DNA of 64,000 bases from the NCBI RefSeq assembly GCF_900104775.1, contig NZ_FNSA01000003.1, positions 992,001 through 1,056,000 on the forward strand. The letters are read 5' to 3'. The translations under genes and the position numbers were made by a program. Under the pieces are notes generated by a model that ran no database searches, had not been told where the DNA came from, and saw only the letters and a program-made list of their open reading frames with translations. Shown here in pieces: positions 1 through 64,000 of this stretch (the first letter of the stretch is position 1; each line of letters opens with the position of its first letter). The DNA comes from Tsukamurella tyrosinosolvens. Its GTDB lineage: Bacteria > Actinomycetota > Actinomycetes > Mycobacteriales > Mycobacteriaceae.

Positions 1-48
1 CCGCCAGGAGGCGAGGAAGAGGAGTCCGTAGAGGAAGCTGAGTGTCAT
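1..48 (-). CDS. start of a probable membrane protein (partial)
   Basis: An ATG on the minus strand at 46-48 opens a frame that runs off the left edge with no stop. Its 16 residues (MTLSFLYGLLFLASWR) are hydrophobic, as expected for a signal peptide or first membrane segment. It would be divergent from metG. No clear Shine-Dalgarno is seen upstream of the ATG, so the call rests only on the hydrophobic start. Family unknown. Confidence 0.35.
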   Translation of the reverse strand, partial: MTLSFLYGLLFLASWR

Positions 49-208
49 GTCCGATTCCGTTGCGTGCGCTTGAGGTTCCCTCCGGATGGTGCCCCCTCCG
101 CGGTGCCGGACGGAATCACCCGGAAGGAGGAGATCGCCCGCGCGGCTCCCCGCGGTCGGCGATTCCGCCCGGAACACGCTTGCGGTGCACCGATAAGCTG
201 GGCGCACC

Positions 209-1759
209 ATGGCTGCAGACAAGGCTTTCTACATCACCACGGCGATCGCCTACCCGAACGGCGTGCCCCACATCGGGCACGCGTACGAGTACATCGCCAC
301 CGACGTGATCGCGCGGTTCCAGCGACTCGACGGTCACGAGGTCTTCTTCCTCACCGGCACGGACGAGCACGGCCTCAAGATGCAGCAGACCGCGGCCAAG
401 GAGGGCATCGAGACCAAGGCCCTCGCCGACCGCAACGCCGCCGCCTTCGAGGCGTTGCAGCGCGCCGTAGGCTCGACCTTCGACCGGTTCATCCGCACCA
501 CCGACGCCGATCACTACGAGGCGTCGAAGGCCATCTGGCAGAAGATGGTCGACGCCGGCGACATCTACCTGGGCAAGTACTCGGGTTGGTACTCCGTGCG
601 CGACGAGGCCTACTACGCCGAGGACGAGACCACCGTCACCGAGGACGGCACTCGCGTCTCCACCGACACCGGCACCGAGGTCGAGTGGACCGAGGAGGCG
701 TCCTACTTCTTCAAGCTGTCCGCCTACCAGGACCGGCTGCTCGCGCTGCTCGAGCGCGAGGGCGGCTACCTCGAGCCCGCGACGCGCCGCAACGAGATCG
801 TCAGCTTCATCAAGGGCGGCCTCAAGGACCTGTCGATCAGCCGCGACACCTTCGACTGGGGCGTGCCCGTCCCCGGCGACCCCGACCACGTCATGTACGT
901 CTGGGTCGACGCGCTGACGAACTACCTCACCGGCGCCGGCTACCCCGACACGGAGTCCGAGCAGTTCCAGCGCTTCTGGCCGCCGAAGCTGCAGATCATC
1001 GGCAAGGACATCATCCGGTTCCACGCCGTCTACTGGCCCGCGTTCCTCATGAGCGCCGGGATCGAGCTGCCCGAGCGGGTCTTCGCCCACGGCTTCCTGT
1101 TCAACAAGGGCGAGAAGATGAGCAAGTCGGTCGGCAACGTCGTCGATCCGCACGCCCTCATCGCCGAGTACGGCCTCGACGCGCTGCGCTTCTTCCTGCT
1201 CCGCGAGGTCAGCTTCGGCCAGGACGGCAGCTACAGCCACGAGGCCATCGTCGGACGGATCAACGCCGACCTCGCGAACGAGCTCGGCAACCTCGCGCAG
1301 CGCTCGCTGTCGATGATCAACAAGAACTGCGCGGGCACGGTCCCCACCCCGGGCCCGTTCACGCCCGCCGACGAGGCCCTCCTCGCCCGGGCCGACGGCC
1401 TGCTGGCGACGTCCCGCCGGCACGTCGGCGACCAGGCGCTGCACCTCTACCTCGAGGCGATCTGGGAGGTCCTCGCCGAGACCAACCGGTACTTCTCGGC
1501 CCAGGAGCCGTGGAAGCTCAAGGCGAGCGACCCCGAGCGCATGGGGACGGTGCTCTACACGACAGCCGAGGTGGTCCGCCAGGTCGCGTTGCTGCTGCAG
1601 CCGGTGATGCCGGAGTCGGCCGAGGAGCTGCTCACCCTGCTGGAGCAGCCCAAGGACCGGCGCACGTTCGAGGCCGTCGGCACCCGTCTGGCCGCGGGCA
1701 CCGCGCTGCCCAAGCCGCAGGGCGTGTTCCCGCGGTACGTCGAGCCCGAGCCCGAGTAG
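209..1759 (+). CDS. metG: methionine--tRNA ligase
   Basis: Charges tRNA-Met in the cytoplasm. The 516-residue protein has the class I HIGH motif (HIGH, residues 21-24, in [10 protein letters not shown]) and KMSKS at about 303-307 ([10 protein letters not shown]). The length fits the shorter MetG type without the C-terminal tRNA-binding EMAP domain. The start is ATG at 209. No good ribosome site precedes it, but a -10-like TAAGCT lies at 194-199, so the mRNA may be nearly leaderless (inference). It is the first gene of a block matching M. tuberculosis metS-tatD-rpfB-ksgA-ispE, except that metS is on the opposite strand there as I recall. It is convergent with the lipoprotein gene at 1807, with a hairpin between them. 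Confidence 0.97.
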
Positions 1760-1770
1760 CCGCGGAACCT

Positions 1771-1801
1771 CCGCCGGACGCGGGTCTTCCGCGCCCGGCG
1801 G
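1771..1801. terminator. hairpin between convergent genes
   Basis: CCGCCGG at 1771-1777 pairs with CCGGCGG at 1795-1801. Inside it CGCGG pairs with CCGCG around a GTCTT loop, giving about 12 bp with one mismatch. It lies in the 47-bp gap between metG and the lipoprotein gene, so it could end both transcripts. There is no T tract, which is usual for actinobacterial hairpins. Confidence 0.6.
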
Positions 1802-1806
1802 CGAAG

Positions 1807-2994
1807 CTACGGCGTGGTCGCGAGGATGGCGAACTGCGCGGCGGCCTTCTGCCGGGCGACGGACGCGTTGCTGTCGTAGACCGAGGCCACGTAGCGCCCG
1901 ACGGGGATCCAGCAGTAGGTGAGCTCACCGCCCGTCATGCACTTCACCGTGGGCAGCTGGGGAATGCCCGCGACGGCGGGGTTCTTGCCAGCGATGGTCT
2001 GCACCATCGTGGTCGCGGCCGCCGCGTCGCGCGTGCGGTGGACGATGCTGCCGCTGCCGGTGTTGCCGAACAGGTCGATGCCCGCGGCGCGATAGGTCTC
2101 CGTCTTGGTGATGTCCGGGATCCGGTGCAGTTGCCCGTTCCACGTGTACCAGTTCTCCTGGAGGGTCGGATCCTGGGAGTCGGTCGCGGGGAGGGCCCGC
2201 GAGAGGATGCCGTCCTTGTCGACGTCGAGCTTGCGGATCTGGTCGACGGCGGTGGGCGTGAAGGCCTTGAGCTTCGGCAGCTCCAGACCGTAGGCCTTGG
2301 TCACGAACTGCGCGCCCTGGTCCGTGGTCGGCCCGGTGCCGCTGACGTTCACGACGAAGGGCCCCTGCGCGACGTAGGCGTCGACGGTGCCGGGCTTGAA
2401 TTCGGAGGCCAGCACCTCGGGCGCACCGTCGACGGTGACCCGGACCTTCGGCGCGGCGGCGGTGGCCGTGCGGATGGCGTCGACGGCCTGCTTCGCGGCA
2501 TCGGGGGTCTCGAAGCGGTAGAGGCCGATGCGCACGGCGACGGTCGGCTTATCGAGCGCGTCGCCGCGCGTGGTCGTCATGCCCACGCGCATCTTGTTCG
2601 CCTGGAACGCCCGGGCCGTCGCGTCGGGCACGCGGCTGCGGAGGCCGTCGCCGACGAGCACCGGGTACGACCGCAGGCCCGCGCCGCCGATGATGAGCCG
2701 CGGGTCGACCTCGTTGGCCTGGATCAGCGCCTCGTCGCCCATCCGGTTGCCCTCCACGACCCAGGACCGGTTCTCGGAGGCGGTGATCGTGCGGGTCTTC
2801 GACGGGAAGGCGCCGTAGTCCAGGCCGGCGGGGACCGGCACCGTCGTACCGGCGGGCGCGCTGGGTGCCGCCGACGACGAGACGGCGGGCGAACCCGACG
2901 AGGGCGCGGCGACGGGCTCCCCGCCGGTGGTATTGCAGGCGGCGAGCACGGCGACGCCGGCGACGACGGCACAGGCCTGGACGGACTTCTTCAT
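1807..2994 (-). CDS. secreted lipoprotein, uncharacterised family
   Basis: A 395-residue protein starting MKKSVQACAVVAGVAVLAAC, a signal peptide with lipobox LAAC, so the Cys is probably lipidated and the protein anchored outside the membrane. A Ser/Ala/Pro-rich linker follows, then a globular domain of about 340 residues. The ATG at 2994 is chosen because GAGGAG lies just upstream; a GTG 21 bases earlier is less likely. It resembles the paralogous lipoproteins (DUF7373-type) that are common in Tsukamurella, Nocardia and Gordonia, but that assignment is from memory. No enzymatic motif was recognised. The function is unknown. Confidence 0.85.
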   Translation of the reverse strand: MKKSVQACAVVAGVAVLAACNTTGGEPVAAPSSGSPAVSSSAAPSAPAGTTVPVPAGLDYGAFPSKTRTITASENRSWVVEGNRMGDEALIQANEVDPRLIIGGAGLRSYPVLVGDGLRSRVPDATARAFQANKMRVGMTTTRGDALDKPTVAVRIGLYRFETPDAAKQAVDAIRTATAAAPKVRVTVDGAPEVLASEFKPGTVDAYVAQGPFVVNVSGTGPTTDQGAQFVTKAYGLELPKLKAFTPTAVDQIRKLDVDKDGILSRALPATDSQDPTLQENWYTWNGQLHRIPDITKTETYRAAGIDLFGNTGSGSIVHRTRDAAAATTMVQTIAGKNPAVAGIPQLPTVKCMTGGELTYCWIPVGRYVASVYDSNASVARQKAAAQFAILATTP

Positions 2995-3104
2995 GCGTTC
3001 TCCTCGGTCGGTCACCGCACGAGCACACCAGGTGCGCCTTCGCGGCTGCTTAACGAAGTATTAAGTACGGTCCCCGGCGCGGGCCGCGCGGAGGTACCGG
3101 GACA

Positions 3105-3962
3105 ATGGAGCGCATGGGGAAGAAGAAGCCGCCGCCTCCGCTGCCCGCGCCGCTGCCCGGGCTCGTCGACGCGCACACCCACCTGGACGGCTGCCGTGCC
3201 CGCACGCCCGAGGCCGTGCGGGAGCTGGTCGACCGCTCGGCGTCGGTCGGCGTCGACCGGGTCGTCACCGTCGCCTGCGATCTCGAGCAGGCGCGGTACG
3301 TGATCGAGGCGAGTCGCTGGGACGAGCGGGTCTTCGCCGCTGTGGCCCTGCACCCGACGGACGCCCACCAGCTCGAGGTCGACGGTGCGCCGGCGGAGCT
3401 CGAGCGCCTGGCCGCCGACCCGCGCTGCGTGGCGATCGGGGAGACCGGGCTGGACTGGTACTGGCTCGGCAAGCGCGAGGACGTGGCGACGCCGGCGCAG
3501 CAGCACGCGGCCTTCGAGTGGCACATCGACCTCGCGAAGCGGCTCGGCAAGCCACTGATGATCCACAACCGCGAGGCGGACGCCGACATCCTCCAGGACC
3601 TCGAGCGCGTGGGCGCCCCGGAGACGGTGATCTTCCACTGCTTCTCCGGCGACGCGGCGATGGCGCGCGAGTGCGTCGACCGCGGCTACGTCCTGAGCTT
3701 CTCGGGCACCGTCACCTTCACCAACGCGACGGAGCTGCAGGAGGCCGCGCGCCTCGTTCCGGACGGTCAACTGCTCGTCGAGACCGACGCGCCGTATCTC
3801 ACACCCCACCCGTACCGGGGTACGCCCAACGAGTCGTACTGCGTCCCGTACACCGCCCGCTACCTCGCTGACCTGCGCGGAGTCGCGCCGGAGGAGCTCG
3901 CTGCGACCACCACCGCGACGGCGGATCGTGTGTTCGGCGCCACATTCGCGGGCGCGAAATGA
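3105..3962 (+). CDS. TatD family metal-dependent hydrolase
   Basis: A TIM-barrel amidohydrolase-fold nuclease-like protein of 285 residues; TatD proteins are 3'-5' DNases or deaminase-like hydrolases in the cytoplasm. Metal-ligand motifs are visible in order: DAHTHLDG near the N terminus, GETGLDWYW, HNREADADI, HCFSGD and ETDAPYL. A Lys/Pro-rich 15-residue N terminus precedes the barrel. ATG 3105 has GAGG 11 bases upstream; ATG 3114 is an alternative. The gene is followed by rpfB, the same order as in M. tuberculosis (Rv1008-Rv1009). Substrate not known. Confidence 0.93.
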   Translation: MERMGKKKPPPPLPAPLPGLVDAHTHLDGCRARTPEAVRELVDRSASVGVDRVVTVACDLEQARYVIEASRWDERVFAAVALHPTDAHQLEVDGAPAELERLAADPRCVAIGETGLDWYWLGKREDVATPAQQHAAFEWHIDLAKRLGKPLMIHNREADADILQDLERVGAPETVIFHCFSGDAAMARECVDRGYVLSFSGTVTFTNATELQEAARLVPDGQLLVETDAPYLTPHPYRGTPNESYCVPYTARYLADLRGVAPEELAATTTATADRVFGATFAGAK

Positions 3963-3990
3963 ACAGAAGCTGGCACGCCTCCCACTTCTC

Positions 3991-5574
<1,584 letters not shown>

Positions 5575-5592
5575 CTCGGTAGAGTCACACCG

Positions 5593-6486
5593 GTGACCGG
5601 CGCCGAATTCAAGAATCAGGCACGACTGCTCGGCCCCGCGGAGATCCGCGCGCTGGCCGGGCAGTTGTCCGTTCGTCCCACGAAGACGCTGGGGCAGAAC
5701 TTCGTGCACGACCCGAACACGGTCCGCAAGATCGTCGCCGCCGCCGACGTGCGCCCCGACGACGTCGCGCTCGAGGTGGGCCCCGGCCTCGGCTCGCTCA
5801 CCCTGGCGCTGCTGGACGCCGCCGCCTCCGTGACGGCCATCGAGATCGATCCTGTTCTCGCGGAGCAGCTTCCGAAGACCGTCGCCGAACGCGCGCCCGA
5901 GCTCGCCGGAAACCTCACGGTGATCGGCGAGGACGCGCTCAAGGTGTCCGGTGCGCAGGTGTCGGTCGCCGGGTCCCCGACGGTGCTCGTCGCGAACCTC
6001 CCCTACAACGTCTCGGTGCCGGTGCTGCTGCACCTGCTGGCCGAGGTCCCGACGCTGCGCACGGTGCTGGTGATGGTGCAGCTCGAGGTCGCCGACCGCC
6101 TCGCCGCCGCTCCGGGCTCCCGCGTCTACGGCGTCCCGTCGGTCAAGGCGGCCTACTACGGGCGCGTGCGCAAGGCCGGCACCGTCGGGCGGGCCGTCTT
6201 CTGGCCGGAGCCCAACGTCGAATCCGGGCTGGTCCGGATCGACCTGCACGGCCCCGGTGACCGGCCCGATGTGGACCGTGCCCGCCTCTGGGCGGCCGTC
6301 GACGCGGCCTTCGCGCAGCGCCGCAAGACCCTGCGCGCCGCGCTCGCCACCTGGGCCGGTTCGCCGACGGCGGCCGAGGAGATCCTGGTCGCGGCCGGTA
6401 TCGACCCCCGCGAGCGAGGGGAGAAGTTGTCCGTCGAGCAGTTCGCTGCGCTCGCCGCCGCCCGTCCCGCGGCACCGGCCCCGTAG
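5593..6486 (+). CDS. rsmA: 16S rRNA (adenine1518-N6/adenine1519-N6)-dimethyltransferase
   Basis: Dimethylates two adjacent adenines in the 3' hairpin of 16S rRNA during 30S assembly (KsgA). The 297-residue protein shows the SAM-binding motif [15 protein letters not shown], the acidic motif [11 protein letters not shown] and the catalytic NLPYNV. Starts at GTG 5593, 18 bases after the rpfB stop, and is followed 10 bases after its own stop by ispE, so the three are probably co-transcribed. Conserved order with Rv1009-Rv1011. Confidence 0.96.
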
Positions 6487-6496
6487 TCTGGACCGC

Positions 6497-7411
6497 GTGC
6501 TTTCCGTGGTTCCGACCCCTCTGACCGTGCGGGCGCCCGCCAAGGTGAACCTCCACCTCGGGGTGGGCGACGTGCGGCCCGACGGCTTCCACGAGCTGGT
6601 CACAGTCTTCCAGGCGCTCTCCCTGCACGACGACGTGACCCTCGTCCCGTCGGACGCGCTGTCGCTGCACGTGACCGGCGAGGGTGCCCGCGACGTGCCG
6701 ACCGACCCCACCAATCTCGCCGCGCGCGCCGTGGTCGCGCTCGCGGAGCGGTACGGCCGGGACCCGAACATGCGGATCGACATCGCCAAGGGCATCCCGG
6801 TGGCGGGCGGTATGGCGGGCGGATCGGCGGACGCGGCGGCCGCGCTGCTCGGCGCCGCCACCCTGTGGGGCCTCGAGATCGGCCGCGACGAGCTCGACGA
6901 GGTGGCCGCGACGCTCGGCTCCGACGTCCCCTTCTCGCTGCACGGCCACACCGCGCTCGGCACCGGTCGCGGCGAGCGGCTCATCCCCGCGCTGGCCCGC
7001 GGCGAGTTCCACTGGACCCTGGCGCTCGCCCGCGAGGGCCTGAGTACCCCCGCGGTGTACCGCGAGCTCGACCGGCTGCGGGAGGCCGGCGACCCGCCGC
7101 GCGCCGGCAGCCCGGACGCGCTGCTCGCCGCCGTGGCCTCCGGCGATCCGCACCGCCTGGCGCCGCTGCTCGCCAATGACCTGCAGGCGGCCGCGCTCTC
7201 GCTGCAGCCCGGCCTGCGGCGCACGCTGCGCGCGGGCATGGAGGCGGGGGCGCTCGCCGGCATCGTCTCCGGCAGCGGCCCCACCTGCGCGTTCCTCTGC
7301 GCGAGCGCGGACGACGCCGTCGACGTGGGCACCGAGCTCGCGGGCGCAGGCGTCTGCCGGACGGTGCGCGTCGCCTCCGGCCCGGTGCCGGGCGCCACCG
7401 TCGTGCCGTAG
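6497..7411 (+). CDS. ispE: 4-diphosphocytidyl-2-C-methyl-D-erythritol kinase
   Basis: Phosphorylates CDP-methylerythritol in the MEP pathway to isoprenoids, needed for decaprenyl phosphate and menaquinone. A 304-residue GHMP kinase with an N-terminal [11 protein letters not shown] strand, the ATP loop [19 protein letters not shown] and a C-terminal GSGPTCAF motif. The GTG at 6497 gives the normal family length; the frame is open far upstream but that part overlaps rsmA. Last gene of the housekeeping block; the copper operator region begins 43 bases later. Confidence 0.95.
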
Positions 7412-7453
7412 GCGCGACCTTCCACCCTTCTCGGAATCGGGGCCGCCGCGGCC

Positions 7454-7507
7454 TTGCGGGATACCCCCCAGGGGTATAGATTCAAGTCAGATACCCACTG
7501 GGGGTAC
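7454..7507 (+). promoter_or_regulatory. copper promoter with two CsoR-like operators
   Basis: Operator 1 (7461-7477) is ATACCCC-CCA-GGGGTAT, a perfect 7-3-7 palindrome. Operator 2 (7491-7507) is ATACCCACTGGGGGTAC, an imperfect copy. Their centres are 30 bp apart, about three helical turns. A -35-like TTGCGG lies at 7454-7459 and a -10-like TAGATT at 7477-7482 (17-bp spacer), so operator 1 fills the spacer. CsoR repressors bind such G/C-run palindromes and release with Cu(I). No csoR gene lies in this window. Confidence 0.8.
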
Positions 7508-7526
7508 CCCTGACCGAGGAGGAACC

Positions 7527-8519
7527 ATGGACGGCCGGACGACGACGCGGCGCTCGATGAACCCGGCGGCGAAACTGGCGGTCTACGGCGCCGGCCTCGT
7601 GGTCGCCTTCGGCGGGGCCTACGGCATCGCAGGCGCCGTGGTGCCCGACAGCACCGTCGCGCAGTGGAACGCGCAGGCGGACGACGGGCACGGCGGGCAC
7701 GCCGCGCCGGCCGCGACCGCCCCCGCGGCGACCGCGGCGCTCAAGGGCGTCTCCCTGAGCGCGGAGGGGCTCACCTTCGCCCCCGTCAGCGCGCCGCGCG
7801 CGGTGGGCGAGGCCGGGACCCTGAGCTTCCGCATCGAGGACGCCACCGGCGCCCCCGTGACCGCCTACACGACGACGCACGAGAAGGATCTGCACCTCAT
7901 CGCCGTGCGGTCCGACGGCAGCCTGTTCCGCCACGTCCACCCCGTCCTCGACCGCGCCACGGGCACCTGGTCATTGCCGTGGAGCTGGGCCGAGGCGGGC
8001 ACCTACCGCCTCTACGCCGACTTCGCCCCCGCGACGGGCTCCGCCGTCACGCTCACCCGCACCGTCGAGGTCGCGGGCGGCTACACGCCCGCCGACCCGG
8101 CGCCCTCGCGCACCGCGCAGGTCGACGGCTTCACCGTCACCCTCGACGGTGACCTCGTCGCCGGCGCCTCGAGCCCCGTCACGCTGCGCGTGAGCCGCGA
8201 CGGCGCGCCCGTCACCGCGCTGCAGCCCTACCTCGGCGCCTTCGGCCACCTCGTCGCGCTCCGCCAGGGCGACCTCGCCTTCCTGCACGTGCACCCCGAG
8301 GGCGCCGAGCCGAAGCCGGGCGACACCGGCGGGCCCGCGATCGCCTTCCAGGCGCAGGCCCCCACCGCGGGGCGCTACCTGCTCTACCTGGACTTCCAGG
8401 TCGACGGGGTGGTCCGCACCGCGAGCTTCGTCGTCGACGCGGGCGCGTCTGCGTCGCCGCAGAACCCCACCGCCCCCACCGCATCCGTCCCGCCGGCCGC
8501 CGGCCACGGCGGGCACTGA
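7527..8519 (+). CDS. membrane-anchored copper-locus protein with duplicated HVHP domain
   Basis: A 330-residue protein. One N-terminal membrane segment (about 17-40) is followed by an extracytoplasmic part. Two His motifs bracket the exported part: DDGHGGH near 52-58 and AAGHGGH at the C terminus. In between, two domains share HL(I/V)A(V/L)R...F.HVHP (123-139 and 241-257), each followed by AG.Y.LY.DF (157-166, 281-290), so they look like an internal duplication. The His content and the CsoR-like operators suggest Cu binding outside the cell (inference). ATG 7527 has GAGGAGG upstream. It lies 32 bases before copA and is probably co-transcribed. Family name not known to me. Confidence 0.85.
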
Positions 8520-8551
8520 CCACCACCACCGAAGAAGAGGAGGAATCGACC

Positions 8552-11131
8552 ATGAGCACACCCGGCAGCACCACCGGCGGCGCGCACATCGAACTGGACA
8601 TCGGTGGCATGACCTGCGCCTCGTGCGCGAACCGGATCGAGCGGCGCCTCAACAAGATCGAGGGCGTGAGCGCCACCGTCAACTACGCCACCGAGAAGGC
8701 GAAGGTCGTCGCGCCCGAGGGCGTCGACCCGCAGCGGATCATCGACGAGGTCGTCGGCACCGGCTACAGCGCCACGCTGTCCGGGGCGGCGGCACCGTCG
8801 GGCCCGGGCGGCGAGGAGAAAAGCCCCGCCGACGTCGAGCTCGCGTCGCTGCGCACCCGGCTCCTGGGCGCCGTCGTCCTCAGCGTCCCCGTCATCGCGA
8901 TGGCGATGGTCCCCGCGGTGCAGTTCACCTACTGGCAGTGGGCGTCCCTCGCGCTGGCCGCGCCCGTGATCCTGTGGGGCGCATGGCCCTTCCACAAGGC
9001 GGCGTGGGCCAACCTCAAGCACGGCACGGCCACGATGGACACGCTCATCTCCATGGGCACGCTATCGGCGTTCCTGTGGTCGCTGTACGCGCTCTTCCTG
9101 GGCACGGCGGGGGAGCCGGGGATGAAGCACCCCTTCAGCCTCACGCTCGCGCCGTCCGACGGTGCCGCGAACATCTACCTCGAGGTCGCCGCCGGCGTCA
9201 CCATGTTCATCCTCGCGGGGCGCTACTTCGAGAAGCGCTCCAAGCGGCGGGCCGGGGCGGCGCTGCGCGCGCTGCTCGAGCTCGGCGCCAAGGAGGTCTC
9301 CGTCCTGCGCGACGGGGCCGAGGTGAAGATCGGCGTCGACGAGCTGCGCGCGGGCGACGAGTTCGTCGTGCGGCCCGGCGAGAAGATCGCCACCGACGGC
9401 GTCGTCGTCTCCGGCACCTCCGCGGTCGACGCCTCGATGCTCACCGGCGAGTCGGTGCCCGTCGAGGTCGGTCCCGGCGACGCGGTCACGGGTGCCACCG
9501 TCAACGCGGGCGGACGCCTCGTGGTGCGGGCCACCCGCGTCGGAGCGGACACGCAGCTCGCGCAGATGGCGCGGCTCGTGGAGGAGGCACAGACCGGCAA
9601 GGCCGAGGTCCAGCGCCTCGCCGACCGGATCTCCGGCGTCTTCGTGCCGATCGTCATCGCGATCGCCGCCATCGCCCTGGGCGGCTGGCTCGGCGCCGGC
9701 TTCCCCGTCTCCGCGGCGTTCACCGCCGCGGTCGCGGTCCTCGTCATCGCCTGCCCCTGCGCGCTGGGCCTGGCGACGCCGACGGCGCTGCTCGTCGGCA
9801 CCGGCCGCGGCGCCCAGCTCGGCATCCTGATCAAGGGCCCCGAGGTGCTCGAATCGACCCGCCGCGTCGACACCGTCGTGCTCGACAAGACCGGCACCGT
9901 GACCACCGGCCGGATGACCCTGGTCGACGTGATCACCGAGCAGGGAGTCGACGCGCTCGACGTGCTGCGCTACGCCGGCGCTCTCGAGGACGCCTCCGAG
10001 CACCCGATCGCGCAGGCCATCGCCAAGGGGGCGACCGCGAAGGTGGGAACGCTGTCGCCCGTCGAGGGTTTCGCGAACATCGAGGGGCAGGGCGTGCAGG
10101 GCGTCGTCGACGGCCACGGCGTGATCGTCGGCCGGGAGTCGCTGCTCGCCGACTGGGCACTGCGCCTGTCCGACGAGCTCGCCGCGGCCAAGGCGACCGC
10201 GGAGGCGCAGGGCGCGACGGTCGTCGCCGTCGGCTGGGACGGCGCGGCGCGGGGGATCCTCGTGGTCTCCGACACCGTGAAACCGACCAGCGCCGAGGCG
10301 ATCCGGGAACTGCGCGCGCTGGGCCTGACGCCCGTGCTGCTCACCGGCGACAACGAGGCCGCCGCCCGGCAGATCGCCGCGGAGGTGGGCATCGACGAGG
10401 TGATCGCCGAGGTCATGCCGCAGGACAAGGTCGCCGTGGTGACCCGCCTGCAGGCCGAGGGCCGCGTGGTGGCGATGGTCGGCGACGGGGTCAACGACGC
10501 CCCCGCGCTGGCCGCCGCCGACCTCGGGCTGGCCATGGGCACGGGCACCGACGTCGCGATCGAGGCCGCGGACATCACCCTGGTTCGCGGGGACCTGCGC
10601 GCCGCGGTGGACGCGATCCGCCTGTCGCGCACCACGCTCCGGACGATCAAGACGAACCTGTTCTGGGCCTTCGCCTACAACGTGGCGGCCATCCCGGTGG
10701 CGGCCCTGGGCATGCTCAACCCGATGCTCGCCGGGGCGGCGATGGCCTTCTCCAGCGTCTTCGTCGTCGGGAACAGCTTGCGCCTGCGTGGATTCCGCAG
10801 CGCGGCGGGGCCGGCCGCGGCCGCCCCCGAGGACAGGATCCCTTCCATCGATCGAGAGGACACCACCGACATGAGCTGCTGCAGCACGAACTCCAGCGGG
10901 CCCGAGGACATCCGGCTGAGCGCAGCGCCCACGAGCGCCGCACCGGCGGGGCCGGTCTCGGACGAGAAGACCACCTGCCCGGTCATGGTGGGCAACCCGG
11001 TGGTGAAATCCACCGCCGAGGCGCGCGGGCTGTTCCGCGACTACGACGGCGAGCGGTACTTCTTCTGCTGCCCCTCGTGCGCCCCGAAGTTCGACGCGGA
11101 TCCGGCGAAGTACGCGGCGAACGTCGCCTGA
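8552..11131 (+). CDS. copA: Cu(I)-exporting P1B-type ATPase fused to a YHS domain
   Basis: Pumps Cu(I) out of the cytoplasm. It has an N-terminal HMA domain (GMTCASC, 19-25), an actuator TGES motif (LTGESVPVE) and the CPC metal site (C401, C403). The phosphorylated Asp is D445 in DKTGTVT, with SEHP and [10 protein letters not shown] following. YN and MAFSSV in the last membrane helices are typical of Cu(I) pumps. From residue 774 the frame continues through [10 protein letters not shown] into a YHS-like module (TCPVMVGNP...[16 protein letters not shown]), making 859 residues, longer than usual. An ATG at 10871 with AGAGGA upstream could start the module separately. GAGGAGG precedes the main ATG. 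Confidence 0.93.
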
Positions 11132-11141
11132 AGCGAGCCAT

Positions 11142-11188
11142 GAAGCGCCGGTCGGCGCGCGGATCATCCGCGCCTCGGCCGGCGCTTC
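11142..11188. terminator. strong bidirectional terminator hairpin
   Basis: GAAGCGCCGG (11142-11151) and CCGGCGCTTC (11179-11188) are perfectly complementary. Inside them GCGCGGA pairs with TCCGCGC around a TCA loop. It lies 11 bases after the copA stop and between convergent copA and the ABC-F gene, so it can terminate both. Confidence 0.8.
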
Positions 11189-11280
11189 GTCGTGTGGTCG
11201 TCACCGATGTCCACGTGAGCGGCGCGGCGCGGACATATGCGTCGTGCCTGCCACGAGGAGTGGAATTCCGTGAGCGAGCC

Positions 11281-13092
11281 CTACTCCAGCGCCTCGGACA
11301 GCTCCAGCCACCGCAGTTCCTGCTCGGCCAGCTCGTCCTCCAGTGCGGAGATCTTCTTCATCTCCTCCGCGAGGCCCGCGTAGTCGCCCTGATCGTGCTC
11401 GGCCAGCGCCAGTTTCGCCTTCTCGACCTGCTCCGTCAGCTTGGTCATCCGGCGCTCGACAGCCGTGACCTCCTTCTGCGCCGCGCGCAGCTCGGCGCCG
11501 CTGAGCCCGGACTCGGCGGGGGCGTCGGGTGCCGTCGCACCGGAGCCGCCCGAGCCGGATCCGGAAGCCGCGCCGTGCTGGGCGCGCCGGAGCGCGAGGT
11601 ACTCGTCGACGCCGCCGGGGAGGTGGCGCAGGCGCCGCTCGAGGATGGCGTACTGCTGGTCGGTGACGCGCTCGAGGAAGTACCGGTCGTGCGAGACGAC
11701 GATGAGCGTGCCGGGCCACGAGTCGAGGAGGTCCTCCATCGCGGCCAGCATGTCGGTGTCCAGGTCGTTGGTCGGCTCGTCGAGGATCAGCACGTTCGGC
11801 GCGTCCAGCAGGATGAGCAGCAGCTGCAGCCGCCGCTTCTGCCCGCCGGAGAGGTCCTTGACCGGCGTCGAGAGCTGCGCGCTCGCGAAGCCCAGCCGCT
11901 CCAACAGCTGCGACGGGGTGAGCTCCTGCGCCTTGGATCCGCTGCCCACGGTGAAGCTCGTGGCGAGGTTCGCCAGCACCACCCGCACGGGATCGTCCCA
12001 GTGCTGCTCCAGCTCGTCGAGCCGCTGCGTGAGCGTCTGCACCTTGACGGTCTTGCCGCGCTTGACGGTGCCGGTCGTCGGCTCCGTGCTCCCGTCGATG
12101 AGCCCGAGCAGCGTCGACTTGCCGGCGCCGTTGACGCCGAGGATGCCGGTGCGCTCGCCGGGCGCGACGCGCCACTCGATGTCGCTGAGCACCTGCTTGT
12201 CGCCGTACGCCACGCCGACGTCGAGGATGTCGACGACGTCCTTGCCGAGCCGCGAGACCGCGAGTGACTGCAGCTCCGTCTTGTCGCGGATCTCGGGGAC
12301 GTCGGAGATGAGGGCGTTCGCGGCGTCGATCCGGAACTTCGGCTTGCTCGTGCGGGCGGGGGCGCCGCGGCGCAGCCAGGCCAGCTCCTTGCGCGCGAGG
12401 TTCTGCCGCTTCTGCTCGATCGACGCCGCCTGCCGGTCCCGCTCGACGCGCTGCAGGATGTACGCGGCGTAGCCGCCCTCGAAGGGCTCGACGATGCGGT
12501 CGTGCACCTCCCAGGTGGCGGTGCAGACCTCGTCGAGGATCCACCGGTCGTGGGTCACCATGAGCAGGCCGCCCTGGTTCGCGGGCCAGCGGGTCTTGAG
12601 GTGGCCGGCGAGCCACTCGATGGCCTCGACGTCGAGGTGGTTGGTCGGCTCGTCGAGGATCAGCACGTCGTGCTCGCCCGCGAGGAGCTGCGCCAGCTGC
12701 ACGCGACGGCGCTGCCCGCCCGACAGCTCGCCCAGGCGCGCGTCCCACGGTAGGTCGGTGAGCAGGCCGGCGAGGATGTCGCGCACCTTCGGGTCGCCCG
12801 CCCAGACGTGTTCGGGGGTATCGCCGACGACGGCGTGGCCGACGGTGTCCTCGTCGTCGAAGAGGTCGGTCTGGGTGAGCACGCCCACCCGGACGCCGCC
12901 CCGTCGGGTCACGCGGCCGGAGTCGGGCTCGCGGGTGCCGGCGAGCATGCCGAGCAGGCTCGACTTGCCGTCGCCGTTGCGGCCGACGATGCCGATCCGG
13001 TCGCCCTCGTTGACGCCGAGGGACACCGAATCGAAGACCGTCTTGGTCGGGTACTCGAGGTGCAGCGCGTCCGCGCCGAGAAGATTCGCCAT
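11281..13092 (-). CDS. ABC-F family ATPase (Uup/EttA-type)
   Basis: A soluble 603-residue protein with two ABC cassettes and no membrane part; ABC-F proteins act on ribosomes, some giving antibiotic protection. Cassette 1 has GRNGDGKSS (about 37-45), LSGGQRRRVQLAQLL and VLILDEPTNHLD. Cassette 2 has GVNGAGKST, LSGGQKRRLQLLLILLD and LILDEPTNDLD. A Gly/Ser/Ala linker and a charged coiled-coil of about 80 residues form the C terminus, as in Uup. Starts with ATG at 13092 (MANLLGADALHLEY). Convergent with copA. Which ABC-F subfamily it is cannot be fixed without alignment. Confidence 0.92.
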   Translation of the reverse strand: MANLLGADALHLEYPTKTVFDSVSLGVNEGDRIGIVGRNGDGKSSLLGMLAGTREPDSGRVTRRGGVRVGVLTQTDLFDDEDTVGHAVVGDTPEHVWAGDPKVRDILAGLLTDLPWDARLGELSGGQRRRVQLAQLLAGEHDVLILDEPTNHLDVEAIEWLAGHLKTRWPANQGGLLMVTHDRWILDEVCTATWEVHDRIVEPFEGGYAAYILQRVERDRQAASIEQKRQNLARKELAWLRRGAPARTSKPKFRIDAANALISDVPEIRDKTELQSLAVSRLGKDVVDILDVGVAYGDKQVLSDIEWRVAPGERTGILGVNGAGKSTLLGLIDGSTEPTTGTVKRGKTVKVQTLTQRLDELEQHWDDPVRVVLANLATSFTVGSGSKAQELTPSQLLERLGFASAQLSTPVKDLSGGQKRRLQLLLILLDAPNVLILDEPTNDLDTDMLAAMEDLLDSWPGTLIVVSHDRYFLERVTDQQYAILERRLRHLPGGVDEYLALRRAQHGAASGSGSGGSGATAPDAPAESGLSGAELRAAQKEVTAVERRMTKLTEQVEKAKLALAEHDQGDYAGLAEEMKKISALEDELAEQELRWLELSEALE

Positions 13093-13128
13093 CGCGCGTC
13101 CAGGTTACGCGGGCACCTGCCATACTGA

Positions 13129-13150
13129 TTTAGTTGGATATGCGACTAAA
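13129..13150. promoter_or_regulatory. inverted repeat upstream of the enoyl-CoA hydratase-family gene
   Basis: TTTAGT (13129-13134) and ACTAAA (13145-13150) form a 6-bp inverted repeat with a 10-base spacer. It lies in the 70-bp gap between the divergent ABC-F and hydrolase genes, just before the CGAGGAG ribosome site. The half TAGTTGGA also occurs as the complement in the TetR/thioesterase operator at 16557-16564. Operator role is inferred. Confidence 0.35.
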
Positions 13151-13162
13151 CGAGGAGCCGGC

Positions 13163-14170
13163 GTGAGCGAGATCGAGACGGACATCATCACCACCGTGGT
13201 CGGGGGCACCGGCCACATCGAGCTGAACCGTCCGAAGGCGCTCAACGCGCTCACCGTGGACATGGTCCACGCGATCGACGCCGCGCTGCAGGCGTGGGAG
13301 TCCGACGACGCCGTGACCCGCGTGCTCCTCACCTCCGCGTCGCCCAAGGCGTACTGCGCGGGCGGCGACATCCGCGCCATCCGCGACCAGGTGGTGGCGG
13401 GGGAGGACTTCACCCCGTTCTTCCGCGACGAGTACGACATGAACCTGCGGCTCGCGGAGTTCCCCAAGCCCGTGATCGCCCTCATCGACGGCGTGAACAT
13501 GGGCGGTGGCGTGGGCGTCTCGATCCACGGGTCGCACCGGGTCGTCTCCGAGAAGGCGCTCATCGCGATGCCCGAGGTCGCGATCGGCTTCCTCCCCGAC
13601 GTGGGTGCCACGCACATCCTCGGCCGCCTGCCCAAGGGCTTCGGCGAGCTCATGGGCATGACCGCCGCCCGGATCGGCGCCGGCGACGCGCTCGCCGTCG
13701 GGCTCGCGACGCACTTCGTGCCGTCGTCGGCCATGCCGGACGTCAAGGCCGCCCTGCTCGCGGGGGAGGAGCTCGACGGTGTCCTCGCCCGCTTCGGCGA
13801 CACCGCACCCGCCTCGACGCTGCCGCTCGACGAGATCGCGGACGTGTTCGGCCGCGACTCGGTCACCGAGATCCTCGCGGGCCTCGCCACCACGTCCGGT
13901 GCGTGGGCCGACACCGCCCGCGAGCAGCTGTCGACGGCGTGCCCCACCTCGGTGTTCGTCACCTTCGACCTGATCCAGGCTTCGCGCGACCGCACCCTGG
14001 CCCAGTGCCTCGCCGAGGAGGCTGTGGTGGGCGCCCGCCTGGTGCGCCGCCCCGACTTCGTCGAGGGCATCCGCGCGGTGCTCATCGACAAGACCCGCGA
14101 CCCGAAGTTCTCACCCGCGTCGATGAACGACGTCGAGGAGCGCGAGATCGAGGCCCTCCTCGGCGCCTGA
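13163..14170 (+). CDS. enoyl-CoA hydratase/isomerase family, 3-hydroxyisobutyryl-CoA hydrolase-like
   Basis: A 335-residue crotonase-fold protein, probably hydrolysing 3-hydroxyisobutyryl-CoA in valine breakdown. The oxyanion-hole motifs are YCAGGDIRAI and GVNMGGGVGVSIHGSHRV. The pattern AMPEVAIGFLPDVGATHILGR is typical of the ECH_2/HIBCH group. The extra C-terminal 100 residues, compared with ordinary hydratases, also fit HIBCH. GTG 13163 is chosen because CGAGGAG lies 6 bases upstream; the frame upstream of it overlaps the ABC-F gene. Some members of this family are true hydratases, so the reaction is likely but not certain. Confidence 0.88.
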   Translation: MSEIETDIITTVVGGTGHIELNRPKALNALTVDMVHAIDAALQAWESDDAVTRVLLTSASPKAYCAGGDIRAIRDQVVAGEDFTPFFRDEYDMNLRLAEFPKPVIALIDGVNMGGGVGVSIHGSHRVVSEKALIAMPEVAIGFLPDVGATHILGRLPKGFGELMGMTAARIGAGDALAVGLATHFVPSSAMPDVKAALLAGEELDGVLARFGDTAPASTLPLDEIADVFGRDSVTEILAGLATTSGAWADTAREQLSTACPTSVFVTFDLIQASRDRTLAQCLAEEAVVGARLVRRPDFVEGIRAVLIDKTRDPKFSPASMNDVEEREIEALLGA

Positions 14171-14194
14171 TCCGCTCGCTGCGCTCGTGGCGCT

Positions 14195-14275
14195 CCCTAG
14201 CGGGGCGGCCACCTCCCCAGGTCCATGGACGTGGGGAGTGCACGACACGCGGAGGCGCAGCACGTCCCGCTAGGG
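14195..14275. repeat. 81-bp dispersed inverted-repeat element, copy 1
   Basis: Ends are CCCTAGCGGG and CCCGCTAGGG, a perfect 10-bp terminal inverted repeat. Inside, CTCCCCA and TGGGGAG flank the palindrome GTCCATGGAC. The complement of 47176-47256 matches it at 73 of 81 positions with no gap. It sits between the convergent hydrolase and marR genes, where outer TGATCCGC/GCGGATCA arms also pair across it. It has no coding potential. It could be a MITE- or REP-like element or a repeated terminator. Confidence 0.85.
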
Positions 14276-14287
14276 AGGCGCGGCGGA

Positions 14288-14725
14288 TCAGCCGCGGCCG
14301 GCCGCGGTCGCGAGGAAGTCGCGCAGCGCGATGCTGTCGCGGAGGTAGCGCTCGTACGGGAAGTCCCGTGCGGTGAGGGCCTTTTCGAGCTGGGTCGCGT
14401 AGTCGGTGCTCGACGCGTGGAACTGCGCCGCGCCCTTCTCGGTCAGGCGCACCAGGCGCCGTCGGGCGTGCTCGGGATCGGGTTCGACGGTGACCAGACC
14501 CTCCGGCACGAGGGCGGTCAGCATGCGGCTGACGGCGGCGTCGGAGACGAGCATCGCCTGCGCGAGTTCGTGCTGCGTGGCGGGCTGCACCTCCTCGAGG
14601 GTGCCGAGGAGTCGCATCCGGCTGTAGCTCAGCGCGCCGGGTGCTCCGTACTCACGCGTCACGACGCCGAGCAGCATGGTGATGTGGTTGAGCACGTCGC
14701 CCAGGCCCTCGTCGGGTTCGTTCAT
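14288..14725 (-). CDS. MarR family transcriptional regulator
   Basis: A 145-residue winged-helix DNA-binding protein. The central part ATQHELAQAMLVSDAAVSRMLTAL is the helix-turn-helix, followed by the wing VEPDPEHARRRLVRLTEKG. It is divergent from a small membrane protein gene, with a 34-bp near-perfect dyad between them that is its likely operator. On its own strand TAGTCT (14732-14737) fits a -10 element only 7 bases before the ATG, so the message may be leaderless. Ligand unknown. Confidence 0.92.
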   Translation of the reverse strand: MNEPDEGLGDVLNHITMLLGVVTREYGAPGALSYSRMRLLGTLEEVQPATQHELAQAMLVSDAAVSRMLTALVPEGLVTVEPDPEHARRRLVRLTEKGAAQFHASSTDYATQLEKALTARDFPYERYLRDSIALRDFLATAAGRG

Positions 14726-14741
14726 GCCCCCAGACTACAGG

Positions 14742-14775
14742 AGTCTTGACCTGTTAATATTAACATGTTAAGACT
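14742..14775. promoter_or_regulatory. 34-bp dyad, probable MarR operator
   Basis: The core TGTTAATATTAACA (14752-14765) is a perfect palindrome. Outer arms AGTCTT (14742-14747) and AAGACT (14770-14775) share exactly the same centre. Over the full length 15 of 17 pairs match. A -35-like TTGACC (14746-14751) and a -10-like TAAGAC (14769-14774), spaced 17 bp, for the rightward gene lie inside it, so binding would block that promoter. Confidence 0.75.
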
Positions 14776-14780
14776 GAGTC

Positions 14781-15308
14781 ATGAACGCATCGACGGAATT
14801 CCTCATCCACACCTCCACCCCGCTGATCTTCCCGGTCGCCGCGGCGATCTGGGCGGCGTTCCGGTCCGCCCGCCGGCCCGGCGAGCGCCTCGAGACCTGG
14901 CAGCGGGCCATGCTGGTCGCCGCCGGTCTGGGCGCCGCCTGGGTGGGTGTCTTCTTCCTCATCGCGCCGGACACGATGGCGAACGAGATCGGCTTCCCCG
15001 CGGGCAACCCCTTCCAATTCGAGATCGCCTTCACCAACCTCGGCTTCGCGGCGATGGCCTTCGTCCTGGTGCGCCGGCACCGGGAGTTCCGGCTCGCGTA
15101 CGGCGTCGGATACGCGATCTTCCTGTGGGGCGCGGCGTTCGGGCATCTCGACCAGTGGTTCGCGCACGGCGATCACCAGCCCGGCAACACCGGCGGCATC
15201 CTCATCGTCGACGTCCTCGTCCCGGCAGCGATCATCGCCCTGGCGATCGCGGACCGTCGACGTGCGCGGTCGCACGGTTCGCCCGAGGCCGTCGCTGCGG
15301 CGGCCTGA
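14781..15308 (+). CDS. small four-helix membrane protein, uncharacterised
   Basis: A 175-residue protein with about four hydrophobic segments (residues about 10-28, 44-60, 78-95, 105-120) and another near 140-157. It has a conserved-looking middle (GFPAGNPFQFEIAFTNLGFAAMAF) and FGHLDQWFAHGDHQPGNTG between the last helices. It resembles the DUF6790-type proteins, from memory. Divergent from the MarR gene and probably controlled by it through the shared 34-bp dyad. Function unknown. Confidence 0.8.
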   Translation: MNASTEFLIHTSTPLIFPVAAAIWAAFRSARRPGERLETWQRAMLVAAGLGAAWVGVFFLIAPDTMANEIGFPAGNPFQFEIAFTNLGFAAMAFVLVRRHREFRLAYGVGYAIFLWGAAFGHLDQWFAHGDHQPGNTGGILIVDVLVPAAIIALAIADRRRARSHGSPEAVAAAA

Positions 15309-15373
15309 GTGCAGGCCAGTCACACTCGACTGGCTCTGTACCGTGCCGTCGCCTCGCGGCCAGGATCGATTCC

Positions 15374-16021
15374 ATGATCGTTTCGTGGACCGCGATGGCG
15401 GGAATGGTGGTGACGGCGGGGGCGATGGTGCTCACGCCGGGGCCGAACATGATCTACCTCGTCTCGCGCAGCATCAGCCAGGGCCGCACGGCGGGCCTGA
15501 TCTCGCTGGCCGGCACCGGGGTGGGCTTCCTCGCCTACCTCACCCTCGCGAACGTCGGGCTCGCCGTGGTCTTCGTCGCGGTGCCGTGGCTGTTCATGGG
15601 CTTCAAGGCGGCAGGGGCGCTGTATCTGGGCTACCTCGCGTGGCAGGCGCTGCGTCCCGGAGGGCGCGGGTTGTTCGAGACCGCCGACCTTCCGCGCGAT
15701 TCCGCCGGGAAGCTCTTCCGCATGGGACTGCTCACCAACCTGCTCAACCCCAAGGCTGCGATCATGTACCTCGCGCTGATCCCGCAGTTCATCGATCCTG
15801 CTCGCGGGCACACCGCGGCGCAGGGCTTCCTCCTCGGCGGCGTGCAGATCACGGTGTCGATGCTGGCCAACGCCGCGATCGTGGTCGCGGCCGGCGCGGT
15901 GGCGGCGCTGATCGTGCGGCGCCCGTCGTGGGCCGCGTGGCAGCGCCGGATCACCGGAACCCTGCTCGGCGCCGTCGCCCTGCTCCTCGCCCGCGAGGTT
16001 CCGCAGCGCGCCCGTGTGTGA
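15374..16021 (+). CDS. LysE/RhtB family amino-acid exporter
   Basis: A 215-residue membrane protein with about five to six helices. The N-terminal signature VLTPGPNMIYLVSRSISQGRTAGLISLAGTG-type region (read in parts: LTPGPNM, GRTAGL) and GLLTNLLNPKAAIMYLALIPQF are diagnostic of LysE/RhtB. These proteins export amino acids or their analogues. The ATG at 15374 gives the normal family length. Same strand as the upstream membrane gene but 65 bases away. Substrate cannot be read from the sequence. Confidence 0.9.
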   Translation: MIVSWTAMAGMVVTAGAMVLTPGPNMIYLVSRSISQGRTAGLISLAGTGVGFLAYLTLANVGLAVVFVAVPWLFMGFKAAGALYLGYLAWQALRPGGRGLFETADLPRDSAGKLFRMGLLTNLLNPKAAIMYLALIPQFIDPARGHTAAQGFLLGGVQITVSMLANAAIVVAAGAVAALIVRRPSWAAWQRRITGTLLGAVALLLAREVPQRARV

Positions 16022-16099
16022 GCGTCCCGAAAACCGGCCGCAGATTGCGTCGGGGCGAAGCATTCGGATCCTGATCGAATTCAGGCCCGGTTTCGGACG

Positions 16100-16543
16100 T
16101 CACCCCACCTGGTAGGTGCCGGTGGCGCTCGCGACCAGCGCGTCGCCGGTCTGCGAGAACATGTCGCACCGCACGTGGCTCGTCCTCCGGCCGGTGGACA
16201 GACGGTGCGCCCGCACCCGGAGGCCGTCCTCGATCAGCGGCGCGATGAAGTTCAGCGACAGCGAGGCGGTCACGCCGCGCAGCTTGTCGGGCACGGGCCG
16301 CCCGGCCCACGCCGCGACCATCACGCCGATGTCCGCCGCGGCGGCGATGAGGCCGCCGTGCATCATCGTGCCGACCGTCGTCAGATCCGGCCGGTACGGC
16401 ACGAGCAGCGTCGCGGCGCCGTCGGAGATCTCCTCCAGCTGCACGCCGAGCAGCGCCACGAACGGCGATGCGGGCACGAACTGCTTCATGATCTCGGAGC
16501 CGTCGGCGACCCCGGCGTCGAGCTGATCGGGCGAGATGGTCAT
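16100..16543 (-). CDS. PaaI-family hotdog thioesterase
   Basis: A 147-residue hotdog-fold protein, likely an acyl-CoA thioesterase. Visible motifs are MMHGGLIAAAADIGVMVAAW (the HGG...D active-site helix) and SLSLNFIAPLIEDGLRVRAHRL, then RCDMFSQTGDALVASATGTYQ. GGAGAG precedes the ATG at 16543. Divergent from a TetR gene with a dyad between, so probably its target. The acyl substrate is not known. Confidence 0.88.
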   Translation of the reverse strand: MTISPDQLDAGVADGSEIMKQFVPASPFVALLGVQLEEISDGAATLLVPYRPDLTTVGTMMHGGLIAAAADIGVMVAAWAGRPVPDKLRGVTASLSLNFIAPLIEDGLRVRAHRLSTGRRTSHVRCDMFSQTGDALVASATGTYQVG

Positions 16544-16550
16544 CCGGCTC

Positions 16551-16586
16551 TCCTAGTCCAACTATGAAAACGAAGTATGACTAGGA
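16551..16586. promoter_or_regulatory. probable TetR operator between thioesterase and tetR
   Basis: TCCTAGTC (16551-16558) and GACTAGGA (16579-16586) are perfectly complementary over a 20-base spacer. Within them TAGTCCAACTA and AAGTATGACTA are each small palindromic sites of the form AGTNNNACT. A -10-like TAGGAT (16582-16587) for tetR overlaps the right arm and lies 7 bases before its ATG, which suggests a leaderless tetR message under autorepression. Confidence 0.6.
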
Positions 16587-16593
16587 TAGTGCC

Positions 16594-17223
16594 ATGGAAT
16601 CGCTGCTGACGGAACCCTCCGACAAGCGCCGCCGCCGCACCCGCGCCGCGCTGCTGGACGCCGCGCACGCGCTGTACGCCCGGCCGCAGGGATACCGCGG
16701 CACCTCCGTCGACGAGCTCGCCGCCGCCGCCGACGTCGCCTTGACCAGCATCTACTCGAACTTCCCCGGCGGAAAGGCGGACCTCTACGCCGTGCTGGCC
16801 TGCCGCGTGGGGAGCGAACACGTCGCGGCGATGGAGGCGGCGGTCACCGGGAGCGCGGGGGAGGAGGCCGCGCGCAGGGCCTTCGACGAGTACCTCGACT
16901 TCCACCGACGGGAGCCGATCGCCTTCCGATTGCTGGGCCTCACGGACGTGCACGGCGAGGACTCGGACACGGTGCGCGCCGCGCGGGCGGAGGTGCGCGG
17001 CTACCTCGCGCAGGCGCTGGAGGCCGTCATCGCCGCCGTCGGCGAGCCCGCCGACACGGCCCGCAGCGAGGTGATCCAGTGCTGGGCGGGCATCAACGGG
17101 CTGCTGGCCCTCGCCGCCCGCGGCCTGATCGACACCGCCGAGTCCGACCGTCTCGTCGGCGAGGTCCGCGCCCGATGTGCGGCCGGCCTTGCCGCCTCAT
17201 CGCGGGGAAGCACAGCGATGTGA
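16594..17223 (+). CDS. TetR family transcriptional regulator
   Basis: A 209-residue regulator. The N-terminal helix-turn-helix region reads RGTSVDELAAAADVALTSIY followed by SNFPGGKADLY, and the rest is an alpha-helical ligand domain. The ATG at 16594 coincides with the transcription start expected from TAGGAT at 16582-16587. It is divergent from the PaaI-type thioesterase and likely represses both genes, perhaps sensing an acyl-CoA (inference). Confidence 0.92.
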   Translation: MESLLTEPSDKRRRRTRAALLDAAHALYARPQGYRGTSVDELAAAADVALTSIYSNFPGGKADLYAVLACRVGSEHVAAMEAAVTGSAGEEAARRAFDEYLDFHRREPIAFRLLGLTDVHGEDSDTVRAARAEVRGYLAQALEAVIAAVGEPADTARSEVIQCWAGINGLLALAARGLIDTAESDRLVGEVRARCAAGLAASSRGSTAM

Positions 17224-17336
17224 AGGAATCGCGACGGTCCGCCCGCCCGATCCGTGAACACCGGCGCATTGTGTCGAGTTCATGAAAGCTGCTCACGGGC
17301 AGACGTTTTCATGTGATCCATCGGTACGTTCGAAGT

Positions 17337-17675
17337 ATGGATGAGAAACGAAACCCCGAAATCCCGACGCTCGCACGACGGTTCGTCGTCGGCCTGATAG
17401 CCGCCGGCGCCGGCGCGGCGCTCCTCGCGGCCGGCCCCGTCGCCGCGCAGCCCAGCGACCACGTGGTGAGCCCGTCGGCAGTGGCACCCGGCGGCATGCC
17501 CGGCGGCGGCGCCAACCACTCGAACGTGCCGCCCGGGTCCGCGCTGTGGCCCGGAAACATGAATCCGGAGGCGGATTCGGGGTCGGCCCGCGATGCGGGT
17601 CCGAACTCCGCGGCCCCCATCGACCCCGGCGATCACCCGCGCGACGCACCGGGCGCCGACAGCCCCCGGTCCTGA
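17337..17675 (+). CDS. small secreted Pro/Gly-rich protein
   Basis: A 112-residue protein from ATG 17337 (or 120 residues from GTG 17313). A signal peptide (FVVGLIAAGAGAALLAAGPV) ends around VAAQPSD. The mature part is low-complexity, rich in Gly, Pro, Ser, Asp and Asn, and has no cysteine. It is convergent with prfC; the CCGGTC-CT-GACCGG hairpin (17666-17679) overlaps its stop. No family recognised, function unknown. Confidence 0.65.
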   Translation: MDEKRNPEIPTLARRFVVGLIAAGAGAALLAAGPVAAQPSDHVVSPSAVAPGGMPGGGANHSNVPPGSALWPGNMNPEADSGSARDAGPNSAAPIDPGDHPRDAPGADSPRS

Positions 17676-17685
17676 CCGGACGGGG

Positions 17686-19290
17686 TCAGTCGGCCGCGGC
17701 CACCAGCGGCTCGAGCGACAGGGAGGGGTGCTCCTTCTCGATGTACTGCAGCCGCCACTTGTCCGAGAACAGGGCGAGCAGCGCACCGTCGTTGCGCTCG
17801 AAGACCTCGACGCCGCGCTGCCGGTTGAGCTCGTCCGCGCTCGCCGCGTCCGTGCGGCGCGCCACCGAGTAGCCCAGGCGCTCGACCTGCACGTCGACGT
17901 TGAACTCCGTCTTCATGCGGGCGACCACGACCTCGAACTGCATGGGGCCCACGGCCGCCATGACGGGGGAGGCGTCGCCGCGGACGTCGTTGCGCAGCAA
18001 CTGCACCACGCCCTCGGTGCCGAGCTGCTCGATGCCCTTGCGGAACTGCTTGTACTTGCCCGCGGAGTCGGCGCGGACCACCGCGAAGTGCTCCGGCGCG
18101 AACGAGGGGATCGGCGGGAACTGGACCTTGGCGCCGTCGTACAGCGTGTCGCCGGGCGCGAGCGCGTTGGCGTTGACGAGGCCCACCACGTCGCCGGGGT
18201 AGGCGGTCTCGACGGTCTCGCGGTCGCGGCCGACCACCGTCATCGCGTACTTGGTGGCGAAGGGCTTGCCGGTCTGCGCGTGCTGCACGACCATGCCGCG
18301 CTCGAACTCGCCGGAGACGATCCGCATGAACGCCAGGCGATCCCGGTGCGCGGCGTCCATGCCGGCCTGCACCTTGAAGACCACGGCGCTGAACGGGTCG
18401 GTCACCGCGCGCTCCGACTCGTCGATAGCGGTCCGCGAATGCGGGGCGGGGGCCAGCTCGACGAGCGCCTCCAGCAGCTGTCGCACACCGAAATTGAGGA
18501 TCGCCGAGGTGAAGATCACCGGCGAGGTCTGGCCCGCCAGGAACATCTCCTGATCGTGGCCCTGGCCCATCTCGGTCATGAGTTCGGTCTCCTCGACCGC
18601 CTCGGCCCACACGTCGCCCTCGCGGTCCAGCGCGGCGTCGGTCGAAAGATGCTCCTCCGGAGCGATCTTCGCGCCGCCGGCCGTCCGGGTGAAGTGCACG
18701 TACTCGTCCTTGCGCACGTCGCGCAGGCCGCGGAAATCGCCCGCGATACCGACGGGCCAGAACAGGGGAGTGGGGGTCAGGCCGATGCGCTCGGAGATCT
18801 CGTCGAGCAGCTCCAGCGGGGTGCGGCCCGGCCGGTCCCATTTGTTGATGACCGTGATCACGGGGATCCCGCGGTGGCGGCACACCTGGAAGAGCTTGAG
18901 CGTCTGCGGCTCCAGGCCCTTCGCGGCGTCGATGAGCATGACCGCGGCGTCGACGGCCGTCAGCACGCGGTAGGTGTCCTCGGAGAAGTCGGCGTGCCCG
19001 GGGGTGTCCACGAGGTTGATCACCGACGGCTCGGCGTCCTCGGCGGCGCCGGAGGAGGTGTAGTTGAACTGCAGCGCGGTCGAGCTGACGGAGATGCCGC
19101 GGGCCTTCTCCATCTCCATCCAGTCGGAGACCGTCGACTTGCGGCCGGCCTTGCCGTGGATGGCGCCGGCCTCGTTGATCACCCGGGCGTGCAGCGCAAG
19201 GGCCTCCGTCATCGTCGACTTACCCGCGTCGGGGTGGCTGATGATGGCGAAGGTGCGGCGGCGGGAGACCTCGTCGGCAATGGAACTCAC
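17686..19290 (-). CDS. prfC: peptide chain release factor 3
   Basis: A translational GTPase that recycles RF1/RF2 from terminated ribosomes. The 534-residue protein has the G1 motif SHPDAGKST, then the switch region, DTPGHADF (G3) and NKWDRPG (G4), followed by domains II and III. The start RRRTFAIISHPDAGKSTMTE is typical of RF3. Convergent with the small secreted protein gene 10 bases away. No operon partner is obvious. Confidence 0.96.
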   Translation of the reverse strand: MSSIADEVSRRRTFAIISHPDAGKSTMTEALALHARVINEAGAIHGKAGRKSTVSDWMEMEKARGISVSSTALQFNYTSSGAAEDAEPSVINLVDTPGHADFSEDTYRVLTAVDAAVMLIDAAKGLEPQTLKLFQVCRHRGIPVITVINKWDRPGRTPLELLDEISERIGLTPTPLFWPVGIAGDFRGLRDVRKDEYVHFTRTAGGAKIAPEEHLSTDAALDREGDVWAEAVEETELMTEMGQGHDQEMFLAGQTSPVIFTSAILNFGVRQLLEALVELAPAPHSRTAIDESERAVTDPFSAVVFKVQAGMDAAHRDRLAFMRIVSGEFERGMVVQHAQTGKPFATKYAMTVVGRDRETVETAYPGDVVGLVNANALAPGDTLYDGAKVQFPPIPSFAPEHFAVVRADSAGKYKQFRKGIEQLGTEGVVQLLRNDVRGDASPVMAAVGPMQFEVVVARMKTEFNVDVQVERLGYSVARRTDAASADELNRQRGVEVFERNDGALLALFSDKWRLQYIEKEHPSLSLEPLVAAAD

Positions 19291-19333
19291 GGGGAACCAG
19301 TGTACCCGTATCCGCAGGTAGACCGTGTCGCGG

Positions 19334-19876
19334 TCAGGCGGGGCGCGAAAGCGCGTAGACCACGTGGTCCGGCGGGTCGACGGGGTTGTCGGGCGGGATG
19401 TCGACGCGGCCGACGAGGACGAAGCCGGCGCGTTCGAGTGCCCGCCAGGAACGGCGGTTGCCCGCCGCGACGGAGACCACCACGCGCTCGCCGCCCAGCT
19501 CGGTGAAGATCACCTCGCACATCGCCGCGATCATCGCCGTGCCGAGGCCCTGCCCGGTCGCCGACGGCGAGCCGATCAGGTAGTCGATGCCGTAGTCGGC
19601 CGGGCCCAGGTGCACGAGCGACGCGACCCCCGTGGTCTCGGGCTCGTCCGCGTAGTCGATCCACCGTTGCCGCTGGATGAGCCCGAACGGGACCCCCGCA
19701 CCGTCGAGCCCGAGGAAGTCGAGGGACGGCTCCTCCCCGTCGACGGACGGCCCGAAGTCCCGCTCGATCGCCTCGGGGGAGGTCTCGTGGTGCCACCAGC
19801 GCCGGTTGTGCGGCTCGGCGAGCCACGACGCGAGGAGTGGGAAGTCCTCGCGCGTGACCCGCCGGAAGGTGATCAC
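19334..19876 (-). CDS. GNAT acetyltransferase, AAC(6')/RimJ-like
   Basis: A 180-residue acetyl-CoA-dependent N-acetyltransferase. The motif A region is [20 protein letters not shown] (Q/RxxGxG/A), and the later stretch [18 protein letters not shown] is motif B. The N-terminal part [17 protein letters not shown] resembles the AAC(6') aminoglycoside/siderophore-type acetyltransferases more than RimI. GTG 19876 overlaps the pth stop by 4 bases (GTGA), so it is translationally coupled to pth. The substrate is unknown; an antibiotic-modifying role is only a possibility. Confidence 0.85.
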
Positions 19877-20451
19877 CAGGCGTGCACCGTGTTCTGGGCG
19901 GGCTCGAGGCCGTCGCGGATCAGCAGCTCGACGGCGTCCGCGGCGTTGGTGACCAGCAGCGGCACCTCGGGCTTCTCCGCCTTGGCGAAGGGCTTGAGCA
20001 CGTAGTCGGCGGGATCCTGGCGCCCCGGGGGCCGCCCGATCCCCGCACGCACCCGCAGGTAGTCCTTCGTGCCCAGGTGCTGGGTCAGCGAGCGGAGCCC
20101 GTTGTGGCCGCCCTCGCCGCCGCCGCGCTTGAGCCGGACGAGACCGAAGTCGATGTCCAGCTCGTCGTGCACGGCGATCACGTCGGTGGGTTCCACCGAG
20201 TAGAACCGGGCGAGCGCCGCGACGGGCTGCCCGGAGAGGTTCATGAAGGATTGCGGCTTCGCCAGGTAGACCTGGCGGCCGACGAGCCGCGCGCCCGCGA
20301 CCTCCGCCCCCGACTTCTTGTGCCGGGAGAAGGAGGTGCGGGCGCGCGATGCGAGCTCGTCGACCACGTCGAAGCCGATGTTGTGCCGGGTCCCGGCGTA
20401 CTTCTCGCCGGGGTTGCCCAGCCCCACGACGATGAGTGGCCGGTCGGTCAT
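19873..20451 (-). CDS. pth: peptidyl-tRNA hydrolase
   Basis: Releases tRNA from peptidyl-tRNAs that drop off the ribosome. A 192-residue protein with [20 protein letters not shown] at the N terminus (catalytic His in TRHNIGF), the conserved [10 protein letters not shown] and HDELD, and GHNGLRSL. It begins 5 bases downstream of the rplY stop, the order also found in M. tuberculosis (Rv1015c-Rv1014c). Confidence 0.97.
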
Positions 20452-20456
20452 GGCAG

Positions 20457-21053
20457 TTACTCGGCAGCCTCGTCGGCGGCCTCGGCCTCGTCCTCATCGG
20501 TCTGGGCCGCGGCGATCTCCGTGATGTTGATGACCAGCGCGTCGGCGTCGGTGACCACGGTGGCGCCCGCGGGGACCTCGAGCTGGCCCGCGGTGATCTG
20601 GGTGCCGGCCTCGAGGTTGTGGACGTTGAACACGATGTTCTCGGGGATGTTCAGCGCGTCGGCCTCGACCTCGACCTCGTTGAGGTCCTGCGCCACCTGG
20701 GTGCCGCCGGCGGGCTCGCCCTCGATCACGACGGGCACGGACACGGTGACCTTCTCGCCCTTCTTGATGACGAGGAGGTCGGTGTGCTCGATGTAGTTGC
20801 GCAGCGGGTGCACGACGACCTGCTTGGTCAGCGCGAGCTGCTCCGTGCCGTCGATGTCCAGGTTGAGCACGGCGTTGGTGCCGTCCTTACGCAGGATGGC
20901 GGCGAAGTCGCGGGCGACGACGGTGAAGTGCTGCGGCTCGGTGCCGTGGCCGTAGAGGACGACGGGCACGAGGCCGTCGCGGCGGGCACGGCGCGCGGCG
21001 CCCTTGCCGAACTCGGTGCGGACGGTGGCGGCGAGCTTGTTGGTCTCGGACAT
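20457..21053 (-). CDS. rplY: 50S ribosomal protein L25/general stress protein Ctc
   Basis: Binds 5S rRNA in the large subunit. The 198-residue protein has the L25 domain ([23 protein letters not shown]) and a TL5/Ctc C-terminal beta domain, ending in an acidic Ala/Glu/Asp tail. GAAGGAGTCTC precedes the ATG at 21053. It is the first gene of rplY-pth-GNAT and has a leader of about 130 bases with hairpins. Confidence 0.95.
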
Positions 21054-21079
21054 GAGACTCCTTCAGGTGCGGTGTAGCG

Positions 21080-21198
21080 GCCCCGGCGTTGCCGAGGCGG
21101 TCCGCACTGCGCCACGCGGATCCCGCGGGAGGGAGTGCCGTTCGCGTCGATCACGGCGGCCGGAGCCGCCCTCGCCGAGAAGGTCGCCGCTCAGTCTA
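21080..21198 (-). promoter_or_regulatory. putative promoter and structured leader of rplY
   Basis: On the minus strand TAGACT (21193-21198) fits a -10 element; no good -35 was seen. The transcript would have about 130 bases before rplY. Near 21080-21097 CCTCGGC-AAC-GCCGGGG can form a 7-bp stem with one wobble pair. This could be autoregulation by L25 or a simple leader. The rest of 21054-21291 shows nothing else that I can support. Confidence 0.3.
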
Positions 21199-21291
21199 CC
21201 GAACCGCCCGCTCAGGAGCGAAATCGAAGCTTCGCCATTCCGTCATGTCCAGTTCGCGCGGCGTCCACGCCACATCGGCACCATCGATCAC

Positions 21292-21738
21292 GTGAACAAC
21301 GCCCCGCTGTGGTCGCCGCAGGACGTCGCGGAGCGCTTCGTCGACGCCCTGGGGAGCGGCGACTACGAGATCGCCGAGCAGTTGCTGGCGAAGGACGTCG
21401 TGTACCGGCGCACCGGCGGCCGCCCCCTGCGCGGTCGCGCCGCGATCGCACGCCACTTCCGCTGGCACGCGCGCACGCGCGTCGCGATGCAGGCGGTCCT
21501 CCTGGCCTCGGAGCAGTCCGGTTGCGCCGTGGCGGTCACCGACCGCGTCACCGCCCTCGTCTACGGCCCGCTGCGGCTCCAGTTCCAGGTCCGGGGCACC
21601 TTCGAGGTCGACGGTGGCCGCATCGTCGCCTGGCGCGACGAGGCCGACGTGCGCGCGGTCGCCCGGGCCGCGGCGCGAGCCGTCGCCGGCGTCGTCTACG
21701 CGCCCGCCCGGCCCACCCTTCCGCGCGCCGTGATCTGA
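21292..21738 (+). CDS. limonene-1,2-epoxide hydrolase-like/SnoaL-fold protein
   Basis: A 148-residue alpha+beta barrel (NTF2-like) protein. The N-terminal helix AERFVDALGSGDYEIAEQLLAKDVVYRR and the strand GGRIVAWRDEADVRAV match the LEH pattern, where the Arg-Asp of WRD and a further Asp are catalytic. Start GTG 21292 lacks a good ribosome site. First of three rightward genes (LEH-like, F420-type oxidoreductase, dienelactone hydrolase). Epoxide hydrolysis is plausible but not shown. Confidence 0.7.
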   Translation: MNNAPLWSPQDVAERFVDALGSGDYEIAEQLLAKDVVYRRTGGRPLRGRAAIARHFRWHARTRVAMQAVLLASEQSGCAVAVTDRVTALVYGPLRLQFQVRGTFEVDGGRIVAWRDEADVRAVARAAARAVAGVVYAPARPTLPRAVI

Positions 21739-21775
21739 CGGGAAGGATCGCGCGGTGGACGATGTTGCACGGGCC

Positions 21776-22594
21776 ATGACGACGTTCGGAGAGTTGGGGA
21801 TCTGGCGCGGCGCCACACTGGTCGACGGCGCCTTCGCGGCGCGGGCCGAGGAGCTGGGCTACGGCACGCTGTGGCTGGGCGGATCGCCCGGCGGCGACCT
21901 CGCGGTGGTCGATCCGCTGCTGGAGGCGACGACGAACCTCGTCGTCGCGACGGGCATTCTCAACATCTGGCAGGACGACGCCCGGTCCGCCGCCGCCGCC
22001 TTCCACCGCATCGAGAAGCTGTTCCCGGGCCGGTTCGTGCTCGGCATCGGCGCCGGGCACCGCGAGGCCTCCGCCGACTACCGGACGCCGTACCAGGCGC
22101 TCGTCGACTACCTGGACGTCCTGGCCGCGGAGGGCGTGCCGCAGGAGCGGACGGTGCTCGCCGCCCTCGGCCCCAAGGTGCTGCGCCTCGCCGCCGACCG
22201 CACCGCCGGTGCGCACCCGTACCTGACCTCGCCGGAGCACACCCGGAGCGCACGGGAGATCCTCGGCGACGGGGTCCTCCTCGCGCCCGAGCAGAAGATC
22301 GTGCTCGACGAGGACGCCGCCCGCGGCCGTGAGCTGGGCCGCAAGACCGTCGACTTCTACCTCCGCCTGCAGAACTACGTCGCCAACCTGCGGCGCCTCG
22401 GCTTCGACGACGCCGACCTCGAGCGACCCGGCAGCGACCGCCTCGTCGACGTCCTGGCCGTGCACGGCGACGGGGACGCCGTCGCCGCGGGCGTGCGCGC
22501 GCACCTCGACGCGGGCGCCGACCACGTCGCGGTGCAAGCGCTCGGCGACGATCCGTGGCCCGCGCTGGAGGCCGTCGCGCAGCGCCTTCTCTGA
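21776..22594 (+). CDS. LLM-class F420-dependent oxidoreductase
   Basis: A luciferase-like TIM-barrel flavin/F420 enzyme of 272 residues from ATG 21776. The start MTTFGELGIWRG, the middle FPGRFVLGIGAGHREASADYRTPYQ and the absence of FMN-specific features fit the MSMEG_4141-type (TIGR03620) F420 family. These enzymes move hydride between F420 and an organic substrate in the cytoplasm. It lies 37 bases after the LEH-like gene and 20 bases before the dienelactone hydrolase gene. Substrate unknown. Confidence 0.85.
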   Translation: MTTFGELGIWRGATLVDGAFAARAEELGYGTLWLGGSPGGDLAVVDPLLEATTNLVVATGILNIWQDDARSAAAAFHRIEKLFPGRFVLGIGAGHREASADYRTPYQALVDYLDVLAAEGVPQERTVLAALGPKVLRLAADRTAGAHPYLTSPEHTRSAREILGDGVLLAPEQKIVLDEDAARGRELGRKTVDFYLRLQNYVANLRRLGFDDADLERPGSDRLVDVLAVHGDGDAVAAGVRAHLDAGADHVAVQALGDDPWPALEAVAQRLL

Positions 22595-22614
22595 CGGTCG
22601 GGCACGATGGTGCG

Positions 22615-23457
22615 GTGGACCTGAAAGCCGTAGCCGCCGCCAACCTCACCGACTTCACGAAGGAGTCGTTCACCGACGCCGGCGTGACCCACGACCTGTA
22701 CCGGAAGGGATCGGGCCCGGCGGTGATCGTCATCGCCGAGATCCCCGGCATCACCCCGAAGGTGCTCGACTTCGCCCGGAAGGTCGTCGACGCCGGCTTC
22801 ACCGCCGTGCTGCCGCACCTGTTCGGCACTCCCGGACTGGACGCGGGCAACCCGAAGGCCATCGGCTACGCGGGGACCGCGAAGAGCATGGCGAAACTCG
22901 TCGGCTCGCTGTGCGTGAGCCGTGAGTTCACGATCCTCGCCACGGGCAAGTCCTCGCCCGTCGTCACCTGGCTGCGCGCCCTCGCGCGCCAGGAGCACGA
23001 GCGCTGCGGCGGCCGGGGCGTCGGCGCGGTCGGCATGTGCTTCACCGGTGGCTTCGCGCTCGGCATGGCCGTCGACGACGTCATGCTCGCCCCGGTGCTC
23101 AGCCAGCCCTCGCTGCCGTTCCGGCCGATCCCCGGCACGGGCCGCACCATCGACATCTCGCCGCACGACCTGGACACCGTCAAGGTGCGCTGCGCGAAGC
23201 AAGGGCTCAAGGTCATGGGCCTGCGCTTCAAGGGCGACTTCATGGTGCCCGGGGAGCGCTTCGACTTCCTGCGTGAGCAGCTGGGTGACGGCTTCATCGC
23301 CGTGGAGATCGACGACGCCGACGCCAACCCCGAGGCTCTGACGCCGCCGCATTCCGTGCTCACCGAGCACCTCATCGACGAGCCCGGACAGCCCACGCGC
23401 CAGGCACTCGACGACGTCATCCAGCTCTTCCGCGACACCCTGACCCCCGCGTCCTGA
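22615..23457 (+). CDS. dienelactone hydrolase family protein
   Basis: An alpha/beta hydrolase of 280 residues. The nucleophile elbow GVGAVGMCFTGGFALGMA has Cys instead of Ser, as in true dienelactone hydrolases. VIAEIPGITP near residue 45 carries the conserved Glu that activates the Cys. The GTG at 22615 gives the natural N terminus. Last gene of the three-gene unit, ended by the hairpin over its stop codon. The natural substrate is not known. Confidence 0.88.
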   Translation: MDLKAVAAANLTDFTKESFTDAGVTHDLYRKGSGPAVIVIAEIPGITPKVLDFARKVVDAGFTAVLPHLFGTPGLDAGNPKAIGYAGTAKSMAKLVGSLCVSREFTILATGKSSPVVTWLRALARQEHERCGGRGVGAVGMCFTGGFALGMAVDDVMLAPVLSQPSLPFRPIPGTGRTIDISPHDLDTVKVRCAKQGLKVMGLRFKGDFMVPGERFDFLREQLGDGFIAVEIDDADANPEALTPPHSVLTEHLIDEPGQPTRQALDDVIQLFRDTLTPAS

Positions 23458-23465
23458 CGCGGGGG
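23444..23465 (+). terminator. hairpin overlapping the dienelactone hydrolase stop codon
   Basis: CCCCCGCGTC (23444-23453) and GACGCGGGGG (23456-23465) form a perfect 10-bp stem with a 2-base loop; the TGA stop begins in the loop. It ends the rightward unit 21292-23457. No T tract follows. Confidence 0.7.
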
Positions 23466-23587
23466 CGGACCGCCGCTCTCCGGCCGGCGGGCGGGTTTCC
23501 GCTGCTCAGCCCGATCTTCCCATAACGGTCAAGAGAACTTTTGCGTGTCATTACCAAGCATTTACTCTTGCTACTCTCGGCGCCATC

Positions 23588-24748
23588 ATGGAGACCCCTG
23601 GGAGACACCCCGACCGTCACGGCGACGAACTCGGCCTGGCGTTCAACCGGCTGAAGCGGCATGCCGTCGTCAGCGAGATCGTCTGGCGCTACTCCGTCGC
23701 CGGATTCACGCTGAGCGTCGGACTCTTCGGGGCGGTCATGATCTTCACCCCCGAGGGGGCGGCGGACTCCACGGCGCGAACGCTCGCGCTCGCGCTCCTG
23801 TGCGGGTCGGGGATTCCCGCCGCCATCGCGGTGAGCCGCCTTCCAATGACATCGCTGTGGTGGAATCCGTGCCGCCGGCGCAGATTGATCAGCACGCTGT
23901 TCGTCCTCTACGCCGACGTCGTGGTGACCAGCATTCTGGTGCTGTACAACAGCCCGGCCGCCGCGCTCGCCGGAACGGTCCTGTTCGCGACGGTCGGCGC
24001 CTACGCGGCGCATTTCCTGACCACCCACGCGGTGACGCTGCACCTCGTCTTCTCGAGCGCCGTGATCGTCCACCTGGGAGTCCGGGTGATTCAGGTGTAC
24101 GGGGCGACCCCGCTCGCCGTCTTCGCGCAGGTCGCCGTCAGCATTCTCGGCATCGGTGGCGTCGTGGTCCTCAACTACCTCTACACCCTCCAGCTCAAGC
24201 AGCTGATCAGGGCGAGTCTGACCGCCTCATCGACCGATGCGATGACCGGGCTGCTCAACCGCACCGGCTTCCGGGACTCGGTCGACGAGCTGTTGCGGTC
24301 GACGGACGGTCGCGCGTCGGTCGGCATGATCGACGTCGACCGGTTCAAGCACATCAACGACGCCTACGGTCACCTGGCCGGTGATGCCGCACTCCGGGCG
24401 GTGTCGACCGCGCTGCGACGGTCCGTCTCCCCGGAGTGGCTGGTCGCCAGAGTCGGCGGGGACGAGTTCGCCATCGTCTCGCCGACGAACGCGGCCGAGC
24501 TCGAGGCGGCCCTGCGATCCGCGCGGGAGCGTCTGCCCACGCCGGCCGACGGTGAGCGGATCTCGATCAGCGCGGGGATCGCATCGGTGGTCCTCCCGGA
24601 GCCGGGGCTCTTGCGGACCTTCGACGACCGGAGCAGGTTCTTCTACGCGGTCATCGAATCGGCGGACGGTTGCCTCCGGCGGAGTAAGGAGGCGGGTGGC
24701 GGCCGCACGACCGTTCATCCCGAGGGCGGCCCTCGGATTGGCGCTTAG
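23588..24748 (+). CDS. membrane diguanylate cyclase (GGDEF)
   Basis: Makes cyclic di-GMP. Of 386 residues, about 35-205 contain six hydrophobic segments, and a GGDEF domain follows. It includes DAMTGLLNRTGF at the domain start, DVDRFKHINDAYGH and the intact active site GGDEF at 290-294. I see no RxxD inhibitory site at the usual place before GGDEF, so feedback inhibition may be absent. No sensor motif was recognised in the membrane part. Its TAG stop overlaps the stop of the opposite gene by 4 bases. Confidence 0.93.
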   Translation: METPGRHPDRHGDELGLAFNRLKRHAVVSEIVWRYSVAGFTLSVGLFGAVMIFTPEGAADSTARTLALALLCGSGIPAAIAVSRLPMTSLWWNPCRRRRLISTLFVLYADVVVTSILVLYNSPAAALAGTVLFATVGAYAAHFLTTHAVTLHLVFSSAVIVHLGVRVIQVYGATPLAVFAQVAVSILGIGGVVVLNYLYTLQLKQLIRASLTASSTDAMTGLLNRTGFRDSVDELLRSTDGRASVGMIDVDRFKHINDAYGHLAGDAALRAVSTALRRSVSPEWLVARVGGDEFAIVSPTNAAELEAALRSARERLPTPADGERISISAGIASVVLPEPGLLRTFDDRSRFFYAVIESADGCLRRSKEAGGGRTTVHPEGGPRIGA

Positions 24749-25485
24749 CGCGACGGCCGCCCGCCGACGAGGTCGTCCCAGCGCCGCCGGACGGGTCCCC
24801 AGCGGGCGTCGACGTCCTGCTGACGGCGGTCCGCGCGGGACCGCTTCGCGGGCGCGTAGAACCAGCGCGCCCACGGCGAGGTGGGGCGGGCGAGCCGGAT
24901 CGCGGCGACCCACGCCACCGGCCAGGCGAACAGCCCGACGAGGGCGGTCGGGTACTTGCCCTTGAGCGCGGTGGCCGCGACGGCCACGAGGTGCACGACG
25001 AGCAGCGTGGCGATTCCGCCGCGCACCCACCGCTCGGTGTCGCCCAGCCCCGCGACGTTCGCGGGGGAGACCCCGACGACGGCCAGCCCGATGCACGCCG
25101 CCGCGAGCGTCACCACGTCGACGGACAGCTGCCCCTCCTGCGACCAGTACACGTCCTTGAGGTGGAAGAGCATCGCGAACTCGTCGAGCACGAGCGAGGC
25201 CCCGACGCCGACGAGCAGCGCCGCGAGGTACGACCACGGTGCCCGCCCTGCCGCGCCGACCGCCGTGAACGCCCCCGCCACCAGCAGGATCAGGCCGGGC
25301 GTCGAATGGTGCAGGTGCACCCCTCCGGCGCTGACGTCGTGGAAGGGGCCGCGCCCGGCGCGGATCGTCCGGGTGATCGTGCGCGTCGCGAGGAAGGTCA
25401 CCACGAACGCGACGAAGCTCAGGAGCAGCGGACCCTTCTGTGCGTCGATCACCTCGAGCCGCCACCACTCGTCGAACCGGTGCAC
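24745..25485 (-). CDS. multi-pass membrane protein with conserved-looking His/Asp/Glu motifs
   Basis: A 246-residue protein with about six membrane segments. Notable motifs are GGVHLHHSTPG after the first helix and LDEFAMLFHLKDVYW in the third to fourth helices, which place several His, Asp and Glu residues in or near the membrane. Such a pattern could bind a metal (inference). The C terminus is basic. GTG 25485 starts 2 bases after the stop of the 51-residue acidic gene, so it is probably the last gene of the encapsulin operon. Family uncharacterised. Confidence 0.78.
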   Translation of the reverse strand: MHRFDEWWRLEVIDAQKGPLLLSFVAFVVTFLATRTITRTIRAGRGPFHDVSAGGVHLHHSTPGLILLVAGAFTAVGAAGRAPWSYLAALLVGVGASLVLDEFAMLFHLKDVYWSQEGQLSVDVVTLAAACIGLAVVGVSPANVAGLGDTERWVRGGIATLLVVHLVAVAATALKGKYPTALVGLFAWPVAWVAAIRLARPTSPWARWFYAPAKRSRADRRQQDVDARWGPVRRRWDDLVGGRPSR

Positions 25486-25487
25486 GC

Positions 25488-25639
25488 CTAGGAGATGCCC
25501 TCTTCCTCGGCGATGACGTCCTCGCCGTCGTCGTCGAGGTCCGCGCCCACGGCCTCGCGGGCGTCGAGCTCCGCCTGCCGTGCCTCGGCGGCGGCCTCGT
25601 CGGGCGTCTCGGCCAGCGAGGACGGATCGTCGTTGTCGC

Positions 25640-25643
<4 letters not shown>
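25488..25643 (-). CDS. 51-residue highly acidic protein
   Basis: Reads MSDNDDPSSLAETPDEAAAE at the N terminus and ends EDVIAEEEGIS. It has 19 Asp/Glu, two Arg and no Lys in 51 residues, so it is very negatively charged and probably disordered. Its ATG overlaps the clp stop (ATGA, 25640-25643), with GAAGGAGAAGG just upstream, so translation is coupled to the Clp ATPase. The next gene begins 2 bases after it. No homologue is known to me. Coding status rests on the overlap, ribosome site and tight spacing. Confidence 0.65.
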
Positions 25644-28180
<2,537 letters not shown>

Positions 28181-28228
28181 GGGGATGCCTTTCTTCGGTT
28201 ATCGGAGGGGAGGGGTGGAGCGAGCGTC

Positions 28229-29026
28229 CTAGGAGGTCAGGGGGACCGACGCCTCCGCGGTGTAGGCCAGGAACGTGAAGGTCTCCTGCAGGTAGAGCTC
28301 CACCGAGGTCGCGTCGTGGCTGAGGTAGCCGATCTCGACGTCGGTGCCCAGGCGCAGCTCGTAATCGCCGCCGCGGGTGGTGAGCACGAAGCCGCCGTCG
28401 ATCGCGGGCGCCCAGATGATCTCGCCGTCCACGAGGCGCTTGAGCTGCTCGCGGATCGGGTAGCCGTGATCGGTGGTCTCGCTGATCGAGGTGTAGACGT
28501 CGGCGGAGAGCAGCACGGAGTACGGCCCGTCGACGCCCGCGAGCCGCAGGTCCTCGAGCGCGCTCGCGACGGCGTCGGGCACGTCGATCGGGTCGCTCGG
28601 CAGGACGATCGCCTTGTTCGACGACGAGGCCCGCAGGCCGGCGATCGACGCCGCGGCGTAGCCCTCGAAGACGGCGCGGTCCTCGGCGTACGCCAGCTGC
28701 TTGGCCGCCGCCTTGACGGGATCCCAATCCGCGTCCTGTGCGCCGCGTTCCACCGAGTCCACCGCGTCCCGGGAGACGGTGAAGGGCACCCGCAGCCGCA
28801 CCAGCGGGCGGCTCTCGCGCAGTTGCGCCTGCACGCCCTCGGCGGGGCCGTCGACGGGCAGGAGGCGACCCGTGCCGACCGCCGCGGCCTCGGGACCGTC
28901 CGGGCCGGTGACGTCGACGACGCGGCGGCCGGCGATGTTCCGCTTGAACGTGCGGGACGCCTCGGTCTCGATCTCCTCCCAGGCGGCGGGGGTGACCGGT
29001 GCGAGGTGACGGTGCAGGTTGTTCAT
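28229..29026 (-). CDS. enc: encapsulin shell protein (family 1)
   Basis: A 265-residue HK97-fold protein that self-assembles into a protein nanocompartment. The N terminus MNNLHRHLAPVTPAAWEEIE and TFKRNIAGRRVVDVTGP are typical of the linocin M18/CFP29 family, and the length is normal for T=1 shells. It begins 3 bases after the stop of the DyP peroxidase gene, which carries an encapsulin-targeting tail, so the peroxidase is its cargo. Confidence 0.96.
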   Translation of the reverse strand: MNNLHRHLAPVTPAAWEEIETEASRTFKRNIAGRRVVDVTGPDGPEAAAVGTGRLLPVDGPAEGVQAQLRESRPLVRLRVPFTVSRDAVDSVERGAQDADWDPVKAAAKQLAYAEDRAVFEGYAAASIAGLRASSSNKAIVLPSDPIDVPDAVASALEDLRLAGVDGPYSVLLSADVYTSISETTDHGYPIREQLKRLVDGEIIWAPAIDGGFVLTTRGGDYELRLGTDVEIGYLSHDATSVELYLQETFTFLAYTAEASVPLTS

Positions 29027-29029
29027 GAC

Positions 29030-30061
29030 TTACCTTTCCTTGAGGCCGCCGATGCCGAGCGAGCCGTCGGCCGGCGCGGGGATGGTCGTTCCGGTCGGTT
29101 CCGCCGACGGTGCGCCGTCGGCGGCGGGGAGATCGGGCGGCGCGTCGAGCCAGTCGCCCGACGGGGTGAAGAACAGGCCGCCCGTCAGGGCCGTCGAGAA
29201 GTCGAGGATCCGGTCGGTGTTGCCGGGCGGATCGCCGAGGAACATGTTGCGCAGCATCTGCTCCGTGACGCCGGGGTCGCGGGAGTAGCCGATGAAGTAG
29301 GTGCCGAACTCGCCCTTGCCGAGCTCGCCGAACGGCATGTTCTGCCGCATGATCTGCAGCTGCTCGCCGCTGGAGTCCTCGATCACGTTGAGCGCGATGT
29401 GCGCGTTCGCGGGCTTCACGTCGTCGGACATCTCGATGTCCTCGAGCTTGGTCCGCCCGATCACCCGCTCCTGCTCCTCGACCGACAGCGCGCGCCACGC
29501 GGACATGTCGTGCAGGTATTTCTGCACGTGCACGTAACTGCCGCCGGCGAAGTCGGGGTCCTCGTCCCCGATCGCCGTGGCGGCGACGGCCGCGGCGCCC
29601 GCGGGGTTCTCGGTGCCGTCGACGAAGCCGAGCAGGTCGCGGTCGTCGAAGAACCGGAAGCCGTGCACCTCGTCGACCACCGTGACCGCGTCCCCGAGCG
29701 CCTCGAGGATGCGCCACGACAGCTCGAAGCACATGTCGAGGGTGCTCGCCTTGACGTGGAACAGGACGTCGCCGGGGGTCGACGGTGCCCGGTGCCGCGG
29801 ACCGTCGAGCTCGACGAACGGGTGCAGGCCCTTCGGCTTGGGACCGGAGAACAACCGGTCCCAGGCGTCCGAGCCGAAGGAGGTCGTCAGCGACAACTGC
29901 TTCTCGGGGTAGCGGAAGCCGACCGAGCGGGTGAGCCCGGAGAGGTTGTCGAGCGCGTCGTGGACGCGGTCCTCCCGCCCGGGGTCGACGGTCGCGACGA
30001 CGAACATCGCGGCCTGGGTCAACGGCGAGATCACACCTTGATTCGGGACCACGATTTTCAC
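29030..30061 (-). CDS. DyP-type peroxidase, encapsulin cargo
   Basis: A haem peroxidase of 343 residues (B-type). It has the GFVDG motif (145-149, catalytic Asp), the proximal His at about 221 (KPANAHIALN) and the distal Arg at about 239 (MRQNMPFG). After a Pro/Ala linker the C terminus ends DGSLGIGGLKER, a match to the encapsulin-targeting peptide. GTG 30061 is used, but downstream GTG codons such as residue 4 are possible, because a -10-like TAGGGT runs into the first codon. First gene of the encapsulin operon. Confidence 0.95.
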   Translation of the reverse strand: MKIVVPNQGVISPLTQAAMFVVATVDPGREDRVHDALDNLSGLTRSVGFRYPEKQLSLTTSFGSDAWDRLFSGPKPKGLHPFVELDGPRHRAPSTPGDVLFHVKASTLDMCFELSWRILEALGDAVTVVDEVHGFRFFDDRDLLGFVDGTENPAGAAAVAATAIGDEDPDFAGGSYVHVQKYLHDMSAWRALSVEEQERVIGRTKLEDIEMSDDVKPANAHIALNVIEDSSGEQLQIMRQNMPFGELGKGEFGTYFIGYSRDPGVTEQMLRNMFLGDPPGNTDRILDFSTALTGGLFFTPSGDWLDAPPDLPAADGAPSAEPTGTTIPAPADGSLGIGGLKER

Positions 30062-30210
30062 CCTAACTCAGGTCTGGACGGCGCGACGGGGGACGAGGGA
30101 TCGGTGCGGCGGGACGCGAAATGCCGCGCGTGCGATGATGGTCCGTGCCCGGGTCGTCGGTGTCGATTCGACGGCGACGGGCGTCGTGCACGGGACGGAA
30201 GGAGTCGGAC

Positions 30211-30402
30211 ATGACGTGGATCGCAGTGGTGGTACTGGCGGTAGCGGCCCTCGCGGGCGTCGTCGCCGCGTGCGTGATCTCCGCACCGCGCCGCCCCGCC
30301 TCGGACGCCACCTACACGACCAACGCGCTCCTCGCCGCCGGCGCGGTCAGCGGCGCCGCCGTGTGCGCGATCCTCGCCGCGGTGTTCGCCGCGTACGCCT
30401 AG
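30211..30402 (+). CDS. small two-helix membrane protein
   Basis: A 63-residue protein starting MTWIAVVVLAVAALAGVVAA, with a second hydrophobic stretch at about 40-62. GGAAGGAG precedes the ATG at 30211; an earlier in-frame ATG at 30145 would add an unlikely basic leader. Divergent from the DyP gene and only 6 bases before the FUSC gene, so probably co-transcribed with it. No family recognised. Confidence 0.6.
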   Translation: MTWIAVVVLAVAALAGVVAACVISAPRRPASDATYTTNALLAAGAVSGAAVCAILAAVFAAYA

Positions 30403-30408
30403 TCCCGC

Positions 30409-31455
30409 GTGCGGCGTCCGGTGGGGATGAGCCTCCCCGAGCGCTACCGCCCCGACCTGCGCGACGGCGGCCACGCGCTGCGCGTCGCGATCGCGCTCCT
30501 CGTCCCGGGCCTGGTGCTGATCGCCTGGGGGCGCCCCGAGCTGCTGATCTACGCCGAGTTCGGCGCCTTCGCCGGCATGTACGGGCGGGGCGAGCAGGGC
30601 CGGCCCCGGATCGTGCACCAGGTGCAGGCGGGCGGCCTGCTCATCGCGGGGGAGGCGCTCGGCATCACGCTGGCGCACCATCAGGCGCCGCCCTGGGTGC
30701 TCGTGGCCGTCGGCGTGGTCTTCGCCATGGTCTGCTCCGTCCTGTCCGACGCGGTGCGGCTGCGCCCCGCCGGGCCGTTCTTCTTCCTGTTCGCGATGGG
30801 CGCGACCGCGACACTGCCCGCGGGCCTGGCCCCGCCCTGGCAGGCGCTCGCGATCTGCGCCGCGACGGTGGTCTTCGCCATCGTGGTCGGCGCGATCGGC
30901 CGGCCCGACCCCTTCCGGGGCCGGCCCTGGTGGGACGGCATCGCGATGGTGCTGCGCCGCCCGGCGCCCGGCGTGGGCATCCATGCGCTGCGCTACGCCC
31001 TCGCCGTCGGCATCGCGGGCACTGCGGGGGTGCTGATCGGCGTCGACCACGCGAACTGGGCGATGGCGGCCGCGGCGGTCCCGCTCGCTGTGATCGACGC
31101 GGGCCGGCCGTCCGACGCGGAGACCGGGCTGGTGATCACCCGCGCGACGCACCGCACCATCGGGACCTTCGTCGGGCTCGCCGTGGCCGCGGCGCTCTTG
31201 GCGCTCGACCCCGGGCCCACCGCGCTGGCGCTCGTGGCGATCGCGCTGCTGTTCCCGACGGAGCTGTACACGGCGCGGCACTACGCCGTCGCGATCGGCT
31301 TCTTCACCCCGCTGATCATGCTCATGACCGAGCTGGCCGACCCCACCGATCCGGTGCGGATGCTGCTCTACCGCGGCGTCGACACCGTGATCGGGGTGGT
31401 GGTGGGCGTCGCGGTCGCGCTCCTGGTGCGCAGCCCGGCCGAGCGGCGCCGCTGA
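30409..31455 (+). CDS. FUSC-family membrane protein
   Basis: A 348-residue protein with about ten hydrophobic segments in two halves. Internal repeats of the type AL(R)VAIAL(L)VPG and ALRYALAVGIAG open each half, as in the fusaric-acid resistance/YccC-type transporters. GVDHANWAMAAAAVPL and ATHRTIGTFVGLAVA are typical FUSC motifs. The start is GTG 30409 or ATG 30427; neither has a clear ribosome site. It may export aromatic compounds (family knowledge). Convergent with formate dehydrogenase. Confidence 0.82.
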   Translation: MRRPVGMSLPERYRPDLRDGGHALRVAIALLVPGLVLIAWGRPELLIYAEFGAFAGMYGRGEQGRPRIVHQVQAGGLLIAGEALGITLAHHQAPPWVLVAVGVVFAMVCSVLSDAVRLRPAGPFFFLFAMGATATLPAGLAPPWQALAICAATVVFAIVVGAIGRPDPFRGRPWWDGIAMVLRRPAPGVGIHALRYALAVGIAGTAGVLIGVDHANWAMAAAAVPLAVIDAGRPSDAETGLVITRATHRTIGTFVGLAVAAALLALDPGPTALALVAIALLFPTELYTARHYAVAIGFFTPLIMLMTELADPTDPVRMLLYRGVDTVIGVVVGVAVALLVRSPAERRR

Positions 31456-31491
31456 AGCGCCGTGGGTGCCGGGACCGCGCACCGTCGGCGA

Positions 31492-32670
31492 TCAGACGTG
31501 CGCGCCCGGGCTGGCGGAGCCGTCGGAGGTGTACGAGCTCGCGCCCACGCCCGCCAGCGCGCCGCCGTCCACGATGAGGTACTCGTCGCGGATCGGCGAA
31601 CCGGCGAAGAAGTCCTCGAGGATCTCGCGGGTGCCCGCGGCGTACCGGGCCTGCGCGGAGAGCGTCGTTCCGGAGACGTGCGGGGTCATCGCGTGGTGCG
31701 GCATGGTGCGCCACGGGTGGTCGACGGCCGGCGGCTGCGGGAACCAGACGTCGCCGGCGTAGCCCGCGAGCTGCCCGGACTCGAGCGCGGCGACGACGTC
31801 GTCGCGGACCACGATCTCGGCGCGCGCGGTGTTCACGATGTAGGAGCCGCGGCGCATCGTCGACAGCAGGTCGGCGTCGAACATGTGGTAGGTCTTCGGG
31901 TGCAGCGGGGCGTGGATGTCGACCACGTCCACCGAGCGGACCAGCGACTCGACCGACTCGTGGTAGGTCAGGTTCAGCTCCTGCTCGAGCTCCAGCGGCA
32001 GGCGGCGGGTGTCGAAGTAGTGCAGCCGCACGCCGAACGGGGCGAGGCGTCGCATCACGGCCTGGCCGATGCGGCCGGCGGCGATGATGCCGACGTCCAT
32101 GCCCTCGAGATCGTAGGCGCGCTCGACGCAGTCGGCGATGTTCCAGCCGCCCTCGACCACCCACTTGTACGAGGGGACGAAGTTGCGGACCAGCGTGAGG
32201 ATCTGCATCACGGCGTGCTCGGCGACGCTGATCGAGTTGCTGTAGGTGACCTCGGCGACGGTGATCCCGGCCTTGATCGCCGCGTCCAGGTCGACGTGGT
32301 CCGAGCCGATGCCGGCGGTGAGCGCGAGCTTGAGGTTCGGGGCCTTCGCGATGCGCTCGGCCGAGAGGTAGGCGGGCCAGAAGGGCTGCGAGATGACGAC
32401 CTCGGCCTCGGCGAGGTGGCGCTCGAACTCGGGGCCGTCCTTCTCCGACGTCACGATCAGCTCGTGGCCGGCCGCCTCGAGGTACTTCCGCAGGCCCAGC
32501 TCGCCGGAGACGCAGCCGAGCAGCTCGCCCGGTGTGAAGTCGATCGCGGCGGGGGACGGGATGGTCTGCCCGCCGGGGTAGGCCTCGATCAGCGGGATGG
32601 AGTCGCGGGCGTACTCGGGCGGGTAGCCCGTCACCGGGTCGGGGTACAGGACACACAGGATCTTCGCCAT
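31492..32670 (-). CDS. fdh: NAD+-dependent formate dehydrogenase
   Basis: Oxidises formate to CO2 with NAD+, without metal cofactors. The 392-residue D-2-hydroxyacid dehydrogenase-fold protein has the substrate loop SNSISVAEHAVM, the Rossmann motif GRIGQAVMRRL followed by YFDTRRLP (Asp, so NAD+ rather than NADP+), ARAEIVV, PQPPAVDHPW (Gln) and the catalytic His in MTPHVSG. AGGAG precedes ATG 32670. A LysR gene lies upstream on the same strand. It could supply NADH or remove formate. Confidence 0.94.
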   Translation of the reverse strand: MAKILCVLYPDPVTGYPPEYARDSIPLIEAYPGGQTIPSPAAIDFTPGELLGCVSGELGLRKYLEAAGHELIVTSEKDGPEFERHLAEAEVVISQPFWPAYLSAERIAKAPNLKLALTAGIGSDHVDLDAAIKAGITVAEVTYSNSISVAEHAVMQILTLVRNFVPSYKWVVEGGWNIADCVERAYDLEGMDVGIIAAGRIGQAVMRRLAPFGVRLHYFDTRRLPLELEQELNLTYHESVESLVRSVDVVDIHAPLHPKTYHMFDADLLSTMRRGSYIVNTARAEIVVRDDVVAALESGQLAGYAGDVWFPQPPAVDHPWRTMPHHAMTPHVSGTTLSAQARYAAGTREILEDFFAGSPIRDEYLIVDGGALAGVGASSYTSDGSASPGAHV

Positions 32671-32804
32671 GATCACTCCTTGAATGGACGAGGGGGAGAA
32701 TGGATTTCGTCCCTCTGCATCCACTGTCGCGCGTCCCGTCGTGCGCGTCCAATACGGGGATCCGCTCGCCCGATAGGCGGTGCCGATCACCGCAGGGCAG
32801 GGGC

Positions 32805-33692
32805 TCAGTCCGCGCGCTGCGCGCTCTCCGCGAGGGCCCGGGCGAGCACCGATTCGGGATCGCCGGCGCCGCGCACGAGGGCCACGGAGGTGGCGAGCTC
32901 GCCCGCGCCCTCGAGCTCGACGGTCCGCGTGCCCGACGGTGCGCGGTACGTCGCGATCCACGCCCGCGGCACGATCGACGCCCACCGCCCCGCGCCCACC
33001 ATCGCCAGGAGCGTCGCCACCGAGTCGGCCTCCAGGCGCGGCGTGAGCCGCACCCCGTGCGCCCGGGCCGCCGCGTCGACGAGGTCCCGCCCGTGCATGC
33101 CCTCGTGCAGCAGGCACATCGGCAGCTGCGCGGCGTCCGCCCACGCGAGCGGGCCGTCACCGTCGGGCAGGAGGTCCTCGCGCGCGATGAGTGCGAGCCG
33201 GTCCGTGTACAGCGGCGTCACCGACAACCCGTCGACGTCGACGCCCTCGGGGTAGACGATGCCCGCGTCCAACTCGAACCGGCGGATCCGCTCGACCACG
33301 TCGGCGGAGCGCAGGCCCGCCCACACCCGGACCCGGACCAGCGGGTGGGCGGCGCAGAACGGGTCGGTGAGGAGCGCGGCGGACGTGGCGGCGGCGGGGA
33401 TCACGCCGAGGCTCAGCTCTCCGGTGAGCCCGGTGCGCAGGGCCGTGACCTCGAGCTCCAGGGCGTCGCGGTCGGCGAGGATGCGCCGGGCCCAGGGCAC
33501 GAGCCGCTCACCCTCGGGGGTCAGGCCCTCGAAGGAGGAGCCGCGCAGGACGAGGGGCACCTTGAGTTCGTGCTCGAGTTTGCGGATCGCCTCGGACAGC
33601 GCGGGCTGCGAGACGTAGCAGGCGCTGGCCGCGCGGGCGAAGTGCTGCTCGCGCGCGAGGGCGACGAAGTACTCGAGCTGCCGGAAGAGCAT
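32805..33692 (-). CDS. LysR family transcriptional regulator
   Basis: A 295-residue protein with the N-terminal winged helix LEYFVALAREQHFARAASAC followed by YVSQPALSEAIRKLE, and a C-terminal periplasmic-binding-like effector domain. It is on the same strand as and upstream of the formate dehydrogenase gene, with a 134-bp gap, and 9 bases after the ArsC-like gene. A role in controlling fdh is plausible from position alone. Confidence 0.92.
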   Translation of the reverse strand: MLFRQLEYFVALAREQHFARAASACYVSQPALSEAIRKLEHELKVPLVLRGSSFEGLTPEGERLVPWARRILADRDALELEVTALRTGLTGELSLGVIPAAATSAALLTDPFCAAHPLVRVRVWAGLRSADVVERIRRFELDAGIVYPEGVDVDGLSVTPLYTDRLALIAREDLLPDGDGPLAWADAAQLPMCLLHEGMHGRDLVDAAARAHGVRLTPRLEADSVATLLAMVGAGRWASIVPRAWIATYRAPSGTRTVELEGAGELATSVALVRGAGDPESVLARALAESAQRAD

Positions 33693-33701
33693 CGCCCTTC
33701 G

Positions 33702-34043
33702 CTACAGGATCTCGTCGACGGCCTCGGTGGGGCGGGCCATGCGGGTGCCCTTGGCCGTCACCACGAAGGGCCGCTCGATGAGCTTGGGGTGCGCGACCAT
33801 CGCGTCGAGCAGCGCGTCATCGGAGGCGTCGGCGAGCCCGAGGTCCTTGTACTCGGCCTCGCGGGTGCGGACGGCCTGCCGGACGGTGAGCCCGGCGTCG
33901 TCGATGAGCTTCGTCAGCTCCGCCTTCGACGGCACCTGGTCGAGGTACTTGACCACCGTCACCGTCGCGCCGGCCTCCTCCAGCCGGGCCAGCGCCTGGC
34001 GGGACTTGGTGCAGCGGGGGTTGTGGTAGATCGTCGCGTCCAT
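33702..34043 (-). CDS. ArsC-family (glutaredoxin-type arsenate reductase-like) protein
   Basis: A 113-residue thioredoxin-fold protein starting MDATIYHNPRCTKSR, where Cys 11 is the catalytic Cys of the glutathione-linked ArsC family. KLIERPFVV and the conserved Arg before it (HPKLIERP) complete the active site. ATG 34043 is preferred; a start 9 bases earlier is possible. No arsenic genes are nearby. Many such proteins are Spx/ArsC-like with unknown roles, and glutaredoxin/mycothiol partners are not shown here. Confidence 0.88.
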   Translation of the reverse strand: MDATIYHNPRCTKSRQALARLEEAGATVTVVKYLDQVPSKAELTKLIDDAGLTVRQAVRTREAEYKDLGLADASDDALLDAMVAHPKLIERPFVVTAKGTRMARPTEAVDEIL

Positions 34044-34053
34044 ACGGGCCAAT

Positions 34054-34356
34054 CTAGTCTCTGACCGCCAGGTGCACCTCGACGGTGTCGCCGATGTCGA
34101 CGCCCTCGGCGGCGCGGACGGCCTTCTTCAGCGGCAGCACGTAGGTACCGCGCCCGGAGTCCGGGAAGATCGACGTCGCCCACGTGGTCGCCCCGATGGT
34201 CACGGAGACGCGAACGCTCCCGAACCCCGGCTTCGAGCCGTCGACGGTGTCGGCGATCTCGTCGGCCAGGTGGTTCGGGAGCGCGACGAAGCGGCAGGCG
34301 GCGAAGACCTCCGAGAGCCAGATCTCGGCCCGGAAATCTCCCCGGACGCCCGCCAT
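34054..34356 (-). CDS. DUF1905 domain protein
   Basis: A 100-residue protein made of one DUF1905 beta domain; FVALPNHLADEI, GSVRVSVTIGATTWATSIFPD and YVLPLKKAVRAAEG are typical. Starts with ATG 34356, 7 bases after the prs stop. It ends 10 bases before the ArsC-like start. Function unknown. Confidence 0.85.
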   Translation of the reverse strand: MAGVRGDFRAEIWLSEVFAACRFVALPNHLADEIADTVDGSKPGFGSVRVSVTIGATTWATSIFPDSGRGTYVLPLKKAVRAAEGVDIGDTVEVHLAVRD

Positions 34357-34363
34357 GCGGGGG

Positions 34364-35341
34364 CTAGGCGTTGCCGTTGAACAGGCTCGTGACCGAGCCG
34401 TTCTCGAAGACCTCGCGGATCGTGCGGGCCAGCAGCGGCGCGATCGGCAGCACGGTGAGCGTCTCGAAGTGCTTCTCCGGCGGGATGGGCAGCGTGTTGG
34501 TCGCGATGACCTCGCGCGCGCCGCAGTTCGCGAGGCGCTCGGTGGCGGGCTCGGAGAAGACGCCGTGCGTGGTCGCGATGATCACGTCCTTCGCGCCGGC
34601 CTCCTTGAGCACGCCCACGGCGCCGGCGATGGTGCCGCCGGTGTCGATCATGTCGTCGATCAGGACGCAGGTGCGGCCCGCGACGTCACCGACGACGCGG
34701 TTGCTCTTGACCTGGTTCGCGACGTTGGGGTCGCGGGTCTTGTGCACGAAGGCCAGGGGCGCACCGTCGAGGGCGTCGGCCCACTTCTCGCCCACCTTGA
34801 CGCGGCCGGCGTCGGGGGAGACCACCACCATGTTCTCGGTGCCGTAGTGCTCGCGCACGTAGTCGGCCAGCATGGTCTGCGCGTGCATGTGGTCGACGGG
34901 GCCGTCGAAGAAGCCCTGGATCTGATCGGTGTGCAGGTCGACCGTGATGATCCGGTCGGCGCCCGCGGTCTTGAACAGGTCCGCGACCAGGCGCGCCGAG
35001 ATCGGCTCGCGGCCGCGGTGCTTCTTGTCCTGGCGGGCGTACGGGTAGAACGGCAGGATCGCGGTGATCCGCTTCGCCGAGCCGCGCTTGAGCGCGTCGA
35101 TCATGATCAGCGTCTCCATGATCCACTGATTGACCGGGTACGGCGCGCTCTGCAGGACGAAGGCGTCGCTACCGCGCACCGACTCCTCGAAGCGCACGAA
35201 GATCTCGCCGTTGGCGAAATCGCGTGCCGTCTGCGGGGTGACCTGCACACCGAGCTCGTCGGCGACCTGCTGCGCCAGCTCGGGGTGGGCACGGCCCGAG
35301 AACAGCATCAGGTTCTTCTGGTTATCGATCCAGTTGCTCAC
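34364..35341 (-). CDS. prs: ribose-phosphate pyrophosphokinase
   Basis: Makes PRPP from ribose 5-phosphate and ATP for nucleotides, His, Trp and cell-wall arabinan precursors. The 325-residue class I enzyme shows the pyrophosphate/flexible-loop region [19 protein letters not shown] and the PRPP signature [17 protein letters not shown]. Its ATG overlaps the glmU stop by 4 bases. Order glmU-prs is as in M. tuberculosis (Rv1018c-Rv1017c). Confidence 0.97.
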
Positions 35342-36789
35342 TGCTCGTCAATCCTCGCGATAGCCTGCTGGGCCGCCTCGGCTGAGCTCGTGCCCGGACG
35401 CCGGTGGAGGACCCATTCCTCGATGTTCCGCTGATCCGCGGCGGAGACCGCCAGGGCTCCCGGCGGCACGTCGCGCTTGATCACGGTACCCGCTCCGCTG
35501 TACGCCCCGTCGCCCACCTCCACCGGCGCGATGAGCATCGTGTCGGATCCGATGCGCACGTGGTCGCCGATCACCGTTCGGTGTTTGTTCACCCCGTCGT
35601 AATTCACCGTCACCGTCGCGCAGCCGATGTTGCTGCCCTCGCCGATGGTCGCGTCGCCGATGTAGCTCAGGTGCGGGATCTTGCTGCCCGCTCCGATCTG
35701 CGCGTTCTTGGTCTCGGCGAAGGCGCCGATCTTGCCCTTCGGTCCGAGGTCGGTGTTCGGCCGCAGGTAGCTGAACGGCCCGACGGTCGCATTCTCGCGG
35801 ATCACCGACAGGTGCACCTCGCTGCGCAGCACCGTCGCGCCGGCGCCCACCTCGGTGTCGACCAGCGTGGTGTCGGGGCCGATCACCGCGTCCTCGGCGA
35901 CGACGGTGGCGCCGCGCAGGTGCGTGCCCGGCTGGATCACGACGTCGGGCGCGATCTCGACGTCCACATCGATGTAGGTACTCGCGGGGTCGACGACGGT
36001 GACCCCGTTCAGCTGGTGCCGCTCGACGATCCGCCGGTTGAGCTCGCGGCCGAGCTGGGAGAGTTGGATCCGGTCGTTGCAGCCCGCGACGAGCATTTCG
36101 TCGTCGACGTGGTCGCCGCGCACCAGCTGGCCGGCCGCGCGGGCGATGCCGATCACGTCGGTGAGGTACAGCTCGCCCTGCGAGTTGTCGGGCCGCAGCT
36201 GAGCGAGCGCGGCGACGAGCTGCGCGTGGTCGAAGGCGTACACGCCGGAGTTGATCTCCGTGATGGCGAGCTGCTCGGGCGTCGCGTCCTTCTGCTCGAC
36301 GATCTGGGTGACCTGGCCGTCCTGCGTGCGCAGCACGCGGCCGTAGCCGGTCGGATCGGCGACGGCGGTGGTGAGCACGGTGACCGCGGCGCCGTCGCCG
36401 CCGGTGTGCGTGTCCAGGAGCTCGCGCAGCGTCGTGGCGTCGAGGAGCGGGACGTCGGCGGCCGTGACGATGACGGTGCCGGCGAAGTCCGCGGGCAGAG
36501 CGCTGAGCCCGGCCTGCACGGCGTCACCGGTGCCGCGCTGCTGCTCCTGCACGGCGACGAGGATCTCGTGCTCCAGTTCGCCCGCGGTGGCCAGCGCGGC
36601 CGCGGAGACCCGGTCCCGGTCGTGGCCGACGACCACGACGAGGTGCTCCGGCGTCGTGCCCGCGGCGGCGTGCAGCGCGTGCCCCAGCAGGGTGCGGCCC
36701 GCGATCGCGTGCAGCACCTTCGGTGTCTTCGATCGCATGCGCGTTCCCGCGCCCGCGGCGAGGATCACCACCGCTGTTCCGTTCGCCAT
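35338..36789 (-). CDS. glmU: bifunctional GlcNAc-1-phosphate uridyltransferase/acetyltransferase
   Basis: Makes UDP-GlcNAc for peptidoglycan and the cell-wall linker. The 483-residue protein has an N-terminal pyrophosphorylase ([20 protein letters not shown]) and a C-terminal left-handed beta-helix of hexapeptides ending at [11 protein letters not shown], as is usual. Starts at ATG 36789. It lies divergent from tRNA-Gln and is coupled to prs through a 4-base overlap. Confidence 0.97.
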
Positions 36790-36920
36790 CGCTGCTCCTG
36801 AGGTGTCGTCGGTGTCGTGCGTTTCGCGTCGAGAGTCGGCGCAATCCTACGAGAACCGCCGCGGTCGAGCGTCCGTGGCACAATGCTGGGCGACGGTTCC
36901 GAGCGCCAGCCCGGGCCCGG

Positions 36921-36992
36921 TCTCCCGTGGTGTAATCGGCAACACTTCTGATTTTGGTTCAGACATTTCAGGTTCGAGTCCTGGCGGGAGAG
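36921..36992 (+). tRNA. tRNA-Gln (anticodon TTG)
   Basis: Cloverleaf: acceptor TCTCCCG (36921-36927) pairs with CGGGAGA (36985-36991). The anticodon stem TCTGA/TCAGA holds loop TTTTGGT with anticodon TTG. The T arm is CAGG-TTCGAGT-CCTG. G is the discriminator and CCA is not encoded. Lies between divergent glmU and a convergent glycosylase-like gene. Confidence 0.95.
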
Positions 36993-37004
36993 CAACGCCC
37001 TGGA

Positions 37005-37445
37005 TCAGGGCTTCTGCGCCCGCTCCCACGGCTCGACGGGGCCCGGCACCGTCCGGAAGCTCCCGTGCGGATCCGGCCGCTCGACGGTGCGCCACCGTTC
37101 CGCCACGTCCGGGCTCCGCGCGTCGAGTTTGGCTCTGAGGTGCGCCCACTCCAGGTCGAGCTGCCCGTCGGTCACGTCGATCGGTGCGACGGTCGCGGTC
37201 GGCTCGTCGATGCGGGTGCGGTCGAAGTTGTAGCCACGGGCGTCGGCCTCGTCGGCGAGGGCGGCGAGGTACGCGCCGACGGCGGCGAGCGGCTCCGGCG
37301 TCGCGCGGAAGCGCTCCAGCTGGGGATGCTGCGTGTAGCCCTTCGTGCGGCCCGCGAGCACCGCCTGCGCGAGCAGCGTCTCGCGCCAGCAGGCGATCAG
37401 CGCCTGCCGATCGAGGTAGCGGGGGTGTACCGACCAGATGCGCAT
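37005..37445 (-). CDS. pyrimidine dimer DNA glycosylase/endonuclease V-like protein
   Basis: A 146-residue protein starting MRIWSVHPRYLDRQALIACW, with TLLAQAVLAGRTKGYTQHPQ, the core of the Pyr_excise family. T4 endonuclease V uses Thr 2 as the nucleophile; here residue 2 is Arg, as I recall for bacterial relatives of this subgroup, so glycosylase activity should not be assumed. Convergent with tRNA-Gln, 12 bases apart. Confidence 0.82.
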   Translation of the reverse strand: MRIWSVHPRYLDRQALIACWRETLLAQAVLAGRTKGYTQHPQLERFRATPEPLAAVGAYLAALADEADARGYNFDRTRIDEPTATVAPIDVTDGQLDLEWAHLRAKLDARSPDVAERWRTVERPDPHGSFRTVPGPVEPWERAQKP

Positions 37446-37561
37446 GCCCCCACGCTATCCGGCCGGGTCTGGAACCGTCGCCTGTGCCGGTTCGCCCGAA
37501 ATGTCCCGCGCACCAACCGGGGTGCAAGGCGACGACAAGATCGCGGTGGCTGACTGACGGC

Positions 37562-37933
37562 ATGAACCCGTACGAGCAGAACCCGGCGCAGCAGCCTGCC
37601 GGCCCGTCCTACCCGCAGCAGCCCTACGCGGAGCAGGGCCATCCGCGGCACCCCTATGTCCAGCCGCAGCCGTACCCGCAGGGGCCCGTCTTCCAGGCGA
37701 AGTTCCGCAGGCACACGGGGCTGCTGATCCTGGCCCAGTGGCAGGACTCCTACGCCACGGGCGATTACCAGCAGATCCGCGCCGCCTACCGCGCGGCGCA
37801 GACCCACAACCTGCTCGCCGGCTGGTGGGGCCTGATCTCGCTGTTGGTTTACAACTGGATCGCCCTCCTCGGCAATGTCTCCGAGATGAGTCGCATCAAG
37901 CAGCAGGCGCGGGCCGCCGGACTCGAGGTCTAG
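37562..37933 (+). CDS. small membrane protein with Pro/Gln/Tyr-rich N terminus
   Basis: A 123-residue protein. Residues 1-45 are rich in Pro, Gln and Tyr (MNPYEQNPAQQPAGPSYPQQ). They are followed by an amphipathic part with WQDSYATGDYQQIRAAYRA and one membrane segment (WWGLISLLVYNWIALLG, about 92-108). No family recognised. Divergent from the glycosylase-like gene. Confidence 0.65.
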   Translation: MNPYEQNPAQQPAGPSYPQQPYAEQGHPRHPYVQPQPYPQGPVFQAKFRRHTGLLILAQWQDSYATGDYQQIRAAYRAAQTHNLLAGWWGLISLLVYNWIALLGNVSEMSRIKQQARAAGLEV

Positions 37934-37990
37934 CGGCCCGCGCCTCGGCGGATCGCGCGCGCCGGGGGAGGGGAGCGCGGCGATCGGGTC

Positions 37991-38206
37991 TCAGTTGGGC
38001 TCCTCCCAGTCGTAGCCGGTGCCGGTGTCCACCTCCACGCATTCGAGGGTGTCGCCGTTCGGCGTGGTGATGCGCTGCCCCTCCTGGGTGGCGCTGCACG
38101 AGTCGTACATCTGCGGGGTGGCGGCGGAGGCGATGGCGGGGGTGAGGGCGAAGGCCGAGATCGCGAGGAATCCGGCTGCGGCGAGGGTCTTTCGGCTGAT
38201 GGTCAT
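37991..38206 (-). CDS. small secreted protein
   Basis: A 71-residue protein with a signal peptide (MTISRKTLAAAGFLAISAFA...TPAIASAA) cut after ASA, leaving about 43 residues. The mature part has two Cys (SCSATQ and LECVEV) that could form a disulfide and an acidic C terminus (DWEEPN). No family recognised. Confidence 0.65.
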   Translation of the reverse strand: MTISRKTLAAAGFLAISAFALTPAIASAATPQMYDSCSATQEGQRITTPNGDTLECVEVDTGTGYDWEEPN

Positions 38207-38406
38207 GATTCGACGGTGCGCCGCGAACCTGGGGATCCGGTGTCAGCCGGGTGCGCCTTCGCTGCGGATTCTCCGCATCCGTCGTCAGTCGTGAGACGGC
38301 CGGCGGTCCGGCCTGCACAATCAAGTGTGACGAGGCGCACATCACCGACAACGTGCAGGCAGCGGGGCGTTCTGCTGGCTCTGCAACGTCTTTTCTGGCG
38401 CGACCG

Positions 38407-38435
38407 TTGACAGGAATAGTCATCGGCCATAGCGT
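38407..38435 (+). promoter_or_regulatory. strong promoter for the small-protein/CsbD/DoxX unit
   Basis: TTGACA (38407-38412) and TAGCGT (38430-38435) are separated by exactly 17 bp, a near-consensus -35 with an actinobacterial TANNNT -10. It drives the rightward genes that start at 38479. The rest of the gap 38207-38478 (271 bases) holds nothing else that I can support. Confidence 0.7.
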
Positions 38436-38478
38436 GAAATCTGTTCGAAACGACATAGATTTTCGATGGGAGCGCGAG

Positions 38479-38652
38479 ATGAACGACACCCGAGCCACAC
38501 CGGCCCGAATCCCGCGCCGCCCCGTCGAAGCGGCTCCGCCGCTGGTCCTCCACCCTCGCGGTGGTGTCGTGATCGTCACCCTGCTGGTGCTGATGGCGGG
38601 CCTCATGCTGGCGCCCCTCGTCCTGCACCTCGCGGGTGTACCGATCGGCTGA
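38479..38652 (+). CDS. small single-helix membrane protein
   Basis: A 57-residue protein starting MNDTRATPARIPRRPVEAAP, with one hydrophobic stretch (VVIVTLLVLMAGLMLAPLVL, about 32-51). GGGAG lies upstream of the ATG. First gene after the promoter at 38407, 48 bases before csbD. No family recognised. Confidence 0.6.
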   Translation: MNDTRATPARIPRRPVEAAPPLVLHPRGGVVIVTLLVLMAGLMLAPLVLHLAGVPIG

Positions 38653-38700
38653 TCCGGCCGTCGAGCAGCACAGGCGAACCCCGACGCGAAGGAGAGCACC

Positions 38701-38910
38701 ATGAGCTTCACCGATGACGCCAAGAACAAGGCTCAGGACATCAAGGGCCGGGCCAAGGAGACCGTCGGCACCGCCTTCGACGATCCCCAGCTCAAGGAGG
38801 AGGGCCGCGGCGACCAGGCCGAGGCCTCGATCAAGGACAAGATCGCCGGCGCCGCCGACAAGGTCAAGGAGGGCGTCGACGAGGTGAAGGACAAGCTCTC
38901 GGGCAACTGA
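38701..38910 (+). CDS. CsbD family stress protein
   Basis: A 69-residue, highly charged helical protein: MSFTDDAKNKAQDIKGRAKE, then GTAFDDPQLKEEGRGDQAEA and a Lys/Glu/Asp-rich end. CsbD-like proteins are general-stress proteins of unknown mechanism. GAAGGAGAGC precedes the ATG. Part of a rightward run of small genes with DoxX. Confidence 0.9.
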   Translation: MSFTDDAKNKAQDIKGRAKETVGTAFDDPQLKEEGRGDQAEASIKDKIAGAADKVKEGVDEVKDKLSGN

Positions 38911-38944
38911 TCCGCCCGAGACCCGACGACGATGGGAGCTGGAC

Positions 38945-39775
38945 ATGATTCGACGGATCGCGCGACCCCTGCTCGGTTCGATCTTCGTCTACACCGGTTA
39001 CACCGGCCTGACGAGCGACCCGGGGCGGAAAGCGGACACCGTCGCCCCGCTGGTGGAGAAGGCCACTGAGGCCCTGCCCGATTCGACGGCGATTCCGACG
39101 AGCGCCCGGAGTTGGGTACGGATCAACGCGGGTGTCCAGCTCGGCGGCGGCCTGCTGCTCGCCACCGGGCGGGCTCCGCGGGCCGCCTCGCTGGCCCTCG
39201 CGGGCACCCTCGTGCCCGCGACGGTCGTCGACCATCCGTTCTGGGCGGAGTCGGACCCCGAGGCCCGCCGCGAGCAGCAGCTGCACTTCGTGAAGAACCT
39301 GTCGCTGCTGGGCGGCCTGCTGATCGCGGGTTTCGACACCGAGGGCAAGCCCGGCCTCACCTGGCGTGCCCGGCGCGCGGCGGAGCGCGCCTCCGAGCGG
39401 GTCTCCGACACCGTCGCGGCCGTCACCCCCGGTCATCACGACGGCGCGGCGACCTGGCAGGAGCGGGCCCACGCGGCCCAGGAGTACGGCGCCACCGCGA
39501 TCGGCCGGGCGAAGCCCGCGGTAGTGGGTGCGGTCGAGACGGCGAAGCCGGCGATCAGTGACGCCGTCGAGCGGGCCAAGCCCGCGATCGCCGACGCCGC
39601 GGAGAAGGTGAAGCCGGTCGTGGACGACGCGGTGGACCGCGCGCGACCGGTCCTCGCCGACGCGGCGGACGCCGCCGCCGGTTTCGCCGAGAAGGCGGGG
39701 GACCGATTGCACGCCCTGCGCGACGAGGCGTCCGCCGCGGTGGCGGACAGGAAGAAGCGGGCGCGCATCGCGTAA
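38945..39775 (+). CDS. DoxX-like membrane protein with an 11-residue-repeat tail
   Basis: A 276-residue protein. The N-terminal half is a DoxX-type four-helix unit (LGSIFVYTGYTGL, GGGLLLATGRAPRAASLALA, NLSLLGGLLIAG). The tail (about 185-245) has undecads such as RAKPAVVGAVE, TAKPAISDAVE, RAKPAIADAAE, KVKPVVDDAVD and RARPVLADAAD, an amphipathic helix that could lie on a membrane or lipid. 34 bases after csbD. Role unknown, but stress-linked by context. Confidence 0.8.
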   Translation: MIRRIARPLLGSIFVYTGYTGLTSDPGRKADTVAPLVEKATEALPDSTAIPTSARSWVRINAGVQLGGGLLLATGRAPRAASLALAGTLVPATVVDHPFWAESDPEARREQQLHFVKNLSLLGGLLIAGFDTEGKPGLTWRARRAAERASERVSDTVAAVTPGHHDGAATWQERAHAAQEYGATAIGRAKPAVVGAVETAKPAISDAVERAKPAIADAAEKVKPVVDDAVDRARPVLADAADAAAGFAEKAGDRLHALRDEASAAVADRKKRARIA

Positions 39776-39830
39776 CGTGGGCCGCCCGGCCGGATCGCGG
39801 CCGCGGTAGGTCGACGAGAATCGAGACGCC

Positions 39831-40169
39831 GTGCCCCGCAGGCCAGAGTTCACCGGGCGGTACACCGACGCGCTGCACGCGCTGGAGGTGTCGACGCAGC
39901 GGAGCGCCCGGGTCGAGAACCTCGACGGGCAGTACGCACTCCGGGTCGACTTCGAACTCGGGCGGTACCTGCTCGCGACCAACACGGACGCCGTCACCGG
40001 CCTCGCCGACGAGGACGCCGGAGCGCCGTGGCGGGTCCGGTTCTTCGACGGTGCCCTCGACGACGGCGCGGCCGTGCTGATCGCCGACCGGTCGGCGGCC
40101 TGGCTGATCGACGCCTACGACGCCGCCGTCGGGGATCTGCCGCCCCTGGCCGAGGTCCCGCACACCTGA
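39831..40169 (+). CDS. conserved-looking hypothetical protein
   Basis: A 112-residue soluble protein from GTG 39831 (MPRRPEFTGRYTDALHALEV). It alternates acidic and hydrophobic strands, with YALRVDFELGRYLLATNTDA and APWRVRFFDGALDDGAAVLI. No signal peptide, helix or known motif was recognised. It is the third rightward gene after csbD. Function unknown. Confidence 0.65.
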   Translation: MPRRPEFTGRYTDALHALEVSTQRSARVENLDGQYALRVDFELGRYLLATNTDAVTGLADEDAGAPWRVRFFDGALDDGAAVLIADRSAAWLIDAYDAAVGDLPPLAEVPHT

Positions 40170-40311
40170 CCGTCCCCGCGGACGCGGATCCGCGGGGACG
40201 GCGGGTGGTCCCACGCCCGACGGCGACGGGATCTACAGTGGAAGGATCAGATTTTCGCTCCCGGGCGACGCAGCAGGGCGGCGAACGGGACGGGCGCGAA
40301 GGAGGAGTGCG

Positions 40312-40614
40312 ATGACGCAGTCACACCGTGTGCGCTCCGATCTCGGCGTGTACAGCATCTCGGTGGCGTCCGAGCTGTCGCAGGTCGGCCTCCAGACGCT
40401 CCGCCTCTACGAACGACGGCATCTGATTCGGCCGCAGCGGACCGCGGGCGGCACCCGCCGGTACAGCGAGGACGACATCGCGCGGATCCGCCGGATCACG
40501 GAACTCGTCGCCACCGGCGTCAATCTCCCGGGCGTGGAGCGCATCCTGGCCCTGGAGGACGAGTGCGCATCGTTGCGCGCGGAGCTCGACGCGTGCCGCG
40601 CCGGTACCGAGTAG
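40312..40614 (+). CDS. MerR family regulator, HspR-like
   Basis: A 100-residue winged-helix protein. VYSISVASELSQVGLQTLRLY and ERRHLIRPQRTAGGTRRYSE match the HspR/MerR DNA-binding domain closely, with the continuation GVNLPGVERILALED also like HspR. It is shorter than HspR (about 125 residues) because the hydrophobic C terminus is missing. AAGGAGGAG precedes ATG 40312. There is no dnaK nearby. Convergent with lpqU, three bases apart. Confidence 0.9.
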   Translation: MTQSHRVRSDLGVYSISVASELSQVGLQTLRLYERRHLIRPQRTAGGTRRYSEDDIARIRRITELVATGVNLPGVERILALEDECASLRAELDACRAGTE

Positions 40615-40617
40615 CGG

Positions 40618-41346
40618 CTACGGCTGCACGTTGATCGAGTACGCGGCGGCGGCGTCGCGCACATCGAGAACGTACTTGCGGGACTGGTTGTAGACCATGA
40701 CGGCCTTCTCCCAGCCCTTCGCCGTGGTCAGGTCCTTGCCCGAGACGCACAGGTAGCGGGCCGCGGTCATGGCGGCGTCGTCGATGTTGTCGGGGTCGGC
40801 CTTGCCGTCGCCGTTGGCGTCCACGCCGAACCGCTGCCACGTCTCCGGGATGAACTGGAACGGGCCCATCGCGGCGTCGAACTTGGCGTTCGGCCGGTGC
40901 GGATCGGTGCCGGTCGCCAGGATCTCCTGGTTGCCGTTCGTGCCGTCGAGCGGCACGCCACGGATCGGCGGCGAGACCTTGCCGTCCGGTGCGATCGTCG
41001 CGCCGTGGTACGTGCCGTGCTTGCTCTCGATGAAGGCGATGCCGGCGAGCGTGGTCCAGGCGATCCCGCACTCCGGCGTGCGCTGCCGGAGCGCCTCGGC
41101 CGCGTTGCCGTAGGCCTCCAGGGAGATCACCGGGATGCCCGTGGCCACGCTGATCGGGGTGGCCCAATCACGGAGCAGGTCCGACGTGCGACCCGGACCG
41201 TTCACGTTGATCAGCGGCACGGGAGCGCCCGCGCCGGGCGGGATGCCCTGCGGGATCTCCGGGCGCGGGTCGATCGCGCCGCAGCCGGCGAGCACCGTCG
41301 ACGCGACGCCGACGACGAACGCCGCGCGCATGCGGGAACTGACCAT
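40618..41346 (-). CDS. lpqU: lytic transglycosylase lipoprotein, LpqU-like
   Basis: A secreted lipoprotein with a signal peptide and lipobox (VASTVLAGCGAI), probably cutting peptidoglycan. The Slt domain is seen in IAFIESKHGTYHG (catalytic Glu) and AMGPFQFIPETW, then GDGKADPDNIDDAAMTAARY. 242 residues. It follows mazG and mfd in the M. tuberculosis order mfd-mazG-lpqU (Rv1020-Rv1022). ATG 41346 is used; an internal ATG 15 bases later is also possible. Confidence 0.92.
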   Translation of the reverse strand: MVSSRMRAAFVVGVASTVLAGCGAIDPRPEIPQGIPPGAGAPVPLINVNGPGRTSDLLRDWATPISVATGIPVISLEAYGNAAEALRQRTPECGIAWTTLAGIAFIESKHGTYHGATIAPDGKVSPPIRGVPLDGTNGNQEILATGTDPHRPNAKFDAAMGPFQFIPETWQRFGVDANGDGKADPDNIDDAAMTAARYLCVSGKDLTTAKGWEKAVMVYNQSRKYVLDVRDAAAAYSINVQP

Positions 41347-41389
41347 GACTTTGCCGTGAACTCTCTCGCCGAAAACTGGGGACGCGATC

Positions 41390-42352
41390 TCAACGTCCGG
41401 ATCGTGCCTCGGGGTTCCCGGCGTGACCGGCCCCCCAGGCGGTGACCCATGATTCTACCCCGTCGGAGGCCATCAGCGCCTCGGCCTCGCGCACGCGGTC
41501 CATGAACGCGAGGACCCGTCGCCGGTAGTCCAGCTCGTAGGCCGCGTCGGGCTCCGCCGGGTCGACAGTGACGGTGCGCACGTCCTCCGGCACCAGTTCG
41601 GCGGGGAAGCCGACGGTGCGCAGCCGCTCGAAGACCTTCGCCACCAGCGCCAACGCGGGCTGGCCGAGCGAGATCGAATCGAGGACGGAGGCGCGGTCGC
41701 CGCGCTCGAGCCGCTTCTGCCGCTCCCAGTTCTCGGCCTGCGTCGCGACGTCGACCTCGGCACCGTCGGCCAGGTGCGGCGTGCGCCGGCGGACCTTGGC
41801 CGCAAGGGTGCGGGCGACGTCGTCGATGCCGAAGGGGTGCGCCCCCTCCTCCGCGATCCGCGCGTGGAAGACGACCTGCAGCAGGAGGTCGCCGAGCTCG
41901 CTGCGCAGTTCGTCCGCGGCGGCGGCCCCGCCCTCGGGCGCGTCGAGTGCGGCGACGGCGTCGGCCACCTCGTACGTCTCCTCCACCAGGTACCGCAGCA
42001 GGCTCGCGTGCGTCTGCTCCGACTCCCACGGTCCCTCGCGCCGCAGCCGGTCGATCAGCTCGACGGTGTCGAGGACGGCCAGCCCGGCGGGCCGGGGCGC
42101 GGCGATCACATCGGCGCCGGCGGCCCGCAGCGCGGCGGCGGCCGGGTGCTGCTCGTCGGTGGTGAGCAGCGTCGCCCCGTCGGGCAGCTCCGCGCCGAGC
42201 GTGGGGCGCCCGTCGGGCAGGTGCCACGCGAGCCGCACCGGCAGCTCCTCCGTGTAGTACACGGGGCCGGTGAGCCGGCCCAGGGCCGCGACGGGCAGCA
42301 GCGTGGGCAGCGCGGGATCGAGCAGGACGACGGTGCCGCGCGCCCCGCTCAC
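41390..42352 (-). CDS. mazG: nucleoside triphosphate pyrophosphohydrolase
   Basis: Hydrolyses NTPs, often cleansing oxidised nucleotides. The 320-residue protein has the MazG core [14 protein letters not shown]...[18 protein letters not shown] with its Glu/Asp metal ligands. An N-terminal extension of about 100 residues ([18 protein letters not shown]) is also usual in mycobacteria. GTG 42352 overlaps the mfd stop by 4 bases (GTGA), so the two are coupled. Confidence 0.93.
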
Positions 42353-45300
42353 GGGGCCTCCGCCGCGACGGCGCGGGGCGGCTGATCGAGCCGCCAGTAG
42401 CCGGCGCCCTTGCCGGCCATCGCGGCCAGGAAGTCGGCGACGGCCTGCAGCACCTCGATGTCGCGCACCCGTTCGCTGCCGACGCCGCCCCCGCCGACCC
42501 GGGGGAGCGGGAAGGTGATGGTGCGGGTCGCGGCGCGGTAGGAGCCGCCGGGGTAGAGCCGCTTGAGCCGCATCTGCTGCGAGTCCAGCAGTTCCATCGG
42601 CGCGATGCGCAGATTGGTGCCGGTCACGGTGATCTCGGTGACGCCCGCGTCCCGCGCGAGCGAGCGCAGCCGCGCGATCGCCGCGAGTCGCTCCACCTCC
42701 ACCGGAGGCGGGCCGTACCGGTCGGTGAGTTCGGTGAGCACCTCGGCGACGGCCGTATCGTCGTGCGCGGCAGCCAGTTTGCGGTACGCCTCCAGGCGCA
42801 GCCGGTCGCTGGTGACGTAGTCGGGCGGGATGTGCGCGTCCACCGGGAGGTCGATGCGCACCTCCTTCTGCTCCTCGGGCACGGTGATCGGCTTGCCGTC
42901 GGCGGCGGCGCGGTAGGCCTCGACGGCCTCTCCGACGAGCCGCACGTAGAGGTCGAAGCCGACGCCGGCGACGTGGCCGGACTGCTCGGCGCCGAGAACG
43001 TTGCCGGCGCCGCGGATCTCGAGGTCCTTCATGGCCACGGCCATGCCGGCGCCGAGGTCGTTGTTCTGCGCGATGGTCGCCAGCCGGTCGTAGGCGGTCT
43101 CGGTGAGCGGCTTCTCCGACGGGTAGAGGAAGTAGGCGTAGCCGCGCTCGCGGGAGCGACCCACGCGCCCGCGCAACTGGTGCAGCTGGCTCAGGCCGAG
43201 GTTCTCGGCGCGCTCCACGATGAGGGTGTTGGCGTTGGAGATGTCCAGGCCGGTCTCGACGATGGTGGTGCACACCAGCACGTCGAACTCGCGGTTCCAG
43301 AAGCCCTGCACCGTGCTCTCCAGGGCCTCCTCGCCCATCTGCCCGTGCGCCACCACGACCCGCGCCTCGGGCACCATGTCGCGGATGTGCTTGGCGGCCC
43401 GGTCGATCGAGCTGACCCGGTTGTGCACGTAGAAGACCTGGCCGTCGCGCAGCAGCTCGCGGCGGATGGCCGCGGCCACCTGCTTGTCGTCGTACGCGCC
43501 CACGTAGGTGAGCACCGGGTGGCGCTCCTCGGGCGGGGTGAGGATGGTCGACATCTCGCGGATGCCGGCCATGCTCATCTCGAGCGTGCGGGGGATCGGG
43601 GTGGCGCTCATGGTGAGCACGTCGACGTTGGTGCGCAGCGCCTTGATGTGCTCCTTGTGCTCGACGCCGAAGCGCTGCTCCTCGTCGACCACGACGAGGC
43701 CGAGGTCCTTCCACCGCACGCCGGTCTGCAGCAGCCGGTGGGTGCCGACCACCACGTCGACGCTGCCGTCGGCGAGGCCCTCGAGCACCGCTCGGGTCTC
43801 CAGCTTGTCCGTGAACCGGGACAGACCCTTCACCGTGACCGGGAAGCCCTGCATCCGCTCCTCGAAGGTCTTCAGATGCTGTTGCGCGAGCAGGGTCGTC
43901 GGCACGAGCACCGCGACCTGCTTGCCGTCCTGCACGGCCTTGAAGGCGGCGCGCACGGCGATCTCCGTCTTGCCGTAGCCGACGTCGCCGATCACGACGC
44001 GGTCCATCGGAACGGCCTTCTCCATGTCGGCCTTCACGTCGCCGATCACCGTCATCTGGTCGACGGTCTCGGTGAAGGGGAAGGCGTCCTCCATCTCGCG
44101 TTGCCACGGGGAGTCGGGCGCGAAGGCATGGCCCGGGGCGGCGTTGCGGGCCGCGTAGAGCTGCACCAGCTCGCCCGCGATCTCCCGGACGGCCTTGCGC
44201 GCCTTGCGCTTGGTGTTCTGCCAGTCGCTGCCGCCCATCTTCGACAGCGCCGGCATCTCGCCGCCGACGTACCGGGAGAGCTGGTCCAGCGACTCCATCG
44301 GGACGAAGAGCTTGTCGCCCGGCTGCCCCCGCTTGCCCGGCGCGTACTCGATCACCAGGTACTCGCGGCGGGCGCCGGCCACGGTGCGCTCGATCATCTC
44401 GACGAACTTGCCGATGCCGTGCTCGTCGTGCACCACGAGGTCGCCGGCGGTGAGAGCCAGCGGGTCGACCTGGTTGCGGCGCTTGGCCGGAAGCCGCCGG
44501 CCGTCGCCGACGCCCGCGACGCGGTTACCCGTGAGGTCGGGCTCGGCGAGCAGGACGAGCTTCTCGGCGGTCACGGTGAGGCCCGTCTGCAGGCTGCCGC
44601 GCAGCACGCCGACGGTGCCCGCCTTCGGGGCGGCGCCCGCGTCCAGCTCGGTGGCCGGGACCTCGGCGTCGCGCAGCCGCTCCAGAATGCGGGCGCGGGT
44701 GCCCTGGCCGGCGACCACGATCACACCGGTGCCGCCGGACGCGGCGTGGGCGCGCAGCGTCGCGAAGAGCTTCTCCGCCTCGGCCTCGGAACCCCGTGGC
44801 GCGGGCGCGTGTTCGGCGCGGACCGTCAGGTGGTCCGGTCCCTCGTCGGGACCCGTCGCCAGCGGGGAGACGGTCCACCAGGGCCGTCCGGCGGCGGAGA
44901 CGGAGTCGTGCACCTCGTCGAGCGAGCGGTAGGCGCTGGCGCCCAGGTTCATTCCCGACGGGTCGAGCGGAGCGGCCGAGCCGAGCGCGGCCGCGGTCCA
45001 CGAGGCCTCGAGGAACTCCTGGCCGGTGCGACCGAGATCCGCTGCGCGGGTGCGGATCTTCTCTGGGTCGAGGAGCAGGGTGTGCGCGCCCGCGGGGAGG
45101 ACGTCGGTGAGCAGCTGCAGCTCGCCCGGGATGAGCGCGGGGATCAGCGCCTCCATGCCCTCCACCGGGATGCCCTGGGAGAGCTTCTCCAGCATCTCCA
45201 CCAGGGCGGCGTCGGACTCGTGTTCCGCCTTCAGCGCCGCCGCGCGCTCGCGGACCTCCGCGGTGAGCAGCAGTTCGCGGCAGGGGTAGACGTGCACGGT

Positions 45301-45999
45301 GCCGACCTCGACCTCGGGCTGCGAGCGCTGGTCGGCTACGGAGAAGGCACGGAGGTCGGTGATCTCGTCGCCCCAGAACTCCACGCGCACGGGGAGATCC
45401 GTGGTCGTGGGGAAGACGTCGAGGATGCCTCCGCGGACGGCGAACTCGCCGCGCTTGCCCACCATGTCGACCCGCGTGTAGGCGAGCTCCACGAGGGTCT
45501 CGATCAGCTGGTCGAAGTCGTGCTCGACGCCCTCGCGCAGCGTGATCGACGGGGCGTCGCCCAGGCCGGGCGCCATCGGCTGCACCAGGGAGCGGACCGT
45601 CGCCACGACGGCCCGCAGGGGTTCGCCGTACTGCGCGTCCTCCGGGTGGGCCAGGCGGCGCAGCACCTGCAGCCGCCGCCCGACGGTGTCCGCGCCGGGG
45701 GAGAGGCGCTCGTGCGGCAGCGTCTCCCAGCTGGGGAACTGGGCCACGGCACCGTCGCCCAGCATCTCCCGCAGCTCGGAGGTCAGGTCGTCGGCCTCGC
45801 GCCCCGTGGCGGTGGCGACGAGCACGGGCGCGCGGTCGGCGAGCGCCGAGACGAGGAAGGGACGCGCACCGTCGACCGCGGTGACGGTGAGGTCGGGCCT
45901 GCCCGCTGCCTCCGCGAAGGCGGTGATGTCCGGATCTGCGGCGACCGCCCTGGTCAGTCCGGAGAGGGCTGGGACGGGGGAGGGGGCGGCGTCAGGCAC
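42349..45999 (-). CDS. mfd: transcription-repair coupling factor
   Basis: Removes RNA polymerase stalled at lesions and recruits UvrABC. The 1216-residue protein has the UvrB-like N terminus, RNA polymerase-interaction domain, and the helicase with [16 protein letters not shown] (Walker A), [15 protein letters not shown] (DEEQ box) and the TRG and C-terminal domains ([20 protein letters not shown]). Starts at ATG 45999. First of mfd-mazG-lpqU, 51 bases after the tetR stop. Confidence 0.97.
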
Positions 46000-46050
46000 C
46001 GATCCAGTGTATTGGCGCGGTCCGACACGCGCCGACGGGCCCGAGCGCGC

Positions 46051-46710
46051 TCAGCCGCCCGCGCCCCGCGGGGCGTACCGGGCCAGGAAGGTCGCGACCG
46101 CCTCGTCGGCGACGGCGTCCGATTCCTCCTGCGTACCGCCCGTCCGGCCGCCCGTGAGCGTGAGCCGGTTGAGCGGCGCGGCCAGCACCAGCCACGTGAA
46201 CTGCTCGGCGGCGGCGGCCGGATCGTCGACGCGGAGCAGGCCCCGGGCGGCGAGGCGCGCGAGCGCGTCGGCGAGGAGTCCCTGGTTGCGGTCCCAGCTG
46301 CGCCGCACGTAATCGTCGGCCACGTCGGGGAAGCGCTGCGCCTCGGCGGCGACGAGGGTGCGCATCCGCAGGACGGGGCCGCTCAGGACGCCCGCCTGCA
46401 GCGTGCCGGCGAGTGCGCGCAGCCCCCGCCGGGCGTCGTCGGTCGCGATCAGGGCGTCGAGGTGCGGGCGCATGGCGTCGCGGCCGCGGTCCACCCAGTC
46501 CCGGACGACCGCCGCGTACAGGTCGTCCTTCGACGGGTACTGCCGGTAGAGCGTCTGCTTGGAGATCCGGGCGCCGGCGGCGACCGCGTCCATCGTGGTG
46601 CCGGCGAAGCCCCGGTCGAGGAGCAGGTCCCGCGCGATGGCGAGCAGGTCGGCGCCGCTGCTGCCGCCGGGGCGGCCGCGGAGCCGGGGCGCGTCGGGTG
46701 CGGTGTCCAT
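46051..46710 (-). CDS. TetR family transcriptional regulator (Rv1019-like position)
   Basis: A 219-residue regulator with TTMDAVAAGARISKQTLYRQ as the helix-turn-helix and a helical ligand domain. It lies upstream of mfd, as Rv1019 does in M. tuberculosis. It is divergent from a DUF1761 gene, and the four-box operator between them is probably its binding site. ATG 46710 is the natural start; no ribosome site is clear. Confidence 0.92.
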   Translation of the reverse strand: MDTAPDAPRLRGRPGGSSGADLLAIARDLLLDRGFAGTTMDAVAAGARISKQTLYRQYPSKDDLYAAVVRDWVDRGRDAMRPHLDALIATDDARRGLRALAGTLQAGVLSGPVLRMRTLVAAEAQRFPDVADDYVRRSWDRNQGLLADALARLAARGLLRVDDPAAAAEQFTWLVLAAPLNRLTLTGGRTGGTQEESDAVADEAVATFLARYAPRGAGG

Positions 46711-46718
46711 GCCGAAAT

Positions 46719-46765
46719 AGTACTGGACAGTACTCGGGTGCGGACGTAGAGTACTCATTGGTACT
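46719..46765. promoter_or_regulatory. four-box AGTACT operator
   Basis: AGTACT occurs at 46719-46724, 46729-46734 and 46750-46755, and GGTACT at 46760-46765. This makes two 16-bp sites of the form AGTACT-N4-AGTACT. The boxes in each are 10 bp apart and the sites are 31 bp apart, so both face the same DNA side. It lies between tetR and the DUF1761 gene, fitting an autorepressed TetR operator. Confidence 0.72.
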
Positions 46766-46779
46766 AAAAGGAGGACGTC

Positions 46780-47166
46780 ATGATCGTCGCAGGTATCGCC
46801 GTCGCCGCCCTCGCGGCATTCGTTCTGAGCTCGGTCTACTACGTGCTCCTGTCCCCGGTCGAGCAGCGTGCGCTGGGCGACCGCGTCCTCGACCGCGGGA
46901 AGCCGGGGCCCGCGAAGGTCGTCGCGGAGCTGGTCCGCACCGCCGTCGTCGCCGCGGGCTTCGCGTGGATCGCCGACCGCGCCGAGTTGCTCGCGCTCCC
47001 GGCGTCTCTCACGCTCGCCCTGGTGCTCTGGCTCGCGTTCCCGGTGGTCCTGCTCACGGGCTCGATCATCTGGGAACGCGTCCCCTGGCAGACCGCGGCG
47101 ATCCACGCCGGCGACTGGCTCCTCAAGCTGGTGCTCGTCGCGGTGGTGCTGGGGCTCCTGCACTGA
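46780..47166 (+). CDS. DUF1761 family membrane protein
   Basis: A 128-residue protein with four membrane segments: MIVAGIAVAALAAFVLSSVY, then about 48-65, 72-92 and 108-127. AAAAGGAGG precedes the ATG. DUF1761 proteins are uncharacterised. It is likely the direct target of the divergent TetR through the AGTACT boxes. The 81-bp repeat copy 2 begins 10 bases after its stop. Confidence 0.82.
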   Translation: MIVAGIAVAALAAFVLSSVYYVLLSPVEQRALGDRVLDRGKPGPAKVVAELVRTAVVAAGFAWIADRAELLALPASLTLALVLWLAFPVVLLTGSIIWERVPWQTAAIHAGDWLLKLVLVAVVLGLLH

Positions 47167-47175
47167 CCCGGCCGT

Positions 47176-47256
47176 CCCTAGCGGGGCGTGCACCGCCCTC
47201 GCGTGTCGTGCATTCCCCACGTCCATGGGCCTGGGGAGGTGGCCGTCCCGCTAGGG
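47176..47256. repeat. 81-bp dispersed inverted-repeat element, copy 2
   Basis: Has the same 10-bp ends (CCCTAGCGGG and CCCGCTAGGG) as the copy at 14195-14275, in opposite orientation. Eight differences in 81 positions and no gaps. Differences lie in the loop and inner parts, while the ends are identical. It sits just after the DUF1761 gene. No target-site duplication is clear. Confidence 0.85.
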
Positions 47257-47309
47257 GCGTCCAGTGGGCCCGCGCCGCCGATCACGCGTGAGCCGGGTCG
47301 CCCCGGGTC

Positions 47310-47338
47310 TTGACAGGTGACGGGGGTCACTTTAAGTT
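47310..47338 (+). promoter_or_regulatory. promoter with internal dyad before the lipase gene
   Basis: TTGACA (47310-47315) and TAAGTT (47333-47338) are spaced 17 bp. GTGAC-GGGG-GTCAC (47317-47330) lies between them and could be an operator. The expected transcription start (about 47345) is next to the ATG at 47347, so the message is probably leaderless. Confidence 0.6.
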
Positions 47339-47346
47339 CCTTGCTT

Positions 47347-48776
47347 ATGGTGAATGAAACATCAGCGTTCCGGATTGGATCGCGTGTCCTCGCGGCGCTG
47401 ATCAGCGCCGTCGTCGTGATCGCCACGGGCATCGTGACCGCCCCCAGCGCCCAGGCGCTGCCGCCGATCGTCGAACCCGCACCGCCGGCCGACGCCTTCT
47501 ACGACCGGCCGGCGGACCTCGCGTCGCTGAAGCCCGGCGAGATCGTGCGCACCCGCACGACGTCGATCCGGTCGCTGCAGGTCATGCCGCTCAACGTGGA
47601 CGCCTGGCAGCTCGCCTACCGCACCACGGGCATGAACGGCGAGCCCGATCTCAGCGTGACCACCGTGATGGTGCCGCGCGGGAAGAAGCCCACGAAACTG
47701 CTCTCGTACCAGGCGGCCGCCGACTCGACGCTGCGGATCTGCCAGTCCTCGTACGCGACGACCAAGGGCGGCCCCATCGACCTCGCGGCGAAGGAGGGCC
47801 CGCTCACCTTCGGTATGCCCGGCGCCGAGCTGCTGTTCGCCGGCCTCGGCGTGCAGGAGGGCTGGGCGGTCGCGATGCCCGACCACGGCGGCGGCGAGGA
47901 CCGCTTCCTCACGCCGCGCCAGCCCGGCTGGGCCGTGCTCGACGGGATCCGCGCGGTCGAGAACTTCTCCCGCCTCGGGATGAACGCGAAGACCCCGTCA
48001 CGCTCTGGGGCTACTCCGGCGGCGCGATCGCCAGCAGCTGGACCATCGAGGAGCACCCGACCTACGCGCCGGAGCTCAACATCCGCGGCGCCGCCTTCGG
48101 CGCGCCCGAGCGGGACCTCGCCGCGTCGCTCAAGGCAGTCAACACCTCGCTGCTCGCGGGCCTCATCCCCCTGGCGCTCTCCGCGCTCGGCAAGGACTCC
48201 GAGGAGTTCCGCGTCGCCCTCGACAAGGTGCTCACCCCCGAGGGCCGGGCGCGCGTGAACGAGACCCGTCGGCACTGCATGCCGCAGAACGTCGTCGCCA
48301 ACCTGTGGTTCGACTACAACCGCCTGCTCACCAAGCCGGTCGACGAGGTGCTGCGGATCCCGATCATCGCCAAGACGATCCGCGAGCGCGGCGTCAGCGG
48401 CCGCGTCCCGACGGTGCCCGCGTACGTCTACAACGGCATCACCGAGGAGGTCGCCCCGATCACCGGGACCGACAAGCTCGTGAACTCGTACTGCCAGGGC
48501 GGCGCCTCCGTGACCTACCGCCGCGAGGAGTTCCCGCCGAACCCGGTCAAGCAGCTCATGACCACGCACGGGACCGTCGTGGTGACCGGCGCGGGCGGCG
48601 CGTTCGACTGGCTCAAGCAGCGCATGAACTCGACCGGCCCGGCACCGTCGGGCTGCGACATCCGCACCGTCTTCAGCAGCGGCCTCGAGCCCGCGGCGAT
48701 CGGCACCTTCGGGCAGGCCATCGGCACCGTCCTCGCCTCGCTGGTCGGCGCGCCGATCGGGGCCGGGCCCCGGTAG
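47347..48776 (+). pseudogene. secretory lipase family protein, frameshifted
   Basis: A signal peptide (VLAALISAVVVIATGIVTAP...AQA) leads into a LIP-type secreted triacylglycerol lipase. The first frame holds to GMNAKTP at about 47991. The frame then shifts by one base, because GACCCCGTCACG appears where ACCCCGGTCACG would keep it open. From there the other frame reads VTLWGYSGGAIASSW, with the GXSXG nucleophile elbow, through to the end. A single missing G in 47992-47997 breaks the gene, unless it is a sequencing error. Convergent with a TetR gene with no gap. Confidence 0.8.
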
Positions 48777-49469
48777 TCAGTCTCCGGGGGCGGGTTCGAC
48801 GGTGTCGTCGGGCCCGCCCAGCCGGCTCGGCTCGATCGCGACGGGGTTCTCCTTGAGGCCGATGAGGCCGTACCAGGACAGGTTCACGATGTGCGCGGCC
48901 ACGGCCTCCTTGGGCGGGGTGCGCACCTCGAGCCACCACTGCGCCGTCATGGCGACCATGCCGACCAGGGCTTGCGCGTACAGCGGCGCGAGCTCGGGGT
49001 CGAGGTTCTTGTTCAGGAACTCGCCCTCGAGGTGGCTCTCGACCTGCCCGACGAGGTCGTTGAGCAGCGTCGAGTAGCCGCCCGAGTGCTCCGCGGAGCT
49101 GTTGCGCGTGAGGATGCGGAAGCCGTCGGCCCGCTCCTCGACGTAGGTGAGCAGCGCGAGGGCGATCTGCTCGATGCGGGTCTTGGACCGGTCCTCGCGC
49201 ATGGCGCGGGAGAAGACCTCGAGGACCATCTCCATCTCGCGGTCCACGACCACGGCGTAGAGGCCCTCCTTGCCGCCGAAGTGCTCGTAGACCACCGGTT
49301 TGGAGACGCCGGCCTTCGAGGCGACCTCCTCGATGGTCGCCGCCTCGTAACCGCGGTCGGCGAACACCGACCGCGCCGTGTCGACCAGCTGATTGCGCCG
49401 CTCGGCCGCGGTCATCCGCTTGCGCACCGGAACTCCGGCGGCGCGGTGCGCCTTGGCGGAGGAGGTCAC
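48777..49469 (-). CDS. TetR family transcriptional regulator
   Basis: A 230-residue regulator. The helix-turn-helix is ATIEEVASKAGVSKPVVYEH. The N terminus has 20 basic residues that may extend DNA contacts. It overlaps the upstream small membrane gene by 4 bases (ATGA), so it lies at the end of the nuo operon. It may control the convergent lipase gene (inference from position). Confidence 0.92.
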   Translation of the reverse strand: MTSSAKAHRAAGVPVRKRMTAAERRNQLVDTARSVFADRGYEAATIEEVASKAGVSKPVVYEHFGGKEGLYAVVVDREMEMVLEVFSRAMREDRSKTRIEQIALALLTYVEERADGFRILTRNSSAEHSGGYSTLLNDLVGQVESHLEGEFLNKNLDPELAPLYAQALVGMVAMTAQWWLEVRTPPKEAVAAHIVNLSWYGLIGLKENPVAIEPSRLGGPDDTVEPAPGD

Positions 49470-49786
49470 GGCGCGTCCGTCGGGCCCGGCGCGGGCGCGG
49501 CACCGTCGTCGCCCGACGGCTTGCGCGCGGCCTCGGCCTGCGCGGCCACCTGCGCCCGATACGCGGCCTCGGCCTTGTCGTGCTGGTTCTTGATGAAGCG
49601 GCTCGCGAAGACCAGGCCGACGAAGAACAGCAGCTCGAAGACGATGGCCGCGATGTACAGCACGCGCGCCGTCGTCGTGGTCGCGTCGGTCAGCCGCCAG
49701 ATCAGCACACCGAGCACCAGCAGCAGGACTGCGCCCATCGACTTCAACTGCAGGCCGTTGCTGAACGGAAGCGGCTTGTCACTCAT
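49466..49786 (-). CDS. small two-helix membrane protein
   Basis: A 106-residue protein with two hydrophobic segments (about 16-30 and 41-60), then a charged tail ending in an acidic Pro/Gly-rich stretch. ATG 49786 lies 15 bases after the nuoN stop, so it is probably part of the nuo transcript, and it overlaps the TetR start by 4 bases. No family recognised. Confidence 0.75.
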   Translation of the reverse strand: MSDKPLPFSNGLQLKSMGAVLLLVLGVLIWRLTDATTTTARVLYIAAIVFELLFFVGLVFASRFIKNQHDKAEAAYRAQVAAQAEAARKPSGDDGAAPAPGPTDAP

Positions 49787-49801
49787 GGGTGACGAGTCTA
49801 C

Positions 49802-51247
49802 TTACCGCCCGGTGAACACCGTGAGATCGGCGAACAGGTCCAGGAGCGGCTGCGGGAAGATCCCCAGCGCGATCACCGTCACGACGCCGAGGGCGATGGC
49901 GAAGCCGGTGAGCGGATCCACCCGCGGCACGTCGGGCGCGAACTCGTGCGCCGGCGCGAAGTACATGGTCATCAGCACGCGGATGTAGAACACCGCGGCC
50001 AGCGCGCTCGCGAGAACGCCGACCACCACCAGCCACGCGCCGCCGCGCTGCGCCGCCGCCGCGAAGACCGCGAACTTGCCCACGAATCCGGCGGTCAGCG
50101 GGATCCCGGCGAACGACAGCAGGAACAGCGCCATCGCCCCGGCGAGCAGTGGCCGGCTCCGGCCCAGCCCGGCCCAGCGGTCCAGCTCGGCGACCTCGGC
50201 GCTCGTCCCGTCCGGCCGCGTCTCGCGGACCGCCGCGGCGACGGCGAAGGCGCCGACGGTGCTGATCCCGTAGACCGCCAAGTAGAAGCAGACCGCGCCT
50301 GTGCCGCGCACCGTCCCCGCGAAGACGCCGATGAGCAGGAAACCCGTGTGCGCGATCGCCGAGTAGGCCAGCAGCCGCTTGACGTCCGACTGTGTGACCG
50401 CGATGACCGAGCCCACGACCACCGTCACCACCGCGACCGCGGCGATCACCGGCCGCCACGGCACGTCGCGGAAGGCGACCAGGGTGAGCCGCACGATCAC
50501 GCCGAACGCCGCGATCTTCGTGGCCGCCGCCATGAACGCGGTGACGGGCGTCGGCGCGCCCTGGTAGACGTCGGGCACCCACGAGTGGAAGGGCACCGCG
50601 CCCACCTTGAACAGCAGGCCCACGCCGATCAGCGCGGCGCCGATCGTGCCGAGCACCGCGTCCTGCGGCGCCGCCGCGACCGACGTGGAGCCCGTCGCCG
50701 CGAAGCGCAGGGCGACGCCGAACAGCAGGATCGCCGAGCTGAACGCACCCAGCAGGAAGTACTTGAGCGCCGCCTCGAGGGGGAGGAGCCCGCGCCGTTT
50801 CGCCAGCGCGCACAGCAGGTACAGCGGCAGCGAGAACACCTCGAGCGCGACGAACAGCGTCAGCCAGTCCTGCGCCGAGACGAAGGCCAGCATGCCGCCG
50901 AGCGCGAACAGGGTGAGCGGCACCGCCTCCGTGTGCGTCAGCGAGTCGTACCGCGCCACCATCAGAGCGAGCGCCGGCAGCGTCGAGATCAGGAGCAGGC
51001 CCTGCAGCGCGAGGGAGAGGCCGTCGTCGGCGACCGACCCGGCCAGCACCGCTCGCGGGCGCGACCCGGCGTCCGCGAGCACCGCCACCGCGATCAGCGC
51101 CGCCACGACGGCTCCGCCGCCGAGGACGGCGTGCACCTTCGCGCGGACCCCCGCGGGCGCGAAGGATTCGACGAGCACGCCGACGATCGCCGCCGTGAAG
51201 ACGATGATGGCCGGCGCGATCTGCGAGTACTCGATCGACGGGTTCAT
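49802..51247 (-). CDS. nuoN: NADH-quinone oxidoreductase subunit N
   Basis: An antiporter-like membrane subunit of complex I, 481 residues with about 14 helices. It includes TQSDVKRLLAYSAIAHTGFL, the conserved Lys/His-rich region of the Mrp/Nuo family, and KVGAVPFHSWVPDVYQGAPT. ATG 51247 overlaps the nuoM stop. Last nuo gene of the operon. Confidence 0.96.
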   Translation of the reverse strand: MNPSIEYSQIAPAIIVFTAAIVGVLVESFAPAGVRAKVHAVLGGGAVVAALIAVAVLADAGSRPRAVLAGSVADDGLSLALQGLLLISTLPALALMVARYDSLTHTEAVPLTLFALGGMLAFVSAQDWLTLFVALEVFSLPLYLLCALAKRRGLLPLEAALKYFLLGAFSSAILLFGVALRFAATGSTSVAAAPQDAVLGTIGAALIGVGLLFKVGAVPFHSWVPDVYQGAPTPVTAFMAAATKIAAFGVIVRLTLVAFRDVPWRPVIAAVAVVTVVVGSVIAVTQSDVKRLLAYSAIAHTGFLLIGVFAGTVRGTGAVCFYLAVYGISTVGAFAVAAAVRETRPDGTSAEVAELDRWAGLGRSRPLLAGAMALFLLSFAGIPLTAGFVGKFAVFAAAAQRGGAWLVVVGVLASALAAVFYIRVLMTMYFAPAHEFAPDVPRVDPLTGFAIALGVVTVIALGIFPQPLLDLFADLTVFTGR

Positions 51248-52722
51248 CGCGCGACCTCCGCGACCGTGGGCGAGACCGACGGGTTGATCGCGTCCAGCGC
51301 GGGGCCGGGGAAGAGGCCCAGCAGGAACAGCGCGACGACCAGCGGGACCAGCACGAGCAGCTCCCGCGGCCGCGCGTCGTCGACGGTGCGCACCACCGCC
51401 TCCGGCGCGAGGCCGGTGAACATGCGCTGGTAGGTCCACAGCACGTACATCGCCGACAGCACGAGGGCGAGGACGGAGACGATCGCGGCGAGCGCCCACC
51501 GCGGGTAGGTGCCGACCACGACGAGCAGTTCGGAGACGAACGGGCCGAGGCCGGGCAGGGAGAGCGTCGCGAGGCCGGCGAGGAGGAAGATCGCGCCCAG
51601 CTTCGGCGCCCGCGACCAGGCGCCGCCGAAGTCGCCGATCCGGCGGCTCCCGCGGCGCGCCACCAGCACCCCGGCGGTGAGGAACAGCGCGGCCGTCGCG
51701 ACGCCGTGGTTCACCATGTAGAGCACCGAGCCGGCCTGGGAGTCGCCGGTGCGCGCGAAGACGCCGAGAATGATGAAGCCGAAGTGGCTGATCGACGTGT
51801 ACGCGATGAGCGACATCACGTCGGACTGGCCGATCGCGAGGATCGCGCCGTAGACGATGCCCACCACCGCCAGCGCCGCGACCCACGGCGCGAAGCGGGC
51901 CGCCGCGTCGGGGAACAGGGTGAGGCAGTAGCGCAGCATCGCGAAGGTGCCCACCTTGTCGACGATCGCCATCATCAGCACGGCCGTCGGCGGATTCGTC
52001 TGCACCGCCGCGCCCGGCAGCCACGTGTGCAGCGGCCACAGCGGCGCCTTGACGGCGAAGGCGAACAGGAAGCCCAGGAACATCAGGTCCTGCGCGATCC
52101 CGGGGCCGGGCCGCGCACCGTCGAGCAGGGCCCGCAGGTCGAAGGTGCCGGACGCGGCGTACAGCCCGACGACCGCCGCGAGCATGACGAGCCCGCCGGC
52201 CAGGTTGTAGAGCAGGAACTTCACCGCGGCGTGCGTGCGGGCGCCGGATTCGCCTCCCGTGCCGCCGAACCCGGCGAGCAGGAAGTACAGCGGCATCAGC
52301 ATGGCCTCGAAGACGAGGTAGAACAGCAGCACGTCGGTGGCGACGAAGCTGACCAGCACCATCGCCTCGACGGCCAGCGTGAGCGCGACGTAGGTCCCGG
52401 CCCGCTCGCTGTCGGGGGAGGTCTCGCGCCACGCGGCGAGCAGGAGGACGGGCAGGAGCGCGGCCGTGAGCAGAACGAGCACCAGCCCGGTGCCGTCGAG
52501 GCCCAGCCGGTAGCCCGCCCCGAACGACGGTATCCAGGAGTGCGATTCGACGAACTGGAAGCCGCCCGCGGGGTCGAAGGCGACGGCGAGCCCGATGCCG
52601 ATCACCAGCGCGACGAGCGCCGCCGCCAGCCCGATCCACCGCGCCGCGCGGGGCACCGCCGCCGCGGCGACCGCGCCGACCGCGGGTGCCGCCCACAGCA
52701 GCGTCAGCCAGGGCCCGCTCAT
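51244..52722 (-). CDS. nuoM: NADH-quinone oxidoreductase subunit M
   Basis: Antiporter-like proton-pumping subunit, 492 residues. Motifs [20 protein letters not shown] and [18 protein letters not shown] are typical. ATG 52722 overlaps the nuoL stop by 4 bases (ATGA); the frame upstream belongs to the overlapping nuoL region and is not coding. Confidence 0.96.
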
Positions 52723-54596
52723 GAGAGCCACACCGCCGCGGCGCCGATCAGCACCGCCGTCCCGGCCAGCATGGTCAGCGCGTAGCTGCGGGCGTACCCG
52801 GTCTGCGAGCGCCGCAGCAGGAGCGAGCCGAGATGCACGCCCGCGGGGATCGCGTCGATCGCACCGTCGATGCCCTTGCGCTCGGCGACGAGCAGTGCCT
52901 CGGTGGCGGCTTGTCCGGGCCGCATGAAGACTGCCTCGTTGAGGGCGTCGCCGTACAGGTCCCTCCGGGCCGCGCGGGTCAGGGCGCTCACCGCCGACGG
53001 TGCCTCCACGGGCACCGTCCGCGACAGGCGCACCGCCAGGGCCACGCCGATCGCGACGGCACCGAGGACCAGCAGCGTGACCGCCCAGGCGGGGATCGCG
53101 TGATGCGCCTCGGGCGCGGATCCGACGGCGGGGGCGAGGAAGTCGGATAGCGTGCCGCCGATCACCAGGAGCGCGCCCGCGCCGACGCTGCCCAGCGCCA
53201 GCACCACCATGGGCGCCGTCATCACTCGCGGCGACTCGTGCGGATGCGTGCCCTCGCGCCAGCGGGGCGCGCCGAAGAAGGTCAGCACCATCACCCTCGT
53301 CATGTAGAAGCCGGTGATCCCCGCGCCGAGGATCGCGGCGCCGCCGAGCACGACGCCCCAGAAGCCGCCGCGGCCCAGCGCCGCCTCGATGATCCCGTCC
53401 TTGGTGAAGAAGCCCGAGAGCGGCGGGACGCCGATGATCGCGAGGTAGCCGAGGCCGAAGGTGACCGCGGTGACCGGCATGATCTTCGACAGTCCGCCGT
53501 ACCGCCGCATGTCGGTCTCGTCGTTCATCCCGTGCATGACCGAGCCCGCGCCGAGGAACAGCCCGGCCTTGAAACAGCCGTGCGCCAACAGGTGCGCGAT
53601 CGCCAGGGCGTAGCCGGCGGGACCGAGGCCGGCGGCGAGCACCATGTAGCCGATCTGGCTCATCGTCGACGCGGCCAGGGCCTTCTTGATGTCGTCCTTC
53701 GCGCAGCCGATCACGGCGCCGAAGAGCAGCGTCACCGCGCCGACCGCGAGCACGAAGCCCTGCGCCACGGGCGCCGCCTCGAAGACCGGGCCCGTGCGCA
53801 CGATGAGGTAGACGCCCGCGGTGACCATCGTCGCGGCGTGGATGAGCGCGGAGACGGGGGTGGGGCCCTCCATCGCGTCGCCGAGCCAGCTCTGCAGCGG
53901 CACCTGCGCCGACTTGGCGCACGCGGCGAGCAGCAGGAGCAGCCCGAGCCAGGTGAGCACGCCCTCGCCGGCCTCACCGGTGCGCGGCAGGAACTCGCCG
54001 AAGGTGGTGGTGCCGAACGTCGTCAGGGTCACGGCCACGGCCAGGGCCAGGCCCATGTCGCCCACACGGTTGACGATGAACGCCTTCCGCGCCGCCGTCG
54101 CCGCCGAGGGCTTGTGCTGCCAGAAGCCGATGAGAAGGTACGAGGCGAGGCCCACGCCCTCCCAGCCGAGGTACAGCACCACCAGGTCGTCGGCCAGCAC
54201 CAGGATCAGCATCGCGCCGAGGAACAGGTTGAGGTAGCCGAAGAACCGGCGCCGGCCCGGATCGGCCTCCATGTAGCCGATCGAGTAGACGTGGATCAGC
54301 GTGCCCACGCCCGTGATCAGCAGCGCGAAGCACACCGACAGCTGATCGAGCCGGAGGGCCAGGTCCACCGAGAGGTCGCCGCCCGAGAACCAGTGGTAGA
54401 GAACAGTGCCGACCGACCGGTCCGCCGGATCGCGGGCCAGGAGCAGGCCGAACGCGACGGCCGCGACGACGAAGGAGAGCGCCGCGACGGCGGTCCCGAA
54501 CAGGTGCCCCCACGCGTTCGTGCGGCGACCGCCGAGCAGCAGCACCGCCGCTCCGGCGAGGGGGATCAGCGGCAGAGCCGCGAGGAGTACGGTCAC
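52719..54596 (-). CDS. nuoL: NADH-quinone oxidoreductase subunit L
   Basis: The largest antiporter-like subunit, 625 residues, with a long C-terminal lateral helix. Motifs include [36 protein letters not shown] and [20 protein letters not shown]. It ends by overlapping nuoM and starts 3 bases after the nuoK stop region. Confidence 0.96.
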
Positions 54597-54599
54597 CGG

Positions 54600-54899
54600 T
54601 CACCGCCTCAGCAGGTGCGGCTCGTCGACGGACACCGACTTGCGGACCCGGAAGATCGCGATGATGATCGCCAGGCCCACCACCACCTCGGCGGCGGCCA
54701 CGACCATGGTGAAGAAGGCGAGCACCTGCCCGTGCGGGACGGCGTGCATCCGCCCCGCGGTGACCAGCGCCAGGTTCGCGGCGTTGAGCATCAGCTCCAC
54801 GCACATGAACACGACGATGGCGTTGCGGCGCAGCAGCACCCCGGCGGAGCCGATCGCGAACAGCAGCGCGGCGAGGTACAGGTACAGGTGCGGGTTCAC
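54600..54899 (-). CDS. nuoK: NADH-quinone oxidoreductase subunit K
   Basis: A 99-residue three-helix membrane subunit; [24 protein letters not shown] carries the conserved membrane Glu. GTG 54899 overlaps the nuoJ stop by 4 bases. Confidence 0.95.
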
Positions 54900-55669
54900 G
54901 GCGACACCTCCTCGTCGCGGTGCACGTGCGGGACCTCGTCGTCGAGCGAGGGCGCGCGGTCGGGCAGCGCCCGCCGTTCCCCGGGCACACGCGGCGCGAG
55001 CGTGTGGTTGACCGAATCGAGGGCGGGCGACCCGTCGGGCAGGCGGGCCGGCAGGTCGACGGCGTTGCCCAGCGCGTAGACGCCGGGGTTGGGCAGCGGC
55101 GTGGCGCGGCGGCCCTCGCGGAACCGGCGGATCGACTGCTCGCGCTGGCTGAGCGCGGTGGCGAGCTTCTCCCGGTGCGCGAGGATCATCGCGCCCAGGG
55201 TGGCGGTGATGAGCAGCGCCGCGGTGAGCTCGAAGGCCCACAGGTAGCGCACGAAGACGGTGTCCGCCAGGGCCTCCACCGAATTCGGCGGGTACTCGCC
55301 CGACGGTGCGCCGGGCCCCGGCAGCGAGGCCCGAGCCACCAGGCCGATGAGCAGCATCCCGAAGGCGAGTCCCGCGACGGCGGCGGCGATCCGGTGCCCG
55401 CGCAGCGTCTCGACGAGGGAGTCGGAGGAATCGACGCCGACGAGCATCACGACGAACAGGAACAACATCATCACCGCCCCCGTGTAGACCACGATCTGGA
55501 CCACGCCGAGGAAGGTCGCGCCCTGCGCGATGTAGAGGATCGCGAGCAGGATCATGGTGGCGGCCAGGCACAGCGCCGAGTACACGGCCTTGGAGGCCAG
55601 CACGACGCCCAGGGCGAAGACGACGGCGGGCACCGCGACGATCCAGAACGCCCACTCCTCGCCCGTCAC
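54896..55669 (-). CDS. nuoJ: NADH-quinone oxidoreductase subunit J
   Basis: A five-helix membrane subunit of 257 residues with [20 protein letters not shown]. The C-terminal 80 or so residues after the last helix (from about 180) form a charged tail, as in mycobacterial NuoJ. GTG 55669 overlaps the nuoI stop by 4 bases (GTGA). Confidence 0.95.
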
Positions 55670-56169
55670 GAGTCCACCGAACCCCGGTAGTAGTCGGCCG
55701 CGGTGAGGCCCTCGCGCATCGCGTGCGGGGGAGGCTGTTCGCCCTCGTGCAGCGGCGCCAGCAGGTCGTCCTTGTCGTAGATCAGCGCGCCGCGGTCCCG
55801 GTCCGCCATCTCGTAGTCGTTCGTCATCGTCAGCGCGCGCGTCGGACAGGCCTCCACGCACAGGCCGCAGCCGATGCACCGCAGGTAGTTGATCTGGTAC
55901 GTCCGACCGTAGCGCTCGCCGGGCGAGTACCGCTCCTCCTCGGTGTTGTCGGCGCCCTCCACGTAGATCGCGTCCGCCGGGCAACTCCACGCGCACAGCT
56001 CGCAACCGATGCACTTCTCCAGCCCGTCGGCGTACCGGTTCAGCTGGTGCCGACCGTGATAGCGGCCGGCGGTCTCCGACTTCTCCTCCGGATAGTTCTC
56101 GGTGACCGGCTTGGTGAACATCGTCCGCAGGGTCACGCCGAACCCGGCGAGGCCGAGGGGATCAGCCAT
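55666..56169 (-). CDS. nuoI: NADH-quinone oxidoreductase subunit I
   Basis: Carries the N6a and N6b [4Fe-4S] clusters; the ligand motifs are [12 protein letters not shown] and [12 protein letters not shown] in 167 residues. ATG 56169, with GGAGGCG upstream, is preferred over one 18 bases earlier. It overlaps the nuoH stop by 8 bases. Confidence 0.96.
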
Positions 56170-57478
56170 GGGACGCCTCCTTCGCATCGGCCTCGCGCGG
56201 CAGGGCGCGCCGCGCGGGCTCGGACAGGTACTGGCCCGGCATGGGCGGCACCGGGAAGCCGCCGGCCATCGGATCGAAGGGCAGCGAGAACGTCTCCGGA
56301 TCGGGGCCGGGCTCGGGCGCCTTCTGCCGACGGTGCCGCGCCACCAGGACGGCGAGCACGGCGAGCGTGAAGAGCAGCGAGACCACCGGGGCCAGCACCG
56401 TCGTCGAGTGCCCGGCGAGCGCCCAGGCCTGCACCGCCCCGGCGACGAGGACCCACGCCAGCGCCGTGGGGATCAGCAGCTGCCAGCCGAACCGCATGAA
56501 CTGGTCGTACCGCAGGCGCGGCAGCGTGGTGCGCAACCAGATGAAGGCGAACAGGAAGCACCACACCTTGCCCACGAACCAGACCACCGGCCACCATCCG
56601 GTGTTCGCGCCCTCCCATAGGTTCAGCGGCCAGGGTGCGTGCCAGCCGCCGAGGAACAGGGTGGTCGCGAGGGCCGAGACCGTGGTCATGTTCACGTACT
56701 CCGCGAGCATGAACATCGCAAACTTCAGCGAGCTGTACTCGGTGTGGAAGCCGCCCACCAGCTCGCCCTCGGCCTCGGGCAGGTCGAACGGCGCTCGGTT
56801 CGTCTCGCCGACCATGGAGACCACGTAGACGACGAACGAGGGCAGCAGCAGGAAGACGTACCAGGTGCCCTCCTGCCGGGCGACGATCCCCGACGTGGCC
56901 ATGGTGCCCGCGTAGAGGAAGACGGCGGCGAACGAGAGGCCCATCGCCACCTCGTAGCTGATCACCTGGGCCGTGGAGCGCAGCCCGCCGAGCAGCGGGT
57001 ACGTGGAGCCGGACGACCAGCCGGCCAGCACGATGCCGTAGACGCCGATGCTGGTGATCGCCAGGATGTACAGCACCGCGACCGGAAGATCGGTGAGCTG
57101 CAACGGCGTCCACGTCCCGAACACGGACACCTGCGGCCCGAACGGGATCACGGCGAAGGCCATGAACGCGGGGATGGTGGCGATGATCGGGGCCAGCAGG
57201 TAGACGGGCTTGTCGACGCCGGCGGGCGTGATGCCCTCCTTGAGGGCCAACTTGATGCCGTCCGCGAGGGACTGCAGGACGCCGAACGGGCCCAGCCGGT
57301 TCGGCCCGTACCGGTGCTGCATCCGGGCCATGACCTTGCGCTCGATGAGGATCGCGGCGAGCACCGTCAGCACGAGGAAGGCGAAGATCGCCACGGCCTT
57401 GATCAGGATCAGCCACCACGGGTCCCGGCCGAAGGCGGAGAGGTCGACGGGGTCGTGCGGTCCGAGGGCGAGCGTCAT
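56162..57478 (-). CDS. nuoH: NADH-quinone oxidoreductase subunit H
   Basis: The quinone-site membrane subunit, 438 residues with eight helices. [20 protein letters not shown] and [20 protein letters not shown] are strictly typical. A C-terminal charged tail of about 70 residues follows. ATG 57478 overlaps the nuoG stop by 4 bases. Confidence 0.96.
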
Positions 57479-59813
57479 CGCGCCACCCCGATCCCGACCA
57501 CCGCGCCCCACCCGACGCCGAGCGTCGCGGCGACGGTGGACCCCGGCGAGTTCCGCGGCACCCACACCACGCCGTCGGGCATGTCGGTCACCTCCAGCGG
57601 CAGGGTGATGGTGCCGAGGCCGGTGGAGATCGAGACGTCGGCGCCGTCCGCGGCCAGGATCCCGGTCGCGGTGGCGGCCGACATCCGCGCGACGGGCCGC
57701 CGCGCCGTCGCCGCGAGATCGGGCTCCCCGTCCTGCCCCCGGCCGAGGTCGAGCAGCTGCCGCCACGTCGCGAGCAGCGCCTCGCCGTCGCCGGGGACGC
57801 CGACGGTGCCGGGACGCCCGGTGACGGGACGGCGCGGCGGGCGGACCGAGCCCAGCGTGCGGAGGGCGGCGGCGGCACCGTCGGTGTCGGTGAACCCGAG
57901 GTCGGCGCGCATCGACTGTGCGAGGACGGCGAGCACCCGCGCGTCCGCGAGAGCACCGGGCGAGGGGAGCGCGGCGGCGAAGGATCGGTCGCGCCCCTCC
58001 CAGTTGCGGAAGGTCCCGGAACGTTGCGTCACGGTCGCGACGGGGAGCACCACGTCGGCCCGGGCGGTCACCTCGGACTCCCGCTGCTCCAGGCTCACCA
58101 CGAAGGCGGAATCCAGTGCGCGGCGGGCCGCCCCGGGATCGGGGAGGTCGCCGACGTCGACCGCGCCGCAGACCAGGGCGGGCAGCTCGCCCGATGCGGC
58201 GGCGGCCAGGATGCCCGCGGTGTCGCGGCCGGGACCGTCGGGCAGCGTCACGCCCCACAGCGCCTCGACCTCCATGCGGTGGGCGTAGTTCGCGGTCAGG
58301 CGGCCGCCCGGCAGCATCCCCGCCAGCGCGCCCGCGGCGACCGCGCCGGGCTCGCCCGCGCGGCGCGGGATCCAGGCGAGCCGCGCGCCGGACGTGGCCG
58401 CGAGCGCGGCCGCCGCGGCGAGCGCCTCGGGGATCTCGGCGAGCCGCTCGCCGACGAGGATCACCGCGCCGGGGACGGAGAGCTGCTGCGCGAGGCCGGG
58501 ATCCGCGAGGGCGGCGGGCTCGCCGCCGGGCGCGCACGCGAGCAGTGCGCCGTCGAGACGCCCCAGGCCGCGGGAGGCGAACGGGGCGATCGACAGCACC
58601 CGGGTGCCGCCGGCGCGCACCGACTTGCGCAGCCGGAGGTGCACGATGGGCGACTCCTCCTCGGGCTCGAAGCCCGCGAGCAGCACGACCGGCGCGGTCT
58701 CGAGATCGGCGTAGGTCACGTCGCCCGCCACGCCGGAGGCGAGGAACGACGCCTCCTCCGCGCTGTGCGGCCGGATCCGGAAGTCGATGTCGTTGGTGCG
58801 CAGCGCGATGCGGGCGAAGGCCGAGTAGGCGTAGAGGTCCTCGACGGTGCCGCGCCCGCCGGTGAGCACGCCCGCCGCCCGGCCGGCGAGCCCCTGCGCG
58901 GCGGCCGCGATCGCCTCGGGCCACGAGGCGGGGACGAGCGCACCGTCGGCCCCGCGGACCAGCGGCGTGGTGAGCCGGTCCGGCGCGGAGGCGTAGGTGA
59001 AGGCCCAGCGGCCCTTGTCGCAGCTCCACTCCTCGTTGACCTCCGGGTCGTCGCCGGCCAGGCGCCGCAGCACCTCGCCGCGGCGGTGGTCGACGCGCAG
59101 GCCGCAGCCGCTGGCGCAGTGCTCGCAGGCCGACGGGGTGGAGGTCAGGTCGAAGGGCCGGGCGCGGAACCGGTAGGAGGTGGTGGTGAGCGCGCCGACC
59201 GGGCAGATCTGCACGGTGTTGCCGGAGAAGTAGGAATCGAGCGGCTGATCGCCGGCGACGCCCACCTGTTGCAGCGCACCGCGATCCATGAGCTCGATGA
59301 AGTCGTCGCCGGCGATCTCGTCGGAGAAGCGGGTGCACCGGGCGCAGAGCACGCAGCGCTCGCGGTCGAGCACGATCTCCGCCGAGAGCGGGATCGGCTT
59401 GGGGTAGGTGCGCTTGTCGGCCGACGGGAAGCGCGACGTGGCGCGGCCGGCGGACATGGCCTGGTTCTGCAGCGGGCACTCGCCGCCCTTGTCGCACACG
59501 GGGCAGTCCAGCGGGTGGTTCACCAGCAGCAGCTCCATCACGCTGCGCTGCGCGCCGGCCGCGGCTGCGGAGGTGGCCTGCGTGCGCACGACCATGCCGT
59601 CGGTCACCGTCGTGGTGCAGGAGGCGAGCGGCTTGCGCTGGCCCTCCACCTCCACGAGGCACTGTCGGCACGCCCCCGCCGGGGCGAGCAGGGGGTGGTC
59701 GCAGAACCGCGGGATCGCGATCCCCAGGTCCTCGGCGGCGCGGATCACGAGAGTGCCCGGGGGGACCTCGATCTCGATGCCGTCGATGGTGGCCTTCACC
59801 GGCTCGGGGGCGG

Positions 59814-59817
<4 letters not shown>
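57475..59817 (-). CDS. nuoG: NADH-quinone oxidoreductase subunit G
   Basis: A 780-residue subunit. The N terminus carries the [2Fe-2S] ([10 protein letters not shown]), N5 ([17 protein letters not shown]) and N4 ([10 protein letters not shown]) ligand motifs. The extra N7 site is also kept, with CEHCASGCG followed by a Cys in [10 protein letters not shown]. The rest is a molybdopterin-oxidoreductase-like domain. ATG 59817 overlaps the nuoF stop. Confidence 0.96.
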
Positions 59818-61150
<1,333 letters not shown>

Positions 61151-61154
<4 letters not shown>

Positions 61155-61873
61155 GACTCCGCCTCCCGGACGGCCTGCAGGCCGGCCATCGTGGGGGCGC
61201 CGCCGGCGCCGGACGCCGAGACGGCGCCGGGCCGGGTGTCGTCGAAACCGGCCAGCAGCCGGGCGGTCTCGCGGAAGGTGCCCAGCGGCGCGCCGCGCGT
61301 GGGCGACGGCGGCCGGCCGGAGCGCAGCGCGTCGACGACCTCGCGCGCGCTCGCCACCGTCTGGTCGTCGAAGAACTCCCAGTTGACCATGACGACGGGG
61401 GCGTAGTCGCACGCCGCGTTGCACTCGATCCGCTCGACGGTGACCTTCCCGTCGTCGGTGGTGCCGCCCGGCGCGATCCCCAGGTGCTCGCACAGCGAGG
61501 AGAGGATCGCGTCGCCGCCGAGCACCGCGCAGAGCGTGGTGGTGCAGACGCCGACGAGGTACTCGCCGGTGGGGCCGCGCCGGTACATCGAGTAGAAGGT
61601 GGCGACGGAGACCACCTCGGCGGCGGTGAGGTCCAGTGCGGCGGAGCAGAACTCGATGCCGGCGGGGGTGATGTAGCCGTCCTCGGACTGCACCAGGTGC
61701 AGCAGCGGCAGCAGCGCGGACCGCTTCTCCGGGTAGCGGGCGACGAGCTGCGCCGCGTCGGCGGCGAGCCGCTCGGCGACGGCCGCCGGGTACTCGGTCG
61801 GCGCCCCGGGCCGGTACAGCTGCACGGCCTCCTGCGGCCGTGCGCCCAACGCGAGGAAGACGGGTTCGCTCAT
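61151..61873 (-). CDS. nuoE: NADH-quinone oxidoreductase subunit E
   Basis: A thioredoxin-fold [2Fe-2S] (N1a) subunit of 240 residues with ligands in [12 protein letters not shown] and [11 protein letters not shown]. The C-terminal Pro/Gly/Ala tail of about 45 residues is an actinobacterial feature. ATG 61873 overlaps the nuoD stop by 4 bases. Confidence 0.96.
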
Positions 61874-63159
61874 CGGTCCACGCCTCCCATCACAGGATCG
61901 ATGCTGGCGACGGCCGCGATGACGTCGGAGACCATGCCGCCCTCGCACATCGCCGCCACCGCCTGCAGGTTCGTGAACGACGGGTCGCGGAAGTGCACCC
62001 GGTAGGGGCGGGTGCCGCCGTCGCTGACGGCGTGCACCAGGAGTTCGCCGCGCGGTGCCTCGACGGAGACGGCGACCTGCCCGGCGGGGACGGCGAAGCC
62101 CTCGGTGACCAGCTTGAAGTGGTGGATCAGCGATTCCATCGACTCGCCCATGATCTCGGCGATGTGGGCGCGGGAGTTGCCGAGTCCGTCGCGCCCGACC
62201 GTGAGGTCGGCCGGCCAGCCGAGGCGGGCGTCGTCGACCATGACGGGCCCGGGCGTCAGCTTGTCGAGGCACTGCTCGACGATGCGCAGCGACTGGGTCA
62301 TCTCCAGCACCCGGATCAGGTAGCGGCCGTAGCAGTCGCACCCGCTGTCGGTGATCACGTCGAACTCGTAGTCCTCGTAGCCGCAGTAGGGCTCGCTGCG
62401 GCGCAGGTCGTGGGGGAGGCCCGTCGACCGCAGCACCGGACCGGTGATGCCGAGTGCCATGCACCCGGTGAGATCGAGGTAGCCGATGTTCTTGGTGCGC
62501 GCGATCCAGATCGGGTTCTCGGTGAGCATCGACGACATCGACGCCAACTGTTTCGGCAGCGTCCTCAGCAGCTCGCGGATCTGCGGGATCGCCTCGTCGG
62601 GCAGGTCGGCCGCGACGCCGCCCGGGCGGATGTAGGCGTGGTTCATCCGTAGCCCGGTGATGGTCTCGAAGACATCGAGGATCTGCTCGCGGATCTCGAA
62701 GCCGCGCAGCATGGGGGAGACCGCGCCCAGCTCCATGCCGCCGGTGGCGAGCGCGACGAGGTGGCTGGTGATCCGGTTGAGCTCCATCAGCAGCACGCGG
62801 ATCACCGTCGCGCGCTCGGGTATCTCGTCGGTGATGCCGAGCAGCTTCTCCACGGCGAGGCAGAAGGCGGTCTCGTTGAACAGCGGAGCGAGGTAGTCCA
62901 TCCGGGTGACGAACGTGGTGCCCTGCGTCCAGGTGCGGAACTCGAGGTTCTTCTCGATGCCCGTGTGCAGGAACCCGATCCCGCAGCGCGCCTCCGTCAC
63001 CGTCTCCCCGTCGAGCTCGAGGATCAGACGCAGGACGCCGTGCGTGGACGGGTGCTGCGGGCCCATGTTCACCACGATCCGCTCCTGGCCGATCGCCTCG
63101 GCGGCGATGTCGTCCCAGTCGGAGCCCATGGCGGTGAACTCGCTGTAGTCGGTGGTCAC
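61870..63159 (-). CDS. nuoD: NADH-quinone oxidoreductase subunit D
   Basis: The 49-kDa-type subunit that forms part of the quinone pocket, 429 residues: [32 protein letters not shown] and the C-terminal DPVMGGVDR are diagnostic. GTG 63159 overlaps the nuoC stop by 4 bases (GTGA). An ATG 30 bases inside is an alternative. Confidence 0.97.
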
Positions 63160-63875
63160 GAGTACGACCTCCGGGTGTCGGGTGCCGAGACCTCGGCGCC
63201 GTGGAACTCGACGCCGATGCCGCCCAGCGGGTAGTCCTTGCGCTGCGGGTGGCCCTCCCAGTCGTCCGGCATCTCGATCCGGGTCAGCGAGGGGTGCCCG
63301 TCGAAGACGATGCCGAAGAAGTCGTACGTCTCCCGCTCGTGCCAGTCCGTGGTCGGGTAGACGGGGAACAGCGACGGGATGTGCGGATCGGCGTCGGGGC
63401 AGGAGGTTTCGAGGCGAAGCCGGCGGCCGTGCGTGATCGATTGCAGGTGCGTGACCGCCCGCAGCTCCGCGCCCGCGTCCTCCGGGAAGTGCACGCCCGA
63501 GGTGCCCAGGCACATCTCGAAGCGCAGGGCGGGCTCGTCGCGCAGCAGGCGCGCCACGGCCACCACGTGCTCGCGCGGCACGCGCAGCGTGACCTCGCCG
63601 CGGTACACGACCACTGCGCGGATCGCCTCGGCGGACGGCGCACCGTCGGAACGGTCCAGCGCGTCCCGCAGGACCGCGACGACCCCGTCGTAGCCCGGTG
63701 GCAGCGGCTCCTCGCCCGGTCCCGGCATGGCGACGGGGCGGGCGATCCGCCCGTAGCCCGAGGTGTCGCCGGTGCCCCCGCTGAACATGCCGGTGCGGGT
63801 GCGCACCACGTCGGGCTGCGGCGCCGACGGCTCGACGGTGCCGCCGGGCTCGGGCAGATCGGGGGAGTCGGTCAT
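63156..63875 (-). CDS. nuoC: NADH-quinone oxidoreductase subunit C
   Basis: The 30-kDa-type connecting subunit, 239 residues. [20 protein letters not shown] and the [13 protein letters not shown] end are typical. It has an N-terminal extension of about 80 residues. Its ATG overlaps the nuoB stop by 4 bases (ATGA). Confidence 0.96.
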
Positions 63876-64000
63876 CGCAGCAGGCCCTTGAACTCGATGG
63901 TGGGGCGCGACGCGAGCGCGGCCTCCTCCGCGGCCCGGCGCGCGGCTTCGCGGTTCACGCCCATCGGCGTCTCCGCGACCTTCTCGTGCAGGGCCAGCAG
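63872..64000 (-). CDS. nuoB: NADH-quinone oxidoreductase subunit B, C-terminal part
   Basis: 42 residues reading [20 protein letters not shown] to TIEFKGLLR before the stop at 63872-63874; this matches the NuoB C terminus of actinobacteria. The rest lies beyond the right edge, so the N2-cluster Cys are not visible. Its stop overlaps the nuoC start. Confidence 0.9.

Follow-up and report, generated by a model that had tools for sequence, protein, structure and literature searches.

Gene arrangement of the locus

The window, which is the whole stretch of 64,000 nucleotides analysed here, comes from a Tsukamurella genome and carries a minus-strand run of five genes that leads from a DyP-type peroxidase through an encapsulin, a Clp ATPase and a short acidic gene to a membrane protein gene (Table 1). 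The DyP and encapsulin genes are separated by 3 bases and the encapsulin and Clp genes by 48 bases; the Clp gene overlaps the acidic gene by 4 bases, and 2 bases lie between the acidic gene and the membrane gene. The coordinates agree exactly with the five genes and joins of the original prediction. In addition, the annotation of Tsukamurella tyrosinosolvens NCTC13231 contains an identical five-gene set in which all four joins match, and the acidic peptide is 100% identical between the two.

Table 1. Features of the DyP-encapsulin locus and its neighbours (positions in the window).
Feature	Position	Strand	Basis
DyP-type peroxidase, predicted cargo	29030..30061	-	Pfam Dyp_perox_N and Dyp_perox_C, TIGR01413
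DyP C-terminal stretch, presumed targeting peptide, DGSLGIGGLKER	29033..29068	-	G[AS]LxIGxLK stretch
Family 1 encapsulin shell protein	28229..29026	-	NF041155 (335 bits), Linocin_M18; PDB matches
48-base gap 5′ of Clp with likely ribosome-binding stretch GAAGAAAGG	28181..28228	-	Sequence
Clp ATPase, probably stand-alone (846 aa; two AAA domains; without ClpP loop)	25640..28180	-	Pfam/NCBIfam, alignment
Aromatic N-terminus of Clp, 17 residues	28130..28180	-	Aromatics in most Clp family members read
Acidic protein, 51 aa, 4-base overlap with Clp	25488..25643	-	Without Pfam match
Membrane protein, 246 aa, GTG start	24745..25485	-	At the locus in 5/16 Tsukamurella
Conserved CATCATCGCACG 5′ of DyP, possible operator	30129..30140	-	Exact in 13/16 Tsukamurella
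FUSC family protein, divergent neighbour	30409..31455	+	Annotation, Pfam
NAD-dependent formate dehydrogenase, neighbour	31492..32670	-	T. tyrosinosolvens annotation
LysR regulator, neighbour	32805..33692	-	T. tyrosinosolvens annotation

The encapsulin scores 335 bits against encap_f1 (NF041155; cut-off 100) and 321 bits against Linocin_M18 (cut-off 24.3), which places the shell protein in family 1, and its PDB matches are encapsulins, including Cfp29. The DyP gene directly upstream of it has the features of a DyP-cargo gene and ends in GSLGIGGLK, which we take to be the encapsulin targeting peptide. The C-terminal stretch G[AS]LxIGxLK is present in 15/15 intact DyP proteins of Tsukamurella; in G256, an assembly that is 83% complete, the DyP and encapsulin genes are each split across reading frames.

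A sigma-70 consensus scan of positions 24600-30450, which is of a type that covers actinobacterial promoters poorly, returned no promoter, and in the 48-base gap between encapsulin and Clp the consensus scan gave neither a promoter nor a terminator. The one terminator-like site in 24600-30450 lies within the Clp gene, and shuffled sequences lead one to expect 1.6 such sites. Judging from its letters, GAAGAAAGG in the 48-base gap is likely to be the ribosome-binding site of Clp. The conserved CATCATCGCACG upstream of DyP, which has no exact copy in the 49 other DyP loci read, is a possible operator.

Neither the acidic protein nor the membrane protein matches a family in Pfam or NCBIfam, and Pfam returns nothing even at E<=10, a threshold at which DUF1345 and DUF5709, two known accessory families of DyP operons, are likewise unmatched. 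The assignment of the acidic protein to DUF5709 or another family was rejected on this basis. A further charged gene, p34, encodes 34 residues, has no Pfam family match, and is present in seven of the 16 Tsukamurella genomes and absent from the window. The p34 and acidic proteins represent two tiny conserved protein families, neither of which is named in the Pfam library.

Predicted type of the Clp ATPase

Pfam and NCBIfam identify a two-AAA Clp in which both Walker A motifs are intact. Across 91 rows of the Clp family, in which five Tsukamurella are counted twice, the first Walker A was found by pattern in 90 and the second in all 91. The ClpP-docking loop is absent from the window's Clp and from 90/90 readable rows; the one row that the loop pattern could not read (L264) has a printed segment without GF. 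At least four aromatic residues occur within the first 22 residues of 80 of the 84 family members read, in a survey in which two loci gave no N-terminus and the starts of L204, L216 and L235 are set too late.

Against the NCBIfam models for ClpG and ClpK the protein scores 900 and 899 bits, with a cut-off of 1900 for each, and it thus falls outside both families; against ClpB (TIGR03346) it scores 1014 bits with a cut-off of 1232, and the long middle domain of ClpB is also lacking. The protein has the features of a stand-alone disaggregase of the ClpL/ClpG type (a pair of AAA domains that carry Walker A motifs, and no ClpP-docking loop), a likeness that concerns only how it would work, the curated sequence cut-offs being missed. 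Because the ClpP-docking loop is absent and the N-terminus is aromatic, we consider that this Clp probably acts as a stand-alone disaggregase. According to the accessible part of one report, ClpL is such a disaggregase, without a ClpP motif and with aromatic N-terminal residues that bind aggregates (PMC11006417).

L022, a relative further removed at 59% identity, has VGF in the loop segment, which indicates that ClpP docking has not been lost throughout the wider family. This VGF loop and the missed ClpB, ClpG and ClpK cut-offs count against the stand-alone disaggregase reading. The Clp was also considered as an encapsulin cargo and rejected, as its C-terminus has no targeting peptide, and the EGSLP near its end was rejected as a cargo signal, as it is also found in relatives without a flanking encapsulin (L211, L215 and L225-L227).

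Distribution and selection within Tsukamurella

All 16 Tsukamurella genomes examined carry DyP-encapsulin, and an adjoining Clp gene and the acidic gene are each present in 11. In each genome with Clp the gene lies directly behind encapsulin (11/11), the early branch G257 included, which bears out, for one genus, the tie between Clp and DyP-encapsulin that had been proposed. Clp has probably stood behind the shell gene since the base of the genus. Its presence requires at least four state changes on the Tsukamurella tree, and G253 retains a C-terminal Clp scar that is 92% identical. In G252, Clp groups with the G238/G261 lineage and DyP-encapsulin with that of the window. On these groupings, one Clp appears to have replaced another at an unchanged site, a hint that something local favours this position. 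Both the strict adjacency in the genus and this exchange in place count against a general-stress reading of the locus.

The median dN/dS in Tsukamurella is 0.25 for DyP, 0.25 for encapsulin, 0.19 for Clp, 0.17 for p34, 0.27 for the acidic gene (47 of 55 pairs usable) and 0.20 for the membrane gene. G256 was left out of the DyP and encapsulin estimates and of the DyP-encapsulin tree, and the Clp rows exclude the G253 scar. Because the genes are under purifying selection, we regard their grouping as more than chance. The idea that the additional genes are carried along by a strong promoter, with no functional link to the compartment or to stress, agrees with a block that is patchy and repeatedly lost. 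However, we give it very little credence: every gene is under purifying selection, Clp is found nowhere else in the Tsukamurella genomes that lack it here, and a similar grouping occurs in Mycobacterium aquaticum.

The acidic gene has 13 known places in the genomes examined, and 11 of these are within an encapsulin operon. It could be that the acidic protein partners encapsulin and not Clp, as a disordered acidic partner of the shell or the peroxidase that is kept when Clp is lost. We find this quite improbable, since the gene is missing from the locus in 5/16 Tsukamurella and from 52/52 encapsulin loci outside the genus, and G018 has a p34-acidic pair with a close Clp and no encapsulin match, although in the Clp-less genomes G249 and G251 the gene does lie directly behind encapsulin, and G253 still has it after the Clp scar.

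Occurrence outside Tsukamurella

Within the fetched stretches, the Clp, acidic, p34 and membrane genes are absent from all 52 encapsulin loci outside the genus, a set from which the encapsulin fragments in G079, G177 and G227 were left out; L182 is missing from the encapsulin tree. The stored flanks of 75 other named Clp loci contain no encapsulin, and Nocardia, Rhodococcus and other actinobacteria carry this Clp as a separate gene. In 53 family genomes outside the genus, selected for having the close Clp type, encapsulin is always present (53/53), the nearest seen being ~110 kb from Clp. This co-occurrence was rejected as proof of a link because encapsulin is widespread in the family in any case: by hand count, 37 of the 42 genomes from this family in the order sample have it.

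Mycobacterium aquaticum is a partial exception, in which a second DyP-encapsulin with p34 beside it lies ~5 kb from Clp, and p34, DyP-encapsulin, Clp, FUSC and LysR are found together within ~15 kb. This arrangement counts against the general-stress reading. A FUSC relative is found near Clp in two mycobacteria. The formate dehydrogenase was rejected as a steady partner, as a close relative occurs in 14/249 genomes; outside Tsukamurella, only G034 has one near encapsulin.

Discussion

The original prediction assigned to the Clp ATPase the handling of shell or cargo, a view that was to fall if the Clp, acidic and membrane genes were mostly found without encapsulin. For the Clp gene, whose family was elsewhere found apart from encapsulin, and for the membrane gene, present at only 5 of the 16 loci, most of this has come about; the acidic gene, in contrast, keeps largely to encapsulin operons. 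In its full form, the view provides the nanocompartment with an ATP-driven caretaker of its own: Clp, with p34 and the acidic protein as adaptors, would unfold damaged subunits of the shell or of DyP, which would allow compartments to be loaded, repaired or dismantled and oxidised ones to be rebuilt, and the module would exist in Tsukamurella and, rearranged, beside the second DyP-encapsulin of M. aquaticum. The strict adjacency of Clp, the 4-base coupling to the small genes, the exchange in place in G252 and the M. aquaticum cluster would fit such a caretaker, but we consider it unlikely, given that encapsulin is retained in all five Tsukamurella without Clp, that Clp is absent near every encapsulin locus outside the genus, and that the N-terminus of Clp is unchanged in relatives with no encapsulin alongside. 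A dedicated role of Clp on shell or cargo is possible but unsupported.

We favour, with somewhat better than even confidence, a reading of these sequences in which an otherwise ordinary DyP-encapsulin operon has been extended in a way specific to Tsukamurella, by the addition of a stand-alone disaggregase for general stress proteostasis. Relatives without the extra genes have kept the shell and the enzyme, which makes these genes look like an addition for the stress response and not an essential component. In this proposal, the mobile aromatic N-terminus of each Clp protomer would stick to aggregated or damaged protein of general origin, which would then be threaded through the two ATPase rings for refolding and not for degradation. 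Co-transcription and co-expression with DyP would join the rescue of aggregates to peroxide detoxification, presumably induced under oxidative or acid stress. The Clp gene is accompanied by that of p34, that of the acidic protein or both, small charged proteins that may have a role of their own, and sometimes by the membrane protein gene. In M. tuberculosis, the accessible part of one study reports that the DyP-encapsulin operon protects against peroxide at low pH (PMC8635971).

Tsukamurella offers a natural comparison, as near-identical shells occur with and without Clp (the shell of G249 is 97% identical to that of the window). This comparison may bear on how shells are loaded, repaired or turned over in cells; encapsulin assembly is called poorly characterised in the abstract of one paper (PMC11830004).

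Comparison with known systems

The Clp tie had been thought absent from described systems, and our literature search found no description of an unfoldase tied to an encapsulin. The accessible part of a large survey names short-chain oxidoreductases, cupins, DUF1345 and DUF5709, and further 6-phosphogluconate dehydrogenase and diaminopimelate decarboxylase, as accessory genes of DyP operons (PMC8346489).

The window's Clp resembles ClpC, the ATPase of the ClpCP protease, in its best solved-structure matches (ClpC/MecB) and in a middle region that the alignment shows to be as short as that of the genome's own ClpC, but it lacks the ClpP-docking loop that reads LGF in the latter. With ClpL and ClpG it shares two AAA domains, no ClpP motif and an aromatic N-terminal region, as far as the accessible part of the report goes (PMC11006417) and with the N-termini likened without alignment, but it differs in its short, ClpC-like middle region and lies far under the ClpG cut-off. 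Compared with a family 1 DyP encapsulin operon such as the mycobacterial DyP-Cfp29, the locus is alike in its encap_f1 shell, in the DyP gene directly upstream and in the presumed C-terminal targeting peptide, but differs in that the genes behind the shell gene encode a Clp ATPase and small charged proteins.

Conservation of the locus within Tsukamurella

The five genes of the encapsulin-peroxidase locus (DyP, encapsulin, a Clp ATPase, a 51-residue acidic protein and a membrane protein) and their four junctions are present in the window sequence as the original prediction described them. Pfam and NCBIfam name the DyP, the family 1 encapsulin and the two-AAA Clp, and searches of both gave no match for the acidic and membrane proteins. 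T. tyrosinosolvens NCTC13231 encodes an identical acidic peptide and carries the five genes in equal order with equal joins, and the operon genes are under purifying selection in Tsukamurella (median dN/dS 0.17-0.27). The T. tyrosinosolvens record NZ_LR134465.1 (locus L302), labelled plasmid 23, carries pth and the genes for ribosomal L25 and release factor 3 alongside the encapsulin locus, which suggests a chromosomal segment under a wrong label.

Among the 16 Tsukamurella genomes compared, encapsulin was matched in all 16 and is always immediately preceded by DyP. DyP, encapsulin and the neighbouring FUSC gene are each split between frames in G256 (L130), an assembly that is 83% complete, and these splits are likely sequencing errors. 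A close Clp occurs in 11 genomes, each time immediately behind encapsulin; G253 retains only Clp residues 756-835 at that place (92% identical), and the search found no Clp in G249, G251, G258 and G259. Eleven of the 16 genomes carry the acidic gene at this locus (G000, the genome of the window, and G191, G249, G250, G251, G252, G253, G254, G256, G257 and G260), and five carry the membrane gene there (G000, G191, G238, G251 and G253). G238 has an acidic gene elsewhere in its chromosome. A further gene, p34, encodes a 34-residue E/R/K-rich protein without a Pfam match (MSDKNTREEEIEHEQKRKQEERDRLEREEQERLE in G191) and lies behind Clp or the Clp scar in seven of the 16 (G191, G238, G252, G253, G256, G260 and G261). 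The window has no p34, and the end of Clp runs directly into the acidic start. Clp and the small genes are a real, genus-level extension of the known DyP-encapsulin operon.

The membrane protein contains HLHH and LDEFA stretches and belongs to no Pfam family; its relatives occur in 82/249 genomes of the order. Upstream of DyP, CATCATCGCACG has an exact copy in 13 of the 16 Tsukamurella, 69-80 bases before the DyP start in 12 of them; the 49 other DyP loci read contain no exact match. It is possibly an operator.

Positions of additional features at the locus and at related loci
Feature	Source	Position	Strand
Membrane protein gene	window	24745-25485	minus
CATCATCGCACG	window	30129-30140	minus
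NAD-dependent formate dehydrogenase gene	window	31492-32670	minus
NAD-dependent formate dehydrogenase gene	mycobacterium G034 (L162, L291)		
p34 gene	L121	6870-6974	
p34 gene	L128	7073-7177	
p34 gene	L299		
p34 gene	L216 (M. aquaticum)	881-985	

Encapsulin and Clp loci outside the genus

Encapsulin was matched in 57 of the 249 genomes of the order. We fetched 52 encapsulin loci outside Tsukamurella, with up to ~7 kb per side and several shortened by contig ends; DyP immediately precedes encapsulin in 49 (48 identified by script, and also L178, which is cut by a contig end), and Clp, the acidic gene, p34 and the membrane gene are found in none of the 52 (p34 and the acidic gene by model search). 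A Clp scoring at least 887 bits occurs in 84/249 genomes (hand count). Of these, G060 and G160 are the only genomes from other genera with a full encapsulin, which lies on contigs other than that of Clp. When we scanned with the window Clp, the top matches were five named Tsukamurella loci. These five are among the 80 highest-ranked of 535 confirmed candidates (stored flanks of up to 6 kb) and all have the operon; the flanks of the other 75 contain no encapsulin, acidic or membrane gene, and DyP and p34 lie near Clp in one of them (L216, Mycobacterium aquaticum). From 401 sampled family genomes, 53 outside the genus with a close Clp type were picked by hand. All 53 have encapsulin, with no encapsulin-Clp distance seen below ~110 kb (G409, G319) and most pairs on different contigs.

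There is one partial exception. In M. aquaticum (L216, genome G263), a second DyP-encapsulin copy begins ~5.3 kb from Clp and is divergently read, with a FUSC protein (50% identical to that of the window) between them, a LysR (68% identical) one gene past encapsulin, and a divergent p34 gene beside DyP. The second encapsulin is of the mycobacterial type (82% to the first copy, 73% to that of the window), which argues that the locus is no simple acquisition from Tsukamurella. In M. brisbanense (L204), the corresponding place holds LysR, FUSC and Clp but no DyP-encapsulin. G018 belongs to another family; its p34-acidic pair lies far from its Clp, which is 71% identical, and its genome search gave no encapsulin match. 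Among the loci examined, p34 is confined to Tsukamurella, G018 and M. aquaticum.

Clp is directly followed by what we take to be a molybdenum-type formate dehydrogenase in M. aquaticum (L275) and M. brisbanense. An NAD-dependent formate dehydrogenase lies near DyP-encapsulin in the window and in G034, where it is 76% identical and within ~8 kb of a second encapsulin; the genes after this encapsulin are presumably an oxalyl-CoA decarboxylase and a formyl-CoA transferase. Second DyP-encapsulin copies are possibly linked to oxalate/formate.

Probable loss and apparent exchange of Clp

In a tree built from the DyP and encapsulin of 15 Tsukamurella, with five outgroup rows of which one is very long-branched, Clp presence requires at least four changes and acidic gene presence three. 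Clp is already behind encapsulin in the deep branch G257, although the tree gives little support for the placement of G257, which has a long branch, or of G258; the simplest reading is therefore that Clp was present early in the genus and then repeatedly lost. In G251, the acidic gene sits behind a leader nearly identical to the Clp leader of G000 and G191, with the join falling on the shared start letters ATGAGCGA; this arrangement looks like a clean deletion from one start codon to the next. A quick tree of Clp places the Tsukamurella proteins in a single clade (100). The Clp of G252 groups with G238 and G261, contrary to the grouping of its DyP-encapsulin, which suggests that Clp was swapped at an unchanged site.

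Possible role of Clp

A full-text literature search covering few subscription papers returned no paper linking encapsulin to a Clp ATPase, an unfoldase, ClpB or Tsukamurella. In one encapsulin paper (PMC8049743), ClpC appears in the reference list only. In two encapsulin papers, "CLP" is the abbreviation of cargo-loading peptide.

The original prediction suggested that Clp handles shell or cargo. The clustering of a second DyP-encapsulin, p34 and Clp in M. aquaticum and the apparent exchange of Clp in G252 speak for this reading, but we consider it the less likely one. A general role for Clp is plausible, and we favour it. The genome of the window encodes two further long Clp paralogues, called ClpC and ClpB by sequence. 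This ClpC and nine more Tsukamurella ClpC have LGF at the position that we take to be the ClpP-docking loop. The window Clp lacks such a loop, as do related proteins (found in none of 90 rows that could be read, out of 91), but VGF occupies the loop position in a more distant relative at 59% (L022). Both Walker A motifs are present in the window Clp and its first 17 residues are aromatic-rich; at least four aromatics fall within the first 22 residues in 80 of the 84 family members read, with start codons guessed. Because of these features and a likeness to ClpL of Listeria, we conclude that the window Clp is probably a stand-alone disaggregase with general clients, which would be co-transcribed with DyP-encapsulin and produced alongside the DyP compartment during stress. 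According to PMC11006417, ClpL is a stand-alone disaggregase without the ClpP motif, and its aromatic N-terminal residues bind aggregates. On that description, the window Clp and ClpL are alike in both the missing ClpP motif and the aromatic N-terminus.
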